64,000 bases of DNA, from the NCBI GenBank assembly GCA_015655145.1, contig JAATFO010000138.1, forward strand, positions 1 to 64,000, given 5' to 3'. This DNA comes from Enterobacterales bacterium. GTDB lineage: Bacteria > Pseudomonadota > Gammaproteobacteria > Enterobacterales > Enterobacteriaceae. This document shows, in pieces, positions 1-64,000 of the stretch (position 1 is the stretch's first letter; each line of letters begins with the position of its first letter). The notes beneath the pieces are model-generated. The model saw only the letters and a list, made by a program, of their open reading frames with translations, searched no databases and was not told where the DNA came from. The translations under genes were made by a program, and so were the position numbers.

Positions 1-192
1 AGGAACGCAGTGACGAATCATCCTTCCCCCACCACCATCTCACCGTTTTCTTCTGTATTAATCATTCCTCAGTTCCTGCATATTTCCGATGGGGAAGGAG
101 AAGAACCTTCGACCCCACGCACTATCCGTGACAATATTGGCTAAATTCTGCTACCATCGGCCCCTCTTTCTTCTGGTGAATCGGTAACAGAA

Positions 193-999
193 ATGAAATT
201 TGTTTCTTTTAATATCAATGGACTCCGTGCCCGCCCACATCAACTCGCCGCAATAATTGACCAACACCAACCCGATGTCATTGGCTTGCAAGAAACCAAA
301 GTACACGATGATATGTTCCCACTGGAAGAGGTCAGTAAACTGGGTTACCACGTTTTTTATCACGGGCAAAAAGGCCACTATGGTGTCGCGCTGCTGACCA
401 AAACATCGCCATTGCAAGTACGTCGTGGTTTCCCTGACGACAGCGACGATGCTCAGCGCCGATTAATCATGGCTGAAATTCCCAGTGCTATCGGCAACAT
501 TACTGTGATCAATGGTTATTTTCCTCAGGGAGAAAGCCGCGATCATCCAACCAAATTCCCGGCAAAAGATAAATTTTACCGTGACCTGCAAAATTATCTA
601 GAGAAAAACCTGCAACCCGGGTCACCGGTTCTCATCATGGGTGATATGAATATCAGCGCGACAGATTTAGATATCGGTATTGGTGAGGAGAATCGTAAAC
701 GTTGGTTGCGGACCGGAAAATGTTCTTTTCTGCCGGAGGAGCGGGAATGGATGGACCGCCTGATGACATGGGGTCTCGTTGATACCTGGCGGGCGGCAAA
801 CCCCGACACTGACAATCGCTTCTCATGGTTTGATTATCGTTCGAAAGGGTTCGATGAGAACCGCGGGCTACGTATTGATCTGATGCTTGCCAGCACACCC
901 CTGGCTGGCTGCTGTATTGATTGCGGTATCGACTACACTATCCGCAGTATGGAAAAACCGTCCGATCATGCGCCAGTCTGGGCCTCATTTAAATGTTAA
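193..999 (+). CDS. xthA: Exodeoxyribonuclease III
   Basis: Exonuclease III: 3'-5' exonuclease and AP endonuclease of cytoplasmic base-excision repair. The 268-residue length equals the E. coli enzyme. The endonuclease/exonuclease/phosphatase fold is shown by the start [14 protein letters not shown], catalytic Glu34 in GLQETKVHD, the GDMNIS motif near 150 (Asp/Asn metal ligands), and the terminal [10 protein letters not shown] with His259. All expected catalytic residues are present. The gene converges on topB with no base between the two stop codons, so its terminator lies inside the topB coding end. The upstream 192 bases hold no gene I can support. Confidence 0.97.
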
Positions 1000-2922
1000 T
1001 CACCCCGTCGTCTTATTTTTTTTTCCTCGCGCCGGACTGGCGCTTTTTTTCGCGCTAACCGGGGCAGACAATCCCCGGAATGTACGGACGGCCGGTTGAT
1101 GACGCGCCTGACCAATCAAGGTGTGCAACGTTTCCAGCAAGGGCTGCATGAAATCCTGATAACGGCATTGCTTCTCACTGATTTTTGTTAACGTTGATTC
1201 CCAGTGCGCCGTCATGTCGGGCCGCGTCGCCATCTCGGGAAGCGCATGGATCAAAGCGATCCCGGCTTCCGAGGCATGGATATAGCGCCCCTTTTTAAAC
1301 AAAAAAGCACGTTTAAACAGTAATTCAATAATACCGGCACGCGTCGCCTCGGTTCCCAGACCATCCGTGGTGCGTAATATTTTTTTCAGATCTTTGTCCT
1401 GCACAAAGCGCGCGATACCCGTCATCGCGGAGAGCAACGTGGCATCAGTGAAAGGCCGCGGTGGCTGCGTCTGCTTCTCGACCACTTCACCACGTTCGCA
1501 GAGCAACGCATCATCTTTAGCAACAACAGGCAACGGCGTCCCTTCATTTTCTTCGTCACGCTCTTTACTGCCCAACAGAGCGCGCCAGCCTGCTTCCGCC
1601 AGAAAACGCGCTTTCGCGATAAATTTACCGCCAGCGATATTCAGCGTAATGACACATTTACGATAAACCGCGTCTGGGCAAAATTGCATCAGGTACTGGC
1701 AGGCAATCAGGTTATAAATCTGCGCTTCGTTTTCGTTCAGGCGCACCTGACTGCTACGTGCGGTCGGAACAATAGCGTGATGAGCATCGACTTTTTTGTC
1801 ATCCCAACAGCGGTTCTTACGATCAACATCAAAATCTGCCGGTCGCAACAATGCCGGTTGATGAACATGAATCGCATTCAGTACCGCCTGCCGTGCTGCA
1901 AAATGCTCATCCGGCAGATAACGGCTATCTGAACGCGGATACGTAATAAGCTTATGGGTTTCGTACAGCCGCTGACAAGTATCCAGCACCGTTTGTGCAC
2001 TAAGGCCAAAACGCTTCGCCGCCTCAATTTGCAAACTGGAAAGCGAAAACGGCAGCGGCGCGGTCTCGTTTTCACGCTTGTCGTTATAGTCGGTGACCCG
2101 CGCGGGCTGGCCGCTGATGCGCGCCACCACATGCTCCGCCAGCGAACGATTCAACAAGCGACCTTCATCATCTTGCCAGGATTCGCAGTTGTCGCTTGGT
2201 TGCCACACGGCAATAAACCGTTCTTCTTTCGGCGTAACAATATAAGCCCTGACTTCATAAAAATCTTTTGGCACAAAATGGGCAATTTCTTCATCACGGC
2301 GCACCACCAGCCCGAGCACTGGCGTTTGTACCCGCCCCACCGAGAGCACTCCGTCATAACCGGCATTACGCCCCAATAAGGTGTAAGCGCGCGTCATATT
2401 GATGCCGTAAAGCCAGTCGGCTCGTGCTCGCGCCAGCGCCGAAACACAAAGTGGAATAAATTCGCGGTTTTCCCGCAGGCGACTCACCGCCCGTTCCACC
2501 GCCTGAGGATTAAGATCGTTAATCAGGCAACGCTGTACCTTCTCACGCTTATTTGCCGGTAATGCCAGATAATCGAGCACTTCATCAACCAACAGTTGCC
2601 CTTCCCGATCCGGGTCGCCGGCATGAACGATCTCGCTGGTTTTTTCAAGAAATCCTTTAATCACGTGGAGTTGTTTCGCCACCGATGTCCGCGGTTGCAG
2701 TTGCCATTTTTCCGGGATTATGGGGAGATCCGCCAGTGACCAGCGAGCATAACGACGGTCATAACTGTCAGGTTGCGCCTGCTCCAGCAAATGTCCTACA
2801 CACCAGGTGACAATTTGGTCATCACCACACGCAATATAGCCATCACCGCGACGATGCGGTTTCGGTAGTACCTCGGCAATCGCACGGGCCAGGCTGGGTT
2901 TTTCAGCAATAAACAAGCGCAT
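1000..2922 (-). CDS. topB: DNA topoisomerase III
   Basis: Type IA topoisomerase of 640 residues (about 653 in E. coli) that decatenates DNA and resolves recombination intermediates. The Toprim domain opens with [14 protein letters not shown] (Glu7) and has [12 protein letters not shown] near 100 as the acidic metal site. The nucleophilic tyrosine is in [12 protein letters not shown] near 328. The C-terminal tail is basic ([13 protein letters not shown]). The start is set by homology. Its ATG overlaps the TAA of the selD-like mini-ORF as TAATG, and its own Shine-Dalgarno is weak (AAGG about 13 bases upstream). Translation is therefore probably coupled to that upstream ORF. Confidence 0.96.
1029..1050 (+). 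terminator. xthA intrinsic terminator inside topB 3' end
   Basis: GCGCC-ggact-GGCGC hairpin (1029-1043) followed by seven T. On the minus strand the same bases encode the lysine- and alanine-rich C-terminal tail of TopB, so the terminator is embedded in coding sequence. Confidence 0.75.
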
Positions 2923-3065
2923 TAGTCAGCAATAGCCTTGTGCATTACCGTGTTCATGGCATCCATATCACTGATTACAGTGACGGTAGCGGCCAATGGC
3001 AAGATGTAACTCTCGCAATCAACATCATCACCGTATTGTGTCAGACGCGTCGCTGTATTATTCAC
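2922..3065 (-). pseudogene. selD: selD relic: 47-codon mini-ORF upstream of topB
   Basis: In E. coli the order is ydjA-selD-topB. Here only this GTG-initiated ORF remains between ydjA and topB. Its N-terminal block RLTQYGDDVDC...I.P aligns without gaps with the SelD N-terminus (RLTQYSHGAGCGCKISP as remembered). Position 17 keeps the catalytic Cys, but the Cys19 and Lys20 equivalents are Ser and Tyr. Its second half (AATVTVISDMDAM) resembles the SelD block AATNAISDIFAM, as if about 90 residues between were deleted and everything after was lost. It retains a good Shine-Dalgarno (AAAGGAG) and no internal stop, and ends TAATG on topB. Enzyme activity is impossible. A role as a coupling leader for topB is inference. 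Confidence 0.7.
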
Positions 3066-3079
3066 TGGATAACTCCTTT

Positions 3080-3096
3080 CCCCCACATTCAGGGGG
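3080..3096 (-). repeat. C5/G5 hairpin before the selD-relic ribosome site
   Basis: CCCCC-acattca-GGGGG stem-loop. On the minus-strand transcript it lies just 5' of the AAAGGAG ribosome site of the mini-ORF. It could influence translation of the mini-ORF and topB. No other signal is clear between here and the end of ydjA at 3220. Confidence 0.4.
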
Positions 3097-3219
3097 CTAT
3101 GTTAGCGTTTCTGTCGAACACGGATAAGACCTGCGCCATTACGTATTGACTATTTGCTTAGTATCTCGACAAAAACCGCATACATTAACCACCCTGGCTG
3201 ATTACAGCAAAAAAAGCAT

Positions 3220-3771
3220 TCAGAAATAACGGACAAACGGGGTTGTTTCAGGCGGATGTATTGTCGTGGGAGGCGTCAGTTGCGGCGTGCCTAAATAGAG
3301 GAAACCGACAATGGCATCGTGCTCCCGGCAGTCAAATGCTTCGCGAACCTGGGTATTTTCGGTCCAGGCACCACTGCGCCAAATACCATTGAACCCCTGC
3401 GCTATCGCCGCCATCTGCATCGCCATCACCGCACAACCCGCAGAAACCACTTGTTCCCAGCGGGGCACTTTCGGATTAGCGTCACAATGCGCCACCACCG
3501 TGATAATCATCGGAGCACGGAAAGGTGCCTGCTGCGCCTTTTCCTGCGCTTTATCCTCCAGACCACTGTCCTGAGCCGCCTTTTTCAGCAAAGTACTGAA
3601 ACGGTCACGCCCGTCGTTTTCGATAATAATAAAACGCCATGGCTGTAGCGTGCCATGATCGGGCGCGCGCATTGCGGCACGCAAAATGTTCTCCAGCACT
3701 TCGCCTGACGGCGCGGGCGCCACTAAACGCGATGCAGAGCGGCGATTAATCAATAACGTCAGTGCGTCCAT
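3220..3771 (-). CDS. ydjA: NAD(P)H nitroreductase YdjA
   Basis: Small FMN-dependent oxidoreductase of the nitroreductase superfamily, 183 residues as in E. coli YdjA. Visible family features are the N-terminal [20 protein letters not shown]-phosphate binding segment, the [17 protein letters not shown] block, and the C-terminal GFLYLGTPQ. The natural substrate is not established for the family. The start is supported by GGAG eight bases upstream of the ATG. In K-12 it begins the ydjA-selD-topB unit; here selD is reduced to a relic. Confidence 0.93.
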
Positions 3772-3942
3772 TCATGTCTCCAGATAATGAGCAACATGCA
3801 CTGCAAATTAACACAGACGGTCTTTTTGTTACAGCACAGTGCGATTTCCTGCTGACAATTAGCCTTCTGCTCTTTAGGATGAGGGCCATATCGGGGCGGA
3901 ATGCAATTTTTCCGGCCTTCTACTTTAGGTTAGGGAGATGAC

Positions 3943-5799
3943 ATGCGCACATTGTGGCGAATTTTCGCGGGTTTATTCACGTGGGCCTGGCGAGTGCTCA
4001 ATTTTATACGGGAATGTATTCTCAATTTGTTTTTAATTTTTCTCATTTTGATTGGCGTGGGAATTTGGTTACAAATCAACAGCGGTAACACGCCGTCAGA
4101 CATCCCCCACGGTGCCCTGAAAGTTGATTTAACCGGTGTGGTGGTCGACAAACCTTCAATGAGTAACAAACTCAGTAAAATCGGTCGCCAGTTTCTCGGT
4201 GCCAGTAGTGACCGTCTGAAAGAAAACTCGCTGTTCGACGTGGTCAATGCGATTCGACAAGCGAAAGAGGATAAACACATTACCGGCATGGTGCTGGATC
4301 TGCGCGACTTCTCTGGCGCGGATCAACCATCATTGCAATATATCGGGAAAGCGCTGCGTGAATTTCGTGATAGCGGCAAACCGATTTATGCCACCGGCGA
4401 TAGCTACAGTCAGGCCCAATATTATCTCGCCAGTTTCGCGAACAAAGTCTATCTCTCACCCCAGGGGACGGTTGATCTTCACGGTTTCGCCACCAACACG
4501 CTTTATTACAAGACGTTACTGGATAAACTTAAAGTAAACGCCCATATCTTTCGCGTCGGTACTTATAAATCGGCGGTGGAGCCCTTCTTGCGTGACAATA
4601 TGTCGCCTGAAGCCCGTGATGCCGACAGCCGCTGGGTCGGTACGCTATGGCAAAACTACCTGAATACGATTGCGGCTAATCGCCAAATTACGCCGCAACA
4701 AGCCTTTGCCGGCGCTCAGTCGATGCTGGACGGGCTGCAAAAAGTGGGCGGCGATACCGCCCGTTACGCGTACGAAAACAAACTGGTTGATGAGCTGGCT
4801 TCCCGTTCACGCGTTGATGATGTCTTTATTAAGCAGTTCGGCTGGGATAAACAAAACAACGATTATACCAACATCAGCATCTATGATTATCCGTTGAAAA
4901 ACACCAACGTCGACGATGGAAATATTGCCGTCATTCTGGCCAGCGGCGCGATTATGGACGGTGAAGAAACCCCTGGATCAATGGGCGGCGACACCACCGC
5001 GCAAGAGATTCGCCAGGCACGTCTGTCGCCAAAAATAAAAGCCATTGTTTTGCGGGTCAACAGCCCTGGCGGCAGTGTTACCGCCTCCGAAGTTATACGT
5101 GAAGAGTTAGCGGCAGCCAAAGCCGCCGGCAAGCCGGTAATTGTATCCATGGGCGGTCTGGCCGCATCAGGCGGCTACTGGATTTCCACTCCGGCGGATT
5201 TTATTATCGCCAGCCCCAGTACGCTGACCGGCTCCATTGGTATCTTCGGGGTTATCAACACACTGGAACATTCACTGGATTCGATTGGCGTGCATACCGA
5301 CGGCGTATCGACATCACCATTAGCCGATATCACCGCGACTAAAGCCTTACCGGCCGAAGTACAGCAAATGATGCAACTCAGTATTGAGACCGGGTATAAA
5401 AACTTCATTGGTCTGGTTGCCCAGTCGCGCCATAAAACACCGCAACAAATCGATCAAATTGCCCAAGGCCATGTCTGGACCGGCAGTGATGCAAAAAGCA
5501 ACGGTCTGGTTGATGCGCTCGGTGACTTCGATGATGCAATTGCCAAAGCGGCAGAGCTGGCAAAACTGAAGAATGTGCAGTTGAAGTGGTATCAGGACGA
5601 TCCCAGTTTCTTCGACATGGTGTTAAGCCAGGTTGATGCATCAGCACGCGCGGTATTACCCGCAGCATTGAAAGCCTGGTTGCCTGCACCGGTGGTTGAG
5701 GCGATGGGATCAATGAAAAATCAGCCGGGTTTACTGGGTACGCTGAATGATCCACAAAACCGCTATGCATATTGCCTTTCCTGCGGCGATGTCCGTTAG
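3943..5799 (+). CDS. sppA: Protease IV (signal peptide peptidase SppA)
   Basis: Inner-membrane serine protease, 618 residues, that degrades cleaved signal peptides. One N-terminal membrane segment (about residues 25-47) anchors two S49 repeats. The general-base Lys is in FRVGTYKSAVEPF near 209, and the nucleophilic Ser is in GGLAASGGYWIS near 409. Both are in the positions used by the E. coli Ser-Lys dyad. The ATG follows GGGAGATGAC. It is divergent from ydjA and followed by a terminator before ansA. Confidence 0.96.
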   Translation: MRTLWRIFAGLFTWAWRVLNFIRECILNLFLIFLILIGVGIWLQINSGNTPSDIPHGALKVDLTGVVVDKPSMSNKLSKIGRQFLGASSDRLKENSLFDVVNAIRQAKEDKHITGMVLDLRDFSGADQPSLQYIGKALREFRDSGKPIYATGDSYSQAQYYLASFANKVYLSPQGTVDLHGFATNTLYYKTLLDKLKVNAHIFRVGTYKSAVEPFLRDNMSPEARDADSRWVGTLWQNYLNTIAANRQITPQQAFAGAQSMLDGLQKVGGDTARYAYENKLVDELASRSRVDDVFIKQFGWDKQNNDYTNISIYDYPLKNTNVDDGNIAVILASGAIMDGEETPGSMGGDTTAQEIRQARLSPKIKAIVLRVNSPGGSVTASEVIREELAAAKAAGKPVIVSMGGLAASGGYWISTPADFIIASPSTLTGSIGIFGVINTLEHSLDSIGVHTDGVSTSPLADITATKALPAEVQQMMQLSIETGYKNFIGLVAQSRHKTPQQIDQIAQGHVWTGSDAKSNGLVDALGDFDDAIAKAAELAKLKNVQLKWYQDDPSFFDMVLSQVDASARAVLPAALKAWLPAPVVEAMGSMKNQPGLLGTLNDPQNRYAYCLSCGDVR

Positions 5800-5807
5800 T
5801 CTCATCA

Positions 5808-5835
5808 CAGCCTGGCTTCGCGCCGGGCTGTTTTT
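5808..5835 (+). terminator. sppA terminator
   Basis: CAGCCTGGC-ttcgc-GCCGGGCTG stem with one G-T pair, then five T, just after the sppA stop. Confidence 0.75.
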
Positions 5836-5886
5836 CCTGCCCGTAGCCCTTATACTGCACCCTTTAGCGCAAGCCTGAGCGACCAC

Positions 5887-6903
5887 ATGCACAAGAAATC
5901 CATTTACGTTGCCTATACTGGCGGTACCATCGGTATGCAGCGTTCATCTCAGGGATATATTCCGGTTTCCGGCCATCTGCAACAACAGTTGGCGGCAATG
6001 CCTGAATTCCATCGTCCGGAGATGCCCGATTTTACGCTTCACGAATACCAACCGTTAATCGACTCTTCAGATATGACGCCGCAAGACTGGCAGGCAATTG
6101 CTGATGATATTTATCAGCATTATGCGCAATATGATGGTTTTGTGATTTTACATGGTACTGATACCATGGCGTTTACCGCTTCGGCCCTGTCATTTATGCT
6201 GGAAAATCTGGCCAAACCGGTTATTGTGACAGGGTCACAAATACCCTTAGCCGAACTGCGTTCAGATGGTCAGCAAAATCTGCTGAATGCCCTGTTTGTT
6301 GCAGCGAATTATCCAGTCAGTGAAGTGACATTATTCTTCAATAATACCTTGTTCCGGGGTAACCGCACCACCAAAGTCCACGCCGATGGTTTTAATGCTT
6401 TCGCTTCACCGAATCTCCCGCCGTTGCTGGAAACCGGCATTCACATACGCCGTCTCAACACGCCGCCGCCGCCGACGCATCAGGGGGCGCTGATTGTTCA
6501 TGCCATTACGCCGCAGCCGATTGGGGTGGTGACGCTGTATCCCGGCATTTCCGCCAGTGTGGTGCGTAATTTTCTGCGTCAGCCGGTGAAAGCGTTGATT
6601 TTACGCTCTTATGGCGTGGGAAATGCGCCGCAAAATACCGAATTTCTTGAGGAACTCGCCGCAGCCACAAAACGGGGTATCGTGGTAGTGAATCTAACAC
6701 AGTGTTTGTCGGGCACGGTCAATATGGGTGGTTATGCGACAGGGAATGCGCTGGCACAAGCCGGGGTGATTAGCGGCTATGATTTAACCGTGGAAGCAAC
6801 CCTCACCAAGCTGCATTTTTTGTTAAGTCAGGCACTTTGCAGTGCCGAAATCCGCCAACAAATGCAATGTAATCTGCGTGGCGAACTAACGCATGATGAC
6901 TAA
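5887..6903 (+). CDS. ansA: L-asparaginase I (cytoplasmic)
   Basis: Cytoplasmic type I asparaginase, 338 residues as in E. coli, hydrolysing asparagine to aspartate and ammonia. The two catalytic threonine motifs are present: YTGGTIGM near residue 10 and ILHGTDTMAFTASAL near 90. There is no signal peptide, which separates it from periplasmic AnsB. It lies 87 bases after sppA, past a terminator-like hairpin. In K-12 pncA follows; here the next genes are yeaC and msrB on the other strand. Confidence 0.95.
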   Translation: MHKKSIYVAYTGGTIGMQRSSQGYIPVSGHLQQQLAAMPEFHRPEMPDFTLHEYQPLIDSSDMTPQDWQAIADDIYQHYAQYDGFVILHGTDTMAFTASALSFMLENLAKPVIVTGSQIPLAELRSDGQQNLLNALFVAANYPVSEVTLFFNNTLFRGNRTTKVHADGFNAFASPNLPPLLETGIHIRRLNTPPPPTHQGALIVHAITPQPIGVVTLYPGISASVVRNFLRQPVKALILRSYGVGNAPQNTEFLEELAAATKRGIVVVNLTQCLSGTVNMGGYATGNALAQAGVISGYDLTVEATLTKLHFLLSQALCSAEIRQQMQCNLRGELTHDD

Positions 6904-6973
6904 ATATTAAGACCTGAAATTACCTCAGCGTTGGCGGCATCAGGATTCGCTCCCTCGCCACCGTTGCTGTCGA

Positions 6974-7255
6974 CTACGGCAAACGAATTTTAGTGACATT
7001 GTCACTTATACCAAATTCTTCTTTCAACTGCTGTTTGGATTTTATCATAATTTGGCCATCCCGACCGATACTCATATGTTGTGGCTGGTGATTATTGCGC
7101 GCCTGCCAAAGCATCACCAGTTGCAGGCAATGCTCCTTTTGTTCCGGGGTTAATCCTACCCCGTCAGGCCATTTGCCGGTTTCGACCGCCGTGGCCAGCC
7201 GCTGATAAACATCCGCCGTCATCGCCGTAACCAACGCATCTACGTCATGATTCAT
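6974..7255 (-). CDS. yeaC: YeaC family protein (DUF1315)
   Basis: A 93-residue conserved protein recognised by the YeaC pattern: an N-terminal helix (VDALVTAMTADVYQRLATAVE), the KWPDG motif, and a C-terminal GRDGQIMIKSKQQL segment. Function is unknown. It starts three bases after the msrB stop with AAGGGG as ribosome site, so it is cotranscribed and probably translationally coupled with msrB, as in E. coli. Confidence 0.88.
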   Translation of the reverse strand: MNHDVDALVTAMTADVYQRLATAVETGKWPDGVGLTPEQKEHCLQLVMLWQARNNHQPQHMSIGRDGQIMIKSKQQLKEEFGISDNVTKIRLP

Positions 7256-7258
7256 TGA

Positions 7259-7669
7259 TCACCCCTTGATTTGCTTGCCGCCATCATCAATGAAACTGAG
7301 CGAGGCTGAATTTACACAGTAGCGTTCTCCCGTCGGTTGCGGGCCATCGGGGAATACATGTCCTAAATGGGCATCACAGTGACCACAGCGAATTTCAATG
7401 CGCTGCATCCCGTGGCTGTCATCGTCCAGATAGCGGATCGCATCATCACTGTATGGCCGGTAAAAACTAGGCCAGCCACAGCCGGAATCGTATTTCGTTT
7501 CAGAGAGAAACAGCGGTGCATTACACACCAGACAGTGGTAAATGCCATCGTCTTTATTATGTAACAATGCACCAGAAAACGGTGGCTCCGTGCCATGCTG
7601 TTGCGTCACATAACGTTGTATTTCAGTCAATTCACTCGCGGGTGTATGATGAGAAAGGTCTTTAGCCAT
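7259..7669 (-). CDS. msrB: Methionine-(R)-sulfoxide reductase B
   Basis: Reduces R-methionine sulfoxide in proteins. Zinc-binding CxxC pairs are seen in HCLVCNAPL and [17 protein letters not shown], and the catalytic Cys is in [12 protein letters not shown] chose the ATG at 7669 (136 residues, E. coli 137). The in-frame ATG at 7693 adds eight residues, and neither start has a strong ribosome site. It lies upstream of yeaC and divergent from gapA. Confidence 0.93.
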
Positions 7670-7693
7670 TTTTATGGTCTCTGACTGTGTCAT

Positions 7694-9008
<1,315 letters not shown>

Positions 9009-9032
9009 GTCATTGTGAACGGTTAATTTCCA

Positions 9033-9060
9033 GGGCGACTCAGGTCGCCCTTTTTTATTT
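9033..9060 (+). terminator. gapA terminator
   Basis: GGGCGAC-tcag-GTCGCCC stem followed by TTTTTTATTTT, directly after gapA. Confidence 0.9.
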
Positions 9061-9084
9061 TCTGTATTCAGTAAGGGTTTCATC

Positions 9085-9966
9085 ATGAACGAAAAAATTT
9101 TTTCGCTTCCCGTTGTTAACCAAATTACACCCTTTATTTCGCAACGCCAGGCGGGCGATCTACCGGTTATTGTCATAAATCATCCCAAAGTTCGTGCCGC
9201 TGTGGCCCTGCAAGGCGCACAGCTGATTGCCTGGCAACCTGCTGGAGAAGAACCGGTGCTTTGGCTCAGTGAGAAAACAGCCTATGTAAATGGTAAAGCC
9301 ATCCGTGGTGGTGTCCCCATTTGCTGGCCCTGGTTCGGACCGGCTGGAGAACCCGCCCATGGATTCGCACGTAATCTGCCGTGGAAGCTCACCGCGCATG
9401 ATGAAAATGCAGAATGCGTCATGTTAACCTTTGTGCTGGACAGCAATGAGCAGACGAAAAGAATATGGCCGCACGACTTTACCTTGTTCGCTCGCTTTCG
9501 CCTCGGGGCTCAATGTGACATTGAGCTGGAAGCACACGGCGACTATGAGTCCACTGGTGCGTTTCATAGTTATTTCGCCGTGGCGGACATTGCGGATGTA
9601 GAGGTGAGCGGTCTCGGCCCTCATTTTATTGATAAGGTGCGCGGCGGTGTTGAAGGTGAATCTGTCGACGGTAAACAACGTTATTCCGGTCAGGTTGATC
9701 GTATCCATACTCAGCCTGAAGGGTGCAGTGTTATCAATGATCATGCCGGAAATCGCCTTATTGAGGTTTATCACCACCACCATAGTGACGTTGTCACCTG
9801 GAATCCTGGTGTTGAACTCTCCTGTAGCATGGGCGATATGCCAAATGATGGTTACAAGACCATGCTCTGTGTAGAAACGGCACGTATCAGCCGACCGATG
9901 AAAAGTGCGGGTGAAAAACCGGCTCGCCTGGCGACAACCTTACGCCTGCGTAAAAAAAACCGATAA
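9085..9966 (+). CDS. yeaD: Glucose-6-phosphate 1-epimerase (YeaD)
   Basis: A galactose-mutarotase-fold protein of 293 residues that interconverts alpha and beta anomers of hexose 6-phosphate. Typical segments are GAQLIAWQPAGEEPVLWLS, the loop GGVPICWPWFGP, HGFARNLPW, and a C-terminal VWNPG-like motif (VVTWNPGVELS). The start ATG at 9085 follows AAGGG. It sits behind gapA as in E. coli but is separated by a strong terminator, so expression with gapA would need readthrough or a separate promoter. Confidence 0.93.
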   Translation: MNEKIFSLPVVNQITPFISQRQAGDLPVIVINHPKVRAAVALQGAQLIAWQPAGEEPVLWLSEKTAYVNGKAIRGGVPICWPWFGPAGEPAHGFARNLPWKLTAHDENAECVMLTFVLDSNEQTKRIWPHDFTLFARFRLGAQCDIELEAHGDYESTGAFHSYFAVADIADVEVSGLGPHFIDKVRGGVEGESVDGKQRYSGQVDRIHTQPEGCSVINDHAGNRLIEVYHHHHSDVVTWNPGVELSCSMGDMPNDGYKTMLCVETARISRPMKSAGEKPARLATTLRLRKKNR

Positions 9967-10172
9967 CCGTTGCTATTGTTCGCCGACCAGAGAGATGGAA
10001 TCAGACGGTTGTTATCTTTTCTGGTCGGATGCGGCCCAGGTCCGATGCAGTTAAACCGTGCCGACAGGCGTGCATACACTATTGTCCTGCACTTCAGACA
10101 CCCATGATTACCGGGCCAAAAAAGATCGACACCGGAGAAGCACTAAATCAAGGAGCCAGTACGGTGCATCGC

Positions 10173-10207
10173 GCGGACAATTGCACCAATTTAGTGCAAT
10201 TGTCCGC
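10173..10207. promoter_or_regulatory. Perfect palindrome with NtrC-type core
   Basis: Arms GCGGACAATTGCAC and GTGCAATTGTCCGC are perfectly complementary around a 7-base centre. The core TGCACCAATTTAGTGCA (10182-10198) matches the NtrC (GlnG) consensus TGCAC-Y-N5-R-GTGCA. yeaGH is an NtrC target in E. coli. The site is about 630 bases from the sigma-54 start, which is far but possible for an enhancer. Confidence 0.5.
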
Positions 10208-10362
10208 ATTTATCCCTCCCGTTAAGACCAACCGTTATTGCATACACGTCGCGGTGTGTTCTTCTCAACCCTCAGTTACCGGGCGCATTCTCGGCACACA
10301 CGCGCCTGCCTTACCCGAGGAATGCGTCGACCGCGTCGATATTCTGGCCTGCACAATTAAAT

Positions 10363-10378
10363 TGTGATGCTTTTCACA
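10363..10378. promoter_or_regulatory. Perfect CRP-cAMP site
   Basis: TGTGATGCTTTTCACA matches the TGTGA-N6-TCACA consensus in every position. It lies 22 bases upstream of the frameshifted small gene and more than 400 bases before the yeaG promoter. Confidence 0.55.
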
Positions 10379-10400
10379 GAAAGCCGCCTCTCCTGAAGTG

Positions 10401-10719
10401 ATGAGAATAAACTTTGACATCCCCATCATTTATGACGAGAACCAGGCGTTATCGTTCTTCTCCACGGTTATCACCCACCAGCGACTGGCATTACCCGGAG
10501 AAAAAAACCACCGCTTACATCGCAACAATTCCCGGTATTGGCACATTGCGCATAATTTGCCAGGCAACAGTTCCAGCGGGTTATTTTTACTTATTTACAA
10601 ATTTGCCAGACGTCGCAGCAGTAAAGGCTATTGCTTATCACCTGGCTGACTTTGTTATTGAAATTTCATTGAAAATAGCAGCTGTGGCAGAAAATTTTCC
10701 GAATGCCATCTACAGTTAA
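10401..10719 (+). pseudogene. Unrecognised small gene split at an A7 tract
   Basis: Two open frames meet at AAAAAAA (10501-10507). Removing one A joins them into a continuous 105-residue protein starting MRINFDIPIIYDENQALS and ending VAENFPNAIYS. The second half alternates hydrophobic and polar residues (for example IICQATVPAGYFYLFTNLP, then a helical stretch to the end), as in a small folded protein rather than random sequence. I do not recognise the family. A CRP consensus site lies just upstream, but the ribosome site is weak. It could be a one-base pseudogene, a read error in a homopolymer, or expression by slippage. Confidence 0.4.
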
Positions 10720-10790
10720 ACCTGAAGCGCTCAAATTTTTTCGAGCAGAGTAACCATTAGAAATGTGTATACCGAGTATAAAACATCAGG

Positions 10791-10808
10791 TTGGCATAAG
10801 GGTTGCTG
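10791..10808 (+). promoter_or_regulatory. Sigma-54 promoter of yeaGH
   Basis: TTGGCATAAGGGTTGCTG: GG (10793-10794) and GC (10805-10806) are separated by exactly ten bases, matching TGGCAY-N5-TTGCW apart from minor positions. The start point is expected near 10818, leaving a leader of about 78 bases. E. coli yeaGH is known to be sigma-54/NtrC and sigma-S controlled. Confidence 0.75.
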
Positions 10809-10895
10809 TACTCATAAGAGCATAATTTCCGGGAGTTGATTGACCTTTTATTACGCTTCCATTACCTGTGCTAAACACGAAAGGACGGCATCGCT

Positions 10896-12830
10896 ATGAA
10901 TATATTCGATCACTATCGTCAGCGTTATGAAGCTGCCAAGGACGAAGAGTTCACACTGCAGGAATTTCTTGCCATTTGTAAGCAAGATCGCAGTGCATAC
11001 GCCAGTGCGGCAGAAAGACTATTAATGGCCATTGGTGAGCCAGAGATGATCGATACCGCTCTGCAGCCACGTCTTTCCCGACTGTTCTCAAACCGTGTGA
11101 TCGCCCGCTATCCGGCTTTTGAAGAATTCTATGGTATGGAAGAGGCCATTGAACAAATTGTCTCTTACCTGAAACATTCCGCGCAAGGCCTGGAAGAGAA
11201 AAAGCAGATCCTTTATTTGTTGGGACCCGTTGGCGGTGGTAAATCCTCTCTGGCCGAGCGACTGAAAGCATTAATGCAGCGGGTTCCCATCTATATGCTC
11301 AGTGCCGATGGCGAACGCAGTCCGGTAAACGATCACCCGTTATGCTTGTTTAATCCACAGGAAGACGCGAACATTCTTGAAAAAGAATATGGCGTGCCAC
11401 GCCGTTATCTTGGCACTATCATGTCGCCCTGGGCCGCCAAACGCCTGCATGAGTTTGGCGGCGATATCACCCGGTTTAAAGTGGTGAAAGTCTGGCCTTC
11501 CATCCTTGGACAGTTAGCCATCGCGAAAACCGAACCGGGGGATGAAAACAATCAGGATATTTCAGCGCTGGTGGGTAAAGTGGATATCCGCAAACTGGAA
11601 AATCACGCACAAAACGATCCAGATGCTTACGGCTACTCAGGCGCATTATGCCGGGCAAACCAGGGCATTATGGAATTCGTCGAAATGTTCAAAGCACCGA
11701 TTAAAGTGCTGCACCCCCTGCTAACCGCAACCCAGGAAGGCAACTACAACGGCACTGAAGGGATTTCTGCTTTACCCTTTAGCGGTATTATTCTGGCCCA
11801 CTCCAACGAATCAGAATGGGTGCAATTCCGTAACAATAAAAATAATGAGGCATTTCTTGACCGTGTATACATTGTCAAAGTGCCCTACTGCTTACGGGTC
11901 TCGGATGAAATCAAAATTTACGACAAGCTGCTTGATCACAGCGAGTTGTCTCATGCGCCTTGCGCCCCAGGTACGCTGGAAACACTGGCGCGATTCTCAA
12001 TACTTTCCCGGCTAAAAGAGCCAGATAATTCAAGTATCTACTCTAAAATGCGGGTCTATGACGGCGAAAGTTTGAAAGACACCGACCCGAAAGCAAAATC
12101 TTACCAGGAATATCGGGATTACGCCGGTGTTGACGAAGGCATGAACGGTCTGTCAACTCGCTTTGCATTTAAAATTCTTTCGCGGGTATTTAACTTTGAC
12201 CACGCTGAAGTGGCGGCAAATCCAGTACATTTATTTTATGTTCTTGAACAACAAATCGAACGCGAGCAATTCCCGCAAGACCTGTCAGATAAATATCTCG
12301 AACATCTTAAAGGCTATCTGATCCCGAAATATGCCGAGTTTATCGGTAAAGAGATCCAGACCGCCTACCTTGAATCCTATTCAGAATATGGTCAGAACAT
12401 TTTTGATCGTTATGTGACCTATGCTGACTTTTGGATTCAGGATCAAGAGTACCGGGATCCCGATACCGGTCAGCTTTTTGACCGTGAATCACTGAATGCA
12501 GAACTGGAAAAAATTGAAAAACCAGCGGGTATCAGCAACCCGAAAGACTTCCGCAATGAGATCGTAAACTTCGTGCTACGCGCCCGCGCCCATAACAGCG
12601 GTCACAATCCGAACTGGACCAGCTATGAGAAGTTGCGTACGGTGATCGAGAAGAAAATGTTCTCGAATACCGAAGAGTTGCTGCCGGTGATTTCATTTAA
12701 CGCCAAAACGTCCACCGATGAGCAGAAAAAACATGACGATTTCGTCGACCGTATGATGGAAAAAGGGTATACCCGTAAACAGGTTCGTTTGTTGTGTGAA
12801 TGGTATCTGCGCGTGCGTAAATCGTCTTAA
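10896..12830 (+). CDS. yeaG: Serine protein kinase YeaG (PrkA family)
   Basis: PrkA-type protein kinase of 644 residues that acts during nitrogen and carbon starvation in E. coli. The AAA-like N-terminal domain has a Walker A at about 109-117 (GPVGGGKSSLAERL). The PrkA-specific GILAHSNESEW-type segment follows near 300, and a C-terminal kinase-like region ends KGYTRKQVRLLCEWYLRVRKS. The ATG is preceded by AAGGA. It is transcribed with yeaH 99 bases downstream, from the sigma-54 promoter above. Its partner YcgB is about 10 kb away in this window. Confidence 0.96.
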   Translation: MNIFDHYRQRYEAAKDEEFTLQEFLAICKQDRSAYASAAERLLMAIGEPEMIDTALQPRLSRLFSNRVIARYPAFEEFYGMEEAIEQIVSYLKHSAQGLEEKKQILYLLGPVGGGKSSLAERLKALMQRVPIYMLSADGERSPVNDHPLCLFNPQEDANILEKEYGVPRRYLGTIMSPWAAKRLHEFGGDITRFKVVKVWPSILGQLAIAKTEPGDENNQDISALVGKVDIRKLENHAQNDPDAYGYSGALCRANQGIMEFVEMFKAPIKVLHPLLTATQEGNYNGTEGISALPFSGIILAHSNESEWVQFRNNKNNEAFLDRVYIVKVPYCLRVSDEIKIYDKLLDHSELSHAPCAPGTLETLARFSILSRLKEPDNSSIYSKMRVYDGESLKDTDPKAKSYQEYRDYAGVDEGMNGLSTRFAFKILSRVFNFDHAEVAANPVHLFYVLEQQIEREQFPQDLSDKYLEHLKGYLIPKYAEFIGKEIQTAYLESYSEYGQNIFDRYVTYADFWIQDQEYRDPDTGQLFDRESLNAELEKIEKPAGISNPKDFRNEIVNFVLRARAHNSGHNPNWTSYEKLRTVIEKKMFSNTEELLPVISFNAKTSTDEQKKHDDFVDRMMEKGYTRKQVRLLCEWYLRVRKSS

Positions 12831-12929
12831 ATTGAGCTGTCATGTAAGCACAACACGTTGTAAAGGAAGCACAACCGGAGGTCGGGTATAACACACCCGA
12901 CCAAGCTTGCAACGTAGTCTGGAGGTATT

Positions 12930-14204
12930 ATGGCCTATTTCATCGATCGGCGACTCAATGGCAAAAACAAGAACGCAGTCAATCGTCAGCGTTTCTTGCG
13001 TCGCTATAAGTCGCAAATCAAACAGTCGATCGCCGAGGCCATTAACAAGCGTTCGGTAACCGACATTGACAGTGGCGAGTCCGTCTCTATTCCCGTGGAT
13101 GACATCAATGAACCGATCTTCCATCAGGGCCACGGCGGTCATCGCCATCGTGTGCATCCGGGGAATGATCACTTTATCCAAAATGATCGTGTTGAACGTC
13201 CTCAGGGCGGCGGCGGCGGCAGTGGTCAGGGCAATGCCAGCCAGGATGGTGAAGGCGAAGATGAATTTGTCTTTCAGATTTCTAAAGACGAATACCTTGA
13301 TTTACTGTTCGAAGATCTTGCTCTCCCCAATCTGCGTAGAAATCAACATCGGCAGTTGAACGAATATAAAACCCATCGGGCAGGCTACACCTCCAACGGC
13401 GTACCGGCCAATATCAGCGTGGTGCGTTCACTGCAAAACTCGCTGGCGCGGAGAACGGCGATGACCGCAGCCAAACGGCGCACATTGCACGAACTGGAAG
13501 AGATGCTGGCAACGGTGGAGAAAGCGGAACCCGCACAATTACTCGAAGAAGATCGCCTGCGTAAAGAGATTGGCGAGCTACGGGCGCGCATCGCCAGAGT
13601 GCCATTTATTGACACATTTGACCTGCGCTATAAAAACTTCGAAAAACGTCCTGAGCCTTCCAGCCAGGCCGTCATGTTCTGTTTGATGGACGTTTCCGGC
13701 TCGATGGATCAAGCGACTAAAGATATGGCGAAGCGTTTTTACATTTTGCTCTACCTGTTCCTCAGTCGTACCTATAAAAACGTCGACGTGGTCTATATCC
13801 GTCACCATACACAAGCCAAAGAAGTGGATGAACAGGAATTCTTTTACTCACAAGAAACTGGTGGCACCATTGTTTCCAGCGCGCTGAAATTGATGGATGA
13901 AGTAGTGAAAGACCGCTACGACCCGACACAATGGAATATCTATGCCGCGCAAGCATCGGATGGTGACAACTGGGCTGATGATTCGCCGCTGTGTCATGAA
14001 ATTTTGGCGAAAAATATTCTACCGGTCGTCCGCTACTACAGTTATATCGAAATTACGCGGCGCGCCCATCAGACCCTGTGGCGTGAATATGAACATTTGC
14101 AGACTCAATTTGATAATTTTGCGATTCAACATATTCGTGAACCGGAAGACATCTATCCGGTCTTTCGCCAGCTATTTCATAAGCAAAGCGAGGAAAGCTA
14201 TTAA
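12930..14204 (+). CDS. yeaH: YeaH, VWA-domain partner of YeaG
   Basis: UPF0229 protein of 424 residues. The N-terminal half has a His/Gly-rich stretch ([18 protein letters not shown]) and a Gly-rich linker. The C-terminal half is a von Willebrand A-type domain with a MIDAS start, [20 protein letters not shown] (DxSxS intact). GGAGG precedes the ATG. The yeaG-yeaH-ycgB trio is widely co-conserved and genetically linked in stationary-phase and nitrogen-stress survival; the exact biochemical role is unclear. Confidence 0.95.
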
Positions 14205-14212
14205 TCGTTATT

Positions 14213-14236
14213 GCCAGGCGCAATGTCTGGCTTTTT
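14213..14236 (+). terminator. yeaH terminator
   Basis: GCCAG-gcgcaatgt-CTGGC stem followed by five T, nine bases after the yeaH stop. Confidence 0.75.
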
Positions 14237-14454
14237 CATGACAATACATCCCCGCCGGGATTTGGTGTGGGTGTAAGGATAATAACTGACTTTTAAGCAC
14301 TTACAGCGCGTTATGCCACTATTAGGCTGATTATCCCACTTTTCATGTCATAACATGCTGTTTCAACACGTTGAAAATCGATAATTTTTGACATTTACCC
14401 CCCTATTCAACACACTATGTGTATTTCCCCCGTTCCCACACAGGAGTTTGCCCC

Positions 14455-16181
14455 TTGGAAGCCAGCGCGATATACAGTTTATTCATTATTGGTTCAGTGC
14501 TGGTCGCCGCAAGCATCCTGTTAAGCGCATTTTCATCCCGGCTGGGTATCCCCATTCTGGTGATCTTTCTTGCCATTGGCATGCTGGCGGGTGTTGATGG
14601 TATTGGCGGCATTGCGTTTGATAATTACCCGGCCGCCTATTTAGTGTCTAATCTGGCGCTGGCGATTATTTTACTCGACGGCGGAATGCGTACCCAGGCC
14701 AGTTCATTCAAAGTGGCGCTCGGCCCCGCGTTGTCTCTTGCCACCATCGGCGTGCTGATTACCGCCGGCTTGACCGGCATGATGGCCGCATGGCTGTTTC
14801 ATCTTGATACCCTGCAAGGTTTCCTGATTGGCGCCATTATTGGCTCAACAGATGCGGCTGCCGTATTTTCGCTGCTCGGAGGAAAAGGACTTAACGAACG
14901 CGTCAACGCAACACTGGAGATTGAATCAGGCAGTAACGATCCGATGGCGGTATTCCTTACCATCACCCTGATTGATATGATCCTGCAGGGCAACACAGTC
15001 TGAGCTGGATGTTTGTGGTCCATCTGATTCAGCAATTTGGTCTGGGTATTCTACTCGGCTGCGGCGGAGGATGGGCATTGCAGCAGTTGATCAATCGCAT
15101 CTCGCTGGCTAACGGGCTATATCCCTTGCTGGCGGTGAGCGGCGGCATTTTGATCTTCGCATTGACCACCGTGCTGGAAGGAAGCGGTATTCTGGCTGTT
15201 TACCTGTGTGGTTTTATGTTAGGAAATCGCCCTATTCGTAATCGCCACGGCATTTTGCAAACATTTGACGGTATGGCATGGCTAAGCCAAATCGGTATGT
15301 TCCTGGTTCTGGGGTTGCTGGTGACGCCGTCTGATTTATGGCACATCGCCGTACCAGCGATGATTCTGTCGTTGTGGTTGATTCTGGTTGCCCGGCCACT
15401 CTCAATTGCCGTCGGTTTGTTGCCATTTCGTGGCTTCAATATTCGCGAGCGTGTATTTATCAGTTGGGTGGGACTGCGTGGGGCGGTTCCCATTATTCTG
15501 GCGGTATTTCCGATGATGGCCGGGCTGGAAAACGCATCATTATTTTTTAATATTGCGTTTTTTGTGGTGCTGGTGTCCTTGATGTTACAAGGAACCTCTC
15601 TCGGCTTCGCGGCCCGCAAAGCCCGTGTCATCGTTCCGCCCATGGCTTCCCCCATTAATCGTGTTGGTCTCGATATCCATCCGGAAAACCCCTGGGAACA
15701 GTTCGTTTATCAGTTAGGTGCCGATAAATGGTGTGTGGGCGCCGCATTACGCGATCTGCATATGCCGCAACAAACACGAATTGCGGCATTATTTCGCGAT
15801 AACATGCTGATGCATCCCAACGGCAACACTCGCTTAAAAGAAGGAGATGTTCTGTGTGTTATTGGCCGTGAGCGCGACTTACCCGCATTGGGGAAATTAT
15901 TTAGCCAGTCACCGCCCGTTGCACTCGATCAGCGTTTTTTCGGCGATTTCATTCTCGATGCCAACGCGCAATTGCGCGATGTTGCCCAGATTTACGGACT
16001 GGAGTTAAACGATGAGACCAACGCGCAACAAACACTGGGGCAACTGATCCTCACCATGATTGGCGGGGCTCCGGTAGTGGGTGACCAGGTCGAATGGAAT
16101 CATTTATTGTGGACCGTCGCAGAAAAAGAGGATAACAAGGTGGTCAAAATTGGTGTCCGTGTTCCTGACGAAAAAGAATAA
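14455..16181 (+). pseudogene. nhaP2: Frameshifted K+/H+ antiporter NhaP2 (CvrA)
   Basis: CPA1 antiporter with a multi-spanning membrane domain, then a cytoplasmic TrkA-C-type domain. The true start is TTG at 14455 behind AGGAG ([14 protein letters not shown], like E. coli MDATTIISLFILGS). The frame runs to a TGA at 15001-15003. The rest continues in the -1 frame from CTG at 15000 ([16 protein letters not shown]) to 16181 with full similarity. Adding one base near 14999 would restore about 575 codons (E. coli 578). There is no slippery heptamer at the junction. It is either a recent one-base deletion or a sequencing error. If real, the product stops after about 182 residues and loses half the membrane domain. 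Confidence 0.88.
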
Positions 16182-16259
16182 CTCAGGAACCGTCGCTCGA
16201 TTTTCTTCTGTGAACGACTATGCTTAGAGTTCACGCATTTTCCGAAGAGGAAATACACC

Positions 16260-16493
16260 ATGAGTCATGTTGTCAAAATTGGTCGCTACGAGATTATTGA
16301 TGCCGGCCTGAATGCAGAGAAAGGAGACACCGTCAGTATTCCGTGCCAAACCAACCCCGGACTCAGCTATCAACTTGATGGCTGGGATCATGAAACCAGT
16401 GTGCCTGCATGGATTGATGGTCAGCCTGTTGATTTGCACATTGGTCACTATGATAAACAACATGACCACTGGGTACTGAAAAGAGCCGTTTAA
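16260..16493 (+). CDS. yebV: YebV family protein (DUF1480)
   Basis: A 77-residue conserved protein recognised from E. coli YebV: shared pattern IG.YEIIDA, DTVSIPC, NPGL.YQLDGWDHETS.PAWI.G, and DKQHDHW near the C-terminus. Function is unknown. In K-12 it lies next to rsmF, just after letB. Here it stands alone between nhaP2 and the sugar-phosphate transferase, so this is a rearranged position. The ribosome site is GAAGAGG, with ATG at 16260. Confidence 0.85.
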   Translation: MSHVVKIGRYEIIDAGLNAEKGDTVSIPCQTNPGLSYQLDGWDHETSVPAWIDGQPVDLHIGHYDKQHDHWVLKRAV

Positions 16494-16833
16494 CCCTGTA
16501 ACACACCCGTTTCTCCACTGAGCCGATAACCATGACAATGGGCAATTTTACACGCAGAAAGAGGGCTTTTTCTGCGTAATTGGTTATCTGATAAAAGATT
16601 TTGAAGAAAAAGCACCTGATGACTTTTCAGACTATTTCCATCTTAACTAAGTCAAACTTCTCCTGCATACTCCGGGTATTGCTGTATGACGAGGTAATTT
16701 TCCTCACGTTTAGACGGGAACATGTCTGCAGCGCTAATACATTGTTTACTGGTAGCTATTTATTTCCCGCTCCTGAACGCGTACTTGATTCTGGTCAGGC
16801 CATCTTTTACTTAATAAAAAGAGAGCAGGTGTT
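16494..16833. other. yebV–wceG intergenic region with cruciform-like repeat
   Basis: The 340-base gap begins with the yebV terminator-like hairpin, nested in a larger inverted repeat (16525-16588). The remainder is AT-rich and should carry the promoter of the sugar-phosphate transferase. I could not identify an RcsAB box or JUMPStart element. Confidence 0.5.
16525..16588 (+). repeat. Nested inverted repeat / structured RNA candidate
   Basis: Outer arms GATAACCA (16525-16532) and TGGTTATC (16581-16588) enclose a second perfect hairpin, ACGCAGAAA-gagggctt-TTTCTGCGT (16552-16577). The inner hairpin alone resembles a weak terminator for yebV. The outer pairing suggests a longer folded 3' UTR or leader. 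Confidence 0.5.
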
Positions 16834-18300
16834 ATGGCAAGTACTGTAGTACTGAACAGCGCTCATCGCACATTCAGTGGCATGCGACGCAATATCATTG
16901 CGAAAGTTGCCCTTAGCCTTTCAGATTTAATCGCAATAAACCTCGCCTTGTTATTGTCTGCAATCACAGTACAAACCCTGTGGGGTGATCTGTATCTTTT
17001 TATCCCGGCCCCCCAGGTTGAAAATCGTTTTATTGCGCAGTTTTTTATGTCCGTGCTGTGTGTTGGCTGGTTCTGGATACGCATGCGTCATTACACCTAC
17101 CGTAAGCCCTTCTGGTTCGAACTGAAGGAGATCCTCAAGACGCTGGTGGTGTTTTCATTGCTCGACCTGGCATTAATCGCCTTCTCAAAATGGGATTTCT
17201 CTCGTTTGATCTGGGGAGTCACCTGGACGTATGCCTTGTTACTGACACCGCTGTTTCGCTCTGCCGTTAAACGAGCGATAAGTAAAGCAGGTCAATGGCA
17301 AAAAGAAACCATCATCATTGGTTCTGGCAAAAATGCCATGGAAGCCTATGCTGCATTGCAAAGCGAAGAGATTCTGGGTTATCAGGTCAAGGCTTTTGTC
17401 GCTGTAGATAGCGATAACATGCCGGAAAGCGTGCATGGCGTGCCGGTGATTACCGCAACAGATATTGTCTGGGATTCGGTTGATTTGGATAACACCCAGT
17501 TTATTGTCGCCATGGAATATGAACAACAAACATTACGCGATAACTGGCTAAAATTCCTGTCAAAAATGAAGTGTCGTTCCGTATCGGTGGTGCCAACACT
17601 ACGAGGCGTCCCGCTTTATGGCACAGATATGTCATTTATCTTCAGTCATGAAGTGATGATTTTGCGCGTGAGCAATAACCTGGCCAAACGCTCTTCTCGC
17701 TTCCTGAAACGCAGTTTTGATATTATTGTTTCCTTTTTATTACTGCTGTTTCTTGCCCCGGTTTTTGCCCTGCTCTTCTGGATGGTGTCACGCGATGGCG
17801 GCAATGTTATTTATGGTCATGAGCGTGTTGGTCAAAATGGCAGAAAATTTAGCTGCCTTAAATTTCGTTCAATGGTCACCAATTCACAAGAGGTCCTTGA
17901 TAAATTGCTTGTGACCAGTGCTGAAGCACGCGCTGAGTGGGACAAAGACTTTAAACTGAAAAATGATCCGCGAATCACTAAAATTGGTGGTTTTCTGCGC
18001 AAAACCAGCCTTGATGAGTTGCCTCAGTTATGGAATGTGCTTCGTGGTGAAATGAGTCTTGTTGGACCGCGCCCGGTGATTGAAGCTGAACTGGAACGCT
18101 ACGCCGGGGATGTCGATTATTACCTGATGGCGAAACCGGGTATGACCGGGTTATGGCAGGTCAGTGGACGTAACGATATCGATTACGACACGCGTGTCTA
18201 TTTTGACTCCTGGTATGTCAAAAATTGGGCGTTATGGACAGATATTGCTATTTTATTTAAAACCGCGGGGGTGGTGTTCCGCCGCGATGGCGCCTATTAA
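16834..18300 (+). CDS. Undecaprenyl-phosphate galactose phosphotransferase (WbaP/AmsG/WceG-like)
   Basis: Polyisoprenyl-phosphate hexose-1-phosphate transferase of 488 residues that starts lipid-linked exopolysaccharide repeat units. The N-terminus has four membrane segments (about 20-130). Then comes a soluble Rossmann-like region (ETIIIGSGKNAMEAY), a membrane re-entry (KRSFDIIVSFLLLLFLAP), and the catalytic domain with KFRSMVTNSQE, SLDELPQLWNVLRGEMSLVG, and the terminal KPGMTGLWQVSGRND motif. It is closest to AmsG (Erwinia) and the paired WceG1/WceG2 (Pantoea stewartii). It has no polysaccharide genes beside it, so it resembles the orphan second copy known in that group. It is intact, with AGCAGG before the ATG. 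Confidence 0.88.
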   Translation: MASTVVLNSAHRTFSGMRRNIIAKVALSLSDLIAINLALLLSAITVQTLWGDLYLFIPAPQVENRFIAQFFMSVLCVGWFWIRMRHYTYRKPFWFELKEILKTLVVFSLLDLALIAFSKWDFSRLIWGVTWTYALLLTPLFRSAVKRAISKAGQWQKETIIIGSGKNAMEAYAALQSEEILGYQVKAFVAVDSDNMPESVHGVPVITATDIVWDSVDLDNTQFIVAMEYEQQTLRDNWLKFLSKMKCRSVSVVPTLRGVPLYGTDMSFIFSHEVMILRVSNNLAKRSSRFLKRSFDIIVSFLLLLFLAPVFALLFWMVSRDGGNVIYGHERVGQNGRKFSCLKFRSMVTNSQEVLDKLLVTSAEARAEWDKDFKLKNDPRITKIGGFLRKTSLDELPQLWNVLRGEMSLVGPRPVIEAELERYAGDVDYYLMAKPGMTGLWQVSGRNDIDYDTRVYFDSWYVKNWALWTDIAILFKTAGVVFRRDGAY

Positions 18301-18601
18301 GCCATAATCGAGGCAGCCGCGACAGATACCGTGTGCAGCAAGGGTAAATAGATTCATTAACACGCCCGCGATACGGACAAATGACCAATTTGTCCGTATC
18401 GCGTTTACCTCCGCCGGAAAAGCCAGGGCGCTGGCTCAAAACCAGTGCAGAGAATCAGGCCAATGGCATCGGTACCCGGGAGCGATTAAATCAGCCAATG
18501 ATGCTGGATATCTCCTGATTGCCCACCATTTTTTCCTTTCTTTTTCTTTGCGATATCACTACGCTGAGCGCCCGATGTTTACCGGTTATTAAGTCCTTGT
18601 C
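18301..18601. other. Intergenic region with long perfect hairpin
   Basis: 301 bases without a gene. The only strong feature is the 16-bp perfect hairpin at 18367-18403, probably the transferase terminator or a protein-binding palindrome. The last 190 bases should hold the promoter of the MFS gene, but no element stands out. Confidence 0.5.
18367..18403. repeat. Perfect 16-bp inverted repeat
   Basis: CGCGATACGGACAAAT-gacca-ATTTGTCCGTATCGCG, perfect over 16 pairs, followed by TTTACC rather than a full T tract. It may act as a terminator, but symmetry this long also suits a protein site. It shares CGGACAA and ACCAATTT with the palindrome at 10173-10207. Confidence 0.6.
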
Positions 18602-19789
18602 ATGCAAAAATTTACGTTGCTACTGCTTACCCTGGTGCTATTGGCCCCGCTGGGTATTGACCTCTATCTGCCGACGCTGGCGCAAATTGCCGATGGTCTT
18701 AACACACCACTCAGCAACATTCAGCGTACTATTCCTCTGTTTATGCTGGTTATGGGGTTAGGGCAACTCATTGTTGGTCCGCTGGTCGATAATATCGGGC
18801 GTAAACCTGTCGCGATGATTGGCCTGGTACTTTATGTTCTGGGCAGCGTCCTCGGTGCCGTTGCCACTCACTGGCCACTATTTTTAACTGCGCGCCTGAT
18901 GCAGGGATGTGCGGTGTGTTGCACCTCTGTGGTAGCGTTTAGCGGCGTGAGAGACCGCCTTAATGGCGACAAGGCCGCACGTGCATACGGATTTCTCAAT
19001 GGCGCTCTGAATATTGTTCCCGCACTCGCCCCTCTGTTGGGTGGTTTACTTGCAACCGCTTTTGGCTGGCGCGCCCCATTTTGGTTTCTCGCCGCGTATG
19101 CCCTGTTCACCGGGCTGCTGATCGTCTGTTTTTTACCAGAAACCCGTCCGTCAGACACTCAGCCTTCCAGGAGTATTCCCCTGCGTCAGTATATGAAAAT
19201 CTTACGCCAGCCCTCTTTTCTGGCTTTTGCCGGCGCAAACGCGGGCGCACTGGGCATGGTATTGACTTACGTTTCACTGGCGCCTCAGGTGTTAATGACG
19301 CAAGGTCAACTCAGCACCGTGGAATTTTCTCTTGCTTTCGGTGCTAATGGCTTATGGATCATGATGGTTAGCGTTTTGGCCAATAAAATAATCCGTAAAG
19401 CAGGTCGTCCGCTTTGTCTGGCATTGGGTAGCTTCGCCATGTTATTCGGCGCCGTTGCGCTTTATGGTGGGGAAACAGCACTACCGGCAAACTGGCAGAA
19501 CCACTGGGCGTTATACATGATACCGGTGGCGATCTCGGTCGCTGGCCTCGCGTTTACTGTCGGCCCAGCGACCAGCTACGCACTCGAACCCTACCAGCAA
19601 CAAGCTGGCGTCGCATCGGCACTGACTGGTTTTATTCAAATGGCCGGAGGGTCTTCAGCGGGTTTACTGGTCATGGCGCTGCCTGTCAGCGCCAAATCCG
19701 CTCTTTTGTTGATGATGGTGATCGGTGCCGTACTGGTATTTATCGCCTGGCAATACAGCAAAAAAATGCGCGGCTATATTATCCGATAA
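18602..19789 (+). CDS. MFS drug exporter, Bcr/CflA–MdtL type
   Basis: A 12-TM major facilitator of 395 residues, DHA1 group (proton-coupled efflux). Motif A is GPLVDNIGRKPVAMIG near 60, the TM4/5 motif is ARLMQGCAVCCTSVVAFSGVRD, and GALNIVPALAPLLGGLL is the antiporter motif C region. The overall pattern is nearer MdtL than Bcr, but the substrate cannot be inferred. It has no neighbouring regulator. The start codon follows a poor ribosome site; the first residues MQKFTLLLLTLVLLAPLG suit a TM1 start. Confidence 0.82.
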   Translation: MQKFTLLLLTLVLLAPLGIDLYLPTLAQIADGLNTPLSNIQRTIPLFMLVMGLGQLIVGPLVDNIGRKPVAMIGLVLYVLGSVLGAVATHWPLFLTARLMQGCAVCCTSVVAFSGVRDRLNGDKAARAYGFLNGALNIVPALAPLLGGLLATAFGWRAPFWFLAAYALFTGLLIVCFLPETRPSDTQPSRSIPLRQYMKILRQPSFLAFAGANAGALGMVLTYVSLAPQVLMTQGQLSTVEFSLAFGANGLWIMMVSVLANKIIRKAGRPLCLALGSFAMLFGAVALYGGETALPANWQNHWALYMIPVAISVAGLAFTVGPATSYALEPYQQQAGVASALTGFIQMAGGSSAGLLVMALPVSAKSALLLMMVIGAVLVFIAWQYSKKMRGYIIR

Positions 19790-19852
19790 CGTAACGCCGG
19801 GTACCTCACGGCAATTTCACCCGCCATGTTTACCTGGCCTGATGGCCAGGTT

Positions 19853-20923
19853 TTAGCGGATAACAACCGGTACGCGCCGCGCCAACGCGCACATTAATTC
19901 ATACCCCACCGTTCCGGCAGCGTGCGCAACATCATCAATTTTTACGTCATTGCCCCACAGTTCTACCGCAGATCCTATGCCGGCCTGCGGGCAAGGCGTC
20001 AAATCCACCATCAGCATATCCATTGAAATCGCGCCCAGCGTTTGGCTCCGCACGCCATCCACCAGCACAGGCGTACCCGTCGGCGCATGTCGCGGATAAC
20101 CGTCAGCATAACCACACGCCACAACGCCAATACGCTGCGCTGCACGACTGTGATAACGATAGCCATAACCTACGCCCTCACCTGCTTTGAGATTCTGTAG
20201 CGCGATAATTTCACTATGAAGCGTCATCACCGGTTTCAATCCACTCCCGGCAATATCCGCCCATTGACCACTGGGTGACGCGCCATAAAGAATGATCCCA
20301 GGGCGTACCCAGTCAAAGTGAGTTTGTGGATGCCATAAAGTGGCGGCAGAATTAGCCAGCGAGCGGGCACAATTGAGCCCTTCTGCGGCCTGTTCAATAC
20401 GCTTCATCGGCTCAATGATCCCTTCATGACTTTCAGCTTCGGCAAAGTGGGCCATCAATGTCATATTGCCAACATTATCCAGTCGGCGCAGCGACTGCCA
20501 GGCGCTATTAACCTGTGTCGGCAAAAAACCGAGCCGATTCATACCGCTGTTCACTTTGAGATAAATATCCACAGGCGCTGATAACGTTGCAGTTGCCAGC
20601 GCCTGAATCTGCCAGTTGCTATGCACACTGGTTGTCAGACGGTAATGATCAATGGTTTCCAGTTCATCGGCGTTAAAAAAACCCTCAAGCAACAAAATAG
20701 GTTTCTTCCAGCCGCGTTCGCGCAGCAGTATCGCCTCCTCAAGATTCAGCACAGCGAAACCATCAGTCGCGGCTAAACTTTGCCAGATGCGCTCAATACC
20801 GTGGCCATAGGCGTTTGCTTTTACCACTGACCAAACGCGAGAACCCGGTGCAGCCTGACGAGCAATTGCCAGGTTTTGTTGCAACGCCGCACCATCAAGG
20901 GTCGCAACAATCGGACGTGACAT
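19853..20923 (-). CDS. dadX: Catabolic alanine racemase
   Basis: PLP-dependent alanine racemase of 356 residues, the same length as E. coli DadX. The PLP lysine is in VVKANAYGHG near 34, and the second catalytic base Tyr is in GVGYGYRYHS near 250. It converts L-alanine to D-alanine for oxidation by DadA. It starts 19 bases after dadA and is cotranscribed with it, which identifies it as the catabolic rather than biosynthetic (Alr) enzyme. Confidence 0.96.
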   Translation of the reverse strand: MSRPIVATLDGAALQQNLAIARQAAPGSRVWSVVKANAYGHGIERIWQSLAATDGFAVLNLEEAILLRERGWKKPILLLEGFFNADELETIDHYRLTTSVHSNWQIQALATATLSAPVDIYLKVNSGMNRLGFLPTQVNSAWQSLRRLDNVGNMTLMAHFAEAESHEGIIEPMKRIEQAAEGLNCARSLANSAATLWHPQTHFDWVRPGIILYGASPSGQWADIAGSGLKPVMTLHSEIIALQNLKAGEGVGYGYRYHSRAAQRIGVVACGYADGYPRHAPTGTPVLVDGVRSQTLGAISMDMLMVDLTPCPQAGIGSAVELWGNDVKIDDVAHAAGTVGYELMCALARRVPVVIR

Positions 20924-20942
20924 AACCTCTCCTTAGAAAACG

Positions 20943-22247
20943 TTAACGCGTAATATCAACGTTATGTAACGCATGATGCACGGGTGATGAAAAACCCGGC
21001 AGATAACGCAACACTGAAAGATCATCCGCAAAAATCGCGGTTTTTTTTCCCGAAATAATATCGGAAAGTAGCTGACCAGAACCACAGGCCATCGTCCAGC
21101 CAAGCGTACCATGGCCGGTATTCAGAAACAGGTTTTTCAACGGGGTTTGCCCGACAACCGGCGTTCCATCCGGTGTCATCGGACGCAAGCCGCTCCAGAA
21201 TGTGGCGTGCTCAACAGCACCGCCATGAGGATAAAGATCACTTACCACCCTTTCCAGCGTTTCACGGCGTGCTGGCGGCAAAAGCGTATTAAAGCCCACA
21301 ATTTCCGCCATACCACCAACACGAATTCGCTGGTCAAAACGCGTAATCGCAACCTTGTAGCTTTCATCCAGTACAGTAGAAACAGGGGCGCTCGCCTCAT
21401 CCTTCAGCGGAATCGTCAGGGAGTATCCTTTGAGAGGATAGACAGGCAGCGTGACGATGTCGTGAAGAAGTGTCGTGGAATAGGCGCCAAAAGCCATGAC
21501 ATACGCATCGGCTTTCAATACGTGCTCGCCACATTTGACACCAGAAATCCGGTTACCCTCGCGCAGCAGACGATCCACCGGGAGAGAAAAACGAAAAGTG
21601 ACCCCCGCCGCTGCCGCCATCTCTGCCAGACGTTGGGTGAACAATTGGCAATCGCCGGTTTCATCATTTGGCAGATGCAACCCACCGGTCAGCTTATGGC
21701 AGGTCAGCGCCAGCGCAGGTTCAACCTGGGCTAACTGATGTGGTTCCAGCAATTGATACGGAACGCCAGCCTCTTTTAATACCGCAATATCGTTGCTGGC
21801 GTTTTGATATTGTTGTTCGCTGCGAAACAGTTGTAATGTCCCCTGTTGCCTTCCCTCATAGGCAATACCGGTTTGTTGGCGTAATAATTTGAGGCAATCG
21901 CGACTGTATTCAGCGATACGCACCATCCGGCTTTTGTTTTGCTGGTAATGCCGAATATCGCAGTTACGCAACATTTGCCACATCCATTGCAGTTGGAAGC
22001 GACTACCATCAAGGCGCACGGCTAATGGCGCATGGCGTTGAAACATCCATTTAATTGCTTTTAAGGGAATGCCCGGGGCCGCCCAGGGCGCAGCATAACC
22101 CGGTGAAATTTGTCCCGCATTACCTGCGCTGGTTTCCTGAGCAGGTCCGGGTTGTCTGTCTAATACCGTCACTTCATGACCAGCCTGCGCCAGATACCAC
22201 GCACTGGTTACACCAACAACGCCACTTCCCAGAATGATAATTCGCAT
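20943..22247 (-). CDS. dadA: D-amino acid dehydrogenase small subunit
   Basis: FAD-dependent membrane-associated dehydrogenase that oxidises D-alanine to pyruvate and passes electrons to the respiratory chain. The dinucleotide motif [20 protein letters not shown] is at the very N-terminus. [25 protein letters not shown]-type C-terminal FAD contacts are present ([14 protein letters not shown]). The reading frame extends further upstream, but the ATG at 22247 gives the family start with GGAG five bases before it (434 residues, E. coli 432). Confidence 0.96.
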
Positions 22248-22861
22248 CATGACTCCAACGCTGTCAAAAAGAACAATATCCTGAAGGGTTAGCAAATAAT
22301 CAGCTTAAAACCCTGAACAAACACCACCAGTGCAGTGCGGATATATTTCACCTCTTTTTGCCCATTCAGGTAACAAAAAATAAACCAGCACACATAATTT
22401 GAATCAAAAAACTCAAATGTTCTTAATAATTATGGTTTTAAACCAAATAAAACAAAAATACCACATTTAATGTCGATAATTGTTTGCGCCATAGATTACA
22501 CTTATAAACAGCATAATATGCTAACGATGGCTGCGTTAATCGCATCTATCCTTATTTTAATCGCTATTTTTAATAATCAGGCGATGTTGAGTTGCAGAAA
22601 TGCAGGAAACGCATGAGTCTCACGGCGTTCCTGATGCAATGAATCACGTGAACTCACCGCACCAATGCATCGGCAAAAGGTAAAATGACCGGGAGAAATC
22701 CAACCAATTTCCCGCGAACATATTAGTTGTTTTCCTGTTTCGGATAGGAGACAGTGAATAAGCACTACAGTGCTCGCTCAGGAAGAGGCCTTAATCAACA
22801 TCAATCTGATTTGGCAAACGGGTGACATCTCTGAATCAGGTTCCTAAAAGAGGGGTGCGCG
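22248..22861. other. dadA–ycgB divergent intergenic region
   Basis: 614 bases with no gene I can support. The dadA-proximal half (about 22370-22580) is strikingly AT-rich, as expected where Lrp and H-NS bind; dadAX is Lrp- and CRP-controlled in E. coli. Near ycgB there is a small palindrome AGCACT-ac-AGTGCT (22763-22776). A short open frame on the minus strand at 22577-22765 looks spurious. Confidence 0.5.
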
Positions 22862-24397
22862 ATGACGACTTTATTTGACGATCCGATTAAGGACTGCAAA
22901 CGACTCAGTGACGGACCAGACTGGACTTTCGAACTTTTAGATGTCTATCTGGAAGAAATTGATCGGGTGGCAAAACTCTATCGACTGGATACCTACCCGC
23001 ACCAAATCGAAATCATCACGTCAGAACAAATGATGGACGCTTATTCCAGTGTCGGTATGCCAATAAATTACGCTCACTGGTCATTCGGTAAAAAATTTAT
23101 TGAGACCGAACAACGCTATAAACATGGGCAGCAAGGGCTGGCCTATGAAATTGTGATTAACTCCAATCCTTGCATCGCTTATTTGATGGAAGAGAATACG
23201 ATTACCATGCAGGCACTGGTCATGGCCCACGCCTGTTATGGCCATAACTCTTTCTTTAAAAATAACTATCTGTTTCGTAGCTGGACTGATGCCAGTTCCA
23301 TTGTCGATTACTTGTTATTTGCCCGTAATTATCTCTCTGACTGTGAGCAACGGTATGGCGTTGAAAATGTTGAGCGCTTGCTCGACTCATGTCATGCCTT
23401 GATGAACTATGGCGTGGATCGCTATAAGCGCCCGCAAAAAATCTCTTTACTGGAAGAAAAAGCGCGTCAGAAAAGCCGGGAAGAGTATCTGCAAAGCCAG
23501 GTAAATACACTATGGCGTACCTTGCCGCGGCGGGAAAAAGAGGAAGTCGCGATAGAAGCGGCGCGTTATCCTTCCGAACCCCAGGAGAATTTGCTCTATT
23601 TTATGGAGAAAAATGCCCCGTTACTGGAGCCCTGGCAGCGTGAAGTGTTGCGCATCGTCCGTAAGGTTAGCCAGTATTTTTACCCGCAAAAACAAACGCA
23701 AGTAATGAATGAAGGATGGGCTACTTTCTGGCATTACACCATCCTGAATCATTTGTATGATGAGGGAAAAGTGTCTGAGCGCTTTATGCTGGAATTTCTG
23801 CATAGCCACACCAATGTGATCTATCAGCCGCCCTATAATAGTCAGTGGTATAACGGGATAAACCCCTATGCCCTCGGCTTCGCTATGTTTCAGGATATTA
23901 AACGCATTTGTCAGTCGCCCACTGACGAAGATCGTTATTGGTTCCCGGACATTGCAGGTAAAGACTGGTTGGACACGTTGCACTTTGCTATGCGTGAGTT
24001 CAAAGATGAGAGCTTTATCAGTCAGTTCTTATCACCCAAAGTAATGCGCGATTTCCGTCTGTTTACCATCCTGGATGATGATCGCAATAATTATCTGGAA
24101 ATCGCCGCGATCCATGATGAAAATGGCTATCGCACCATCCGCCAACAGCTTTCGGCACAGTACAATCTGAGTCATCTGGAACCGAACATTCAGGTTTATA
24201 ATGTCGATCTGCGCGGTGACCGCTCATTGACGCTGCGCTATGTGCCGCAGAATCATGTGCCGTTGGATAAAAGCCGGCGCGAGGTGCTTAAACATGTACA
24301 TCGGTTGTGGGGATTTGATGTCCATCTTGAACAACAAAATGACGATGGCAATATTGAACTGCTTGATCGCTGTCCGCCACGACCGATCACTCTGTAG
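22862..24397 (+). CDS. ycgB: YcgB, SpoVR family protein
   Basis: A 511-residue SpoVR-family protein, recognised by near-continuous similarity to E. coli YcgB from LSDGPDWTFELLDVYLEEIDR to the C-terminal HVHRLWGFDVHLEQQN. Only the first 12 residues differ. Histidine-rich blocks such as MAHACYGHNSFFKNN and EGWATFWHYTILNHLYDEG are hallmarks and might bind metal, but no enzymatic role is proven. It is genetically and evolutionarily linked with YeaG and YeaH, which lie 10 kb upstream here. The ATG follows AGAGGGGTGCGCG. Confidence 0.94.
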   Translation: MTTLFDDPIKDCKRLSDGPDWTFELLDVYLEEIDRVAKLYRLDTYPHQIEIITSEQMMDAYSSVGMPINYAHWSFGKKFIETEQRYKHGQQGLAYEIVINSNPCIAYLMEENTITMQALVMAHACYGHNSFFKNNYLFRSWTDASSIVDYLLFARNYLSDCEQRYGVENVERLLDSCHALMNYGVDRYKRPQKISLLEEKARQKSREEYLQSQVNTLWRTLPRREKEEVAIEAARYPSEPQENLLYFMEKNAPLLEPWQREVLRIVRKVSQYFYPQKQTQVMNEGWATFWHYTILNHLYDEGKVSERFMLEFLHSHTNVIYQPPYNSQWYNGINPYALGFAMFQDIKRICQSPTDEDRYWFPDIAGKDWLDTLHFAMREFKDESFISQFLSPKVMRDFRLFTILDDDRNNYLEIAAIHDENGYRTIRQQLSAQYNLSHLEPNIQVYNVDLRGDRSLTLRYVPQNHVPLDKSRREVLKHVHRLWGFDVHLEQQNDDGNIELLDRCPPRPITL

Positions 24398-24411
24398 CGT
24401 TTAATCAAATG

Positions 24412-24449
24412 AAAAAAGCCGGACAGTTCACCCCTGTCCGGCTTTTTTT
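24412..24449. terminator. Bidirectional ycgB/fadR terminator
   Basis: GCCGGACAG-ttcaccc-CTGTCCGGC (24418-24442) flanked by six A on the left and seven T on the right. It serves both converging genes. Confidence 0.92.
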
Positions 24450-24461
24450 ATTCTTCATTGT

Positions 24462-25181
24462 TCAGCGATGCGAAACAGCGAGATCATCAGGCATACTTTT
24501 TTGCATGCTGTGCCAGATTTCTCCGCTGCGGCGTCCATATTCGCGTACCGTTTCAACAATGCTGTCAGCTTCATGGTAATCACATAACGCCCGTAATTGC
24601 TGGTAAAAATTACGGGCCAGTTTACGCGCTTCCGGATTGGAGAAATAATGGCGTCCAACACGGGTATACAACCCTTTAAGCCCGTTAAGGATCAAGCCAT
24701 AAATAGGATTACCCGACGCGAATGCCAGACCACGAAAAATACGGTAATCCAGATCAGTATAAGCGTCGGTCTGGTCCTCTATCTCATTAGCGGTTTCCAG
24801 CACGACTTTCGCTTTATCGGGATAGTGACGGATGGCGCGGCGAATAAAAATAGAGGAAATATTAGTTCGGACTGACAACAAATTATCGATCAACTGCGGC
24901 ACGCTGTCATGATCAAGCCGGGCCAGCGTTTCGAGAATATTCACCCCGGAGGTTTCCCAAAAGTCATTGACTCGCGTCGGTTTGCCGTGCTGTATCGTTA
25001 ACCAGCCATCACGGGCCAGGCGTTGCAGCACTTCACGCAGGGTGGTGCGTGTCACGCCGATCAATTCGGACAGTTCACGTTCAGCCGGCAAAATCGAGCC
25101 TGGCGGGAAACGACTATTCCAGATACTCTCAACTATATACTCTTCCGCGAAACCTGCGGGACTCTGCGCTTTGATGACCAT
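24462..25181 (-). CDS. fadR: Fatty acid metabolism regulator FadR
   Basis: GntR/FadR transcription factor, 239 residues exactly as in E. coli. It represses fatty acid degradation (for example fadD in this window) and activates unsaturated fatty acid synthesis, and is released by long-chain acyl-CoA. The winged-helix N-terminus has [20 protein letters not shown], then [17 protein letters not shown] recognition elements; an all-helical acyl-CoA domain follows from about residue 80. The open frame continues 21 codons upstream of the chosen ATG ([16 protein letters not shown]). It is divergent from nhaB as in K-12. Confidence 0.96.
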
Positions 25182-25401
25182 AGCGAAATATTCTCGTTGC
25201 TTGCTTGGCAATAATCGTTTCATCATACCAGACCCCCCAGACATGACATAGCCTCAGAACCCGCTAAAAAAACGATGCAGGACAAAAATCGCAACATTTA
25301 CCGCAGAATTAAACGCATATTCGCATTGCCTGCGAGGCTATCGCCGTTTACCCTTTGGCGGGTCTTGTGACAAAAAATGACAACGAGGAGCAAACGGACA
25401 G

Positions 25402-26934
25402 ATGGAAATATCTACGGGACGAGCACTGGCACGTAATTTTCTCGGGCAATCGCCTGAGTGGTACAAACTGACCATCCTGAGTTTTTTGCTGGTTAACCCA
25501 CTGCTATTTTTCCTGGTAAGCCCTTTTTTCGCGGGCTGGCTATTGGTTGTCGAATTTATTTTTACCCTTGCGATGGCGCTCAAATGCTATCCACTGCTCC
25601 CTGGCGGCTTACTGGCGCTGGAAGCGATAGTTGTCGGGATGACGAATGCTGAACAGGTGAAAAAAGAGCTGGCAAGTAATCTTGAAGTCTTGCTACTGCT
25701 GATTTTCATGGTCGCCGGTATCTGGTTCATGAAACAATTGCTGCTCTTTGTCTTCACCCGACTGTTACTCTCCATCCGCTCGAAAACCGGGCTGAGTATG
25801 GCCTTCTGCCTCATGTCGGCGTTTTTATCTGCCTTCCTTGATGCCTTGACGGTGATTGCCGTGGTGATCAGCGTTTTTATCGGGTTCTATGACATTTATC
25901 ATCAGGTTATTGCCCGCAGTGACAATGAAACCGCCGCTAATCAAGATCCTCAGACGCTGGAGAAATTCCGCGCCTTCCTGCGTAGCTTGATGATGCATGC
26001 CGGCATCGGCACTGCACTGGGTGGCGTGATGACGATGGTAGGCGAACCGCAAAACCTGATCATCGCTAAAGCGGCTGGATGGAATTTCAGTGATTTTTTC
26101 CTGCGCATGGCACCCGTCAGCGTGCCGGTATTTTTATGTGGCATCCTCGCTTGTTGGCTACTGGAACGTTTAAAACTGTTTGGCTATGGCGAACCCTTGC
26201 CGGCGCAAGTCCGTACTATTTTGCTCGCTTATGACCGCGAATCCACCCAACAACGCACACGCCAGCAAACAATGGCGCTGTGGGTGCAGGGCATCATTGG
26301 CGTCTGGTTGATTTTCGCCCTTGGGTTCCATCTTGCCGAAGTGGGTTTGATTGGGTTATCGGTGATTATTCTGGCTACGGCCTTTTGTGGGGTCACTGAC
26401 GAACACACCATTGGCCGGGCTTTTTCCGAGGCATTGCCGTTTACTGCCCTGCTGGCGGTTTTTTTTGCAATTGTGGCGGTGATTGTCGAACAACATCTGT
26501 TTAGCCCGCTGATCCACTTTGTCTTGCAGGCCGATCCCGCTTCACAATTGAGCTGGTATTACGTGATAAATGGACTGCTTTCCGCTATTTCGGATAATGT
26601 GTTTGTCGGTACGGTGTACATTAACGAAGCAAAACATGCGCTGGAAAGTGGCGCAATAACTGTTCAACAGTTTGAATTACTGGCTGTCGCCACCAATACC
26701 GGGACCAATTTACCCTCCGTGGCGACCCCTAATGGCCAGGCGGCCTTTTTGTTTCTACTGACATCCGCCCTCGCCCCGCTCATTCATCTTTCATATGGGC
26801 GTATGGTATGGATGGCGCTGCCCTATGCGCTGGTCCTGTCGCTGGTCGGTTTTTTTTGCATCACCGTTATTCTCGAACCCGTTACTCAACATTTTATACA
26901 ACTGGGGTGGTTAACCACACCGTTATTGTCATGA
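25402..26934 (+). CDS. nhaB: Na+/H+ antiporter NhaB
   Basis: Inner-membrane sodium/proton antiporter of the NhaB family, 510 residues (E. coli 513) with about 12 hydrophobic segments. Recognisable parts include the N-terminal [20 protein letters not shown], the loop [16 protein letters not shown], and [20 protein letters not shown] toward the C-terminus. It exports sodium in exchange for protons and matters mainly at low or neutral pH. With nhaP2 frameshifted, it is the intact cation/proton antiporter of this window. AACGAGGAGC precedes the reading frame start at 25402. Confidence 0.95.
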
Positions 26935-27046
26935 TATTGCATTGAATTAACGTATTTTCAGTACCGGTTTTTTTGCGACACACTGTGGCAGATAAGCACG
27001 TTTGGTTTACACTGCCGTTTATATACGCTCATTACATGGAAAGATT

Positions 27047-27577
27047 ATGTTACGATTTTTGAATCAATGCTCCAGAGGACGCGGTGCCTGGCTGCTGTTG
27101 GGATTCACGGCGTTTGCGCTGGAAATGGTAGCGCTTTATTTCCAGCATGTTATGTTGCTGAAACCCTGCGTCATGTGTATTTATGAACGTTGTGCATTAT
27201 TTGGCGTTATGGGGGCGGGAATAGTGGGTGCGATTGCACCGAAAACACCCTTGCGTTATGCCGCGTTATTGATCTGGTTATACAGCGCATATGAAGGTGT
27301 GCGTCTGGCTTATGATCACACCATGTTGCAACTGCGTCCTGCCTTTGCAGTAACGTGCGATTTTGCCGCCCATTTCCCGAACTGGTTACCGCTGGATAAA
27401 TGGCTGCCCGCAATATTTGTCGCCAGCGGCGATTGTGCAGAAAAACAGTGGGCGTTCTTGTCGCTTGGCATGCCGCAATGGTTACTGATCATTTTCGTGG
27501 TCTTTTTGCTCATCGCCCTGCTGGTGTTGGTAGCACAAGCAATGAAGCCTAAACGTCGCGATTTATTCAACCGTTAA
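27047..27577 (+). CDS. dsbB: Disulfide bond formation protein B
   Basis: Inner-membrane oxidase that reoxidises periplasmic DsbA and passes electrons to quinones. It has 176 residues and four membrane segments. The first periplasmic loop carries the CVMC redox pair near 41-44, and the second loop carries the interacting pair in [10 protein letters not shown] and [10 protein letters not shown] near 104 and 130. The chosen ATG ([17 protein letters not shown]) follows GGAAAG and matches E. coli. The frame extends 15 codons further upstream without support. Confidence 0.96.
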
Positions 27578-27604
27578 AAAAGCGGCCATCCCTGACCGCT
27601 TTTA
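27576..27604. terminator. dsbB/ycgN terminator
   Basis: AAAAGCGG (27578-27585) pairs with CCGCTTTT (27596-27603), with A and T tracts on both sides. It lies between two convergent genes, so it is likely bidirectional. Confidence 0.75.
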
Positions 27605-27639
27605 CATGATAGCTATGCACATCATGTCGGTCAGGCGAT

Positions 27640-28089
27640 CTAACCCACCAGGCGTGAGGGGTTAATGATATGGTCTTCCCAGTCGATAACTTCGCTTTCT
27701 CGTACCGCAATATGCCGCACCGAGATGCGCTGCGCATGCATTGCCGCCTTTGAGCCTGTACGTAAAGGGTGCCATAACGGTAACGTTTTCTTTTCTGCCA
27801 GTAAACGATAAGCACAGGCGGGCGGCAACCATGAGAATGTCGGCAAATTTTCCCGTGTTAACTTAATGCAGTCTTCTTCGTACTCAAAACGCCGTTCATA
27901 GTTACGGCACTGGCACGTTTTGATATTAAGCTGGTTGCAGGCGACATTGGTGAAGTATATTTCATCCGTTTCCGCATCTTGCAACTTATTAAGACAGCAC
28001 TGACCGCAGCCATCACACAAGGATTCCCATTCCTCATTTGTCATCTCTTCAAGCTGTTTGTACTGCCAGAATGGGGTATCAGTCATCAT
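27640..28089 (-). CDS. ycgN: YcgN, UPF0260 cysteine-cluster protein
   Basis: A 149-residue protein of the YkgJ/UPF0260 cysteine-cluster family, probably binding zinc or an iron-sulfur centre. Conserved cysteines are in [13 protein letters not shown] near 30, [21 protein letters not shown] near 50-65, and PPACAYRL near 90. The C-terminal [20 protein letters not shown] is also family-typical. Biochemical function is not established. A second ATG follows the first directly, so the start may be one codon later. It is next to ycgM as in K-12. Confidence 0.92.
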
Positions 28090-28147
28090 GGTATCCGGTT
28101 AAATAAAAGCCGCACTTTATAGCGGATTTAGCGGCAAGATGCAACGT

Positions 28148-28807
28148 CTAGAGGACCCGCGTGGTAATACCATGCCCAGCCAGGAATACCTCGAGGGTGT
28201 CCCCGGACTGCATCGGTCCTACCCCCTCTGGGGTTCCGGTCAGAATCACGTCGCCTGCCCGCAAGGTAAAAAACTGAGTCATATATGCAATCAATGGCAA
28301 CACAGGAGTGATCATATCCAGCGTACTGCCTTGTTGGCGTACCTCGCCATTTACCACCAGTTTCAACACGGTATTTTGCGGATCACCGGCAAACTCATTC
28401 ACCGGAATAAAGCCGGAAATGGGGCAAGAATTATCAAACCCTTTGGCTTTTTCCCATGGCTGACCGGCTTTTTTCAGCCGCGCCTGCACCTCACGCAACG
28501 TCAGATCCAACGCCACACCATAGCCTGCGATCGCTTTTGCGACATGCCCTTCTTCAGCATGTTTCAGTGTCGCGCCGATCAGCACCGCTAATTCCACCTC
28601 ATGATGTACCGCGCCAAATTGTTTTGGAATCGAGAGCGGTTGGCGTAAATCACACAATGCGGTTTCCGGTTTGATGAATACCACCGGTTCAACCGGCGTT
28701 GCACTGCCCATCTCTTGAATATGTTTGGCATAGTTGCTACCAACACACACCACTTTACTCACCGGAAAATCCAGCAATTCACCGCGCCAGTTACGATGCT
28801 GATACAT
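28148..28807 (-). CDS. ycgM: YcgM, fumarylacetoacetate hydrolase family
   Basis: A 219-residue FAH-fold protein, likely a small acylpyruvate or oxaloacetate-type hydrolase/decarboxylase. Metal-binding acidic motifs are present in HHEVELAVLIG near 68 and GYGVALDLTLREVQ near 95. GDVILTGTPEGVGP near 195 is the FAH signature. The exact substrate is uncertain. It belongs to the ycgL-ycgM-ycgN gene group beside minCDE. Confidence 0.9.
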   Translation of the reverse strand: MYQHRNWRGELLDFPVSKVVCVGSNYAKHIQEMGSATPVEPVVFIKPETALCDLRQPLSIPKQFGAVHHEVELAVLIGATLKHAEEGHVAKAIAGYGVALDLTLREVQARLKKAGQPWEKAKGFDNSCPISGFIPVNEFAGDPQNTVLKLVVNGEVRQQGSTLDMITPVLPLIAYMTQFFTLRAGDVILTGTPEGVGPMQSGDTLEVFLAGHGITTRVL

Positions 28808-28860
28808 ATTTTTCCCCTTACGATAAATGACAACGCCAGCACACTGCTGGCATGTTTCTG

Positions 28861-29949
28861 TTACTGAGCAATCGCATCGGCCAGTTTTCCAATGCTGATC
28901 GCAAAATAGTAAGAGCGATTCCAGTGCATGATCGTGCGAAAATTGTCATAAACTATGAATGCACGCCCGTCGAGATCATCCGGTAAAATAATCCACGCTC
29001 GTTGTGCCCTGTCAGGCGCAGAAACGCCATCCGCCAGGCGGACGCCAAGTCGTTCCCATTCACCGACTGATTTCACTTGTTCATTCTTCAGACCAGCCTG
29101 CTCTTTGGCAAACGCTACCGGCAACGACACCTCGCTTCCCCAGCCTTGCCCTGCATTCCAGCCCTCTGTCGCCAGGTAATTAGCCGTAGAGGCAAAAACA
29201 TCATCAACATTGTGCCAAATATCAATTTTACCATCGCCATCACCGTCAGCGCCGTAACGCAGGAAGGAGGTTGGCATAAACTGGTTCTGCCCCATTGCGC
29301 CTGCCCACGAACCTTTCATTTCATCGGAACTGATATGACCTTGCTGAATAATCGTCAGGGCGGCAATCAATTCCTTAGTGAAGAAGGCCTCACGACGCCC
29401 TTCAAAGGCAAGCGTTGATAACGCCGAAATAATGTCTTCTTTACCCTGAATTTTGCCGAAACTGCTCTCCATTCCCCATAGCGCCACCATATATTGTGCA
29501 GGCACGCCATAATGCTGACTGAGCGGCATCAAATCACCCTGATAACGTTGATATCTGTCTTGCGCTTGTTTTATTTTCCAGTCAGGCAGTACACGCCGTA
29601 AATAATCGTCAAGCGTCGTTTTTTTCTCAGGTTGATTGCGGTCTGACTTGATGACATGGTCGACAAAGTGGACATGCGCAAAGGCGCTATCGAGTGTTTC
29701 TTCGGTAATGCCCTGCGCACGTGCCTGCATTTTCAACTGGCCGACATACGCCGGAAATTCCGCCTCGTCACGCCCGGTCTGTGCCAGTGTGCGATGACTG
29801 TCCGCCGGGTTCAAAAAATGGCCAGAGGACAAAGCTGGCGTGGCGGTAACCCCATTTTGTGGCGCTGAAACCGGGGCCGCGCGGTTATTACTGGCGCATC
29901 CGGCCAGTAACAGAGAGAACATGAGAACACTAAAAGCGGGTGGCTTCAT
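28861..29949 (-). CDS. MltB-like lytic murein transglycosylase lipoprotein
   Basis: A 362-residue membrane-bound lytic transglycosylase (family 3, SLT_2). The lipoprotein signal MKPPAFSVLMFSLLLAGC has a lipobox at LAGC (Cys18), and the +2 Ala predicts an outer-membrane anchor. The catalytic Glu is in ALWGMESSFGKIQG near 165. A calcium-binding EF-hand-like loop DGDGDGKIDIW near 235 resembles that of E. coli MltB/Slt35. SWAGAMGQNQFMPTSFLRYG is the family motif. It cleaves peptidoglycan to anhydromuropeptides. K-12 has no such gene between ycgM and ycgL, so this is a paralogue typical of Erwiniaceae (inference). Confidence 0.9.
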   Translation of the reverse strand: MKPPAFSVLMFSLLLAGCASNNRAAPVSAPQNGVTATPALSSGHFLNPADSHRTLAQTGRDEAEFPAYVGQLKMQARAQGITEETLDSAFAHVHFVDHVIKSDRNQPEKKTTLDDYLRRVLPDWKIKQAQDRYQRYQGDLMPLSQHYGVPAQYMVALWGMESSFGKIQGKEDIISALSTLAFEGRREAFFTKELIAALTIIQQGHISSDEMKGSWAGAMGQNQFMPTSFLRYGADGDGDGKIDIWHNVDDVFASTANYLATEGWNAGQGWGSEVSLPVAFAKEQAGLKNEQVKSVGEWERLGVRLADGVSAPDRAQRAWIILPDDLDGRAFIVYDNFRTIMHWNRSYYFAISIGKLADAIAQ

Positions 29950-30044
29950 GCGAGCATCCTTTAATAATCAGGTGAATCACCGCCAAAATAAGTAAGGAAA
30001 ACATACGTGCTACGGCGGAGATATATTTTACAGATGATTCTGAA

Positions 30045-30320
30045 TTAACGTTTTTTCTTGTTTTCAAGATGCACCTTAAGCAGACTTTCTGGCGGCGGTG
30101 GTAATTGCAAATAATAACCCTGCTCACGCAGTGCATGGGTCACTTTGGTGATATCCGCCTGCGCCAGTTTGTCACGGCTGTCCAGCGCCAGCGTCATCGA
30201 TAACCGGGGTTGGCCAAAACCACGCAGAAGTTCTTCCGGTACACGGGAAAAATCATCTTCTTTTTCGACATACAGATAGGTTTGGTCGCGTTTCGAACTT
30301 CGGTAGATCACACAAAACAT
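30045..30320 (-). CDS. ycgL: YcgL family protein (UPF0745)
   Basis: A 91-residue protein identified by the YcgL start [20 protein letters not shown], followed by [15 protein letters not shown], and the C-terminal [16 protein letters not shown]. The structure is a small alpha/beta fold in the family; no activity is established. It lies head-to-head with minC, as in E. coli. Confidence 0.93.
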
Positions 30321-30480
30321 ATTTTTTACTCGAATTAAGCGGGATGGTGACTTGCCTGAATATAACAGTAACTATAACATGCTTGCAGTACTTCGGAATA
30401 ATGCCCCGCCGGGATTAAGCACTGGCAAAATCAGGCATAATTTAGTCGGGTTAAGACATAACAGGACTGAGTCAGGACAG

Positions 30481-31182
30481 ATGTCGCAAACGCCAATCGA
30501 GTTAAAAGGCAGTAGTTTTACGCTGTCTGTTGTTTATTTATACCACACGCAACCCGAGGTGGTTCGTCAGGCACTACAGGACAAAATTGATCAGGCTCCT
30601 GCCTTCCTGAAAAATGCTCCCGTCGTTCTGAACGTTGCCGCCCTGTCCGGTGAAGTTGACTGGAAGCAGATGCAACAAGAAATTGCGGCAACGGGCCTGC
30701 ACATCATTGGTGTCAGCGGGTGTAAGGATAATGCGCTGAAACAAATGATAGTGCGTGCTGGTTTGCCCGTGCTGGCGGAAGGAAAAGAACAAAAAAAAAT
30801 CGCAGAAGTTCCCCCCGTGGTTCAGGCTATCAAACCGCTGGAAAATGCAGTCGCGAAAGCGCGGGTCATCAACACGCCTGTGCGTTCTGGTCAGCAAATT
30901 TATGCCCGTAATGCCGACCTGATCGTGACGAACAGCGTCAGCGCAGGTGCGGAACTGGTGGCTGACGGTAACATTCATATCTACGGCATGATGCGTGGCC
31001 GTGCGCTTGCAGGTGCAGGCGGCGACCGTGACTGCCAGATTTTTTGTAGCAGTCTCTCTGCAGAGTTAGTTTCCATCGCCGGGGAATACTGGCTGATGGA
31101 TCAAATTCCCGCAGAGTTTTTCGGAAAAGCGTCGCGTCTTTGCCTGAAAGACGGCGCGCTAACTATACAGACTTTGAGTTAG
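30481..31182 (+). CDS. minC: Septum site-determining protein MinC
   Basis: FtsZ-ring inhibitor, 233 residues. The N-terminal domain (to about 110) blocks FtsZ assembly, and the C-terminal beta-helix domain (from about 125, [21 protein letters not shown]) binds MinD and FtsZ tails and dimerises. The open frame starts upstream, but the ATG at 30481 follows CAGGACAG and gives [17 protein letters not shown]. First gene of minCDE, 25 bases before minD. Confidence 0.96.
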
Positions 31183-31207
31183 GCCCCTTTTTAAGGAAAT
31201 TTCATAT

Positions 31208-32020
31208 ATGGCACGCATTATTGTAGTTACATCGGGTAAAGGGGGCGTTGGTAAAACCACGTCAAGCGCGGCCATCGCTACTGGCCTGGCGCAGAATGGC
31301 AAGAAAACGGTGGTGATCGATTTCGATATCGGTTTGCGTAATCTCGATTTAATTATGGGTTGCGAACGTCGTGTCGTGTATGATTTTGTCAACGTTATTC
31401 AGGGTGATGCCACGCTCAATCAGGCGCTAATCAAAGATAAGCGGACCGAAAATTTGTTCATCCTGCCGGCATCGCAAACACGGGATAAAGATGCACTGAC
31501 CCGCGAAGGTGTTGAAAAAGTTCTCGAGGGTTTAAACACCATGAATTTCGATTTCATCGTCTGTGATTCACCCGCCGGGATTGAAACCGGCGCGCTGATG
31601 GCGCTCTACTTTGCCGATGAAGCGATCATTACCACTAATCCAGAAGTCTCTTCCGTGCGCGATTCTGATCGTATTCTGGGCATTATCGCGTCTAAATCAC
31701 GGCGTGCGGAAAATGGCGAAGAACCGGTAAAAGAACACCTGCTTCTGACCCGTTATAATCCGGGTCGCGTCAATCGTGGTGATATGCTAAGTATGGAAGA
31801 TGTGCTGGAAATTCTGCGCATTCCGCTGGCGGGTGTGATACCGGAAGACCAGTCAGTACTACGTGCATCTAACCAGGGTGAGCCGGTGATTCTGGATGCA
31901 GAGTCCGATGCTGGTAAAGCCTATGCCGATACTGTTGACCGGATACTCGGCAAAGAACGCCCCTTCCGCTTCATCGAAGAAGAGAAGAAGGGTTTCCTGA
32001 AACGCTTGTTCGGGGGATAA
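31208..32020 (+). CDS. minD: Septum site-determining ATPase MinD
   Basis: A 270-residue ParA/MinD-type deviant Walker ATPase. The P-loop is TSGKGGVGKTTSSAA at about 8-22 with the signature Lys. The C-terminal EEKKGFLKRLFGG forms the amphipathic membrane-targeting helix. ATP-bound dimers recruit MinC to the membrane, and MinE triggers release, giving pole-to-pole oscillation. The minE ATG follows three bases after its stop. Confidence 0.98.
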   Translation: MARIIVVTSGKGGVGKTTSSAAIATGLAQNGKKTVVIDFDIGLRNLDLIMGCERRVVYDFVNVIQGDATLNQALIKDKRTENLFILPASQTRDKDALTREGVEKVLEGLNTMNFDFIVCDSPAGIETGALMALYFADEAIITTNPEVSSVRDSDRILGIIASKSRRAENGEEPVKEHLLLTRYNPGRVNRGDMLSMEDVLEILRIPLAGVIPEDQSVLRASNQGEPVILDAESDAGKAYADTVDRILGKERPFRFIEEEKKGFLKRLFGG

Positions 32021-32023
32021 ACC

Positions 32024-32293
32024 ATGGCCTTACTCGATTTCTTTTTATCCCGTAAAAAGAACACCGCTAACATTGCCAAGGAACGACTACAAATCATTGT
32101 GGCGGAACGTAGAAGGGGCGATAGCGAACCTCACTATCTGCCACAACTGAAACGCGATATCCTGGAAGTGATTTGTAAGTATGTGAAAATTGACCCGGAA
32201 ATGGTCACCGTGCAGTTAGACCAAAAAGGTGATGATATTTCAATTCTGGAACTCAATGTCACACTACCAGAAACGGAAGAAACAACAAAATAA
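32024..32293 (+). CDS. minE: Cell division topological specificity factor MinE
   Basis: An 89-residue MinE. The N-terminal amphipathic helix [15 protein letters not shown] contacts membrane and MinD, followed by [15 protein letters not shown], the anti-MinCD region, and a C-terminal dimerisation domain. It stimulates MinD ATPase. Last gene of the operon; a hairpin follows. Confidence 0.97.
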
Positions 32294-32312
32294 CCAGCTT
32301 TCGCGGTTAATC

Positions 32313-32335
32313 TCTCCCTGCTTTCGGCAGGGAGA
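32313..32335. terminator. Hairpin between minE and rnd
   Basis: TCTCCCTGC-tttcg-GCAGGGAGA, nine perfect pairs, between convergent genes. There is no T tract on either side, so termination efficiency is uncertain. Confidence 0.55.
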
Positions 32336-32352
32336 ATCATTACCGGAGAGGA

Positions 32353-33480
32353 TTAATAATGCGTTAGCTGCGCGTCAATCTCTTCTTTCATCAACTCGCC
32401 GCGCCACCCCTCTAATAGCGACGGCAGGCGATGGTGGGGTTTAATCTGCCAGTGCCAACTCAGCAACTGATTAATTTGTCGACGCGAGGCCAGCAGTTCC
32501 GGGCTCAGTCCTGAACGCTCACTGACGGCCTGAACCACGCCTTTCAATGCCTTAAACGCCTTTTTATAATGCGGATGATCGATAATATTCGCTATCACCT
32601 CAGGCAATGCTGTTTCTGGCAACACGTTCGCCTGCACCACCAGGTTCAGTAATGTTTTGCCATGAAAACGAATCTCATGGCTACTTAAACCGAGGTGATC
32701 CAGTTCTCCCAGGGAGCCTGGCAGATAGCGCGCCACTTTCCACAAATTCTCTTCACGCACCACAAAATTGACCGCCATATCTTTTTCCCGCGCCAGCTCA
32801 AGACGCCAGCAAGCCACCAGTTTCAGGGCGGCCAGTTGGCGCGGGCGCAGTTGCCAGGCATTACTGATCTCCCGGTAAGCTTCTGTCGGCTGCAACAGGT
32901 CGGAACGACGCTGGCACAACAGTTCACACTCACTGCGCGCCGCCGCTATATGGCCGGCTGCGGCGGTTTCATCCATCAGCTTATGGGCGACAGGCAACAA
33001 ATAAAATACATCGGCAGCGGCGTATTCACATTGCCGGTCGGTTAACGGACGCGCCAGCCAGTCAGTGCGTGATTCACTCTTATCCAGTACGATGCCGGTA
33101 AATGATTCAACGATAGCGGCAAAACCGCACGAAAGTGGCCGCCCGCTAAAGGCCGCCAGGATCTGAGTATCAATCATCGGTTGCGGCACCACCCCAAAAG
33201 CATTGAGAAATACCTCGAGGTCTTCACTGCTCGCATGTAAAAACTTGACGACCGCCGGATCGGTTAGCAAAGCGACAAAAGGCGTCCAGTCGCTGATGGC
33301 CAGCGGATCAACCAGTGAAACACGCTCACCATCATAAAGCTGAAGCAGGCCAAGACGCGGATAATAAGTTCGGGTGCGGACAAATTCGGTATCCAGCGCC
33401 AGCGCAGCGTGCTGCCGTGCCGCCAGGCACACCTCAGCCAGCGTGTCATTGGTAGTAACAAATGTGTAATTCAAAATCAT
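32353..33480 (-). CDS. rnd: Ribonuclease D
   Basis: 3'-5' exoribonuclease trimming tRNA 3' ends, 375 residues as in E. coli. DEDD motifs include LALDTEFVRTRTYYPRLGL near 28 and the later TDWLARPLTDRQCEYAAADV (Exo III) near 145. Two HRDC domains fill the C-terminal half (for example LRPRQLAALKLVACWRLELA). It is about 100 bases downstream of fadD on the same strand. Confidence 0.96.
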   Translation of the reverse strand: MILNYTFVTTNDTLAEVCLAARQHAALALDTEFVRTRTYYPRLGLLQLYDGERVSLVDPLAISDWTPFVALLTDPAVVKFLHASSEDLEVFLNAFGVVPQPMIDTQILAAFSGRPLSCGFAAIVESFTGIVLDKSESRTDWLARPLTDRQCEYAAADVFYLLPVAHKLMDETAAAGHIAAARSECELLCQRRSDLLQPTEAYREISNAWQLRPRQLAALKLVACWRLELAREKDMAVNFVVREENLWKVARYLPGSLGELDHLGLSSHEIRFHGKTLLNLVVQANVLPETALPEVIANIIDHPHYKKAFKALKGVVQAVSERSGLSPELLASRRQINQLLSWHWQIKPHHRLPSLLEGWRGELMKEEIDAQLTHY

Positions 33481-33581
33481 TCATCTCTCGCTGCCAGCAA
33501 GTAAACGCGGATAATGGCCAGTTGGCAGTAAAAATGCCGGAAGAACCGGCGCTGGCCGCCGCTTTTGCGCGTAATACGCCG

Positions 33582-35255
33582 CTAATTTTTTTGTAGCGCC
33601 TCTTCACGCAGCGCCCGACGGAGAATTTTACCGACATTCGTTTTGGGTAGTTCGCTTCGGAACTCAACAATTTTAGGCACTTTATAACCGGTAAGGTAAC
33701 GACGGCAATGATCCAGTAATTCATCCTGATCCAGCGATATATCCTGTTTTACCACACACACCTTCACTGCTTCACCGGAAAGATCACTGGGCACGCCAAT
33801 AGCGGCGACTTCCCTTACTTTCGGATGTTGCATCAGTACATCTTCGATCTCATTCGGATAAACATTAAAACCGGAAACCAGGATCATATCTTTTTTACGA
33901 TCAACGATGCGCAAAAAGCCCTGATGATCAACGGTAACAACATCGCCACTGTGAAGCCATCCATTTTTTAACACCTCAGCCGTCGCTGTCGGAGATTGCC
34001 AGTACCCCATCATCACTTGTGGGCCTTTGATACACAGTTCGCCTGGCTCGCCTTCAGCAACCTCATGCCCGTCATCATCCAGCAGTTTGATGTCAGTTGA
34101 CGGCACCGGTAAGCCAATACTGCCATTGTGGCAAGTAATATCATACGGGTTAACAGAAACCAGTGGTGAACACTCGGTCAGGCCGTAGCCTTCCAGCAAA
34201 TAATGCCCGGTGAGTTTTTCCCAGCGTTCCGCCACCACTTTTTGCACTGCCATCCCGCCGCCTGCAGACAGCCGCAGTGAAGAGAAATCCAGTTGCTGGA
34301 ATTGCTTATCATTGAGTAAGGCGTTGAACAGGGTATTAACCCCGGTGAGTGCGGTGAAAGGATATTTACTGAGTTCTCTGACGAACCCCGGGATATCGCG
34401 CGGGTTGGTTATCAGCAGATTCTGCCCGCCGAGTTCGACAAACAGCAGGCAATTCACGGTCAATGCGAAGATGTGGTATAGCGGCAATGCGGTGACCACA
34501 ATCTCCCTGCCATCCCGCAGTAATGAACCATAGGTGGCTTTAGTTTGTTCAAGATTGGCCTGCATATTGCGATGCGTCAACATTGCGCCTTTCGCCACGC
34601 CGGTGGTGCCGCCAGTATATTGCAGAAACGCCAGGTCGTTGTTGATGATCTCCGGCCTGACATACTGCAGGCGATAACCCTGGTGCAAAACGCGACGAAA
34701 AGAGATCGCATCCGGCAAATGGTATTTTGGCACCAGACGTTTGATGTATTTGACCACAAAATTCACCAGCGTCGCTTTTGCCGGTGAAAGCTGATCGCCC
34801 ATTCGCGTCAGAATAACGTGCTTAACTGCGGTTTTTGCGACCACTTTTTCCAGTGTGTGGGCAAAATTAGAAACAATGACAATCGCACTGGCGCCGCTGT
34901 CACGGAGTTGATACTCAAGTTCACGCGGCGTATAAAGCGGATTAACATTGACCACAATCATACCGGCGCGCAGCACACCAAACAGCGCAATCGGATATTG
35001 CAGCAAGTTGGGCATCATTAGCGCCACACGATCCCCCTTTTTCAATCCCAGCCCTTGCTGTAAGTAAGCGGCAAAAGCGCGACTGCGTTCTTCCAGCTTA
35101 CGAAAGGTCATCATCTGCCCCATGTTAATAAAGGCAGGGCGATCGGCATAGCGCTGCGCGGCTTGCTCAAAAAGATCGACTAACGATGTATAGCGATCTG
35201 CATTAATTTCAGCCGGAACATCAGTCGGGTAGCGATTAAGCCAGACTCTATTCAA
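33582..35255 (-). CDS. fadD: Long-chain fatty acid–CoA ligase
   Basis: Acyl-CoA synthetase that activates imported long-chain fatty acids. AMP-binding motifs [18 protein letters not shown] near 213 and [13 protein letters not shown], and the FACS motif region [20 protein letters not shown], are clear. The frame reaches 35318 and an ATG exists at 35288 with AGAGG. The TTG at 35255, preceded by GAGGTGACCCC, reproduces the E. coli start length ([10 protein letters not shown] versus MKKVWLNRYP; E. coli also uses TTG). I therefore chose 557 residues. FadR, encoded at 24.5-25.2 kb, is the expected repressor, but I could not see a convincing FadR site in the short upstream region. Confidence 0.95.
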
Positions 35256-35403
35256 GGGGTCACCTCGGAAATCATATTTAATTGCCATCGCAACCTCTAA
35301 ATCACAAAAAATTAACAATATTTTAACTCACTGTACTACTGTGCACTGGCCGCCGTTTACAGGTTGCGAAGCCCATCACTAAATTTCTCATTCCCTGAGA
35401 AAT

Positions 35404-35450
35404 AAAACAAAACGGCCCGGTCGCAGATATCCGCAACCGGGCCGCAAAAA
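35404..35450 (-). terminator. yeaY terminator
   Basis: On the minus strand: stem CGGCCCGGT/ACCGGGCCG (35413-35444) followed by TTTTGTTTT, 30 bases after the yeaY stop. Confidence 0.85.
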
Positions 35451-35471
35451 ATAAATCAGAGGCTGTCTGTT

Positions 35472-36059
35472 TTATTCAGTCAGTATTGTTTCCACCTGTG
35501 TCGGGCCGGTATTGTAGTAACCGTACCACATGCCGGGTCCCCAATAACCTGGATGGTGTCGTGTTGGGCCATACCAAATCCAGGGATCCATCGGTGGCGA
35601 CATCACCACCTGTTTACGCTGCCAGCGCTGATATCCGGTCACATTAATCACGACGAATTTATAGGTTATCTGCCCTATTTCCCCTTTCTCGCTGCCTTTG
35701 ATGGGTCCGACAACTGTGACCATCTGATCCATGAAGTCAACGGGATCGATAAAACCGTTAACATCAGCATAAATACGCCCGAAAGAGGTGGTGCCCAGAA
35801 TCGGACGTGCGCGGCTATCCAACGGTTGCGCACTGATTTCCAGCCGCGTGTGATCAGTGAAGTTGGTCACTTTCACCACCTTTCCGCCAAAACGTGACTC
35901 CTGCCCGACATATAATTGCGGAGCATTCATCACACGGCGTAAGTCTTCCTGCGGTACCGGCGATGTTCCCTTTACTGAATCAGGAACGGACACACAACCA
36001 GAAAGCAAAACAGTAGCCAAAATAAATGGACTGATCAGAGCAGTAAAATGTTTACGCAT
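35472..36059 (-). CDS. yeaY: Slp-family outer membrane lipoprotein YeaY
   Basis: An Slp/YeaY-type lipoprotein of 195 residues. The signal peptide [22 protein letters not shown] ends in a lipobox LSGC (about residue 22). The Slp core [17 protein letters not shown]...QPLD follows. The tail is unusually Trp/Tyr/Gly/His-rich ([15 protein letters not shown]). The ATG at 36059 follows AGGGAG; the longer frame to 36083 lacks support. In E. coli yeaY is sigma-E controlled, but no sigma-E promoter was verified here. Function is unknown. Confidence 0.9.
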
Positions 36060-36113
36060 CGAGTTCTCCCTAAAATTGTTCATTTAGACTTCCGGTCCTG
36101 GAAAAAGTTGCTG

Positions 36114-36815
36114 TTATTCACGCCCCGGCAATTTTTTCCATGCAACATTATTGCGTAAATAAACAGGCTCAGCCTGCTCTGGTGCAACCATGCGCCCCGT
36201 ACGCCAGGCGCCGGCGGCCAGTGGCAACATATCCTCGGCGGCTGGTAGCGCCACTGCTGTCGGCAATAATGTTAACCCATGCCATGCCGCCAGCTCGGGA
36301 TAGGTTTTCCAGCCGGTACCGGCCAGCATCCATTGTCCCTGTAATGTCGCCATACGTGCCAGCACGCTTTCGGGCTTTAGTACCGCTTCCGTCTCTTCTC
36401 CTGTCCACAGACCGTTATCGTCACGCTGATATTCCGCCCAGTAAACCTCGCCCATCCGGGCATCAATGGCGGTGAGTACGCGTGTGGCGCCGTGGTTACG
36501 CCAGACATTTTGTGCCAGCGTCGCGAGCGTGGACACACCGATCATCGGCAACTCAGCACCCAGAGCCAACCCCTGCGCAATACCAATACCGATACGTACC
36601 CCGGTGAAACTGCCCGGCCCGCGGCCAAAGGCCAACGCGTTGAGTTGTTGCAGTGTTAATCCGTTACGCAACAGAACCTGTTGCACCATCGGCAAGATAT
36701 GCTGAGTATGTTCACGCGGGCAAAGCTCAAATAGCGCATCGATATGATCATCGTGCAACAACGCAACAGAACACGCTTCTGTTGCGGTATCAATGGCTAA
36801 AATTCGCACAGACAT
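36114..36815 (-). CDS. tsaB: tRNA t6A threonylcarbamoyl transfer protein TsaB
   Basis: Inactive-paralogue partner of TsaD in the TsaBDE complex that makes t6A37 on ANN-decoding tRNAs; 233 residues. ASKHA-fold motifs are [15 protein letters not shown] at the start, [15 protein letters not shown], and [20 protein letters not shown] near 70. The start ATG at 36815 follows GAGG at five bases. The gene is essential in E. coli and lies downstream of yoaA on the same strand. Confidence 0.96.
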
Positions 36816-36874
36816 ATTCACCTCGCATGGGATGACAATTTTTCGGCGCGCATCTTATCACAGCGATACGCAGA

Positions 36875-38785
36875 TTACTGCGTTAACCGCGAACGCAGGA
36901 AGTCGACCGCACGCTGAATGTCGCGAGTGCGAGGTGTGGGTGGCAAACTGTTAAGAAATAACGCGCCATAAGGGCGCATAACCAGACGGTTGTCACAAAT
37001 CACTAACACACCGCGATCATCGACATCACGGATCAACCGACCCACGCCTTGTTTCAGCGCGATCACCGCATCCGGCAATTGTACGTCATCGAAAGGCTCG
37101 CCTCCCCGCAGTTTACAATCTTCCATGCGGGCCTTAAGCAGCGGATCTTCCGGTGAAGTGAACGGCAGTTTATCGATGATGACCAGCGACAATGCATCGC
37201 CGCGCACATCGACTCCTTCCCAGAAACTACTGGTTGCCACCAGCAAGGCATTACCCGCTTCAACAAATTTTTTCAACAACTGACTTTTGCTGGTTTCCCC
37301 CTGCAATAGCACCGGCAACGTCAACATAGCACGGAACTGTTCCGCCAGCCCCCGCATCATTTGGTGTGATGTACAGAGGAAAAAGCAACGCCCGTTGTTC
37401 GCCTCGATCAAAGGACCGAGCATCCGCGCCAGTTGCTTTGCGCCTCCCGGTTGGTTTGGTGAGGGTAAATTACGCGGCACGCACAACAGCGCCTGGCGGG
37501 CATAGTCAAACGGGCTGGACAGAATCAGTGAATCCGCCTGGCTTATCCCCAGACGCTCAATAAAATGGGTCATTTTTTCATTCACTGAAAGCGTTGCCGA
37601 GGTGAAAATCCAACTGGCCGGGCGTTCATCAATCACCTCGCGAAAACGTTCTGATACCGAAAGCGGCGTCAGCGCCAGGATAAAATGACGCGTCGTACAC
37701 TCATACCAGTAGCTGTAACCAGGCTGTGAAACCTGTTGTAAGCGTTTCAGGCGCGTTCGGCACAGCGCCAGACGTTCAAATACCACATCCAGCAACGTCG
37801 ATCTGCCTAACGATAATTTTGTTACGTCGTAACAAAGTTCAAGCGCATCATCAAGTAAAACCAGGGAACGCTGCACCCCGGCATCGTTCAGCAAATCACG
37901 TAAATTGCCACGAAAACCAGGATCACCCAATGACAGGCGAAAATCCTGCACACACTGCGCCAGCCGATCGGCGGATTTTTGCAACTGTTGCACGTCACGA
38001 ATTTCCGTACGGTAGGCGATAATAATGTCTTTCGCCAGATCAAGCAGTTGGCGGCTTGAGAGTTGTTGCCCAAAATACTGGCTGGCAATATCCGGAACCT
38101 GATGCGCTTCATCGAAGATCATCACGTCGGCCTGCGGGATTAACTCAGCAAAACCACTCTCTTTGACGACCATATCAGCCAGAAACAGATGATGGTTAAC
38201 GATAATAATGTCGGCATCCATCGCCCGGCGCCGTGCTTTAACCAGAAAACAGTCCTTATACAGCGGGCAATCGTTACCCAGACAGTTATCATTGGTGCTG
38301 GTCACCAGCGGCCAAATAGCGCTATCCTCCGCCACGCTAACGCAAGTATTGATATCGCCATCCACGCTCTCATTTGACCAACTTCGCAGATGGACTAAAT
38401 CGCTCAACAACTGAACATTGAGCTCTCCTCCGGCAATGGATTGTTGATCAAGACGTTCGAGGCAAAGATAGTTTGAACGCCCTTTCAGCAACGCCATTTT
38501 GCCTTTAAATTTAAGTGCTTTTGCTACTGTAGGCAGATCGCGATTATAAAGTTGATCCTGTAACGCTTTTGATCCGGTTGAAATAATGACTTTCTTGCCG
38601 GAGCGCAGCGCCGGCGCCAGGTAGGCAAACGTTTTCCCGGTACCGGTGCCCGCTTCAACCACCAGCCCGCTGCGCCGGGTGATCGCCTGAGTTACCGCGT
38701 CAGCCATTTGTCGCTGTGCTTCACGTGGCTTGAATCCTGGAATAGCCAGCGCCAGCGCGCCATCGGCCGCAAAATCGTCTGCCAC
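36875..38785 (-). CDS. yoaA: YoaA, DinG/XPD-like iron-sulfur helicase
   Basis: Superfamily 2 helicase of 636 residues, the same length as E. coli YoaA, which pairs with HolC to repair damaged forks. Walker A is VVEAGTGTGKTFAYLAP near 40, and the DEAH box is MIFDEAHQVPDIASQ. The iron-sulfur cysteines are in INTCVSVAEDS and NDNCLGNDCPLYKDCFL. The C-terminal helicase motif VGRLIRDVDDRGVLVICDNR is present. The GTG at 38785 (VADDFAADG, after AGAGG) gives the family start. An SOS-box-like palindrome overlaps its probable -10 box. Confidence 0.95.
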   Translation of the reverse strand: MADDFAADGALALAIPGFKPREAQRQMADAVTQAITRRSGLVVEAGTGTGKTFAYLAPALRSGKKVIISTGSKALQDQLYNRDLPTVAKALKFKGKMALLKGRSNYLCLERLDQQSIAGGELNVQLLSDLVHLRSWSNESVDGDINTCVSVAEDSAIWPLVTSTNDNCLGNDCPLYKDCFLVKARRRAMDADIIIVNHHLFLADMVVKESGFAELIPQADVMIFDEAHQVPDIASQYFGQQLSSRQLLDLAKDIIIAYRTEIRDVQQLQKSADRLAQCVQDFRLSLGDPGFRGNLRDLLNDAGVQRSLVLLDDALELCYDVTKLSLGRSTLLDVVFERLALCRTRLKRLQQVSQPGYSYWYECTTRHFILALTPLSVSERFREVIDERPASWIFTSATLSVNEKMTHFIERLGISQADSLILSSPFDYARQALLCVPRNLPSPNQPGGAKQLARMLGPLIEANNGRCFFLCTSHQMMRGLAEQFRAMLTLPVLLQGETSKSQLLKKFVEAGNALLVATSSFWEGVDVRGDALSLVIIDKLPFTSPEDPLLKARMEDCKLRGGEPFDDVQLPDAVIALKQGVGRLIRDVDDRGVLVICDNRLVMRPYGALFLNSLPPTPRTRDIQRAVDFLRSRLTQ

Positions 38786-38805
38786 ACATCCTCTCTGTCT
38801 AAAGA

Positions 38806-38832
38806 AAAATACTGTAATTATGTCAGTATTTT
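38806..38832. promoter_or_regulatory. LexA-like palindrome at the yoaA promoter
   Basis: AAAATACTG-taattatgt-CAGTATTTT, nine perfect pairs. The core TACTG-N9-CAGTA is like a LexA box (TACTG-N10-CAGTA) but one base shorter. It covers the putative yoaA -10 box, as an operator would. Confidence 0.5.
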
Positions 38833-38845
38833 GCCAGCCGTGCAA
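38817..38845 (-). promoter_or_regulatory. Candidate yoaA promoter
   Basis: On the minus strand: TTGCAC (38845-38840), a 17-base spacer, CATAAT (38822-38817). The -10 box is good and the -35 weak. The start would fall about 25 bases before the GTG. Confidence 0.45.
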
Positions 38846-39133
38846 AATTATCAAAATCAATTAGTTAAGCTTTTCCGGCAACCGAATCAGGCAGAAAAAT
38901 CACCGTAAAACTGCCTGATGATGACAAGTTAATCAACGGGTTAGCGCAGCATTCTGTGCGCAATTTAACCGCGCCATCATCCGGATATCCGCATCGCGAT
39001 ACTTCCCCAGAAAAGCGTAAACACGGCAAAATGCACTGTGCCATTGTCTCACGATGGAACACCGCCAAACAGGTGACAGATCCAGGCAATTGTGGCAGGC
39101 TGGCACTGGTCAACATGGAGAGAGGAAGTAAAA

Positions 39134-39478
39134 ATGACAATTACCCGTATCGATCCCGCACATCGGATGTCAGAAGCCGTGATTCACCATGACACTATCT
39201 ATTACACCAGCGTGCCGGAAAATCTGGAAGATGATGCCGAAGCGCAAACCGCCAATGCACTGGCGATCATTGATAAGCAATTAACCCGACTGGGTTCCGA
39301 TAAAAGCCGGATACTGGATGTAACTCTTTTTCTTGTCAAAAAGGAAGACTTTGCCGCCATGAATCGAGCCTGGGATGCCTGGGTTTCACCGGGGAACGCT
39401 CCCGTGCGCTGTACCGTACAGGCTAATTTGATGAACCCAGGCTACAAAGTGGAAATCAAAATCATCGCTGCGCGCTAA
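39134..39478 (+). CDS. yoaB: RidA-family protein YoaB
   Basis: A 114-residue YjgF/YER057c/UK114 (RidA) fold protein. The family pattern IYYTSVPEN near 20 and PVRCTVQANLMNPGYKVEIKI at the C-terminus are present, including the conserved Arg (PVRCTVQA). RidA itself deaminates reactive enamines, but YoaB activity is not established. The ATG at 39134 follows GAGG. The frame opens 14 codons earlier without support. Confidence 0.93.
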   Translation: MTITRIDPAHRMSEAVIHHDTIYYTSVPENLEDDAEAQTANALAIIDKQLTRLGSDKSRILDVTLFLVKKEDFAAMNRAWDAWVSPGNAPVRCTVQANLMNPGYKVEIKIIAAR

Positions 39479-39492
39479 TTTCCTGCGGCGTG

Positions 39493-39690
39493 CTATGCAT
39501 TGTCTTCGTCTTCATCGTCGTCTTCATCAAAGCGTGCCGCAATATAACTGCCATTGTGTGTCTTGCGGATCTCATCCGCCACCTGAGTAATGGCCTGCCC
39601 ACTGCTCATTCCTTGTGTCATCAGCATTTGAATCCGTTCCACGGCATGCTGTTGCTGTTCGTGGGACAATGCCGGAAGGCCTTTAAACAT
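39493..39690 (-). CDS. yoaH: YoaH family protein (UPF0181)
   Basis: A 65-residue small protein recognised by [20 protein letters not shown] and [17 protein letters not shown]. It ends in an acidic tail ([12 protein letters not shown]) slightly longer than E. coli YoaH (59 residues). Function is unknown. It is divergent from pabB, with AAGGAGT before the ATG. Confidence 0.9.
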
Positions 39691-39803
39691 GATAACTCCT
39701 TAACAAAGGTGACGCAGATTATTCCACGTCAAACAAACAGATGCCAGCGGCGACAAAATATGCCAGGCTTGCTGTTTTACGATATGCCGACCAGCAGACA
39801 CTG

Positions 39804-41177
39804 ATGCCGCCTGTTTACCTCACTCTCGAGTATAGCCCTGATGCACTACATCAGCTGTTTTCCCGCGTTGCACATTTACCGTGGGCAATGTTGTTGAGCT
39901 CCGGTTTTGCTACCCATGTGAATAATCGTTTTGACATTATGGTCGCCGAACCCGCGATAACACTGCAAACAACGGGCCCACTGACACGGATAACAACAGG
40001 TGACACTGTCACTGAATCAACCGCTGATCCACTGACATTGCTGCAACAAGCGCTTGATACCCTCAATCTGTCGGCGGCCCCCGCCAATGATTTCCCCTTT
40101 CAGGGCGGCGCGCTGGGGCTTTTCGGTTATGATTTAGGGCGCCGTTTCGAACCCTTACCACACCATGCGGCGAACGATCTGAGCACCCCTGATATGGCGG
40201 TGGGCTTGTATGACTGGGCATTGATTGCCGACCATCAGCACCAGACATTAACACTTATCGCGCATGATCAGGGTGACCAGCGTCTTCACTGGCTACTGAA
40301 TTTGCCTGAAGCACCGCCCAGCCCCGCTTTCCATCTGACCAGCCACTGGCAATCCAACATGACATGGCCGCAGTATGAAGCAAAATTCCAGCGTGTTCAG
40401 GATTATCTTCAGGCCGGTGATTGCTATCAAGTGAATTTGTCTCAGCGCTTCCAGGCACATTATCAGGGTAACGAATGGCAGGCATTCATCTTGCTTAATC
40501 AACAAAACCGGGCGCCTTTCAGTGCTTTTCTGCGTTTGCCGCACAGCGCCATTCTTAGCCTGTCACCTGAGCGATTTATCGCCCTCAATGATAACATTAT
40601 CGAAAGCCGTCCCATTAAAGGCACCCTGCCGCGCCGACAAGATGCCACGGCTGATCGGCGCCAGGCCGAGAAACTGGCCCGTTCTGACAAAGATCGGGCG
40701 GAAAATGTGATGATTGTTGACCTGCTACGCAACGATATTGGCCGTGTCGCACAACCCGGCAGTGTTCATGTGCCGGCATTATTTGAGGTTGAGGCTTTTC
40801 CTGCTGTGCATCATCTGGTGAGTACAGTGCGGGCAACCTTAGCACCAGGGTTACACGCCACCGATGTTCTGCGTGCCTGTTTCCCTGGGGGGTCTATTAC
40901 CGGCGCGCCGAAAATCCGCGCCATGGAAATTATTGAAGCACTGGAACCCCAGCGCCGTAACGCCTGGTGCGGCAGTATTGGCTATCTCAGCGTTTGCGGC
41001 CGGATGGATAGCAACATTGCGATTCGTACCTTAATCGCCGAACAAGGGCAACTCTTTTGTTCCGCCGGTGGCGGCATTGTCGCCGATAGTCACGCCGCCG
41101 CGGAATTTCAGGAAACGCTGGATAAAGTCAACCGCATTTTGCCCTGCCTGGCGCCGGATAAAGACCATGAAAACTAA
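39804..41177 (+). CDS. pabB: Aminodeoxychorismate synthase component I
   Basis: Makes 4-amino-4-deoxychorismate from chorismate with PabA-derived ammonia, for folate; 457 residues from the chosen start (E. coli 453). The chorismate-binding domain shows [12 protein letters not shown] near 270, [21 protein letters not shown] near 305, and [20 protein letters not shown] near 380. [19 protein letters not shown] marks the N-terminal domain. An upstream ATG at 39741 would add 21 residues; neither start has a clear ribosome site. It overlaps nudL by 11 bases. Confidence 0.94.
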
Positions 41178-41751
41178 TTCGTTAACCCTTACCGGTTTTC
41201 TCAACCGATTTTTACTGCAATGCCCGCAGGAAAGCTCACTGTTGTTGCCACAACGCCGTGCCGCCGTGCTGGTCCCGGTGGTTGCCCGGCCACAACCAGG
41301 CCTGCTGCTCACCCGACGCTCATCTCTGCTACGACAACATGCCGGTCAGGTCGCTTTTCCCGGTGGAATGATGGACGCCACAGATAGCTCCCTGACAGAA
41401 ACCGCGCTGCGCGAAGCGATGGAGGAAGTTGCGATCCCGCCAGAGGCCGTGCACGTGATTGGCGTGCTACCTGCCGTGACCAGCAGCACCGGCTTTCAGG
41501 TGACGCCAGTGGTTGGCATTATTCCGCCGAATATTGCTTATCGCATCAGCAAAAATGAAGTTGATGCGCTTTTTGAGATGCCGTTGCAGGAGGCATTACG
41601 CCTTTCACGCTATTTTTCCCTTGATGTTCATCGTCATGGCCGGCAACACCGTGTCTGGTTTTCCTGGTATCAACACTATTTGGTCTGGGGCATGACAGCG
41701 GGAATCATTCGTCAACTCAGTCTGCAAGTCAGCGCTGATCCTCTCCGGTAA
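41167..41751 (+). CDS. nudL: Nudix hydrolase NudL (CoA diphosphatase type)
   Basis: A 194-residue YeaB/NudL Nudix protein. The CoA-pyrophosphatase UPF0035 signature [20 protein letters not shown] precedes the Nudix box [25 protein letters not shown] (near 75-98), with the catalytic EExx acid pair intact. It probably cleaves CoA or related dinucleotides. The ATG lies inside the pabB 3' end, so it is translationally linked to pabB as in E. coli. Confidence 0.93.
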
Positions 41752-41997
41752 TGGAATCCTGTCATTATTGTTTGAAATGCGCTTAATGCGTTATTTTCCA
41801 CTATTTTTAACCCGTCACACGATCTAAATCACTTCACGGTTATCACGAACAGGCTATATTCGTGCGGGATTCATTGCGGTTAATCAGTGATGATGCGCGA
41901 TGTCCCTCGCCTCGTTTATTTCAGGCACTATGTTGGTGGCGATACGCAGAGAGATGCACGCCTGCATTGATGATAAAAGCATACAAGGAGTAGTTGC

Positions 41998-43362
41998 GTG
42001 ATTAGCGTTTTCGACATGTTTAAGATCGGCATTGGCCCGTCCAGCTCCCACACGGTTGGCCCGATGAAAGCCGGCAAACAGTTTGTCGATGATTTGGAGC
42101 AAAACAACCTGCTATTTTCGGTTACACGCATTGCTGTCGAGGTATATGGCTCGCTTTCGCTGACGGGTAAGGGGCACCATACCGATAGTGCGATTATTTT
42201 GGGGCTGTCAGGCGCCGCGCCCGACAGCGTTGATATCGACACCATACCGGACTTCATTCGCACGGTTAAAGAGCGCCAGCGTCTGCCATTGGCTGGCGGT
42301 CGACATGAGGTAGACTTTGCGCGTGACGCTGGCATGGTGTTTAGCCGTGAACATCTCATCCGCCACGAAAACGGCATGCGGATACACGCATTTGCCGCCG
42401 AACGCCTGATTTACAGTAAAACCTATTATTCTATCGGCGGCGGCTTTATCGTCGATGAAGAGAATTTTGACCAGCCTTCAGAGGACGACGTCATTGTCCC
42501 CTATGATTTTCATTCCGCGCAAGCCATGCTGGCGCATTGCCATGACACGGGATTATCGCTGTCAGGTATGGTGATGGTCAATGAACTGGCTCTGCGTAGC
42601 CGTGATGAAATCGAACATTATTTTACCCGCGTATGGCACACCATGCGTGCCTGTATTGACCGCGGGCTGAATACCGAGGGCGTCTTACCTGGGCCGTTAC
42701 GTGTACCACGTCGCGCATCTGCACTACGCCGCATATTGGTTTCATCCGAAAAATTATCCCGCGATCCGATGAATGCCATTGATTGGGTCAACATGTTTGC
42801 CCTTGCCGTAAATGAAGAAAACGCAGCCGGAGGACGCGTGGTTACGGCGCCAACTAACGGTGCCTGTGGCATCATTCCTGCGGTACTGGCTTATTACGAC
42901 CATTTTATCGAGCCCGTGGATTCGGCGATTTTCATTCGCTATTTTCTCGCTGCGGGCGCCATTGGTGTGCTGTACAAAATGAATGCCTCTATTTCAGGTG
43001 CCGAGGTGGGCTGTCAGGGTGAGGTAGGCGTCGCCTGTTCAATGGCGGCGGCAGGGCTGGCCGAGTTACAGGGCGGCAGTCCGGCGCAGGTTTGCGTTGC
43101 CGCCGAGATCGGCATGGAACATAACCTGGGTTTAACCTGTGACCCGGTGGCGGGTCAGGTACAAGTGCCTTGTATTGAGCGTAATGCTATTGCCGCAGTG
43201 AAAGCCATTAATGCTGCGCGGATGGCGTTACGTCGCATCAGCGAGCCACGCGTTTCTCTCGATAAAGTCATCGAAACGATGTATGAAACAGGTAAAGACA
43301 TGAATGCCAAATACCGGGAGACATCACGTGGCGGACTGGCAATAAAAGTGCAATGTGATTAA
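41998..43362 (+). CDS. sdaA: L-serine dehydratase 1
   Basis: Iron-sulfur L-serine deaminase producing pyruvate and ammonia; 454 residues as in E. coli. The beta domain opens MISVFDMFKIGIGPSSSHTVGPMKAGK. 4Fe-4S cysteines are in TNGACGIIPAVLAYY, GVACSMAAAG and LTCDPVAGQVQVPCIERN. The start is GTG at 41998 with AGGAG eight bases before. In E. coli it is Lrp-controlled; no operator was assigned here. It is followed by a terminator. Confidence 0.96.
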   Translation: MISVFDMFKIGIGPSSSHTVGPMKAGKQFVDDLEQNNLLFSVTRIAVEVYGSLSLTGKGHHTDSAIILGLSGAAPDSVDIDTIPDFIRTVKERQRLPLAGGRHEVDFARDAGMVFSREHLIRHENGMRIHAFAAERLIYSKTYYSIGGGFIVDEENFDQPSEDDVIVPYDFHSAQAMLAHCHDTGLSLSGMVMVNELALRSRDEIEHYFTRVWHTMRACIDRGLNTEGVLPGPLRVPRRASALRRILVSSEKLSRDPMNAIDWVNMFALAVNEENAAGGRVVTAPTNGACGIIPAVLAYYDHFIEPVDSAIFIRYFLAAGAIGVLYKMNASISGAEVGCQGEVGVACSMAAAGLAELQGGSPAQVCVAAEIGMEHNLGLTCDPVAGQVQVPCIERNAIAAVKAINAARMALRRISEPRVSLDKVIETMYETGKDMNAKYRETSRGGLAIKVQCD

Positions 43363-43418
43363 AAAATAATGTGTTTTTCTGCTATCGCCGGTTGTCAGAA
43401 AACGCTAGAGTAAATTTT

Positions 43419-43449
43419 CGCGGCTATTCAGGCCGCGTTTTCCGTTTTG
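43419..43449 (+). terminator. sdaA terminator
   Basis: CGCGGC-tattcag-GCCGCG stem followed by TTTTCCGTTTT. Confidence 0.8.
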
Positions 43450-43651
43450 GGGAAGCGCTTTTTTTCACTCTATCGACAAGTTAAATGATGCCAATTGCAG
43501 AACAGACGGCAAACGAAGGGAAAGCGATATACTTAACTCATTGAGTGATGCCGGTGAACGTGGACAGTCAAGCGATAACACAAAAGAGTAACGCGATAAC
43601 CTTGATATTTTTGTTGATACCCTATCGTCGGACTTCTAAGGGTGGTGGCTG

Positions 43652-45214
43652 ATGCAAGTACCTCAGCAAATTATTGGACAATTTGGTCGAAAACGATTGC
43701 TCATCTCAGCGATTGTTGCTGTGTTGGTGCTCATTTTCACATTATCTTTTCGTTTTATTGAAGAAAAAAAACGCATAGAACAGCAACCACGCAACTTCGC
43801 TAACCACGCCATTCAGCGGTTTGATCGGCTGTTTTCCCCGCTGGATATTGCCGCCAATGATGCACTTCAGCTTGTTGGTCTGCATTGCGCCGATGTTCAT
43901 TTCCCATTAATAAAAAAAATGGCGACATTACAAACCATACGCGCCGTTTTGCTGGTTAATAATGACCAGGTTTACTGTTCAAGTATTTTCGGCAAGCGCG
44001 AGACTATATTCAGCACCACCTATCCGGATCTGGCGGTTAATCACCAACGGATGATGCTGAGCGTTGATCATGATTTGCTCAAAGGGTCTCCCATATTATT
44101 ACTCTGGACGCCAAAATCAGCGGATAACCGTTCCGGGATTTTACAAATAATTAACATTGAAATGATGAATAATTATCTGCTGGCACCGGCCCTTCCCTGG
44201 GTTGAACGCGCGATCTTCAACGTGGGAGGGAAAAGCCTGGAGTTCGGTAACCCACTGATTGAAAAAGCGACACCGGCAGAAGACGAAGTCAGTTACGAAA
44301 AATCTTCACAACATTATCCCTTCACCATTACTCTGTTTGGCCCGGCAGCCACTCACATGGCGCTAATGACCTTACCGTCACAGTTACCACTGGCACTGTT
44401 GTTAAGTTTGCTGATGGGATATATCGTCTGGTTAGCAACAGCCAACCGCATGAGCCTCTCATGGCAAATCAATTACGGCCTCTCAGCACAAGAATTCATG
44501 GTTTACTGCCAGCCGCTGATCAACACAAAGAGCGGTGACTGCGACGGTATTGAACTCCTGCTACGCTGGTACAATCCACGCCAGGGCTGGATCTCACCCG
44601 AGGTGTTTATTCCCCTTGCTGAGCGTCAGAATCTTATTGCACCACTGACCCGTTTCGTGATGCGTGAAGCCATCAGACATTTACCTTTATTGCCTGCCCG
44701 ACCCACATTTCATATTGCCATTAATGTTGCCGCCAGCCATTTTCGCGACCATGCCATCACCGATGATTTACAACGCCTGTGGTGGCCGGCGAACCCGCTA
44801 CCCCAGTTAATCGTGGAACTTACTGAACGTGATGCGTTACCGGTTGTTGACCAACGGATTATTTCTCATCTGCATCAGGCTGGCGTAAAACTGGCTATTG
44901 ATGACTTTGGTACCGGCCATAGCTCACTGTCCTACCTGAAAACACTGAGTCCTGATGTGTTGAAGATTGATAAGATCTTCACTGCCGCAATTGGCACTGA
45001 TGCGATTAACGCCACGGTGACCGATATGGTGATATCGCTGGCACAGCAACTTAATATCAGTCTGGTTGCGGAAGGTGTGGAAACTGCCGAGCAAGCAAAT
45101 TACTTGCGCGCAAGGGGGGTGAATACCTTACAGGGTTATTTCTATGCCCGACCAATGCCGATTGGTGATTTCCCCGCCTGGCTTGCTCAGCATCAGCCCA
45201 AACCGTATGATTAA
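43652..45214 (+). CDS. pdeD: Cyclic di-GMP phosphodiesterase PdeD (CSS-EAL)
   Basis: Membrane c-di-GMP phosphodiesterase, 520 residues (E. coli YoaD about 530). Two membrane segments (about 15-33 and 245-265) flank a periplasmic CSS domain with the CSS redox motif in VYCSSIFGK near 108. The cytoplasmic EAL domain has ELLLRW in the EAL position, INVAASHF, VELTERDAL, LAIDDFGTGHSSLSYL, LKIDKIF and VAEGVETAEQ, so all metal and catalytic residues are present. DsbB/DsbA redox state may control this class through the CSS cysteine (known for the family). Confidence 0.92.
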   Translation: MQVPQQIIGQFGRKRLLISAIVAVLVLIFTLSFRFIEEKKRIEQQPRNFANHAIQRFDRLFSPLDIAANDALQLVGLHCADVHFPLIKKMATLQTIRAVLLVNNDQVYCSSIFGKRETIFSTTYPDLAVNHQRMMLSVDHDLLKGSPILLLWTPKSADNRSGILQIINIEMMNNYLLAPALPWVERAIFNVGGKSLEFGNPLIEKATPAEDEVSYEKSSQHYPFTITLFGPAATHMALMTLPSQLPLALLLSLLMGYIVWLATANRMSLSWQINYGLSAQEFMVYCQPLINTKSGDCDGIELLLRWYNPRQGWISPEVFIPLAERQNLIAPLTRFVMREAIRHLPLLPARPTFHIAINVAASHFRDHAITDDLQRLWWPANPLPQLIVELTERDALPVVDQRIISHLHQAGVKLAIDDFGTGHSSLSYLKTLSPDVLKIDKIFTAAIGTDAINATVTDMVISLAQQLNISLVAEGVETAEQANYLRARGVNTLQGYFYARPMPIGDFPAWLAQHQPKPYD

Positions 45215-45314
45215 ACCGGTACATGGCGTTAACCCTGTACCGGTATTCCTTCTTTTTTCCTTCACAGGCTCATCGCCAGCAATGCCGCTCAACGGTCAGC
45301 ACTGATTCTGGTAT

Positions 45315-46874
45315 TCAGGCATCATCATTATCAGCGATCTGATCCCTGGTTACACGCACCAGGTCTATACGGTATTCCGTCGCATCGATAATCTGAAAAT
45401 GCAATGGCGGTATATCAATGTTCTCGCCCGGCAGAGGTAATTGTCCTTTTTGTGCAATCAACAACCCGCCCAGTGAGGCGTAATTATCGTCTTGCTTTAC
45501 CAGATCATGCGTATCAAGCAGTTGTTGCAGAGAATGAAGATCCGTCCCTCCCTTTACCAGCCAGCCATCGCCATCTGCAATCACATCAGGGGTTTCATCT
45601 TCATCCGGGAATTCACCGGCAATCGCTTCCAGTACATCCAGCGGCGTAATTAACCCCTGCACCACGCCAAATTCACTGGTCACGACCACAAAACTGCCTT
45701 TCGCCCGGCGTAACACCCCGAGCAGATTAATAGGATCAAGGGTCTCCGGTACGATAATCGCGGGCATGGCGGCGGCAAAGGCCGCCACATCCACGCCATG
45801 ATCTAACGCCACCAGTAACTCTTTCGCGCGCACCACACCGATAATCTCATCAAGCTCGCCACGACAAACAGGAAACAAGCTATGAGGCGTATCCAGCAAT
45901 TGCATACGAATCTCATCGGGTGGTCGCTGTGCATCCACCCAGGAGATTTCGCCACGTGGCGTCATGATGCTACGTACCGAACGCGAGGCCAGAGTCAGTA
46001 CCCCATTAATCATATAACGTTCTTCATCTTTAAATGCTTCTTGTGGCAAGCGTAATGCCGTTTCATCACTGCCACTGGCAAACTGCGCCCCCCCACGACG
46101 TACCCCCATTAAGCGCAAAATAGCTTCAGCGGTGCGTTCACGCATTGGGCGGTGCGACTGGTGACGGATAAAATTACGCCGTGCAATCTGGTTAAATAGC
46201 TCGATCACTATCGAGAAACCAATTGCGGCATACAGGTAACCTTTCGGAATTGAAAAACCAAAACCTTCCGCAATGAGACTCAAACCGATCATCAACAGGA
46301 AACTGAGGCATAACACCACCACGGTCGGATGCGCATTAACGAAATTGGTGAGTGGTTTTGATGCCAGCAACATGATACCCATCGCGATCACGACCGCTGT
46401 CATCATCACCGGTAAATGATTGACAATACCTACGGCGGTAATCACCGCATCCAGCGAAAACACGGCATCCAGCACCACTATCTGCACCACAACGGCCCAG
46501 AAACTGGCATAATTTTTGTTGCCATCACTCTCGATCGGGCTATTTTCCAGCCGTTCATGCAACTCCGTGGTCGCTTTAAACAACAGAAATAAGCCACCTG
46601 CCAGTAAAATCAAATCGCGTCCGGAAAAATCAAACTGCGCGATGCTAAATAATGGGCGCGTCAGGGTGACCATCCATGAGATCAGGGATAACAATCCCAG
46701 GCGCATTAACAGCGCTAACGCCAGCCCTACCAGTCGGGCTTTATCTCTCTGCTTCGGCGGTAACTTATCGGCAAGAATGGCAATGAACACCAGGTTATCA
46801 ATGCCAAGTACGATCTCAAGCACAATCAGCGTCAGCAAACCAGCCCACATTGAGGGGTCTAAGAGAAATTCCAT
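45315..46874 (-). CDS. yoaE: YoaE, TerC-domain membrane protein with CBS and CorC domains
   Basis: A 519-residue inner-membrane protein (E. coli 518). The TerC-type domain (about 1-230) starts [20 protein letters not shown] and has [15 protein letters not shown] with the TerC acidic residue pair. A linker and two CBS repeats ([10 protein letters not shown]..., [20 protein letters not shown]) follow, then a CorC_HlyC domain ([19 protein letters not shown]). It is probably a metal-ion transport or maturation factor; manganese export is known for TerC relatives. The start at 46874 follows AGGAG. A hydrophobic leader ORF ends 25 bases upstream. Confidence 0.93.
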
Positions 46875-46899
46875 TACAGACTCCTGGAAGAGGGGCTGG

Positions 46900-47055
46900 T
46901 CAACCCAATGTGCCAATCAGCAAAGGGGGTACAGCAGAGATAACAACAGGTGATGAGCAGAGGAACGCCGGGGGGCGTAACAACACAAGCCAAATAACTG
47001 CGGGGCACAGATAAAAAACGTCGGTGACAGTCCATAGGGAGGGCCAAAAACCCAT
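46900..47055 (-). CDS. Putative 51-residue leader peptide upstream of yoaE
   Basis: An open frame from ATG 47055 to TGA 46900, lying between the yoaE promoter and yoaE. The product starts [19 protein letters not shown], continues with strongly hydrophobic segments ([14 protein letters not shown], then [15 protein letters not shown]), and has ten prolines including PP pairs. AGGAG lies just two bases before the ATG, which is tight spacing. Position and composition resemble regulatory upstream ORFs that sense translation or metal ions. I recall an annotated small ORF before yoaE in K-12 (possibly yoaL), but cannot confirm the name or similarity. Confidence 0.5.
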
Positions 47056-47082
47056 AACTCCTGTAACGATAAAGAGATCAAT

Positions 47083-47110
47083 ACTCTAACAGCAGAACCT
47101 TCGCCGTCAA
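47083..47110 (-). promoter_or_regulatory. yoaE promoter
   Basis: On the minus strand: TTGACG (47110-47105), 16-base spacer, TAGAGT (47088-47083). The start would be near 47076, about 20 bases before the leader ORF. Confidence 0.6.
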
Positions 47111-47220
47111 TATATTTTCTTACACTTACCCCTCTCTTCAGTGTACCTGCTACCTTTTAGCTGTTCAGATGACTTAATCACGCGGTTAAGCGTCTAAATA
47201 ACTGAGCGCCGTCACATAAT

Positions 47221-47244
47221 TTATTTTTTCACACACTAAAATAA
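47221..47244. promoter_or_regulatory. Mlc/NagC-type operator upstream of manX
   Basis: TTATTTT-N10-AAAATAA, a perfect inverted repeat of the kind bound by Mlc and NagC. E. coli manXYZ is repressed by both. The site lies about 170 bases before the manX start. Confidence 0.55.
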
Positions 47245-47289
47245 TTCATGACGTCATTGCTTTCCATGCTGTCATTGCATGAAAATTTA

Positions 47290-47305
47290 TGTGACATCTG
47301 CCACA
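47290..47305. promoter_or_regulatory. CRP-like site upstream of manX
   Basis: TGTGACATCTGCCACA matches TGTGA-N6-TCACA with one mismatch. manXYZ is CRP-activated in E. coli. Confidence 0.5.
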
Positions 47306-47410
47306 CTTTGCCCCAACTGGCTTTCTGCCAGGCTGAGTGTCGTTAAGATGACATGGTTGGCGAATCGGTGAGCCCTGCTGAATCGCTTAAATTGTAAACG
47401 GAGGTAGCAA

Positions 47411-48373
47411 GTGACTATTGCTATTGTAATCGGCACACACGGTTGGGCTGCAGAGCAGCTACTTAAAACGGCCGAAATGCTATTAGGCGAACAGCAAAAT
47501 GTTGGCTGGATTGATTTCGTTCCAGGGGAAAACGCTGAAACGTTGATCGAGAAATACAATGCACGTCTCGCTGATTTAGATACCAGTAAAGGTGTGCTTT
47601 TTCTTGTCGATACATGGGGTGGTAGCCCGTTCAATGCTGCCAGTCGTATCGTCGTTGACAAAGATCAGTATGAAGTTGTCGCCGGTGTTAATATTCCGAT
47701 GCTGGTGGAAACCCTGATGGCGCGTGATGACGATCCCACATTTGATAAACTGGTGGCCATCGCGGTTGAAACAGGTCGTGAAGGCGTTAAAGCGCTGAAA
47801 GCCAAGGAACACGAGCCTAGTGCCGTGGTGGTCAGCCCGGTCGCTCCCCCGGCGCCACAGAAGCCAATGGGACCAGGCGATCATATGAAGATTGGACTGG
47901 CACGTATTGATGACCGTTTAATTCACGGCCAGGTCGCTACACGCTGGACTAAGGAAACCAATGTGTCGCGAATTATTGTGGTGAGCGATGAAGTGGCAGC
48001 TGATAATGTACGTAAAACACTGCTGACACAGGTAGCGCCGCCTGGTGTAACCGCGCATGTGGTTGACATTGACAAAATGATCCGCGTTTACAACAACCCG
48101 AAATACAGTCAGGACAAAGTGATGCTGTTGTTCACCAATCCCGCTGACGTTGAACGCGTTGTGGAACAAGGAGTACAGATTAAATCAGTTAATATTGGCG
48201 GGATAGCGTTCCGTCAGGGGAAAAAGCAGATAAATAATGCTGTTTCTGTTGATGAACAAGATATTGAAGCCTTTAAGAAATTAAATGCTCGCGGTATTGA
48301 GCTGGAGGTAAGAAAAGTATCATCCGATCCAAAACTGAATATGATGGAATTGATAGCTAAAGCAGACCAGTAA
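47411..48373 (+). CDS. manX: PTS mannose permease IIAB component
   Basis: Cytoplasmic EIIAB-Man, 320 residues. The IIA domain starts MTIAIVIGTHGWAAEQLL with phospho-His10. An Ala/Pro-rich hinge (VVVSPVAPPAPQKPMGPGD) leads to the IIB domain, whose phospho-His is in IDDRLIHGQVATRW near 175. It phosphorylates mannose, glucose, glucosamine and related sugars during ManYZ uptake. The start codon is GTG after GGAGG. First gene of manXYZ. Confidence 0.96.
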   Translation: MTIAIVIGTHGWAAEQLLKTAEMLLGEQQNVGWIDFVPGENAETLIEKYNARLADLDTSKGVLFLVDTWGGSPFNAASRIVVDKDQYEVVAGVNIPMLVETLMARDDDPTFDKLVAIAVETGREGVKALKAKEHEPSAVVVSPVAPPAPQKPMGPGDHMKIGLARIDDRLIHGQVATRWTKETNVSRIIVVSDEVAADNVRKTLLTQVAPPGVTAHVVDIDKMIRVYNNPKYSQDKVMLLFTNPADVERVVEQGVQIKSVNIGGIAFRQGKKQINNAVSVDEQDIEAFKKLNARGIELEVRKVSSDPKLNMMELIAKADQ

Positions 48374-48452
48374 TTTCTGGCGAAAAAAACGTCTTTCTTG
48401 CCTGATATCGCATCAGGTTTAACTCAGTTATAAATGTCAGAGGAGAAGTACA

Positions 48453-49259
48453 ATGGAGATTACCACTCTTCAAATTGTGCTGTTATTTATCGTTGCCTGT
48501 ATCGCCGGGATGGGATCAATACTGGATGAATTTCAATTTCACCGTCCACTGATCGCCTGTACCCTGGTGGGGTTAGTATTGGGTGACATGAAGACCGGCA
48601 TCATTATTGGTGGGACACTGGAGATGATTGCACTGGGCTGGATGAACATCGGTGCAGCTGTCGCCCCGGATGCCGCGCTGGCATCGATTATTTCCACCAT
48701 TCTGGTTATCGCTGGCGGACAAAACGTGGGTGCAGGTATTGCACTGGCTATTCCACTGGCAGCCGCAGGCCAGGTATTAACCATCATCGTGCGCACCATT
48801 ACCGTTGCCTTCCAACATGCTGCCGATAAAGCCGCTGAGAAAGGTAACCTGTCCGCCATCTCCTGGATCCATGTTTCTGCGCTAGTTCTGCAGGCAATGC
48901 GCGTCGCCATTCCGGCGGTGATTGTTGCTGTATCCGTAGGAACCAGCGTGGTCCATAACTTGCTCAACTCGATCCCTGAAGTTGTCACTAACGGGTTAAA
49001 TATTGCGGGTGGCATGATCGTCGTCGTTGGTTATGCGATGGTGATTAACATGATGCGCGCAGGCTACCTGATGCCTTTCTTTTACCTCGGTTTTGTTACT
49101 GCGGCGTTCACCAATTTCAACCTGGTATCCCTGGGCGTGATTGGCGTCGTGATGGCGATACTGTATATCCAACTGAGTCCGAAATATAACCGTGCAGCAG
49201 GCGGTACCACGGCAGCTACGGGCGCATCCAATCACGTTGTGGATAACGAATTAGATTAA
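48453..49259 (+). CDS. manY: PTS mannose permease IIC component
   Basis: Membrane EIIC-Man of 268 residues with multiple hydrophobic segments. It begins MEITTLQIVLLFIVACIAGM and contains GGTLEMIALGWMNIGAA and ALASIISTILVIAGGQNVGAG, typical of the mannose family. It forms the sugar channel together with ManZ. The ATG follows AGAGGAGAAGT. Confidence 0.95.
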   Translation: MEITTLQIVLLFIVACIAGMGSILDEFQFHRPLIACTLVGLVLGDMKTGIIIGGTLEMIALGWMNIGAAVAPDAALASIISTILVIAGGQNVGAGIALAIPLAAAGQVLTIIVRTITVAFQHAADKAAEKGNLSAISWIHVSALVLQAMRVAIPAVIVAVSVGTSVVHNLLNSIPEVVTNGLNIAGGMIVVVGYAMVINMMRAGYLMPFFYLGFVTAAFTNFNLVSLGVIGVVMAILYIQLSPKYNRAAGGTTAATGASNHVVDNELD

Positions 49260-49274
49260 CAAGGGGTGAGGAAA

Positions 49275-50123
49275 ATGGTTGATACAAAAACAACAACAGA
49301 AAAAAAACTCACACCGGGTGATATTCGTGGTGTGTTCCTCCGTTCGAATCTGTTTCAGGGTTCCTGGAACTTCGAACGTATGCAAGCATTAGGTTTCTGC
49401 TTTTCCATGGTGCCGGCTATTCGCCGTCTCTATCCGGAAAATAATGATGACCGTAAACAGGCGATCAAACGCCATCTGGAATTTTTCAATACCCACCCCT
49501 ATCCGGCAGCGCCCATTTTGGGTGTAACGCTGGCGATGGAAGAACAAAGGGCAAATGGAGCCCCGATTGACGATGCCGCCATCAACGGGATCAAGGTCGG
49601 CTTGATGGGCCCGTTGGCCGGTGTGGGTGATCCGATTTTCTGGGGTACCATGCGTCCGGTTTTTGCCGCCCTGGGCGCCGGTATCGCCATGACAGGTAGT
49701 CTGCTTGGTCCCTTGTTGTTCTTTGTGCTGTTTAACGCTGTTCGTTTATTGTTCCGTTACTATGGCGTGGCCTATGGCTACCGCAAAGGGGTCGATATCG
49801 TTAGCGATATGGGCGGGGGATTCCTGCAAAAACTGACAGAAGGCGCATCTATTCTGGGGCTGTTCGTGATGGGGGCACTGGTCAATAAGTGGACACATGT
49901 CAATATCCCGCTGGTTGTTTCCCGAATCACTGACCAGACCGGGAAAACGAACGTCACCACAGTACAAACTATTCTCGACCAGTTGATGCCCGGCATAATA
50001 CCGCTGCTATTAACTTTTGGCTGCATGTGGTTATTGCGCAAAAAAGTAAATGCACTGTGGATTATCATCGGCTTCTTCTTCATCGGTATCTTCGGTTACT
50101 GGATTGGTTTGTTAGGTTTGTAA
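49275..50123 (+). CDS. manZ: PTS mannose permease IID component
   Basis: Membrane EIID-Man of 282 residues. [18 protein letters not shown] near 20 and [20 protein letters not shown] near 120 are the IID signature, and the C-terminus is hydrophobic. The ATG at 49275 ([11 protein letters not shown]) follows GGGGTGAGG. A GTG three codons earlier also lies in frame but sits within the ribosome site. It is 15 bases after manY. Confidence 0.95.
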
Positions 50124-50130
50124 TCTGTAT

Positions 50131-50155
50131 AACCGGGAGCAGGTCTCCCGGTTTT
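50131..50155 (+). terminator. manXYZ hairpin before yobD
   Basis: AACCGGGAG-caggt-CTCCCGGTT followed by TT. It is either a terminator of manXYZ or an attenuating hairpin within a manXYZ-yobD transcript; the yobD ribosome site follows at once. Confidence 0.65.
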
Positions 50156-50167
50156 CCTGAGGTAAAT

Positions 50168-50617
50168 ATGTCGCTCACCGATTATGTCATTGTCGCCTCG
50201 ATCATCCTCTTCTTGCTTTACGCGATTTATGATGAATTTATTATGGATCATCGTTGGGGTAAAACGCGGCTAAAAATTTTTTTGCAACGTCGTAATAAAC
50301 TGGACGGTTTGATTTTCATCGGTCTGATTATCATTTTGATCTATAACAATGTCACTCACCTTGGCCCACAAATAACCACGAACTTATTAATGATTATGGC
50401 TTTTATTGCCACCTGGACACTTTGCATCCGTCAGCCAAAATTGTTGTTCAAAGCAGATGGTTTTTTCTATGCTAATGCCTGGATTGCTTATTCCCGCATT
50501 AAAAGTATCAATTTATCGGAAGATGGTGTCCTGGTTATCCAACTGGAGCAGCGCCGTTTACTTATTCATGTTCGGAAAATAGATGATCTTGAAAAGATAT
50601 ATAATATAATTGTATGA
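50168..50617 (+). CDS. yobD: YobD family membrane protein (UPF0266)
   Basis: A 149-residue protein with three hydrophobic segments in the first half (about 8-25, 45-62, 70-90) and a cytoplasmic C-terminus ([20 protein letters not shown]). The [15 protein letters not shown] motif after TM1 is family-typical. Function is unknown. The ATG at 50168 follows GAGG. K-12 has mntP next, but here it is absent and rlmA follows on the other strand. Confidence 0.9.
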
Positions 50618-50749
50618 AATAAATTATATATCAGACAGATAACAAATCGCCGGATGAGGATAAATCCACCGACCCGCTACTCACGAGAAACGGATCCACA
50701 GTAATCACATTTATCGGTACTGGGGGGGTATGCCTGACAAGCCTGCCGT

Positions 50750-51565
50750 TTAATTACGTTGCCACAGGCGAATAATAAAATCGGTTTCGCTTGCAAATGC
50801 GTTCTCCTCAGCAAGCTGTTTCCAGACCGTTTCCTGCGCCCGCCAGGCGAATGGCGTCATTTGTAAAAGTGTACATGCCTCTTCCCCGTTTAATCTCATC
50901 CCATAGCTTACTGATTCTTCGTGGACAGGCTGGAATCCTGTTAGTTGTTCATCGTTTAGCGGATGGAGTTTGACCTGGGGATAAATCAGCGCTTTAAACT
51001 GCAACAAATGGCGAGGCCCTGGCGTCACGGTCAGCAGACAACCGCCCTTCTTCACCACGCGGCTCAATTCTTCCGCCTTACAGGGAGCATAAATGCGTAA
51101 TGCCCCATCCAGTGAATTGTCAGCAAAAGGAAGCCGATGACTCGATGCCACACAAAACTGGATCGACGGATAACGCTTTGCCGCATAACGAATGGCCACT
51201 TTTGACACATCAAGTCCGTAAATCTCAGCATGTTGACGGGATGATAATTTATCAGCCACTGCATTGGTGTAATAGCCCTCGCCACAGCCAATATCCAACA
51301 ATCTGACAGGGTCCTGCGGCACATGTTCCGCAAGTAACTCAACCACCCGCTGTTGCAACCGCTGGTAATGGCCCGCATTGAGGAAACGGCGGCGCGCCTG
51401 CATCATTTCCGCGCTATCTCCCGGCTCACGTGATCGCTTGTGCTGCACCGGAAGTAAGTTCACATAGCCTTCTCGGGCACAATCAAACTGATGACGCCCA
51501 TCGCAATGCCAGCTGGCTTGCTGTCGTATTAAGGGTTGGTGGCAAAGTGGACAAAGGTACACCAT
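50750..51565 (-). CDS. rlmA: 23S rRNA (guanine-745-N1)-methyltransferase
   Basis: RlmA (RrmA), 271 residues. The N-terminal zinc finger is CPLCHQPL...WHC...[12 protein letters not shown]. The SAM-binding motif I is [16 protein letters not shown] near 90, and [21 protein letters not shown] is motif IV. It methylates G745 in domain II of 23S rRNA. The next gene upstream on this strand is cspC, separated by 356 bases including a terminator. Confidence 0.95.
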
Positions 51566-51921
51566 CTTTCATCTCCGCAGGCCGTTGAACACATGCTTAC
51601 CGGCTAAATAATTCGAGTTGCAGGAAGGCGACAAGTGCAGGAACCCCGATGAGCTTAATGCAAGGTGATTCGGATGAAAGACAAATCTTGTCTGCAACAG
51701 ATTCGAACATCGCTTGCTGCGCCCTTTCAGACTCGAGACTCAGTGAAATGGCAGGTAACAAAACCGCACACAGGCAACTAAAGGATGATGAGTATACCTG
51801 TTTTTCCGCCCAGCGCGGAATAGCCCCAAAAGAAAAGCCCTGGCATTTCTGCAACAGGGCTTTTACTTCACAAATTCAACAGTCTGCTACGCAAGGCGTC
51901 GCATTTCGGCTGAAATCAACA
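51566..51921. other. rlmA–cspC intergenic region
   Basis: 356 bases without a gene I can support. The right end holds the cspC terminator. Open frames here (51597-51854 minus, and the start of a plus frame antisense to cspC) have no recognisable content. Confidence 0.6.
51833..51864 (-). terminator. cspC terminator
   Basis: AAAAGCCCTG-N12-CAGGGCTTTT, a symmetrical hairpin with T tracts in both directions, 58 bases after the cspC stop. Confidence 0.88.
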
Positions 51922-52131
51922 TCAGATGGCTGTAACGTTGACAGCCGCTGGGCCTTTCTGGCCGTCCTGAATTTCAAACTCAACATTCTGGCCTTCTGCC
52001 AGAGTTTTGAAACCGTTACCCTGGATAGCAGAGAAGTGTACAAACACATCTTTGCTGCCATCAGCTGGGGTAATGAAACCAAAACCTTTAGACTCGTTGA
52101 ACCACTTAACCTGACCTTTAATCTTTGCCAT
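51922..52131 (-). CDS. cspC: Cold-shock-like RNA chaperone CspC
   Basis: A 69-residue OB-fold protein, identical to E. coli CspC as I remember it. RNP1 is KGFGFITP and RNP2 is VFVHFSAI. It binds single-stranded RNA, antiterminates, and stabilises rpoS and stress mRNAs. It is constitutively expressed in E. coli. AAGGA is nine bases before the ATG. It is downstream of yobF in one transcript. Confidence 0.98.
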
Positions 52132-52212
52132 TTTACAAATTCCTTAGAGTGTTTATTTGCCCGGAGGCTGACTTACAGAGAAACCAGAGACATTACTGAA
52201 TGAGGCATTAAT

Positions 52213-52287
52213 TTAAGGTTCGGCAAGGAAGCGGTATTCAACGTCAACGTCTTTACTCTGAACTTCTTTACTGAAGATGCCACACAT
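52213..52287 (-). CDS. yobF: YobF, shortened to 24 residues by a stop at codon 25
   Basis: Small stress protein encoded upstream of csp[25 protein letters not shown] matches the first 24 of 47 E. coli residues at 21 positions, as remembered. The codon for Tyr25 is TAA. After it the same frame still reads INASFSNVSGFS, like the E. coli IGASCSNVSVLS, and ends with TAA at 52155-52153, at almost the ancestral length. The truncation is therefore a nonsense change, and the tail has not yet decayed. No strong ribosome site is seen (GAGG lies 14 bases upstream). Confidence 0.82.
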
Positions 52288-52825
52288 AAACAGAACTGTA
52301 CCTCGTTTTGCTCAGAAAGCGTTATCACATATCCGATAATTAATGGCAAGCCATTTTTAAACAGTGATCGACTTGCTGCACAATAATTAAAAGACATAAC
52401 GCACAGTTTGCACAAGTATGCAGAGACTCAGTTATCGGTAACATACCCGCACCAGGCCATAAGCCTCATACAGCAACGCTTTAACATAAGGATTACTTTA
52501 ACCGGAGTCAATGATTCCGTCTAATCCGATGAGTGACTTCCCGCTGAGTCTTTCAACACATCATTGCATAAATATGACATAACATTGTCACATTTCTTCG
52601 ATAAAAATGGCCGGACCAGGGCTAATTCCCGGCACGTTAAACTGTACATAAGAGATACGGCCATACAATTTGATAATCAATTTGCACCAAAATCAGGAAA
52701 CAATAAACGTGAATGCCCCAATAAACAGCAGACTTATCTTTTATACATTATTTCTGTTTTTTAAACAGGCCCATTGAAAAAAACGCATTCAGGGCCATGC
52801 TATTCATGAGTAGATGTGTACCGCA
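52288..52825. other. Intergenic region upstream of yobF-cspC
   Basis: 538 bases between yobF and the MBL-fold gene, AT-rich toward the right. It should contain the yobF-cspC promoter and a long 5' leader. I see no convincing gene; an open frame at 52564-52764 has no supporting ribosome site or similarity. Confidence 0.5.
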
Positions 52826-53830
52826 TTAATACTGATCAATATTATTGATCAGCAATCTTTCACCTATTTTCCAGGCGCGAAAGCGGTTTTCATCCAGCCC
52901 GGCGGCTATCATTGACTGTGCTAACTCGCGTGGCGGCGAATCCAGCGATTCATCCGCCAGTTCAAAAACCCCCCAGTGGACAGGCAATGATCGCGGGCAT
53001 CCTAAATCACGATGCAATGAAATCGCCTGTTGCGGATCCATATGATGTCCCGCCATGAACCATCTTGGTGCATATGCTCCCACCGGCAAAGCCGCAAAAT
53101 TAAACGCTCCAAGCCGGCGAGGAATCTCGAGCAAATTGGGTGAATATCCGCTGTCGCCCGCGAACCATAATCGCAAATTATTCGCATGAATTGTCCATCC
53201 ACACCACAATGAACGATTGCGATCCCACAAAGAGCGCTGACTCCAGTGGCGCGCAGGAACGGCATGGATGATTAAACCGGCTTGTTCCGTTGACTGCCAC
53301 CAGTCAAGTTGAGTGACATTGCGTGCTCCCTGACGAATGAACCAGTCTCTGAGACCCAGCGGCACCACGAAATGCACATGTGGAAAGCAGCGTAAGATGT
53401 GATGGATCGTCGGAGCGTCAAGATGATCATAATGATTATGAGAAATAAATACACATGCCAGCGACGGCAGGTCACTGATATTCAAAGGTACTGGTGTTTT
53501 ACGCTTCGGGCCATAAAAACGCAGCGGCGACGCCCGCTGTGACAAAGCGGGGTCAATTAAACTGTAGCGATTATTAATGCGCAGCATCAGGCAGGCATGG
53601 CCAAGCCACCACACCGCATCAGCTTCGCCAGTCAGATCAACTGGCTGACACCATTGCTGAATAAATGTGTGATATCCGGATTGCGGTGGAAAAGGAACCC
53701 CCTGTGCTTTACGTTCTTTGCGCCAACGTTGCAGATCGCCAGGGCTATGTAAATCAGCTTCAAGATTACGAAAACCCTCAGGGGTATGATGTGCTTTATT
53801 TGGATCATACCAGGGATTTTTCCAAACCAT
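52826..53830 (-). CDS. MBL-fold hydrolase, NAPE-PLD/RomA-like
   Basis: A 334-residue metallo-beta-lactamase-fold protein of the N-acylphosphatidylethanolamine phospholipase D-like group. The zinc motif HxHxDH is in FISHNHYDHLDAPT near 130, later ligands are His in HAVPARHWSQR near 193 and Asp in WFAGDSGYSPN near 225, and His in GHHMDPQQA and PVHWGVFELADE. The substrate in bacteria is unknown; a phospholipid role is inference. It has no signal peptide. It is inserted between yobF-cspC and yebO, which adjoin in K-12, so it is an accessory gene. Confidence 0.85.
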   Translation of the reverse strand: MVWKNPWYDPNKAHHTPEGFRNLEADLHSPGDLQRWRKERKAQGVPFPPQSGYHTFIQQWCQPVDLTGEADAVWWLGHACLMLRINNRYSLIDPALSQRASPLRFYGPKRKTPVPLNISDLPSLACVFISHNHYDHLDAPTIHHILRCFPHVHFVVPLGLRDWFIRQGARNVTQLDWWQSTEQAGLIIHAVPARHWSQRSLWDRNRSLWCGWTIHANNLRLWFAGDSGYSPNLLEIPRRLGAFNFAALPVGAYAPRWFMAGHHMDPQQAISLHRDLGCPRSLPVHWGVFELADESLDSPPRELAQSMIAAGLDENRFRAWKIGERLLINNIDQY

Positions 53831-53862
53831 AACACCCTCCTCCTTAACCAGGAGTTATATCG

Positions 53863-54135
53863 TTATCGTTCCGGGATCAATCGTGTAAAATCTTTATTGT
53901 CCTCATCGTCCGCCGGGGTGTTTTTTTCATCGCCGGCAATGCGTTCCATCAGACGGCGCAACATAATGTTCTGTTCTTTTTGCCCAGCCAGTAATGCCTC
54001 CAGCAGGCGGATCTGTTCGCTGGCGCGTAAACGAGCTCGATTAGCCAAAAATCCAGTAATCAGGATAACCATCACCACAACCACGCCAATCATCATGGAT
54101 GAAACATTCGCCGCACCATTCATAAACTCATTCAT
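53863..54135 (-). CDS. yebO: YebO family membrane protein
   Basis: A 90-residue protein with one N-terminal membrane segment (about 12-32), then a coiled-coil-like helix (ASEQIRLLEALLAGQKEQN), RRLMERI, and an acidic end before FTRLIPER. The pattern EQI.LLEALL..QK.QN..LRRL is shared with E. coli YebO. Function is unknown. mgrB, its usual K-12 neighbour, is missing. Confidence 0.86.
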   Translation of the reverse strand: MNEFMNGAANVSSMMIGVVVVMVILITGFLANRARLRASEQIRLLEALLAGQKEQNIMLRRLMERIAGDEKNTPADDEDNKDFTRLIPER

Positions 54136-54368
54136 AACCGCCTCAACATTTACTTCTTATTCTGCCAACACACTGACCCATATTCCGCGGCTAATTCTAC
54201 CCGCTAACCACTGAATTGATAGCCAGTTAATACAAAATCAGCCGGAAATCGCACCACAGGTTTATTCTTTCAGGGTTCTCTGAGAGACATGCAGGTGAAC
54301 AACAGGCAAACTGCTATCGTCATTGGGGCAGCAGACGAGGATAGCGGCCACTTTCTAACGGAGAAAAC

Positions 54369-54608
54369 ATGAGAATTGTGATTCGTATTGTTGTCGTTCT
54401 GGCGATCATTTGGCTGGTGATGCTATTGACAGGCTATGGCTTTCTCACCGGCAGCAATAAAAATGTCGCCGGGATGGGGCTACAGTGTCAATATCTGACG
54501 GCTCGTGGCATGATTAGCGCGCAATATCTGCACACAGAGAGTGGCATTATTGGCGTCACTGACTGCCCATTGCTGAAGAAAAGCACTCAGGTCATTGATA
54601 ATCATTAA
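54369..54608 (+). CDS. yobH: YobH family protein
   Basis: A 79-residue protein, the same length as E. coli YobH, with an N-terminal membrane or signal segment (MRIVIRIVVVLAIIWLVMLL). LTGYGFLTGS.KN.AG.GLQC and GVTDCPLLKKS follow, with two conserved cysteines that may form a disulfide outside the cytoplasm. Function is unknown. Ribosome site GGAG is seven bases before the ATG. Confidence 0.9.
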   Translation: MRIVIRIVVVLAIIWLVMLLTGYGFLTGSNKNVAGMGLQCQYLTARGMISAQYLHTESGIIGVTDCPLLKKSTQVIDNH

Positions 54609-54610
54609 TC

Positions 54611-54644
54611 AGCAACGGGCAAGCTGGTTGCTTTGCCCGTTGCT
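54611..54644. terminator. Hairpin after yobH
   Basis: AGCAACGGGCAA-gctggttgct-TTGCCCGTTGCT, twelve perfect pairs, two bases after the yobH stop. It lacks a T tract, so it could be a weak or rho-assisted terminator. Confidence 0.6.
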
Positions 54645-54871
54645 GTACAACACCGGACATGATAACGGATGGTCGTGATAACCTTCTGACATTGTTTTAT
54701 AACACGCGGAACACCCCTGCCCGGATATGGTTGTCGGTATGATAGCCACCCTCTGACCACCGTGAACAAACATCGATACATTAATTGATAATTTTTTTTT
54801 CATGGCAAAACGGTGCATTACCCTACAAAAATCATTAGCATGGTGAGATTACCTTCTCACCTGTTACAATT
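54645..54871. other. yobH–yebQ intergenic region, possible kdgR relic
   Basis: K-12 has kdgR here on the minus strand. No full gene remains. On the minus strand at 54683-54663, GYHDHPL resembles the KdgR C-terminal GYHDYPF. A hairpin GGTGAG-attacctt-CTCACC (54842-54861) sits directly before yebQ and may be an operator or leader structure. Confidence 0.35.
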
Positions 54872-56251
54872 ATGACGCAAACGCCTTACATGGATGGCAT
54901 TCCCATTCCCCAACGTTATGGCGCGATCCTCGCGATTGCACTTGGGATCACCGTTGCTGTGCTTGATGGCGCTATCGCCAATGTCGCTTTACCCACCATT
55001 GCACGCGAATTACATGCCAGCCCGGCAAAATCGATCTGGATTGTTAATGCCTATCAGTTAGCCATCGTAATCTCATTGCTCCCCTTTTCTTTTCTTGGCG
55101 ATATTGTTGGTTACCGTCGCATATACCGCTATGGCCTGGTCGTGTTCAGTTGCACCTCACTATTGTGTGCATTGTCGGGAACGCTGGAGATGCTTACATT
55201 TTTCCGCGTGTTGCAAGGGTTTGGCGCCGCCGCATTGATGAGTGTCAATACCGCATTGATTCGCATTATTTACCCACAACATCATCTCGGACGAGGTATG
55301 GGGATCAACTCATTGATTGTTGCCGTTTCCACAGCGGCAGGGCCAACTGTGGCGGCTATCGTGCTATCTGTCGCATCCTGGCAATGGTTATTTTTGATTA
55401 ATGTCCCGGTTGGGGTGGTTGCTCTCGGTCTGGCCTTGCGTTTTTTGCCAGACAACAACCAAAAATCACTCGCTCAACGTCTTGATGTACGCAGTGCGGT
55501 GATGAATGCCCTGACATTTGGCTTACTCATAGCGGCGCTAAGTGGTTTTTCTCAGGGCCAAAACAACCACCTTGTTTTTGCCGAGTTGATTGCTTTACTG
55601 ATTATTGGTTCACTGTTTATTCGGCGTCAGTTGACAATCCCGTATCCGTTACTGCCGGTTGACCTGTTGCGTATTCCAATTTTTTCGCTGTCGCTTTGTA
55701 CCTCGATATGCTCATTCTGCGCACAAATGCTGGCGATGGTCTCGCTGCCTTTCTTTTTACAAAATGTGGCCGGACGTGACGAAGTGGCTACCGGTCTGCT
55801 CCTGACGCCGTGGCCTCTGGCAACCATGGTCATGGCGCCGATTGCCGGGCGACTGATTGAGCGGATTCATGCCGGCTTATTGGGCGGCATTGGTCTGGCG
55901 ATGTTCGCAGCCGGACTATTCGCGCTAGCCTGGCTGCCAGCATCCCCTGATGATATGACGATTATCTGGCGTATGATGCTCTGCGGCGCCGGTTTCGGAC
56001 TGTTTCAGTCGCCCAATAACCATACCATTATCTCCTCGGCGCCACGCAACCGCAGCGGTGGCGCCAGCGGTATGTTGGGCACAGCGCGTTTGCTGGGTCA
56101 AAGCAGCGGTGCGGCGCTGGTTGCCCTGATGTTTAATCTGTTCAATAGTCATGGTACCCATGCATCACTGTTACTTGCTGGCGGGTTTTCGACGGTTGCC
56201 GCCATTATCAGCCTCTCACGCATGACGCAAACCCGCGCAACTGCTCAGTAA
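54872..56251 (+). CDS. yebQ: MFS transporter YebQ (DHA2/EmrB type)
   Basis: A 14-TM DHA2-family exporter of 459 residues, highly similar to E. coli YebQ throughout (IPQRYGAILAIALGI, GAIANVALPTIA, FQSPNNHTIISSAPR.RSGGAS). Motif A is LGDIVGYRRIYRYGL and motif C is AVSTAAGPTVAAIVLS. The substrate is unknown. No good ribosome site precedes the ATG at 54872, and the ATG eight codons later at 54893 (MDGIPIPQRYG) is possible. It is followed by a bidirectional terminator. Confidence 0.9.
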   Translation: MTQTPYMDGIPIPQRYGAILAIALGITVAVLDGAIANVALPTIARELHASPAKSIWIVNAYQLAIVISLLPFSFLGDIVGYRRIYRYGLVVFSCTSLLCALSGTLEMLTFFRVLQGFGAAALMSVNTALIRIIYPQHHLGRGMGINSLIVAVSTAAGPTVAAIVLSVASWQWLFLINVPVGVVALGLALRFLPDNNQKSLAQRLDVRSAVMNALTFGLLIAALSGFSQGQNNHLVFAELIALLIIGSLFIRRQLTIPYPLLPVDLLRIPIFSLSLCTSICSFCAQMLAMVSLPFFLQNVAGRDEVATGLLLTPWPLATMVMAPIAGRLIERIHAGLLGGIGLAMFAAGLFALAWLPASPDDMTIIWRMMLCGAGFGLFQSPNNHTIISSAPRNRSGGASGMLGTARLLGQSSGAALVALMFNLFNSHGTHASLLLAGGFSTVAAIISLSRMTQTRATAQ

Positions 56252-56259
56252 CATCGACA

Positions 56260-56294
56260 AAAAAGGCGGCAGCAAGTAATGCTGTCGCCTTTTT
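56260..56294. terminator. Bidirectional yebQ/htpX terminator
   Basis: AAAAAGGCGGCAGC-aagtaat-GCTGTCGCCTTTTT, one mismatch in the stem, with A and T tracts on both sides between converging genes. Confidence 0.9.
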
Positions 56295-56313
56295 ATCAGT
56301 AAAGCACGCTACA

Positions 56314-57195
56314 TTATTTCAGGTACTGGCCACTGCGCAGCGCATCAATACGTTTATCCAACGGTGGATGCGACATAAACAGTTCACTGAATGATTTGGA
56401 TTTACCATTAATACATAACGCCATCATACTACCGCTTTCCTGCGGTTCGTAACTGGTCTTCAACCGCTGTAATGCCGCAATCATCTTCTCGCGCCCGACC
56501 AGTTTTGCCGAGCCTGCGTCCGCATAGAATTCACGATGACGAGAAAACCACATGGTGATAATGCTGGCGACAATACCAAAAACCAATTCCAGCACGGTCG
56601 CGACAGCAAAATACACCATCGGGTTACCATTGCTGCTTTCGCTGTCATCACGGTTACCCGAGAGGAAACCAGAAACCAACTGGGCGATAATCCGTGAAAT
56701 AAAGATGACGAAGGTGTTTACTACCCCCTGAATTAAAGTCATGGTTACCATGTCGCCATTTGCAATATGACTCATCTCATGAGCCAGTACCGCTTCGGCC
56801 TCATCACGGTTCATGTTTTGTAGCAAGCCGGTTGACACCGCCACCAGCGAAGCATTACGCCGTGCACCGGTGGCAAACGCATTAATATCCGGCGCATGGT
56901 AAATCGCCACCTGTGGCATCGTCACGCCAGCTTGTTGCGCCTGACGGCTAATTGTTGCCATCAGCCAGCGCTCAGTATCATTACGGGGCTGTTCGATAAC
57001 CTCGCCGCCAACGGAGCGCAACGCCATCCATTTTGACATCAGCAATGAAACAAACGCACCGCCGAAGCCAAACAGGCCCGCCATGATCATCAGGCCCTGA
57101 ACGCTGCTTGACCGGATCCCTGTCAGGCTGAGTATCAGCCCGAAAACCAACATCACACCCAGGTTGGTTAGCAGGAAAAGAGCAATACGCATCAT
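56314..57195 (-). CDS. htpX: Membrane zinc metalloprotease HtpX
   Basis: M48B protease of the inner membrane, 293 residues as in E. coli, that clears misfolded membrane proteins with FtsH. Zinc motif HEMSH is in [15 protein letters not shown] near 140, and the third ligand Glu is in [15 protein letters not shown] near 222. Two N-terminal membrane segments and two internal ones are visible. In E. coli it is Cpx-controlled; I could not verify a CpxR box in the upstream 230 bases. Confidence 0.96.
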
Positions 57196-57393
57196 AAACT
57201 TTAATCTTCCTCAGTTAACAAAACGTTTATACGCGGTTATACATCGTAGGGTCATTAGCCAGCTTTTCAAGCATCCTTAACGTTTAAGTGCCTAAAAAGA
57301 CATAACTTTACATTTATTTTGTGCACGAAGAAGAGGTAGGGAATGTAACACTGAGCGATAACAGCCGATCACGTTAAACAACAATAACGCAGA

Positions 57394-57426
57394 GGAAAAA
57401 AGGCACTGTGGAATACAGTGCCTTTG
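57394..57426 (-). terminator. prc terminator
   Basis: On the minus strand: AAAGGCACTGT-attcc-ACAGTGCCTTT, eleven perfect pairs, then a run of T. It starts four bases after the prc stop. Confidence 0.9.
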
Positions 57427-57429
57427 TGT

Positions 57430-59475
57430 TTACGGCTTCACCAGCGGCTTATTGTCCGATTGTGTTGTCCCGAGTCGGGACAAATCATTGGCAATTTTTA
57501 CCGTTTCATCCAGGTAAGGATCCGGCTCTTTATACTCCTTCGGCAAGTCATCAAGCCGGGTTAGCGGTTTCTTACCCTGCGCTTTATAACGTGTATTAAT
57601 CCGTTCCAGCCGTAACGCATCGTCTTCGTGATTTTCCTTCTGACGTTGAGCTAAATTCAACGATACAATATTACGTTTATCTTTCAGCGCATTGAAACGA
57701 TGAATATCCTTAATGATGTACTGGAACTCCGGGTCCTGAGCAATGCGGGTGTCATGATCTTTGGTCAACACGGGAAGCAACGATTTCACATCCCCCGTTC
57801 TTTCGTAAGTTGCCGCATTGATGCTATCCCAGGGAAGCGCGTTGTCCTCAAATTTCTCACCGGTTTCCACGGCTTCCACGCCAGTTGGCATCAGCAAGTC
57901 TGGTGTCACACCTTTGCGCTGTGTACTGCCGCCATCAATACGGTAAAATTTCTGAATAGTGTACTGGACTGAGCCCAATGCCGGCCACTCAGGACGCAGC
58001 ATTTGATCGTAAATACGGTTGAGGGATCGGTATTGCTGAACGGTTCCCTTACCGAAAGTCGGTTCTCCGACAATCAATGCCCGACCATAATCCTGCATCG
58101 CGGCAGCAAAAATCTCCGACGCCGAGGCGCTGAAACGGTCGACCAACACCACTAGCGGACCTTTGTAGTAAACAATGCCATCGTTATCGCTGTCTTCGCG
58201 TACCCGACCATTATTGTCACGCACCTGCACCACCGGACCTGCGGGAATAAACAATCCTGAGAGCGAGACCGCCTCGGTTAATGCGCCGCCGCCGTTCGTC
58301 CGTAAATCGATAACGATGCTGTCAATGTTCTGTTTCTGCAGTTTTTGTAACTGTACTTTGACATCATCCGTCAGGCCGACATAAAAACCAGGGATATCCA
58401 ACACACCGACTTTTTCTTTACCGACGTTATGTATGGACATTTTTACTGCGCGATCTTCCAGACGAATCTTTTCGCGGATCAGGGTGATAATTCGGGTTTT
58501 TGTTCCTTTACCGGCAGGCAAAATTTCAAGACGCACTTTGCTGCCTTTGGGTCCCTTGATCTTCGCCACCACATCATCCAGACGCCAGCCGATGACATCC
58601 TCCATGGGTTTACCCGGCTGACCAACCCCCACGATACGATCACCCACATTGATGGCCTTACTCTTCGCTGCCGGACCGCCAGCCACCATCGAGTTGATGA
58701 CAGTATAATCATCATCCATTTGTAGTACGGCGCCAATGCCTTCCAGCGACAAACTCATCTCAGTATTGAACTGCTCGGTATTACGCGGCGATAAATAGTT
58801 GGTATGTGGATCAATTTCATGCGCGAACGCATTCATTGCCAGTTGGAAGACATCTTCGCTATTGCTCTGCGCCAGGCGGCGAATGGCAAAATTATAGCGT
58901 TTGGAGAGAATATCATGAATCTCTTTGTCGCTTTTATCCGTCAGCTTAAGGCTCAGTTCGTCATACTTAACTTTAGCGTCCCACAGGGTATTTAATTCCG
59001 CCGCACTGACGGGCCAGGGCGCTTTGCTACGGTCAATATCAATGGTGCCATTGCCGGTGAAGTCCATCGGCTTATTCAGCACTGAAAGCGCATACTGGTA
59101 GCGTTCAAATCGCCGTTTCTGCGCCAGATTATATAAATCATAAAATCCCGCCAGCTGGCCGCTGCGAAGCTCATCACCGAGCGTGGTTCGCTTACCGGTA
59201 AATTGTGCCACATCGGAAGCCAACAGCACATTATGGTTATAATCCAGCATATTCAGATAACGATCGAATATTTTCGCTGAGAAGTCTTTATCAAGGTCAA
59301 ATTGACGGTAATGAGAGCGTGTGAAACGAGATGTTACGCGCTCACTCACTGTCGCATCCTGCGGTTCCTGATTTAACTGGGGGATCTGGTCCGCTCGGGT
59401 AATATTATCCGCGGCAAAGACATTGCCTGCTAAAAACAGGCTCGCAATGACGGTTGTTTTTAAAATCGTGTTCAT
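57430..59475 (-). CDS. prc: Tail-specific periplasmic protease Prc (Tsp)
   Basis: C-terminal processing protease S41, 681 residues (E. coli 682). The signal peptide is MNTILKTTVIASLFLAGNVFA. The PDZ domain is near 240-320 (SLEGIGAVLQMDDDYTVINS). The nucleophilic Ser is in DRFSASASEIFAAAMQDYG near 430, and the Lys is in VGEPTFGKGTVQQY near 455. It degrades SsrA-tagged and other periplasmic proteins, trims FtsI, and with NlpI controls MepS. The open frame extends 16 codons into the proQ spacer, but the ATG at 59475 gives the signal peptide. Confidence 0.96.
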   Translation of the reverse strand: MNTILKTTVIASLFLAGNVFAADNITRADQIPQLNQEPQDATVSERVTSRFTRSHYRQFDLDKDFSAKIFDRYLNMLDYNHNVLLASDVAQFTGKRTTLGDELRSGQLAGFYDLYNLAQKRRFERYQYALSVLNKPMDFTGNGTIDIDRSKAPWPVSAAELNTLWDAKVKYDELSLKLTDKSDKEIHDILSKRYNFAIRRLAQSNSEDVFQLAMNAFAHEIDPHTNYLSPRNTEQFNTEMSLSLEGIGAVLQMDDDYTVINSMVAGGPAAKSKAINVGDRIVGVGQPGKPMEDVIGWRLDDVVAKIKGPKGSKVRLEILPAGKGTKTRIITLIREKIRLEDRAVKMSIHNVGKEKVGVLDIPGFYVGLTDDVKVQLQKLQKQNIDSIVIDLRTNGGGALTEAVSLSGLFIPAGPVVQVRDNNGRVREDSDNDGIVYYKGPLVVLVDRFSASASEIFAAAMQDYGRALIVGEPTFGKGTVQQYRSLNRIYDQMLRPEWPALGSVQYTIQKFYRIDGGSTQRKGVTPDLLMPTGVEAVETGEKFEDNALPWDSINAATYERTGDVKSLLPVLTKDHDTRIAQDPEFQYIIKDIHRFNALKDKRNIVSLNLAQRQKENHEDDALRLERINTRYKAQGKKPLTRLDDLPKEYKEPDPYLDETVKIANDLSRLGTTQSDNKPLVKP

Positions 59476-59494
59476 GCCCTGGTTGGCCTCCGTT

Positions 59495-60196
59495 TCAGAA
59501 CTGCAAATGTTCTGCGCGTACAATCATTGCCAGGCCGGAAGCAAGCTGGACCCGAACACCATCTTTGGCAATTTCCAGAATGGTGGCGTCCATTGCACTT
59601 TTCCCCACTTTGACTTTAATGTTTTGCCCTACTTGCAACACAGAGATATCGGTAACGGGTTGAGAGTGTGGTTGCTGTGGCGCCGTCGTTCCGTGGGCCT
59701 GTTCAGGGCGCACGACATTCTCTTTATCACGTTCTTTGCGCGTTTCACTTCCCGCCACAGGCTTACGCGACGGAACTTTACGCGGGCGACGATGTGCCGG
59801 AGCGGCCTGTTCGCCTTCCGCTGCGGCTTCACGTTTTTTCGCCTGCTGTTGCTGGCGCTGCGCCTGAACGCGTGCTTTCGCCTCTTCCAGTTGCTTACGT
59901 GCATGTTCAACGTGTTGTGCGTCGAGTTCGCCGCAAGCATTACCATCCAGATCAACGCGCGTCGCCCCCGCCTTAATACCATAAAGGTAACGCCAGCTTG
60001 ACGTATAAAGGCGCAATGCAGAGCGCAACTGAGTTTTACTCAGGCTCATTTCCCCCTGAACACGTTCAACGAGGTCCTGAAAGATACCAATTTTAAGCGG
60101 ACGAGCTTCACCTTCGGCGCTAAAGCAGTGAGGAAAACGCTCAGCCAGAAAGGCAATGACTTCTTTACTGCTATTCAACTTAGGTTGATTTTCCAT
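59495..60196 (-). CDS. proQ: RNA chaperone ProQ
   Basis: FinO-domain global RNA-binding protein, 233 residues (E. coli 232). The N-terminal FinO domain (about 1-120) includes [20 protein letters not shown] and [21 protein letters not shown] basic, Gln-rich linker follows ([17 protein letters not shown]). The C-terminal Tudor-like domain is at about 180-233 ([20 protein letters not shown]). It stabilises mRNAs and sRNAs by binding 3' hairpins, and affects ProP osmoregulation. It is 19 bases upstream of prc in the same operon. Confidence 0.96.
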
Positions 60197-60292
60197 GAAA
60201 TTTCCTGATTACAACGGGTTTGCCAACCAGAGCAGGCATGAACAGGCGACATTATAATGAGCCCATCGGCAATTGCTACGTGATCCAGCGCG

Positions 60293-60793
60293 TTAGGTGC
60301 GTTTCATGTGAATAAATTTTTTCACATCACTGCTCACCAATATGTCGCAAAGCCCGTCAGCGAGGGATTTCAGACCTTTTTCATCCTCACTATCGAAACG
60401 GTTATATTCGGTGCTGTCAATATCAAGAACGCCGATAATTTCCCCGGCAACCACCAACGGCAGCACAATTTCCGCATTGCTGGCGGCATCACAGGCTATG
60501 TGATCAGGGAAAGTATGGACATCATTAATGCGTAACACCGTCTTACTGGCCACCGCCGTACCACAAACCCCATGACCGACAGCAATACGCACACAGGCGA
60601 CCCGTCCCTGAAAGGGGCCCAGCACCAGTGTATTATCTTCGGTCAGCAAATAAAATCCAACCCAGTTAACCTCCATCAAACGTTCAAACAAGAGCGCGCT
60701 ACAGTTGCTCATGGCAGCGAGAAAACTGGATTCTCCGGCAATCAATGCCTGCAAATCACGTTGCAAATCGTGATAAAATTGTTGTTTATTCAT
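60293..60793 (-). CDS. msrC: Free methionine-(R)-sulfoxide reductase
   Basis: GAF-domain fRMsr (YebR), 166 residues. It reduces free methionine R-sulfoxide. Catalytic cysteines are in GRVACVRIAVGHGVCGTAVA near 84 and 94 and DHIACDAASNAEIVLP near 118. LDIDSTEYNRFDSEDEKGL is the GAF signature. It complements MsrB, encoded at 7.3 kb, which acts on protein-bound methionine. Upstream of proQ-prc on the same strand, with a gap of 96 bases. Confidence 0.94.
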   Translation of the reverse strand: MNKQQFYHDLQRDLQALIAGESSFLAAMSNCSALLFERLMEVNWVGFYLLTEDNTLVLGPFQGRVACVRIAVGHGVCGTAVASKTVLRINDVHTFPDHIACDAASNAEIVLPLVVAGEIIGVLDIDSTEYNRFDSEDEKGLKSLADGLCDILVSSDVKKFIHMKRT

Positions 60794-60992
60794 TGAATAA
60801 CCACATATGAAAACGGTAAACCCTTCTTTTTACGTTGGCCGTTAGAAAGTGAAAATAAGCAGTAAATATCCTGCACCATAAGGTGAATCATTCCACCAGT
60901 TAATATACCCTTAAGATCTTGTGGACCAGGATGGTCGCGCACATGCAACTTGAAGTCTGACGAGTATAAACGGGCCAATGTGATATGACCTT

Positions 60993-62255
60993 ATGAAAAT
61001 ACACACCATTCGCCATGCCCTGCCCCAAGAACGTTATCAGCGTTGCCCACAATGCGATACCCTTTTTTCCTTACCAGACGTGAAATCGTCACAGTCCGCC
61101 CATTGTCCGCGCTGCAACGCACAAGTCTTCAATGGCCGTGACTGGTCGCTCACGCGTCTGGTCGCCTTGTCGGTAACGCTTATCTTGCTGATGCCGTTTG
61201 CTTTCAGTGAACCACTGGTGGAGATTCGTCTGCTGGGCACCAAAATTAATGCCAGCCTGCTGGAAGGCATTTTACAAATGGCGCAACAAGGTCACGTGTT
61301 GACGGCCTCTATGGTGGCGTTCTGCACCATTGGTGCCCCGGTGACGCTGGTAGTGTCCGTGCTCTACCTGTTTGTCGGTGAACGTCTGGGCATGAACTTA
61401 CGCCCCGTACTATTAATGATTGATCGTCTCAAAGAATGGGTGATGTTGGATATCTACCTGGTCGGCATCGCCGTCGCCGCCATAAAAGTACACGATTATG
61501 CAGATATCGATATCGGCTACGGTCTGGTTGCTTTTGTGTCGCTGACCGTGCTGTGTCTGCTGACACTTATTCACCTCAATATTGAACAGCTGTGGCAGCG
61601 TTTCTACCCACAGCCCGTGTTATCAGTCAACCGGGATGAGCTTCAACTCTGCCTGAACTGCCATTATACCGGCGTACCCGACGCATCAGGCCGCTGCCCT
61701 CGGTGTCATACCCCACTCACGTTTCGCCGCCATCACAGCCTGCAAAAATCCTGGGCCGCCCTGATCGCCTCCATCGTGTTATTGATTCCGGCGAATCTGC
61801 TACCTGTTTCAGTGATATACCTTAATGGTGCGCGTCAGGAAAACACGATTTTTTCCGGTATTCTTTCACTGGCGTCCGACAACATTCCAGTAGCGGTGGT
61901 GGTGTTTATTGCCAGTATACTGGTACCCTTTACGAAGGTACTGGTGCTCCTGACGTTGCTGCTGAGTATCCATTTTAACTGTGAGCAAGGCTTAAAAACA
62001 CGCATGCGCCTGTTACGTATGGTAACCTGGGTCGGTCGCTGGTCAATGCTGGATCTGTTTGTTATTTCATTAACCATGTCGCTGGTCAATCGTGATCAAC
62101 TACTGGCGTTTACTATGGGACCGGCCGCCGTCTACTTTGGCGCGGCAGTCACGCTCACTATCCTTGCCGTCGAGTGGCTGGATAGCCGTCTGATTTGGGA
62201 TGCACATGCAACAGGAAATGCCCACTACACCGGCCCGGGCCCGGGTAACAAATAA
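60993..62255 (+). CDS. letA: Lipid transport membrane protein LetA (YebS)
   Basis: Inner-membrane partner of LetB, PqiA family, 420 residues. There are two tandem PqiA halves, each starting with a zinc-ribbon: [14 protein letters not shown]...[10 protein letters not shown] near 18-45 and [20 protein letters not shown] near 220. Each is followed by four or so membrane helices. It feeds lipids into the LetB tunnel across the periplasm. The letB start lies 50 bases before its stop, so the two are translationally coupled. Divergent from msrC. Confidence 0.94.
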
Positions 62256-64000
62256 GCGCAAAATTTCGCCGTTCTGGTTATTGCCGCTGATTGCATTATT
62301 GATTGCATGCTGGCTGCTCTGGACCAACTATCAGGAACGCTGTACCACCGTCACCATTGACTTCGTTTCGGCGGACGGCATCGTGCCGGGACGGACACCT
62401 GTGCGTTATCAGGGCGTGGAAGTGGGCACAGTGCAAGGGATCAGCATGAGTGATGATCTCGGCACGATTAAGATCCGGGCCAGTATAAAAAGTGATATGC
62501 GCAGTGCGCTGCGTGATGAAACGCAGTTCTGGCTGGTGACACCAAAAGCATCCCTGGCAGGCGTATCCGGGCTTGATGCGTTAGTCGGCGGCAATTACAT
62601 CGGTATGATGCCTGGAAAGGGGCAGCCGCGTGATCACTTTGTCGCGCTGGATACGCAACCTAAATATCGCGTTAATACCGGGGAGATGCTGGTTCACTTG
62701 CATGCGCCGGATCTTGGCGCGCTGAATACCGGGTCACTGGTTTATTACCGTAAAATCCCGGTAGGTCGGGTGTACGATTACATCGTCAATCCGAATAACC
62801 AGGGTGTAACGATCAACGTATTAATTGAACGCCGCTTTACCCGATTAGTGAAAAAAGACAGTCGTTTCTGGAATGTCTCAGGGATAAAAGCGCGCGTTGA
62901 TCTCAGCGGCGCCAACGTGCAACTGGAAAGTCTGGCTGCCCTGGTGAATGGCGCCATTGCCTTCGATTCACCCAATCCGTCACCGCAAGCCTCCTCGGAG
63001 ACCAACTATGCGCTCTATCCTGATTTAGCCCATAGCCAGCGTGGTGTGGTTATCACCCTCGACCTGCCCGGTGGTAAAAACCTGAAGGAAGGCAGCACGC
63101 CGTTAATCTATCAGGGACTCGAAGTCGGCACCTTGACCAAAATGACCCTGCATGCGGACGATAAAGTAACCGGTGAGCTCACCCTTGATCCTTCGGTTAC
63201 CAACCTGATGCGTACACATACCCGCATTGAAATGCGTCAGCCTAAAATCAGCCTGACAGAGACCAGCCTGAGCAGCCTGTTAACCGGTAATACCCTTGAA
63301 TTAATCCCCGGAGACGGTGAACCTCAGGATCACTTTGTGGTACGGCAAAGTAATGAGACATTACTGCAACAACCGGGTGTACTGACACTTACACTGACAG
63401 CGCCCGAAAGTTTCGGCATTGACGCCAGCCAACCCATCATGATGCGTGGCATACAGATCGGGCAAATCGTCAACCGCCAGTTAGGTGAAAAAGGCGTCAG
63501 CTTCGAGGTCGCCATTGCGGCGGAATATCGTCAGTTTGTGCATGCTGACAGCAAGTTTATTATCAACAGCCGTCTTAATGTGAAGTTTGGTCTTGATGGC
63601 GTGCAGCTTTTGGGTGCCAGTGCACGCGAATGGGTTGATGGCGGTATCCGCCTTGAACCCGGAACACGCGGTGTGCCACAGAGCCATTATCCGCTGTTTA
63701 CTGATGCCGAAAAAGCCGCCGAAGGCATCATCGGAGATAACCCATCAACGACATTAACCCTGACAGCCAGCAGTTTGCCGGATATCCAGCCGGGCTCCGT
63801 GGTTTTGTTTCGCAAATTTCAGGTCGGCACCATTGTCGATGTCATCCCGACAGCGAATGAATTTGATCTTGCCGTACATATCAAACCGGAATACCGCAAA
63901 TTATTAACACCCGATAGTGTGTTCTGGGCGGAGGGCGGCGCGCAGGTGCAGCTAAACAGTAATGGACTGACGGTACAGGCGTCACCGCTCAATCGGGCGC
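62206..64000 (+). CDS. letB: MCE-domain lipid tunnel protein LetB (YebT), 3' truncated by the window
   Basis: Partial: 598 codons are in the window; E. coli LetB has about 877 residues and seven MCE domains. One N-terminal membrane segment ([14 protein letters not shown]-like, residues about 20-42: [18 protein letters not shown]) is followed by five MCE repeats, recognisable by [48 protein letters not shown] and [12 protein letters not shown]. Stacked hexameric rings form a lipid tunnel to the outer membrane. I chose the ATG at 62206; the ATG at 62200 in the same frame is also possible. The gene is open to the window end. Confidence 0.93.

Follow-up and report, generated by a model that had tools for sequence, protein, structure and literature searches.

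A leader frame before yoaE with a candidate split ribosome-binding site and a body free of detectable amino-acid constraint

Results

The window analysed here, a stretch of 64,000 nucleotides from an Enterobacterales bacterium (contig JAATFO010000138.1), carries an orthologue of the K-12 leader gene yoaL at 47035–46874 on the minus strand. We consider it likely that this gene starts through a split ribosome-binding site and raises translation of the adjacent yoaE by coupling through a body of neutral sequence. A hairpin between a distant Shine-Dalgarno sequence and the ATG would bring their spacing to about 9 nt, and ribosomes would start on yoaL, read a body whose residues are irrelevant, and stop on the yoaE ATG or at most about 16 nt from it, by which yoaE translation would rise through translational coupling. 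The frame, its start context, the covarying hairpin, the position of the stop and the neutrality of the body were each established by comparison of related leaders, that is, at the level of sequence.

A yoaL orthologue directly upstream of yoaE

The gene yoaE (also mgpA; 45315–46874, minus strand), which the initial annotation had described as TerC-type, indeed encodes a TerC-CBS-CorC_HlyC membrane protein of 519 amino acids (aa), as seen from the ORF list and a family search. Directly upstream of it on the same strand, within the divergent region between yoaE and manX, lies a frame of 53 aa (MDCHRR...; 46874–47035, minus strand) whose TAA stop forms a TAATG overlap with the yoaE start (46872–46876). 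The yoaE Shine-Dalgarno sequence AGGAG (46881–46885) is contained in this frame. The start motif ATGGACTGTCACCGA (47021–47035, minus strand), which encodes Met-Asp-Cys-His-Arg with the rare Arg codon CGA as codon 5, is conserved in the alignment of leaders, and the window has both the MDxHR start and the Shine-Dalgarno-hairpin context of yoaL.

The K-12 small ORF upstream of yoaE, to which the initial annotation had pointed for comparison, is yoaL (b4751), a gene of 52 aa that precedes yoaE (b1816) and whose last 13 bases are annotated within yoaE. Its start ATGGATCGTCACCGACG aligns over ATGGACTGTCACCGACG at 47035 of the window, which is 20 bases downstream of the ATG chosen initially and in a different frame. 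The window shares with K-12 yoaL-yoaE and Salmonella mgpA the place, the strand, the start motif, the layout of Shine-Dalgarno sequence, hairpin and ATG, and the stop at the yoaE start, whereas the bodies of the K-12 and window frames are dissimilar and the K-12 frame ends 13 nt inside yoaE rather than at TAATG. The Pfam YoaL model (PF22867) found K-12 YoaL (E = 9.5e-41) and gave no match to window YoaL at E up to 0.01. Judged on these sequence features, window YoaL is a positional orthologue of K-12 yoaL and not a member of PF22867. Neither this frame nor the one first proposed matched any Pfam or NCBIfam family at E up to 0.01. Frames of this kind can thus go unnoticed when annotation relies on protein models, as window YoaL escapes the Pfam YoaL model. 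A megablast search for near E. coli matches to the window leader and the window yoaE returned none, the species probably being too distant.

Some further features of the region were recorded. The promoter that the initial annotation had called good is present as TTGACG-16-TAGAGT (47110–47083, minus strand; 9/12 consensus positions), but it is a consensus match not above expectation, since the shuffled region gives 1.0 such sites on average. Related TerC genes having been linked there to manganese riboswitches, an Rfam search of 44000–50000 gave zero matches at E up to 1, in line with the initial view that no such riboswitch is visible. A block at 47196–47247, in the divergent region between yoaL and manX, is conserved in many relatives (pieces of 36–59 nt, 78–95% identity), and we take it to be probably the manX control sites. 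A weak terminator-like stem with a T-rich tail lies inside yoaL at 46998–47010 (CTGTGCCCCGCAG TTATTTGGCT).

Leader collection and distribution of yoaL

Leaders were picked by yoaE similarity from 60 related genomes, named genomes (the best 80 of 574 loci), 246 family genomes (the matches listed), 100 fetched stretches and K-12. This gave 241 loci, 240 of them with a recognisable yoaE start (L225 had no yoaE match), and 220 distinct leaders. Anchoring on the start motif and Shine-Dalgarno sequence only (rule A) retained 181 of the 220, the window included, while a start of the form MD/E..R/K with a stop after position -60 (rule B) retained 186, of which L088 was set aside as a chance match, leaving 185.

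Named genera with a yoaL leader include Enterobacter, Citrobacter, Salmonella, Klebsiella, Serratia, Yersinia, Pantoea, Erwinia, Dickeya, Pectobacterium, Rahnella and Hafnia, as well as Zobellella and Oceanisphaera. By rule B yoaL was missing from 34 of the 220 leaders, including Pseudomonas, Cupriavidus, Shewanella, two Aeromonas and one Gammaproteobacteria bin; several others come from small genomes. The K-12 yoaL leader was found at an identity of at least 95% in 5373 of 5426 complete E. coli genomes, and the other 53 gave zero matches to it. The two Aeromonas leaders (L103 and L104) have a related start, ATGGACAAYCCCCGAAGT, upstream of yoaE, with a stop well before yoaE and no spacer hairpin seen, and are perhaps an older or looser form. 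Five leaders, all in genomes of 0.6–1.4 Mb (L224, L226, L227, L234 and L235), have a changed yoaL start or stop early, and may have lost the coupling. An enterobacterial yoaL-yoaE leader was also present in an assembly titled Chryseobacterium sp. 18061 (L061, CACSKA010000003.1), which is probably mislabelled or contaminated.

Constraint on the first codons

Codons 2–6 of yoaL are conserved, with a pN/pS of 0.18 between sister pairs, and synonymous differences are also infrequent there (9 per 203 sites, compared with 240 per 1776 in the body). At codon 5 (47021–47023 in the window), 183 of 185 leaders use CGA, a rare Arg codon, and the other two have CGG and AGA; the search pattern fixed residues 2 and 5 (Arg or Lys at 5), so that this near-invariance is partly built in, while the choice of CGA within Arg is not. 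Among the Arg codons of the body CGA is used in 30 of 676.

The bias towards CGA and the low synonymous change in this constrained MDxHR start suggest an alternative, in which control would act in early elongation, by a pause or drop-off at codon 5 that is tuned by a signal. We regard this as unlikely, because the initiating ribosome or an RNA structure could hold the same bases, Arg or Lys at codon 5 belonged to the search pattern, and there is no known signal.

A conserved hairpin in the spacer of the yoaL start

Our preferred reading, a split ribosome-binding site, draws on the spacer just upstream. A Shine-Dalgarno-like site precedes yoaL in all 185 leaders, at 19–24 nt (about 21) from the ATG in 178 of them; in the window it is AGGAG at 47058–47062 (minus strand), over-long by its linear distance of 22 nt, and the aligned positions A6–G10 are at least 90% conserved in 149 rows. 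At 21–22 nt, a Shine-Dalgarno sequence is too distant to support good initiation. In 178 of 185 leaders the spacer between the two elements contains a hairpin of three or more pairs, and its excision leaves a spacing of 9 nt in 143 of these and of 7–11 nt in 176. The commonest stem in relatives is GGGC/GCCC. In Zobellella, Oceanisphaera and L024 the hairpin differs in sequence (CCGGY/RCCGG) and in position, and the excised spacing is still 8–9 nt. Among the seven leaders without a called hairpin, L191 and L192 do carry one, the wrong Shine-Dalgarno site having been picked. The remaining five (L020, L021, L121, L160 and L162), which are similar in sequence and have a linear spacing of 14–15 nt, truly lack the hairpin and yet keep yoaL, which counts against the model.

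Covariation in the alignment of 149 rows further supports the stem. Of the cells of the four-pair stem, 96.6% are paired, and two-sided changes occur in three of its four pairs, a number that 5 of 500 shuffles reached. There are 12 double-change cells and the covariation score is 0.111, each reached by 0 of 500 shuffles, with the limit that these cells count sequences rather than events and that related sequences are not independent. Sliding the 3' arm by one column lowers the pairing to 54–55%. When the arm is slid by -3, there are 15 two-sided cells as against 12 in the true register, at a pairing of 35.5%, so that this count alone proves little. The two-sided changes fall in several genera: to U-A in L014, L170/L211, L186/L187 and L196/L222, to G-C in L171/L175, and to A-U in L016, L078 and L240. 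The mean folding energy of the 116 distinct spacers of at least 18 nt is -6.5 kcal/mol, compared with -2.1 kcal/mol for shuffles of the same letters. Of 40 genomes, 10 had a single occurrence each of a strict GGGC/GCCC pattern, always before yoaE by coordinates, and the reversed control gave one match in all.

The hairpin of the window, GGGTT-TTT-GGCCC (47041–47053, minus strand), is among the weaker ones. It has three G-C and two G-U pairs and a predicted energy of -4.9 kcal/mol, its degenerate stem (GGGTT/GGCCC) is missed by the strict pattern, and its excision leaves 4 + 5 = 9 nt. In the 29-nt context of the window, the GGA of the Shine-Dalgarno sequence can also pair with UCC, which counts against the model. 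A general masking of the yoaL Shine-Dalgarno sequence by GGAG-CUCC pairing was considered and rejected, as CTCC lies at most 12 nt before the ATG in only 33 of 185 leaders (window included).

The restoration of a usual distance by the hairpin is thus indicated by prediction and by covariation in relatives, and is weak in the window itself. To our knowledge, split ribosome-binding sites have so far been known from T4. According to the passages of PMC3014915 that deal with T4 genes 38 and 25, a hairpin there shortens the distance from Shine-Dalgarno sequence to AUG from 22 to 5 nt and from 27 to 11 nt, respectively. The yoaL start has the same over-long distance bridged by a hairpin, and is a candidate split ribosome-binding site of this type. 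It differs in being the start of a chromosomal leader ORF before a transporter gene, in many enterobacterial genera and some relatives, with a predicted hairpin of mostly four pairs. By analogy, the hairpin should permit initiation at yoaL, and we infer that it enhances it. The literature searched, which consisted largely of open-access papers, yielded no account of a hairpin at the start of yoaL.

The conserved hairpin would also be compatible with a cation-tuned start, in which Mg2+ or polyamines fold the spacer hairpin and shorten the spacing, so that yoaL is switched on and with it, by coupling, the cation-protection protein YoaE. As reported in the part of PMC12421838 on mgpA, a Salmonella mgpA'-'lacZ translational fusion rises at 10 mM Mg2+ when the pH is neutral or alkaline, but this fusion mixes transcription with translation and does not isolate the hairpin. 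E. coli mRNAs with a distant Shine-Dalgarno sequence are described in passages of PMC7177335 as part of the polyamine modulon (oppA, rmf, fis and others), stimulated as a class by polyamines, although excess spermidine represses them. The window has their layout only, a distant Shine-Dalgarno sequence in a structured initiation region, and neither yoaL nor yoaE appears in those passages of PMC7177335 that list genes with distant or obscure Shine-Dalgarno sequences. Since the hairpins are mostly stable by prediction (mean of -6.5 kcal/mol), they may always be folded, and cation tuning seems to us quite improbable. If true, a structure-on switch would drive a neutral conduit ORF, without a ligand-binding riboswitch or a sensing peptide, and YoaE would help to remove excess cation.

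A body free of detectable amino-acid constraint

Coupling through a neutral body, as preferred here, accords with the way in which the rest of the frame varies. In 55 sister pairs, limited to those of equal length with 70–98.5% body identity, the pN/pS of the yoaL body was 0.77 in frame and 0.79 and 0.74 out of frame, and differences were spread evenly over the three codon positions (246/269/270). The pN/pS of yoaE codons 2–30 in the same pairs was 0.04. On this comparison, the yoaL body is free of detectable amino-acid constraint, and codons 2–6 are conserved. The conservation at the amino-acid level that the initial annotation expected in relatives, and whose absence it named as evidence against its proposal, is accordingly lacking in yoaL beyond codon 6. 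Residues conserved in a stalling part, as an arrest or sensor peptide would have, were not found, the body being at the out-of-frame level and only codons 2–6 conserved.

This neutrality argues against a peptide that senses by Pro-Pro pairs or cysteines and for a sequence-neutral coupling conduit; an open frame that is kept regardless of the encoded residues is what such a conduit would be expected to look like. A regulatory signal may exist, and would then be more likely to act at the start site than through the body of the peptide. Leader-peptide sensors such as MgtL (in the passages of PMC12421838 that describe it) and TnaC resemble yoaL in being short ORFs that precede a transport or metabolic gene and in having translation as the point of control, whereas the yoaL body has no conserved peptide to sense with.

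The neutrality of the body also bears on the idea that YoaL is a functional small protein that acts in trans, its position before yoaE being merely that of an operon member. The K-12 annotation lists YoaL as a protein, and there is a Pfam family for it (PF22867), but with zero amino-acid constraint past codon 6, lengths that range from 39 to 91 aa (rule B tally, L088 set aside), and a Pfam model that misses window YoaL at E up to 0.01, a role in trans is very improbable.

The frame ends at the yoaE start

Under the coupling model the stop is expected near the second start, and in 171 of the 181 anchored leaders the yoaL frame ends in the interval from -3 to +16 nt relative to the yoaE start. 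Stops at -3 to +1 of the yoaE ATG, mostly TGATG or TAATG, account for 72 of the 181, stops inside yoaE at +13 or +16 for 99, and earlier stops for 10. Relative to yoaE, the stops of the 185 leaders lie in the phase of TAATG and +13/+16 in 138 cases, in the phase of TGATG in 41 and in the third phase in 6. As the stops occupy two main phases and nevertheless remain near the yoaE start, indels must have moved the frame between at least two phases.

The sections of PMC12548453 on coupled gene pairs describe coupling as usually best at -4 to +3 nt, with an enrichment of -1 overlaps (TGATG/TAATG). Many species share such a TAATG or TGATG stop-start overlap at yoaE, but yoaL differs from these pairs in that its frame seems to be without a protein role and that its commonest form is a 13-nt overlap, which falls outside the optimum of -4 to +3 given there and counts against the coupling model.

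A sequestering fold at the yoaE start was also considered, as a hairpin appeared in the window's fold, and was dropped after comparison with synonymous recodings. Over 180 leaders, folding of the yoaE start region was no better than that of the recodings (-22.3 compared with -22.6 kcal/mol), which gives no sign of an evolved lock, and the fold stability of the whole leader is not unusual (z = 0.66). The lack of a conserved lock at the yoaE start leans, weakly, towards termination-reinitiation, and we infer that the step onto yoaE would be mainly of this kind.

The overlapping 51-codon frame is out of frame with yoaL

The initial annotation had placed the leader gene in a different frame (46900–47055, minus strand), of 51 codons, and had read it as a hydrophobic, Pro-Pro- and cysteine-containing peptide that stalls ribosomes and acts as a translation-dependent sensor for yoaE. 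The ORF list with translations confirms an ATG-start frame of 51 aa at 47055–46900, with an AGGAG tightly spaced, 2 bases 5' of its ATG, and a hydrophobic peptide; the cysteines number two instead of the three claimed, and the "several" Pro-Pro pairs exist but are two. The length of this frame is not special, as 80 ORFs of at least 25 aa overlap the surrounding 6 kb, and a gap of 2 nt between Shine-Dalgarno sequence and ATG is closer than usual. Its ATG (47055–47053) falls within the spacer that is conserved at the yoaL start and overlaps the first base of the spacer hairpin.

Comparison with relatives shows that this frame, which overlaps yoaL out of frame, is not conserved. Of the 181 leaders retained by rule A, 13 (the window among them) carry an ATG no more than 6 nt from the corresponding Shine-Dalgarno sequence, and the other 168 do not. 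Of the 12 relatives with such an ATG, only L032 (14 aa) and L148 (50 aa, with its ATG at the same place) use the phase proposed initially; in L038 and L132 it falls in the yoaL phase, in seven others in the third phase, and L226 was outside the phase tally. L032 and L148 share several of the first 13 residues of the proposed peptide because the conserved bases of the yoaL start are read in that phase. Counted from the yoaL ATG, the proposed phase stays open for 44 codons in 49 of 185 leaders, the yoaL phase in 180 and the third in 25. If the phase has to stay open to a point 12 nt before the yoaE ATG, the corresponding numbers are 24, 177 and 17 of 185, with about 53 expected from shuffles, and in this second test the selection of leaders favours the yoaL phase. 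The proposed frame of the window itself fails it, as its stop lies 25 nt before yoaE.

Sequence comparison therefore identifies the 51-codon frame as the wrong one, the true leader gene using another frame. From the sensor proposal, the leader ORF before yoaE and control at the level of translation survive, while the frame, the peptide and hence the sensing features fall away. Despite the close AGGAG and the similar frame in L148, we give hardly any credence to a stalling peptide in the 46900–47055 frame, whose ATG is missing in 168 of 181 leaders and in the right phase in only two of 12 relatives that have one.

Discussion

That a leader ORF exists and that it affects yoaE is already known. 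In K-12, where yoaL precedes yoaE, changing the YoaL start codon to a stop lowers translation of MgpA/YoaE, as stated in a passage of PMC12421838 that cites Weaver et al. 2019, and on this basis translational control is the best reading for yoaE. The regulatory mechanisms of mgpA are called unclear in the same part of PMC12421838. As far as our searches of the literature went, neither the frame assignment for this genome, nor the family-wide neutrality of the body, nor the conserved split site has been described. The species of the window would be expected to act like K-12.

These results indicate where the control of yoaE (mgpA), a gene recently recognised in Mg2+ protection, would best be sought, namely in the hairpin of the yoaL start and at the stop-start junction, and not in the peptide. 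The start of yoaL offers a chromosomal and evolutionarily tested candidate for a split site, and yoaL itself would be a clear example of a leader frame that is seemingly kept open solely for the act of translation.
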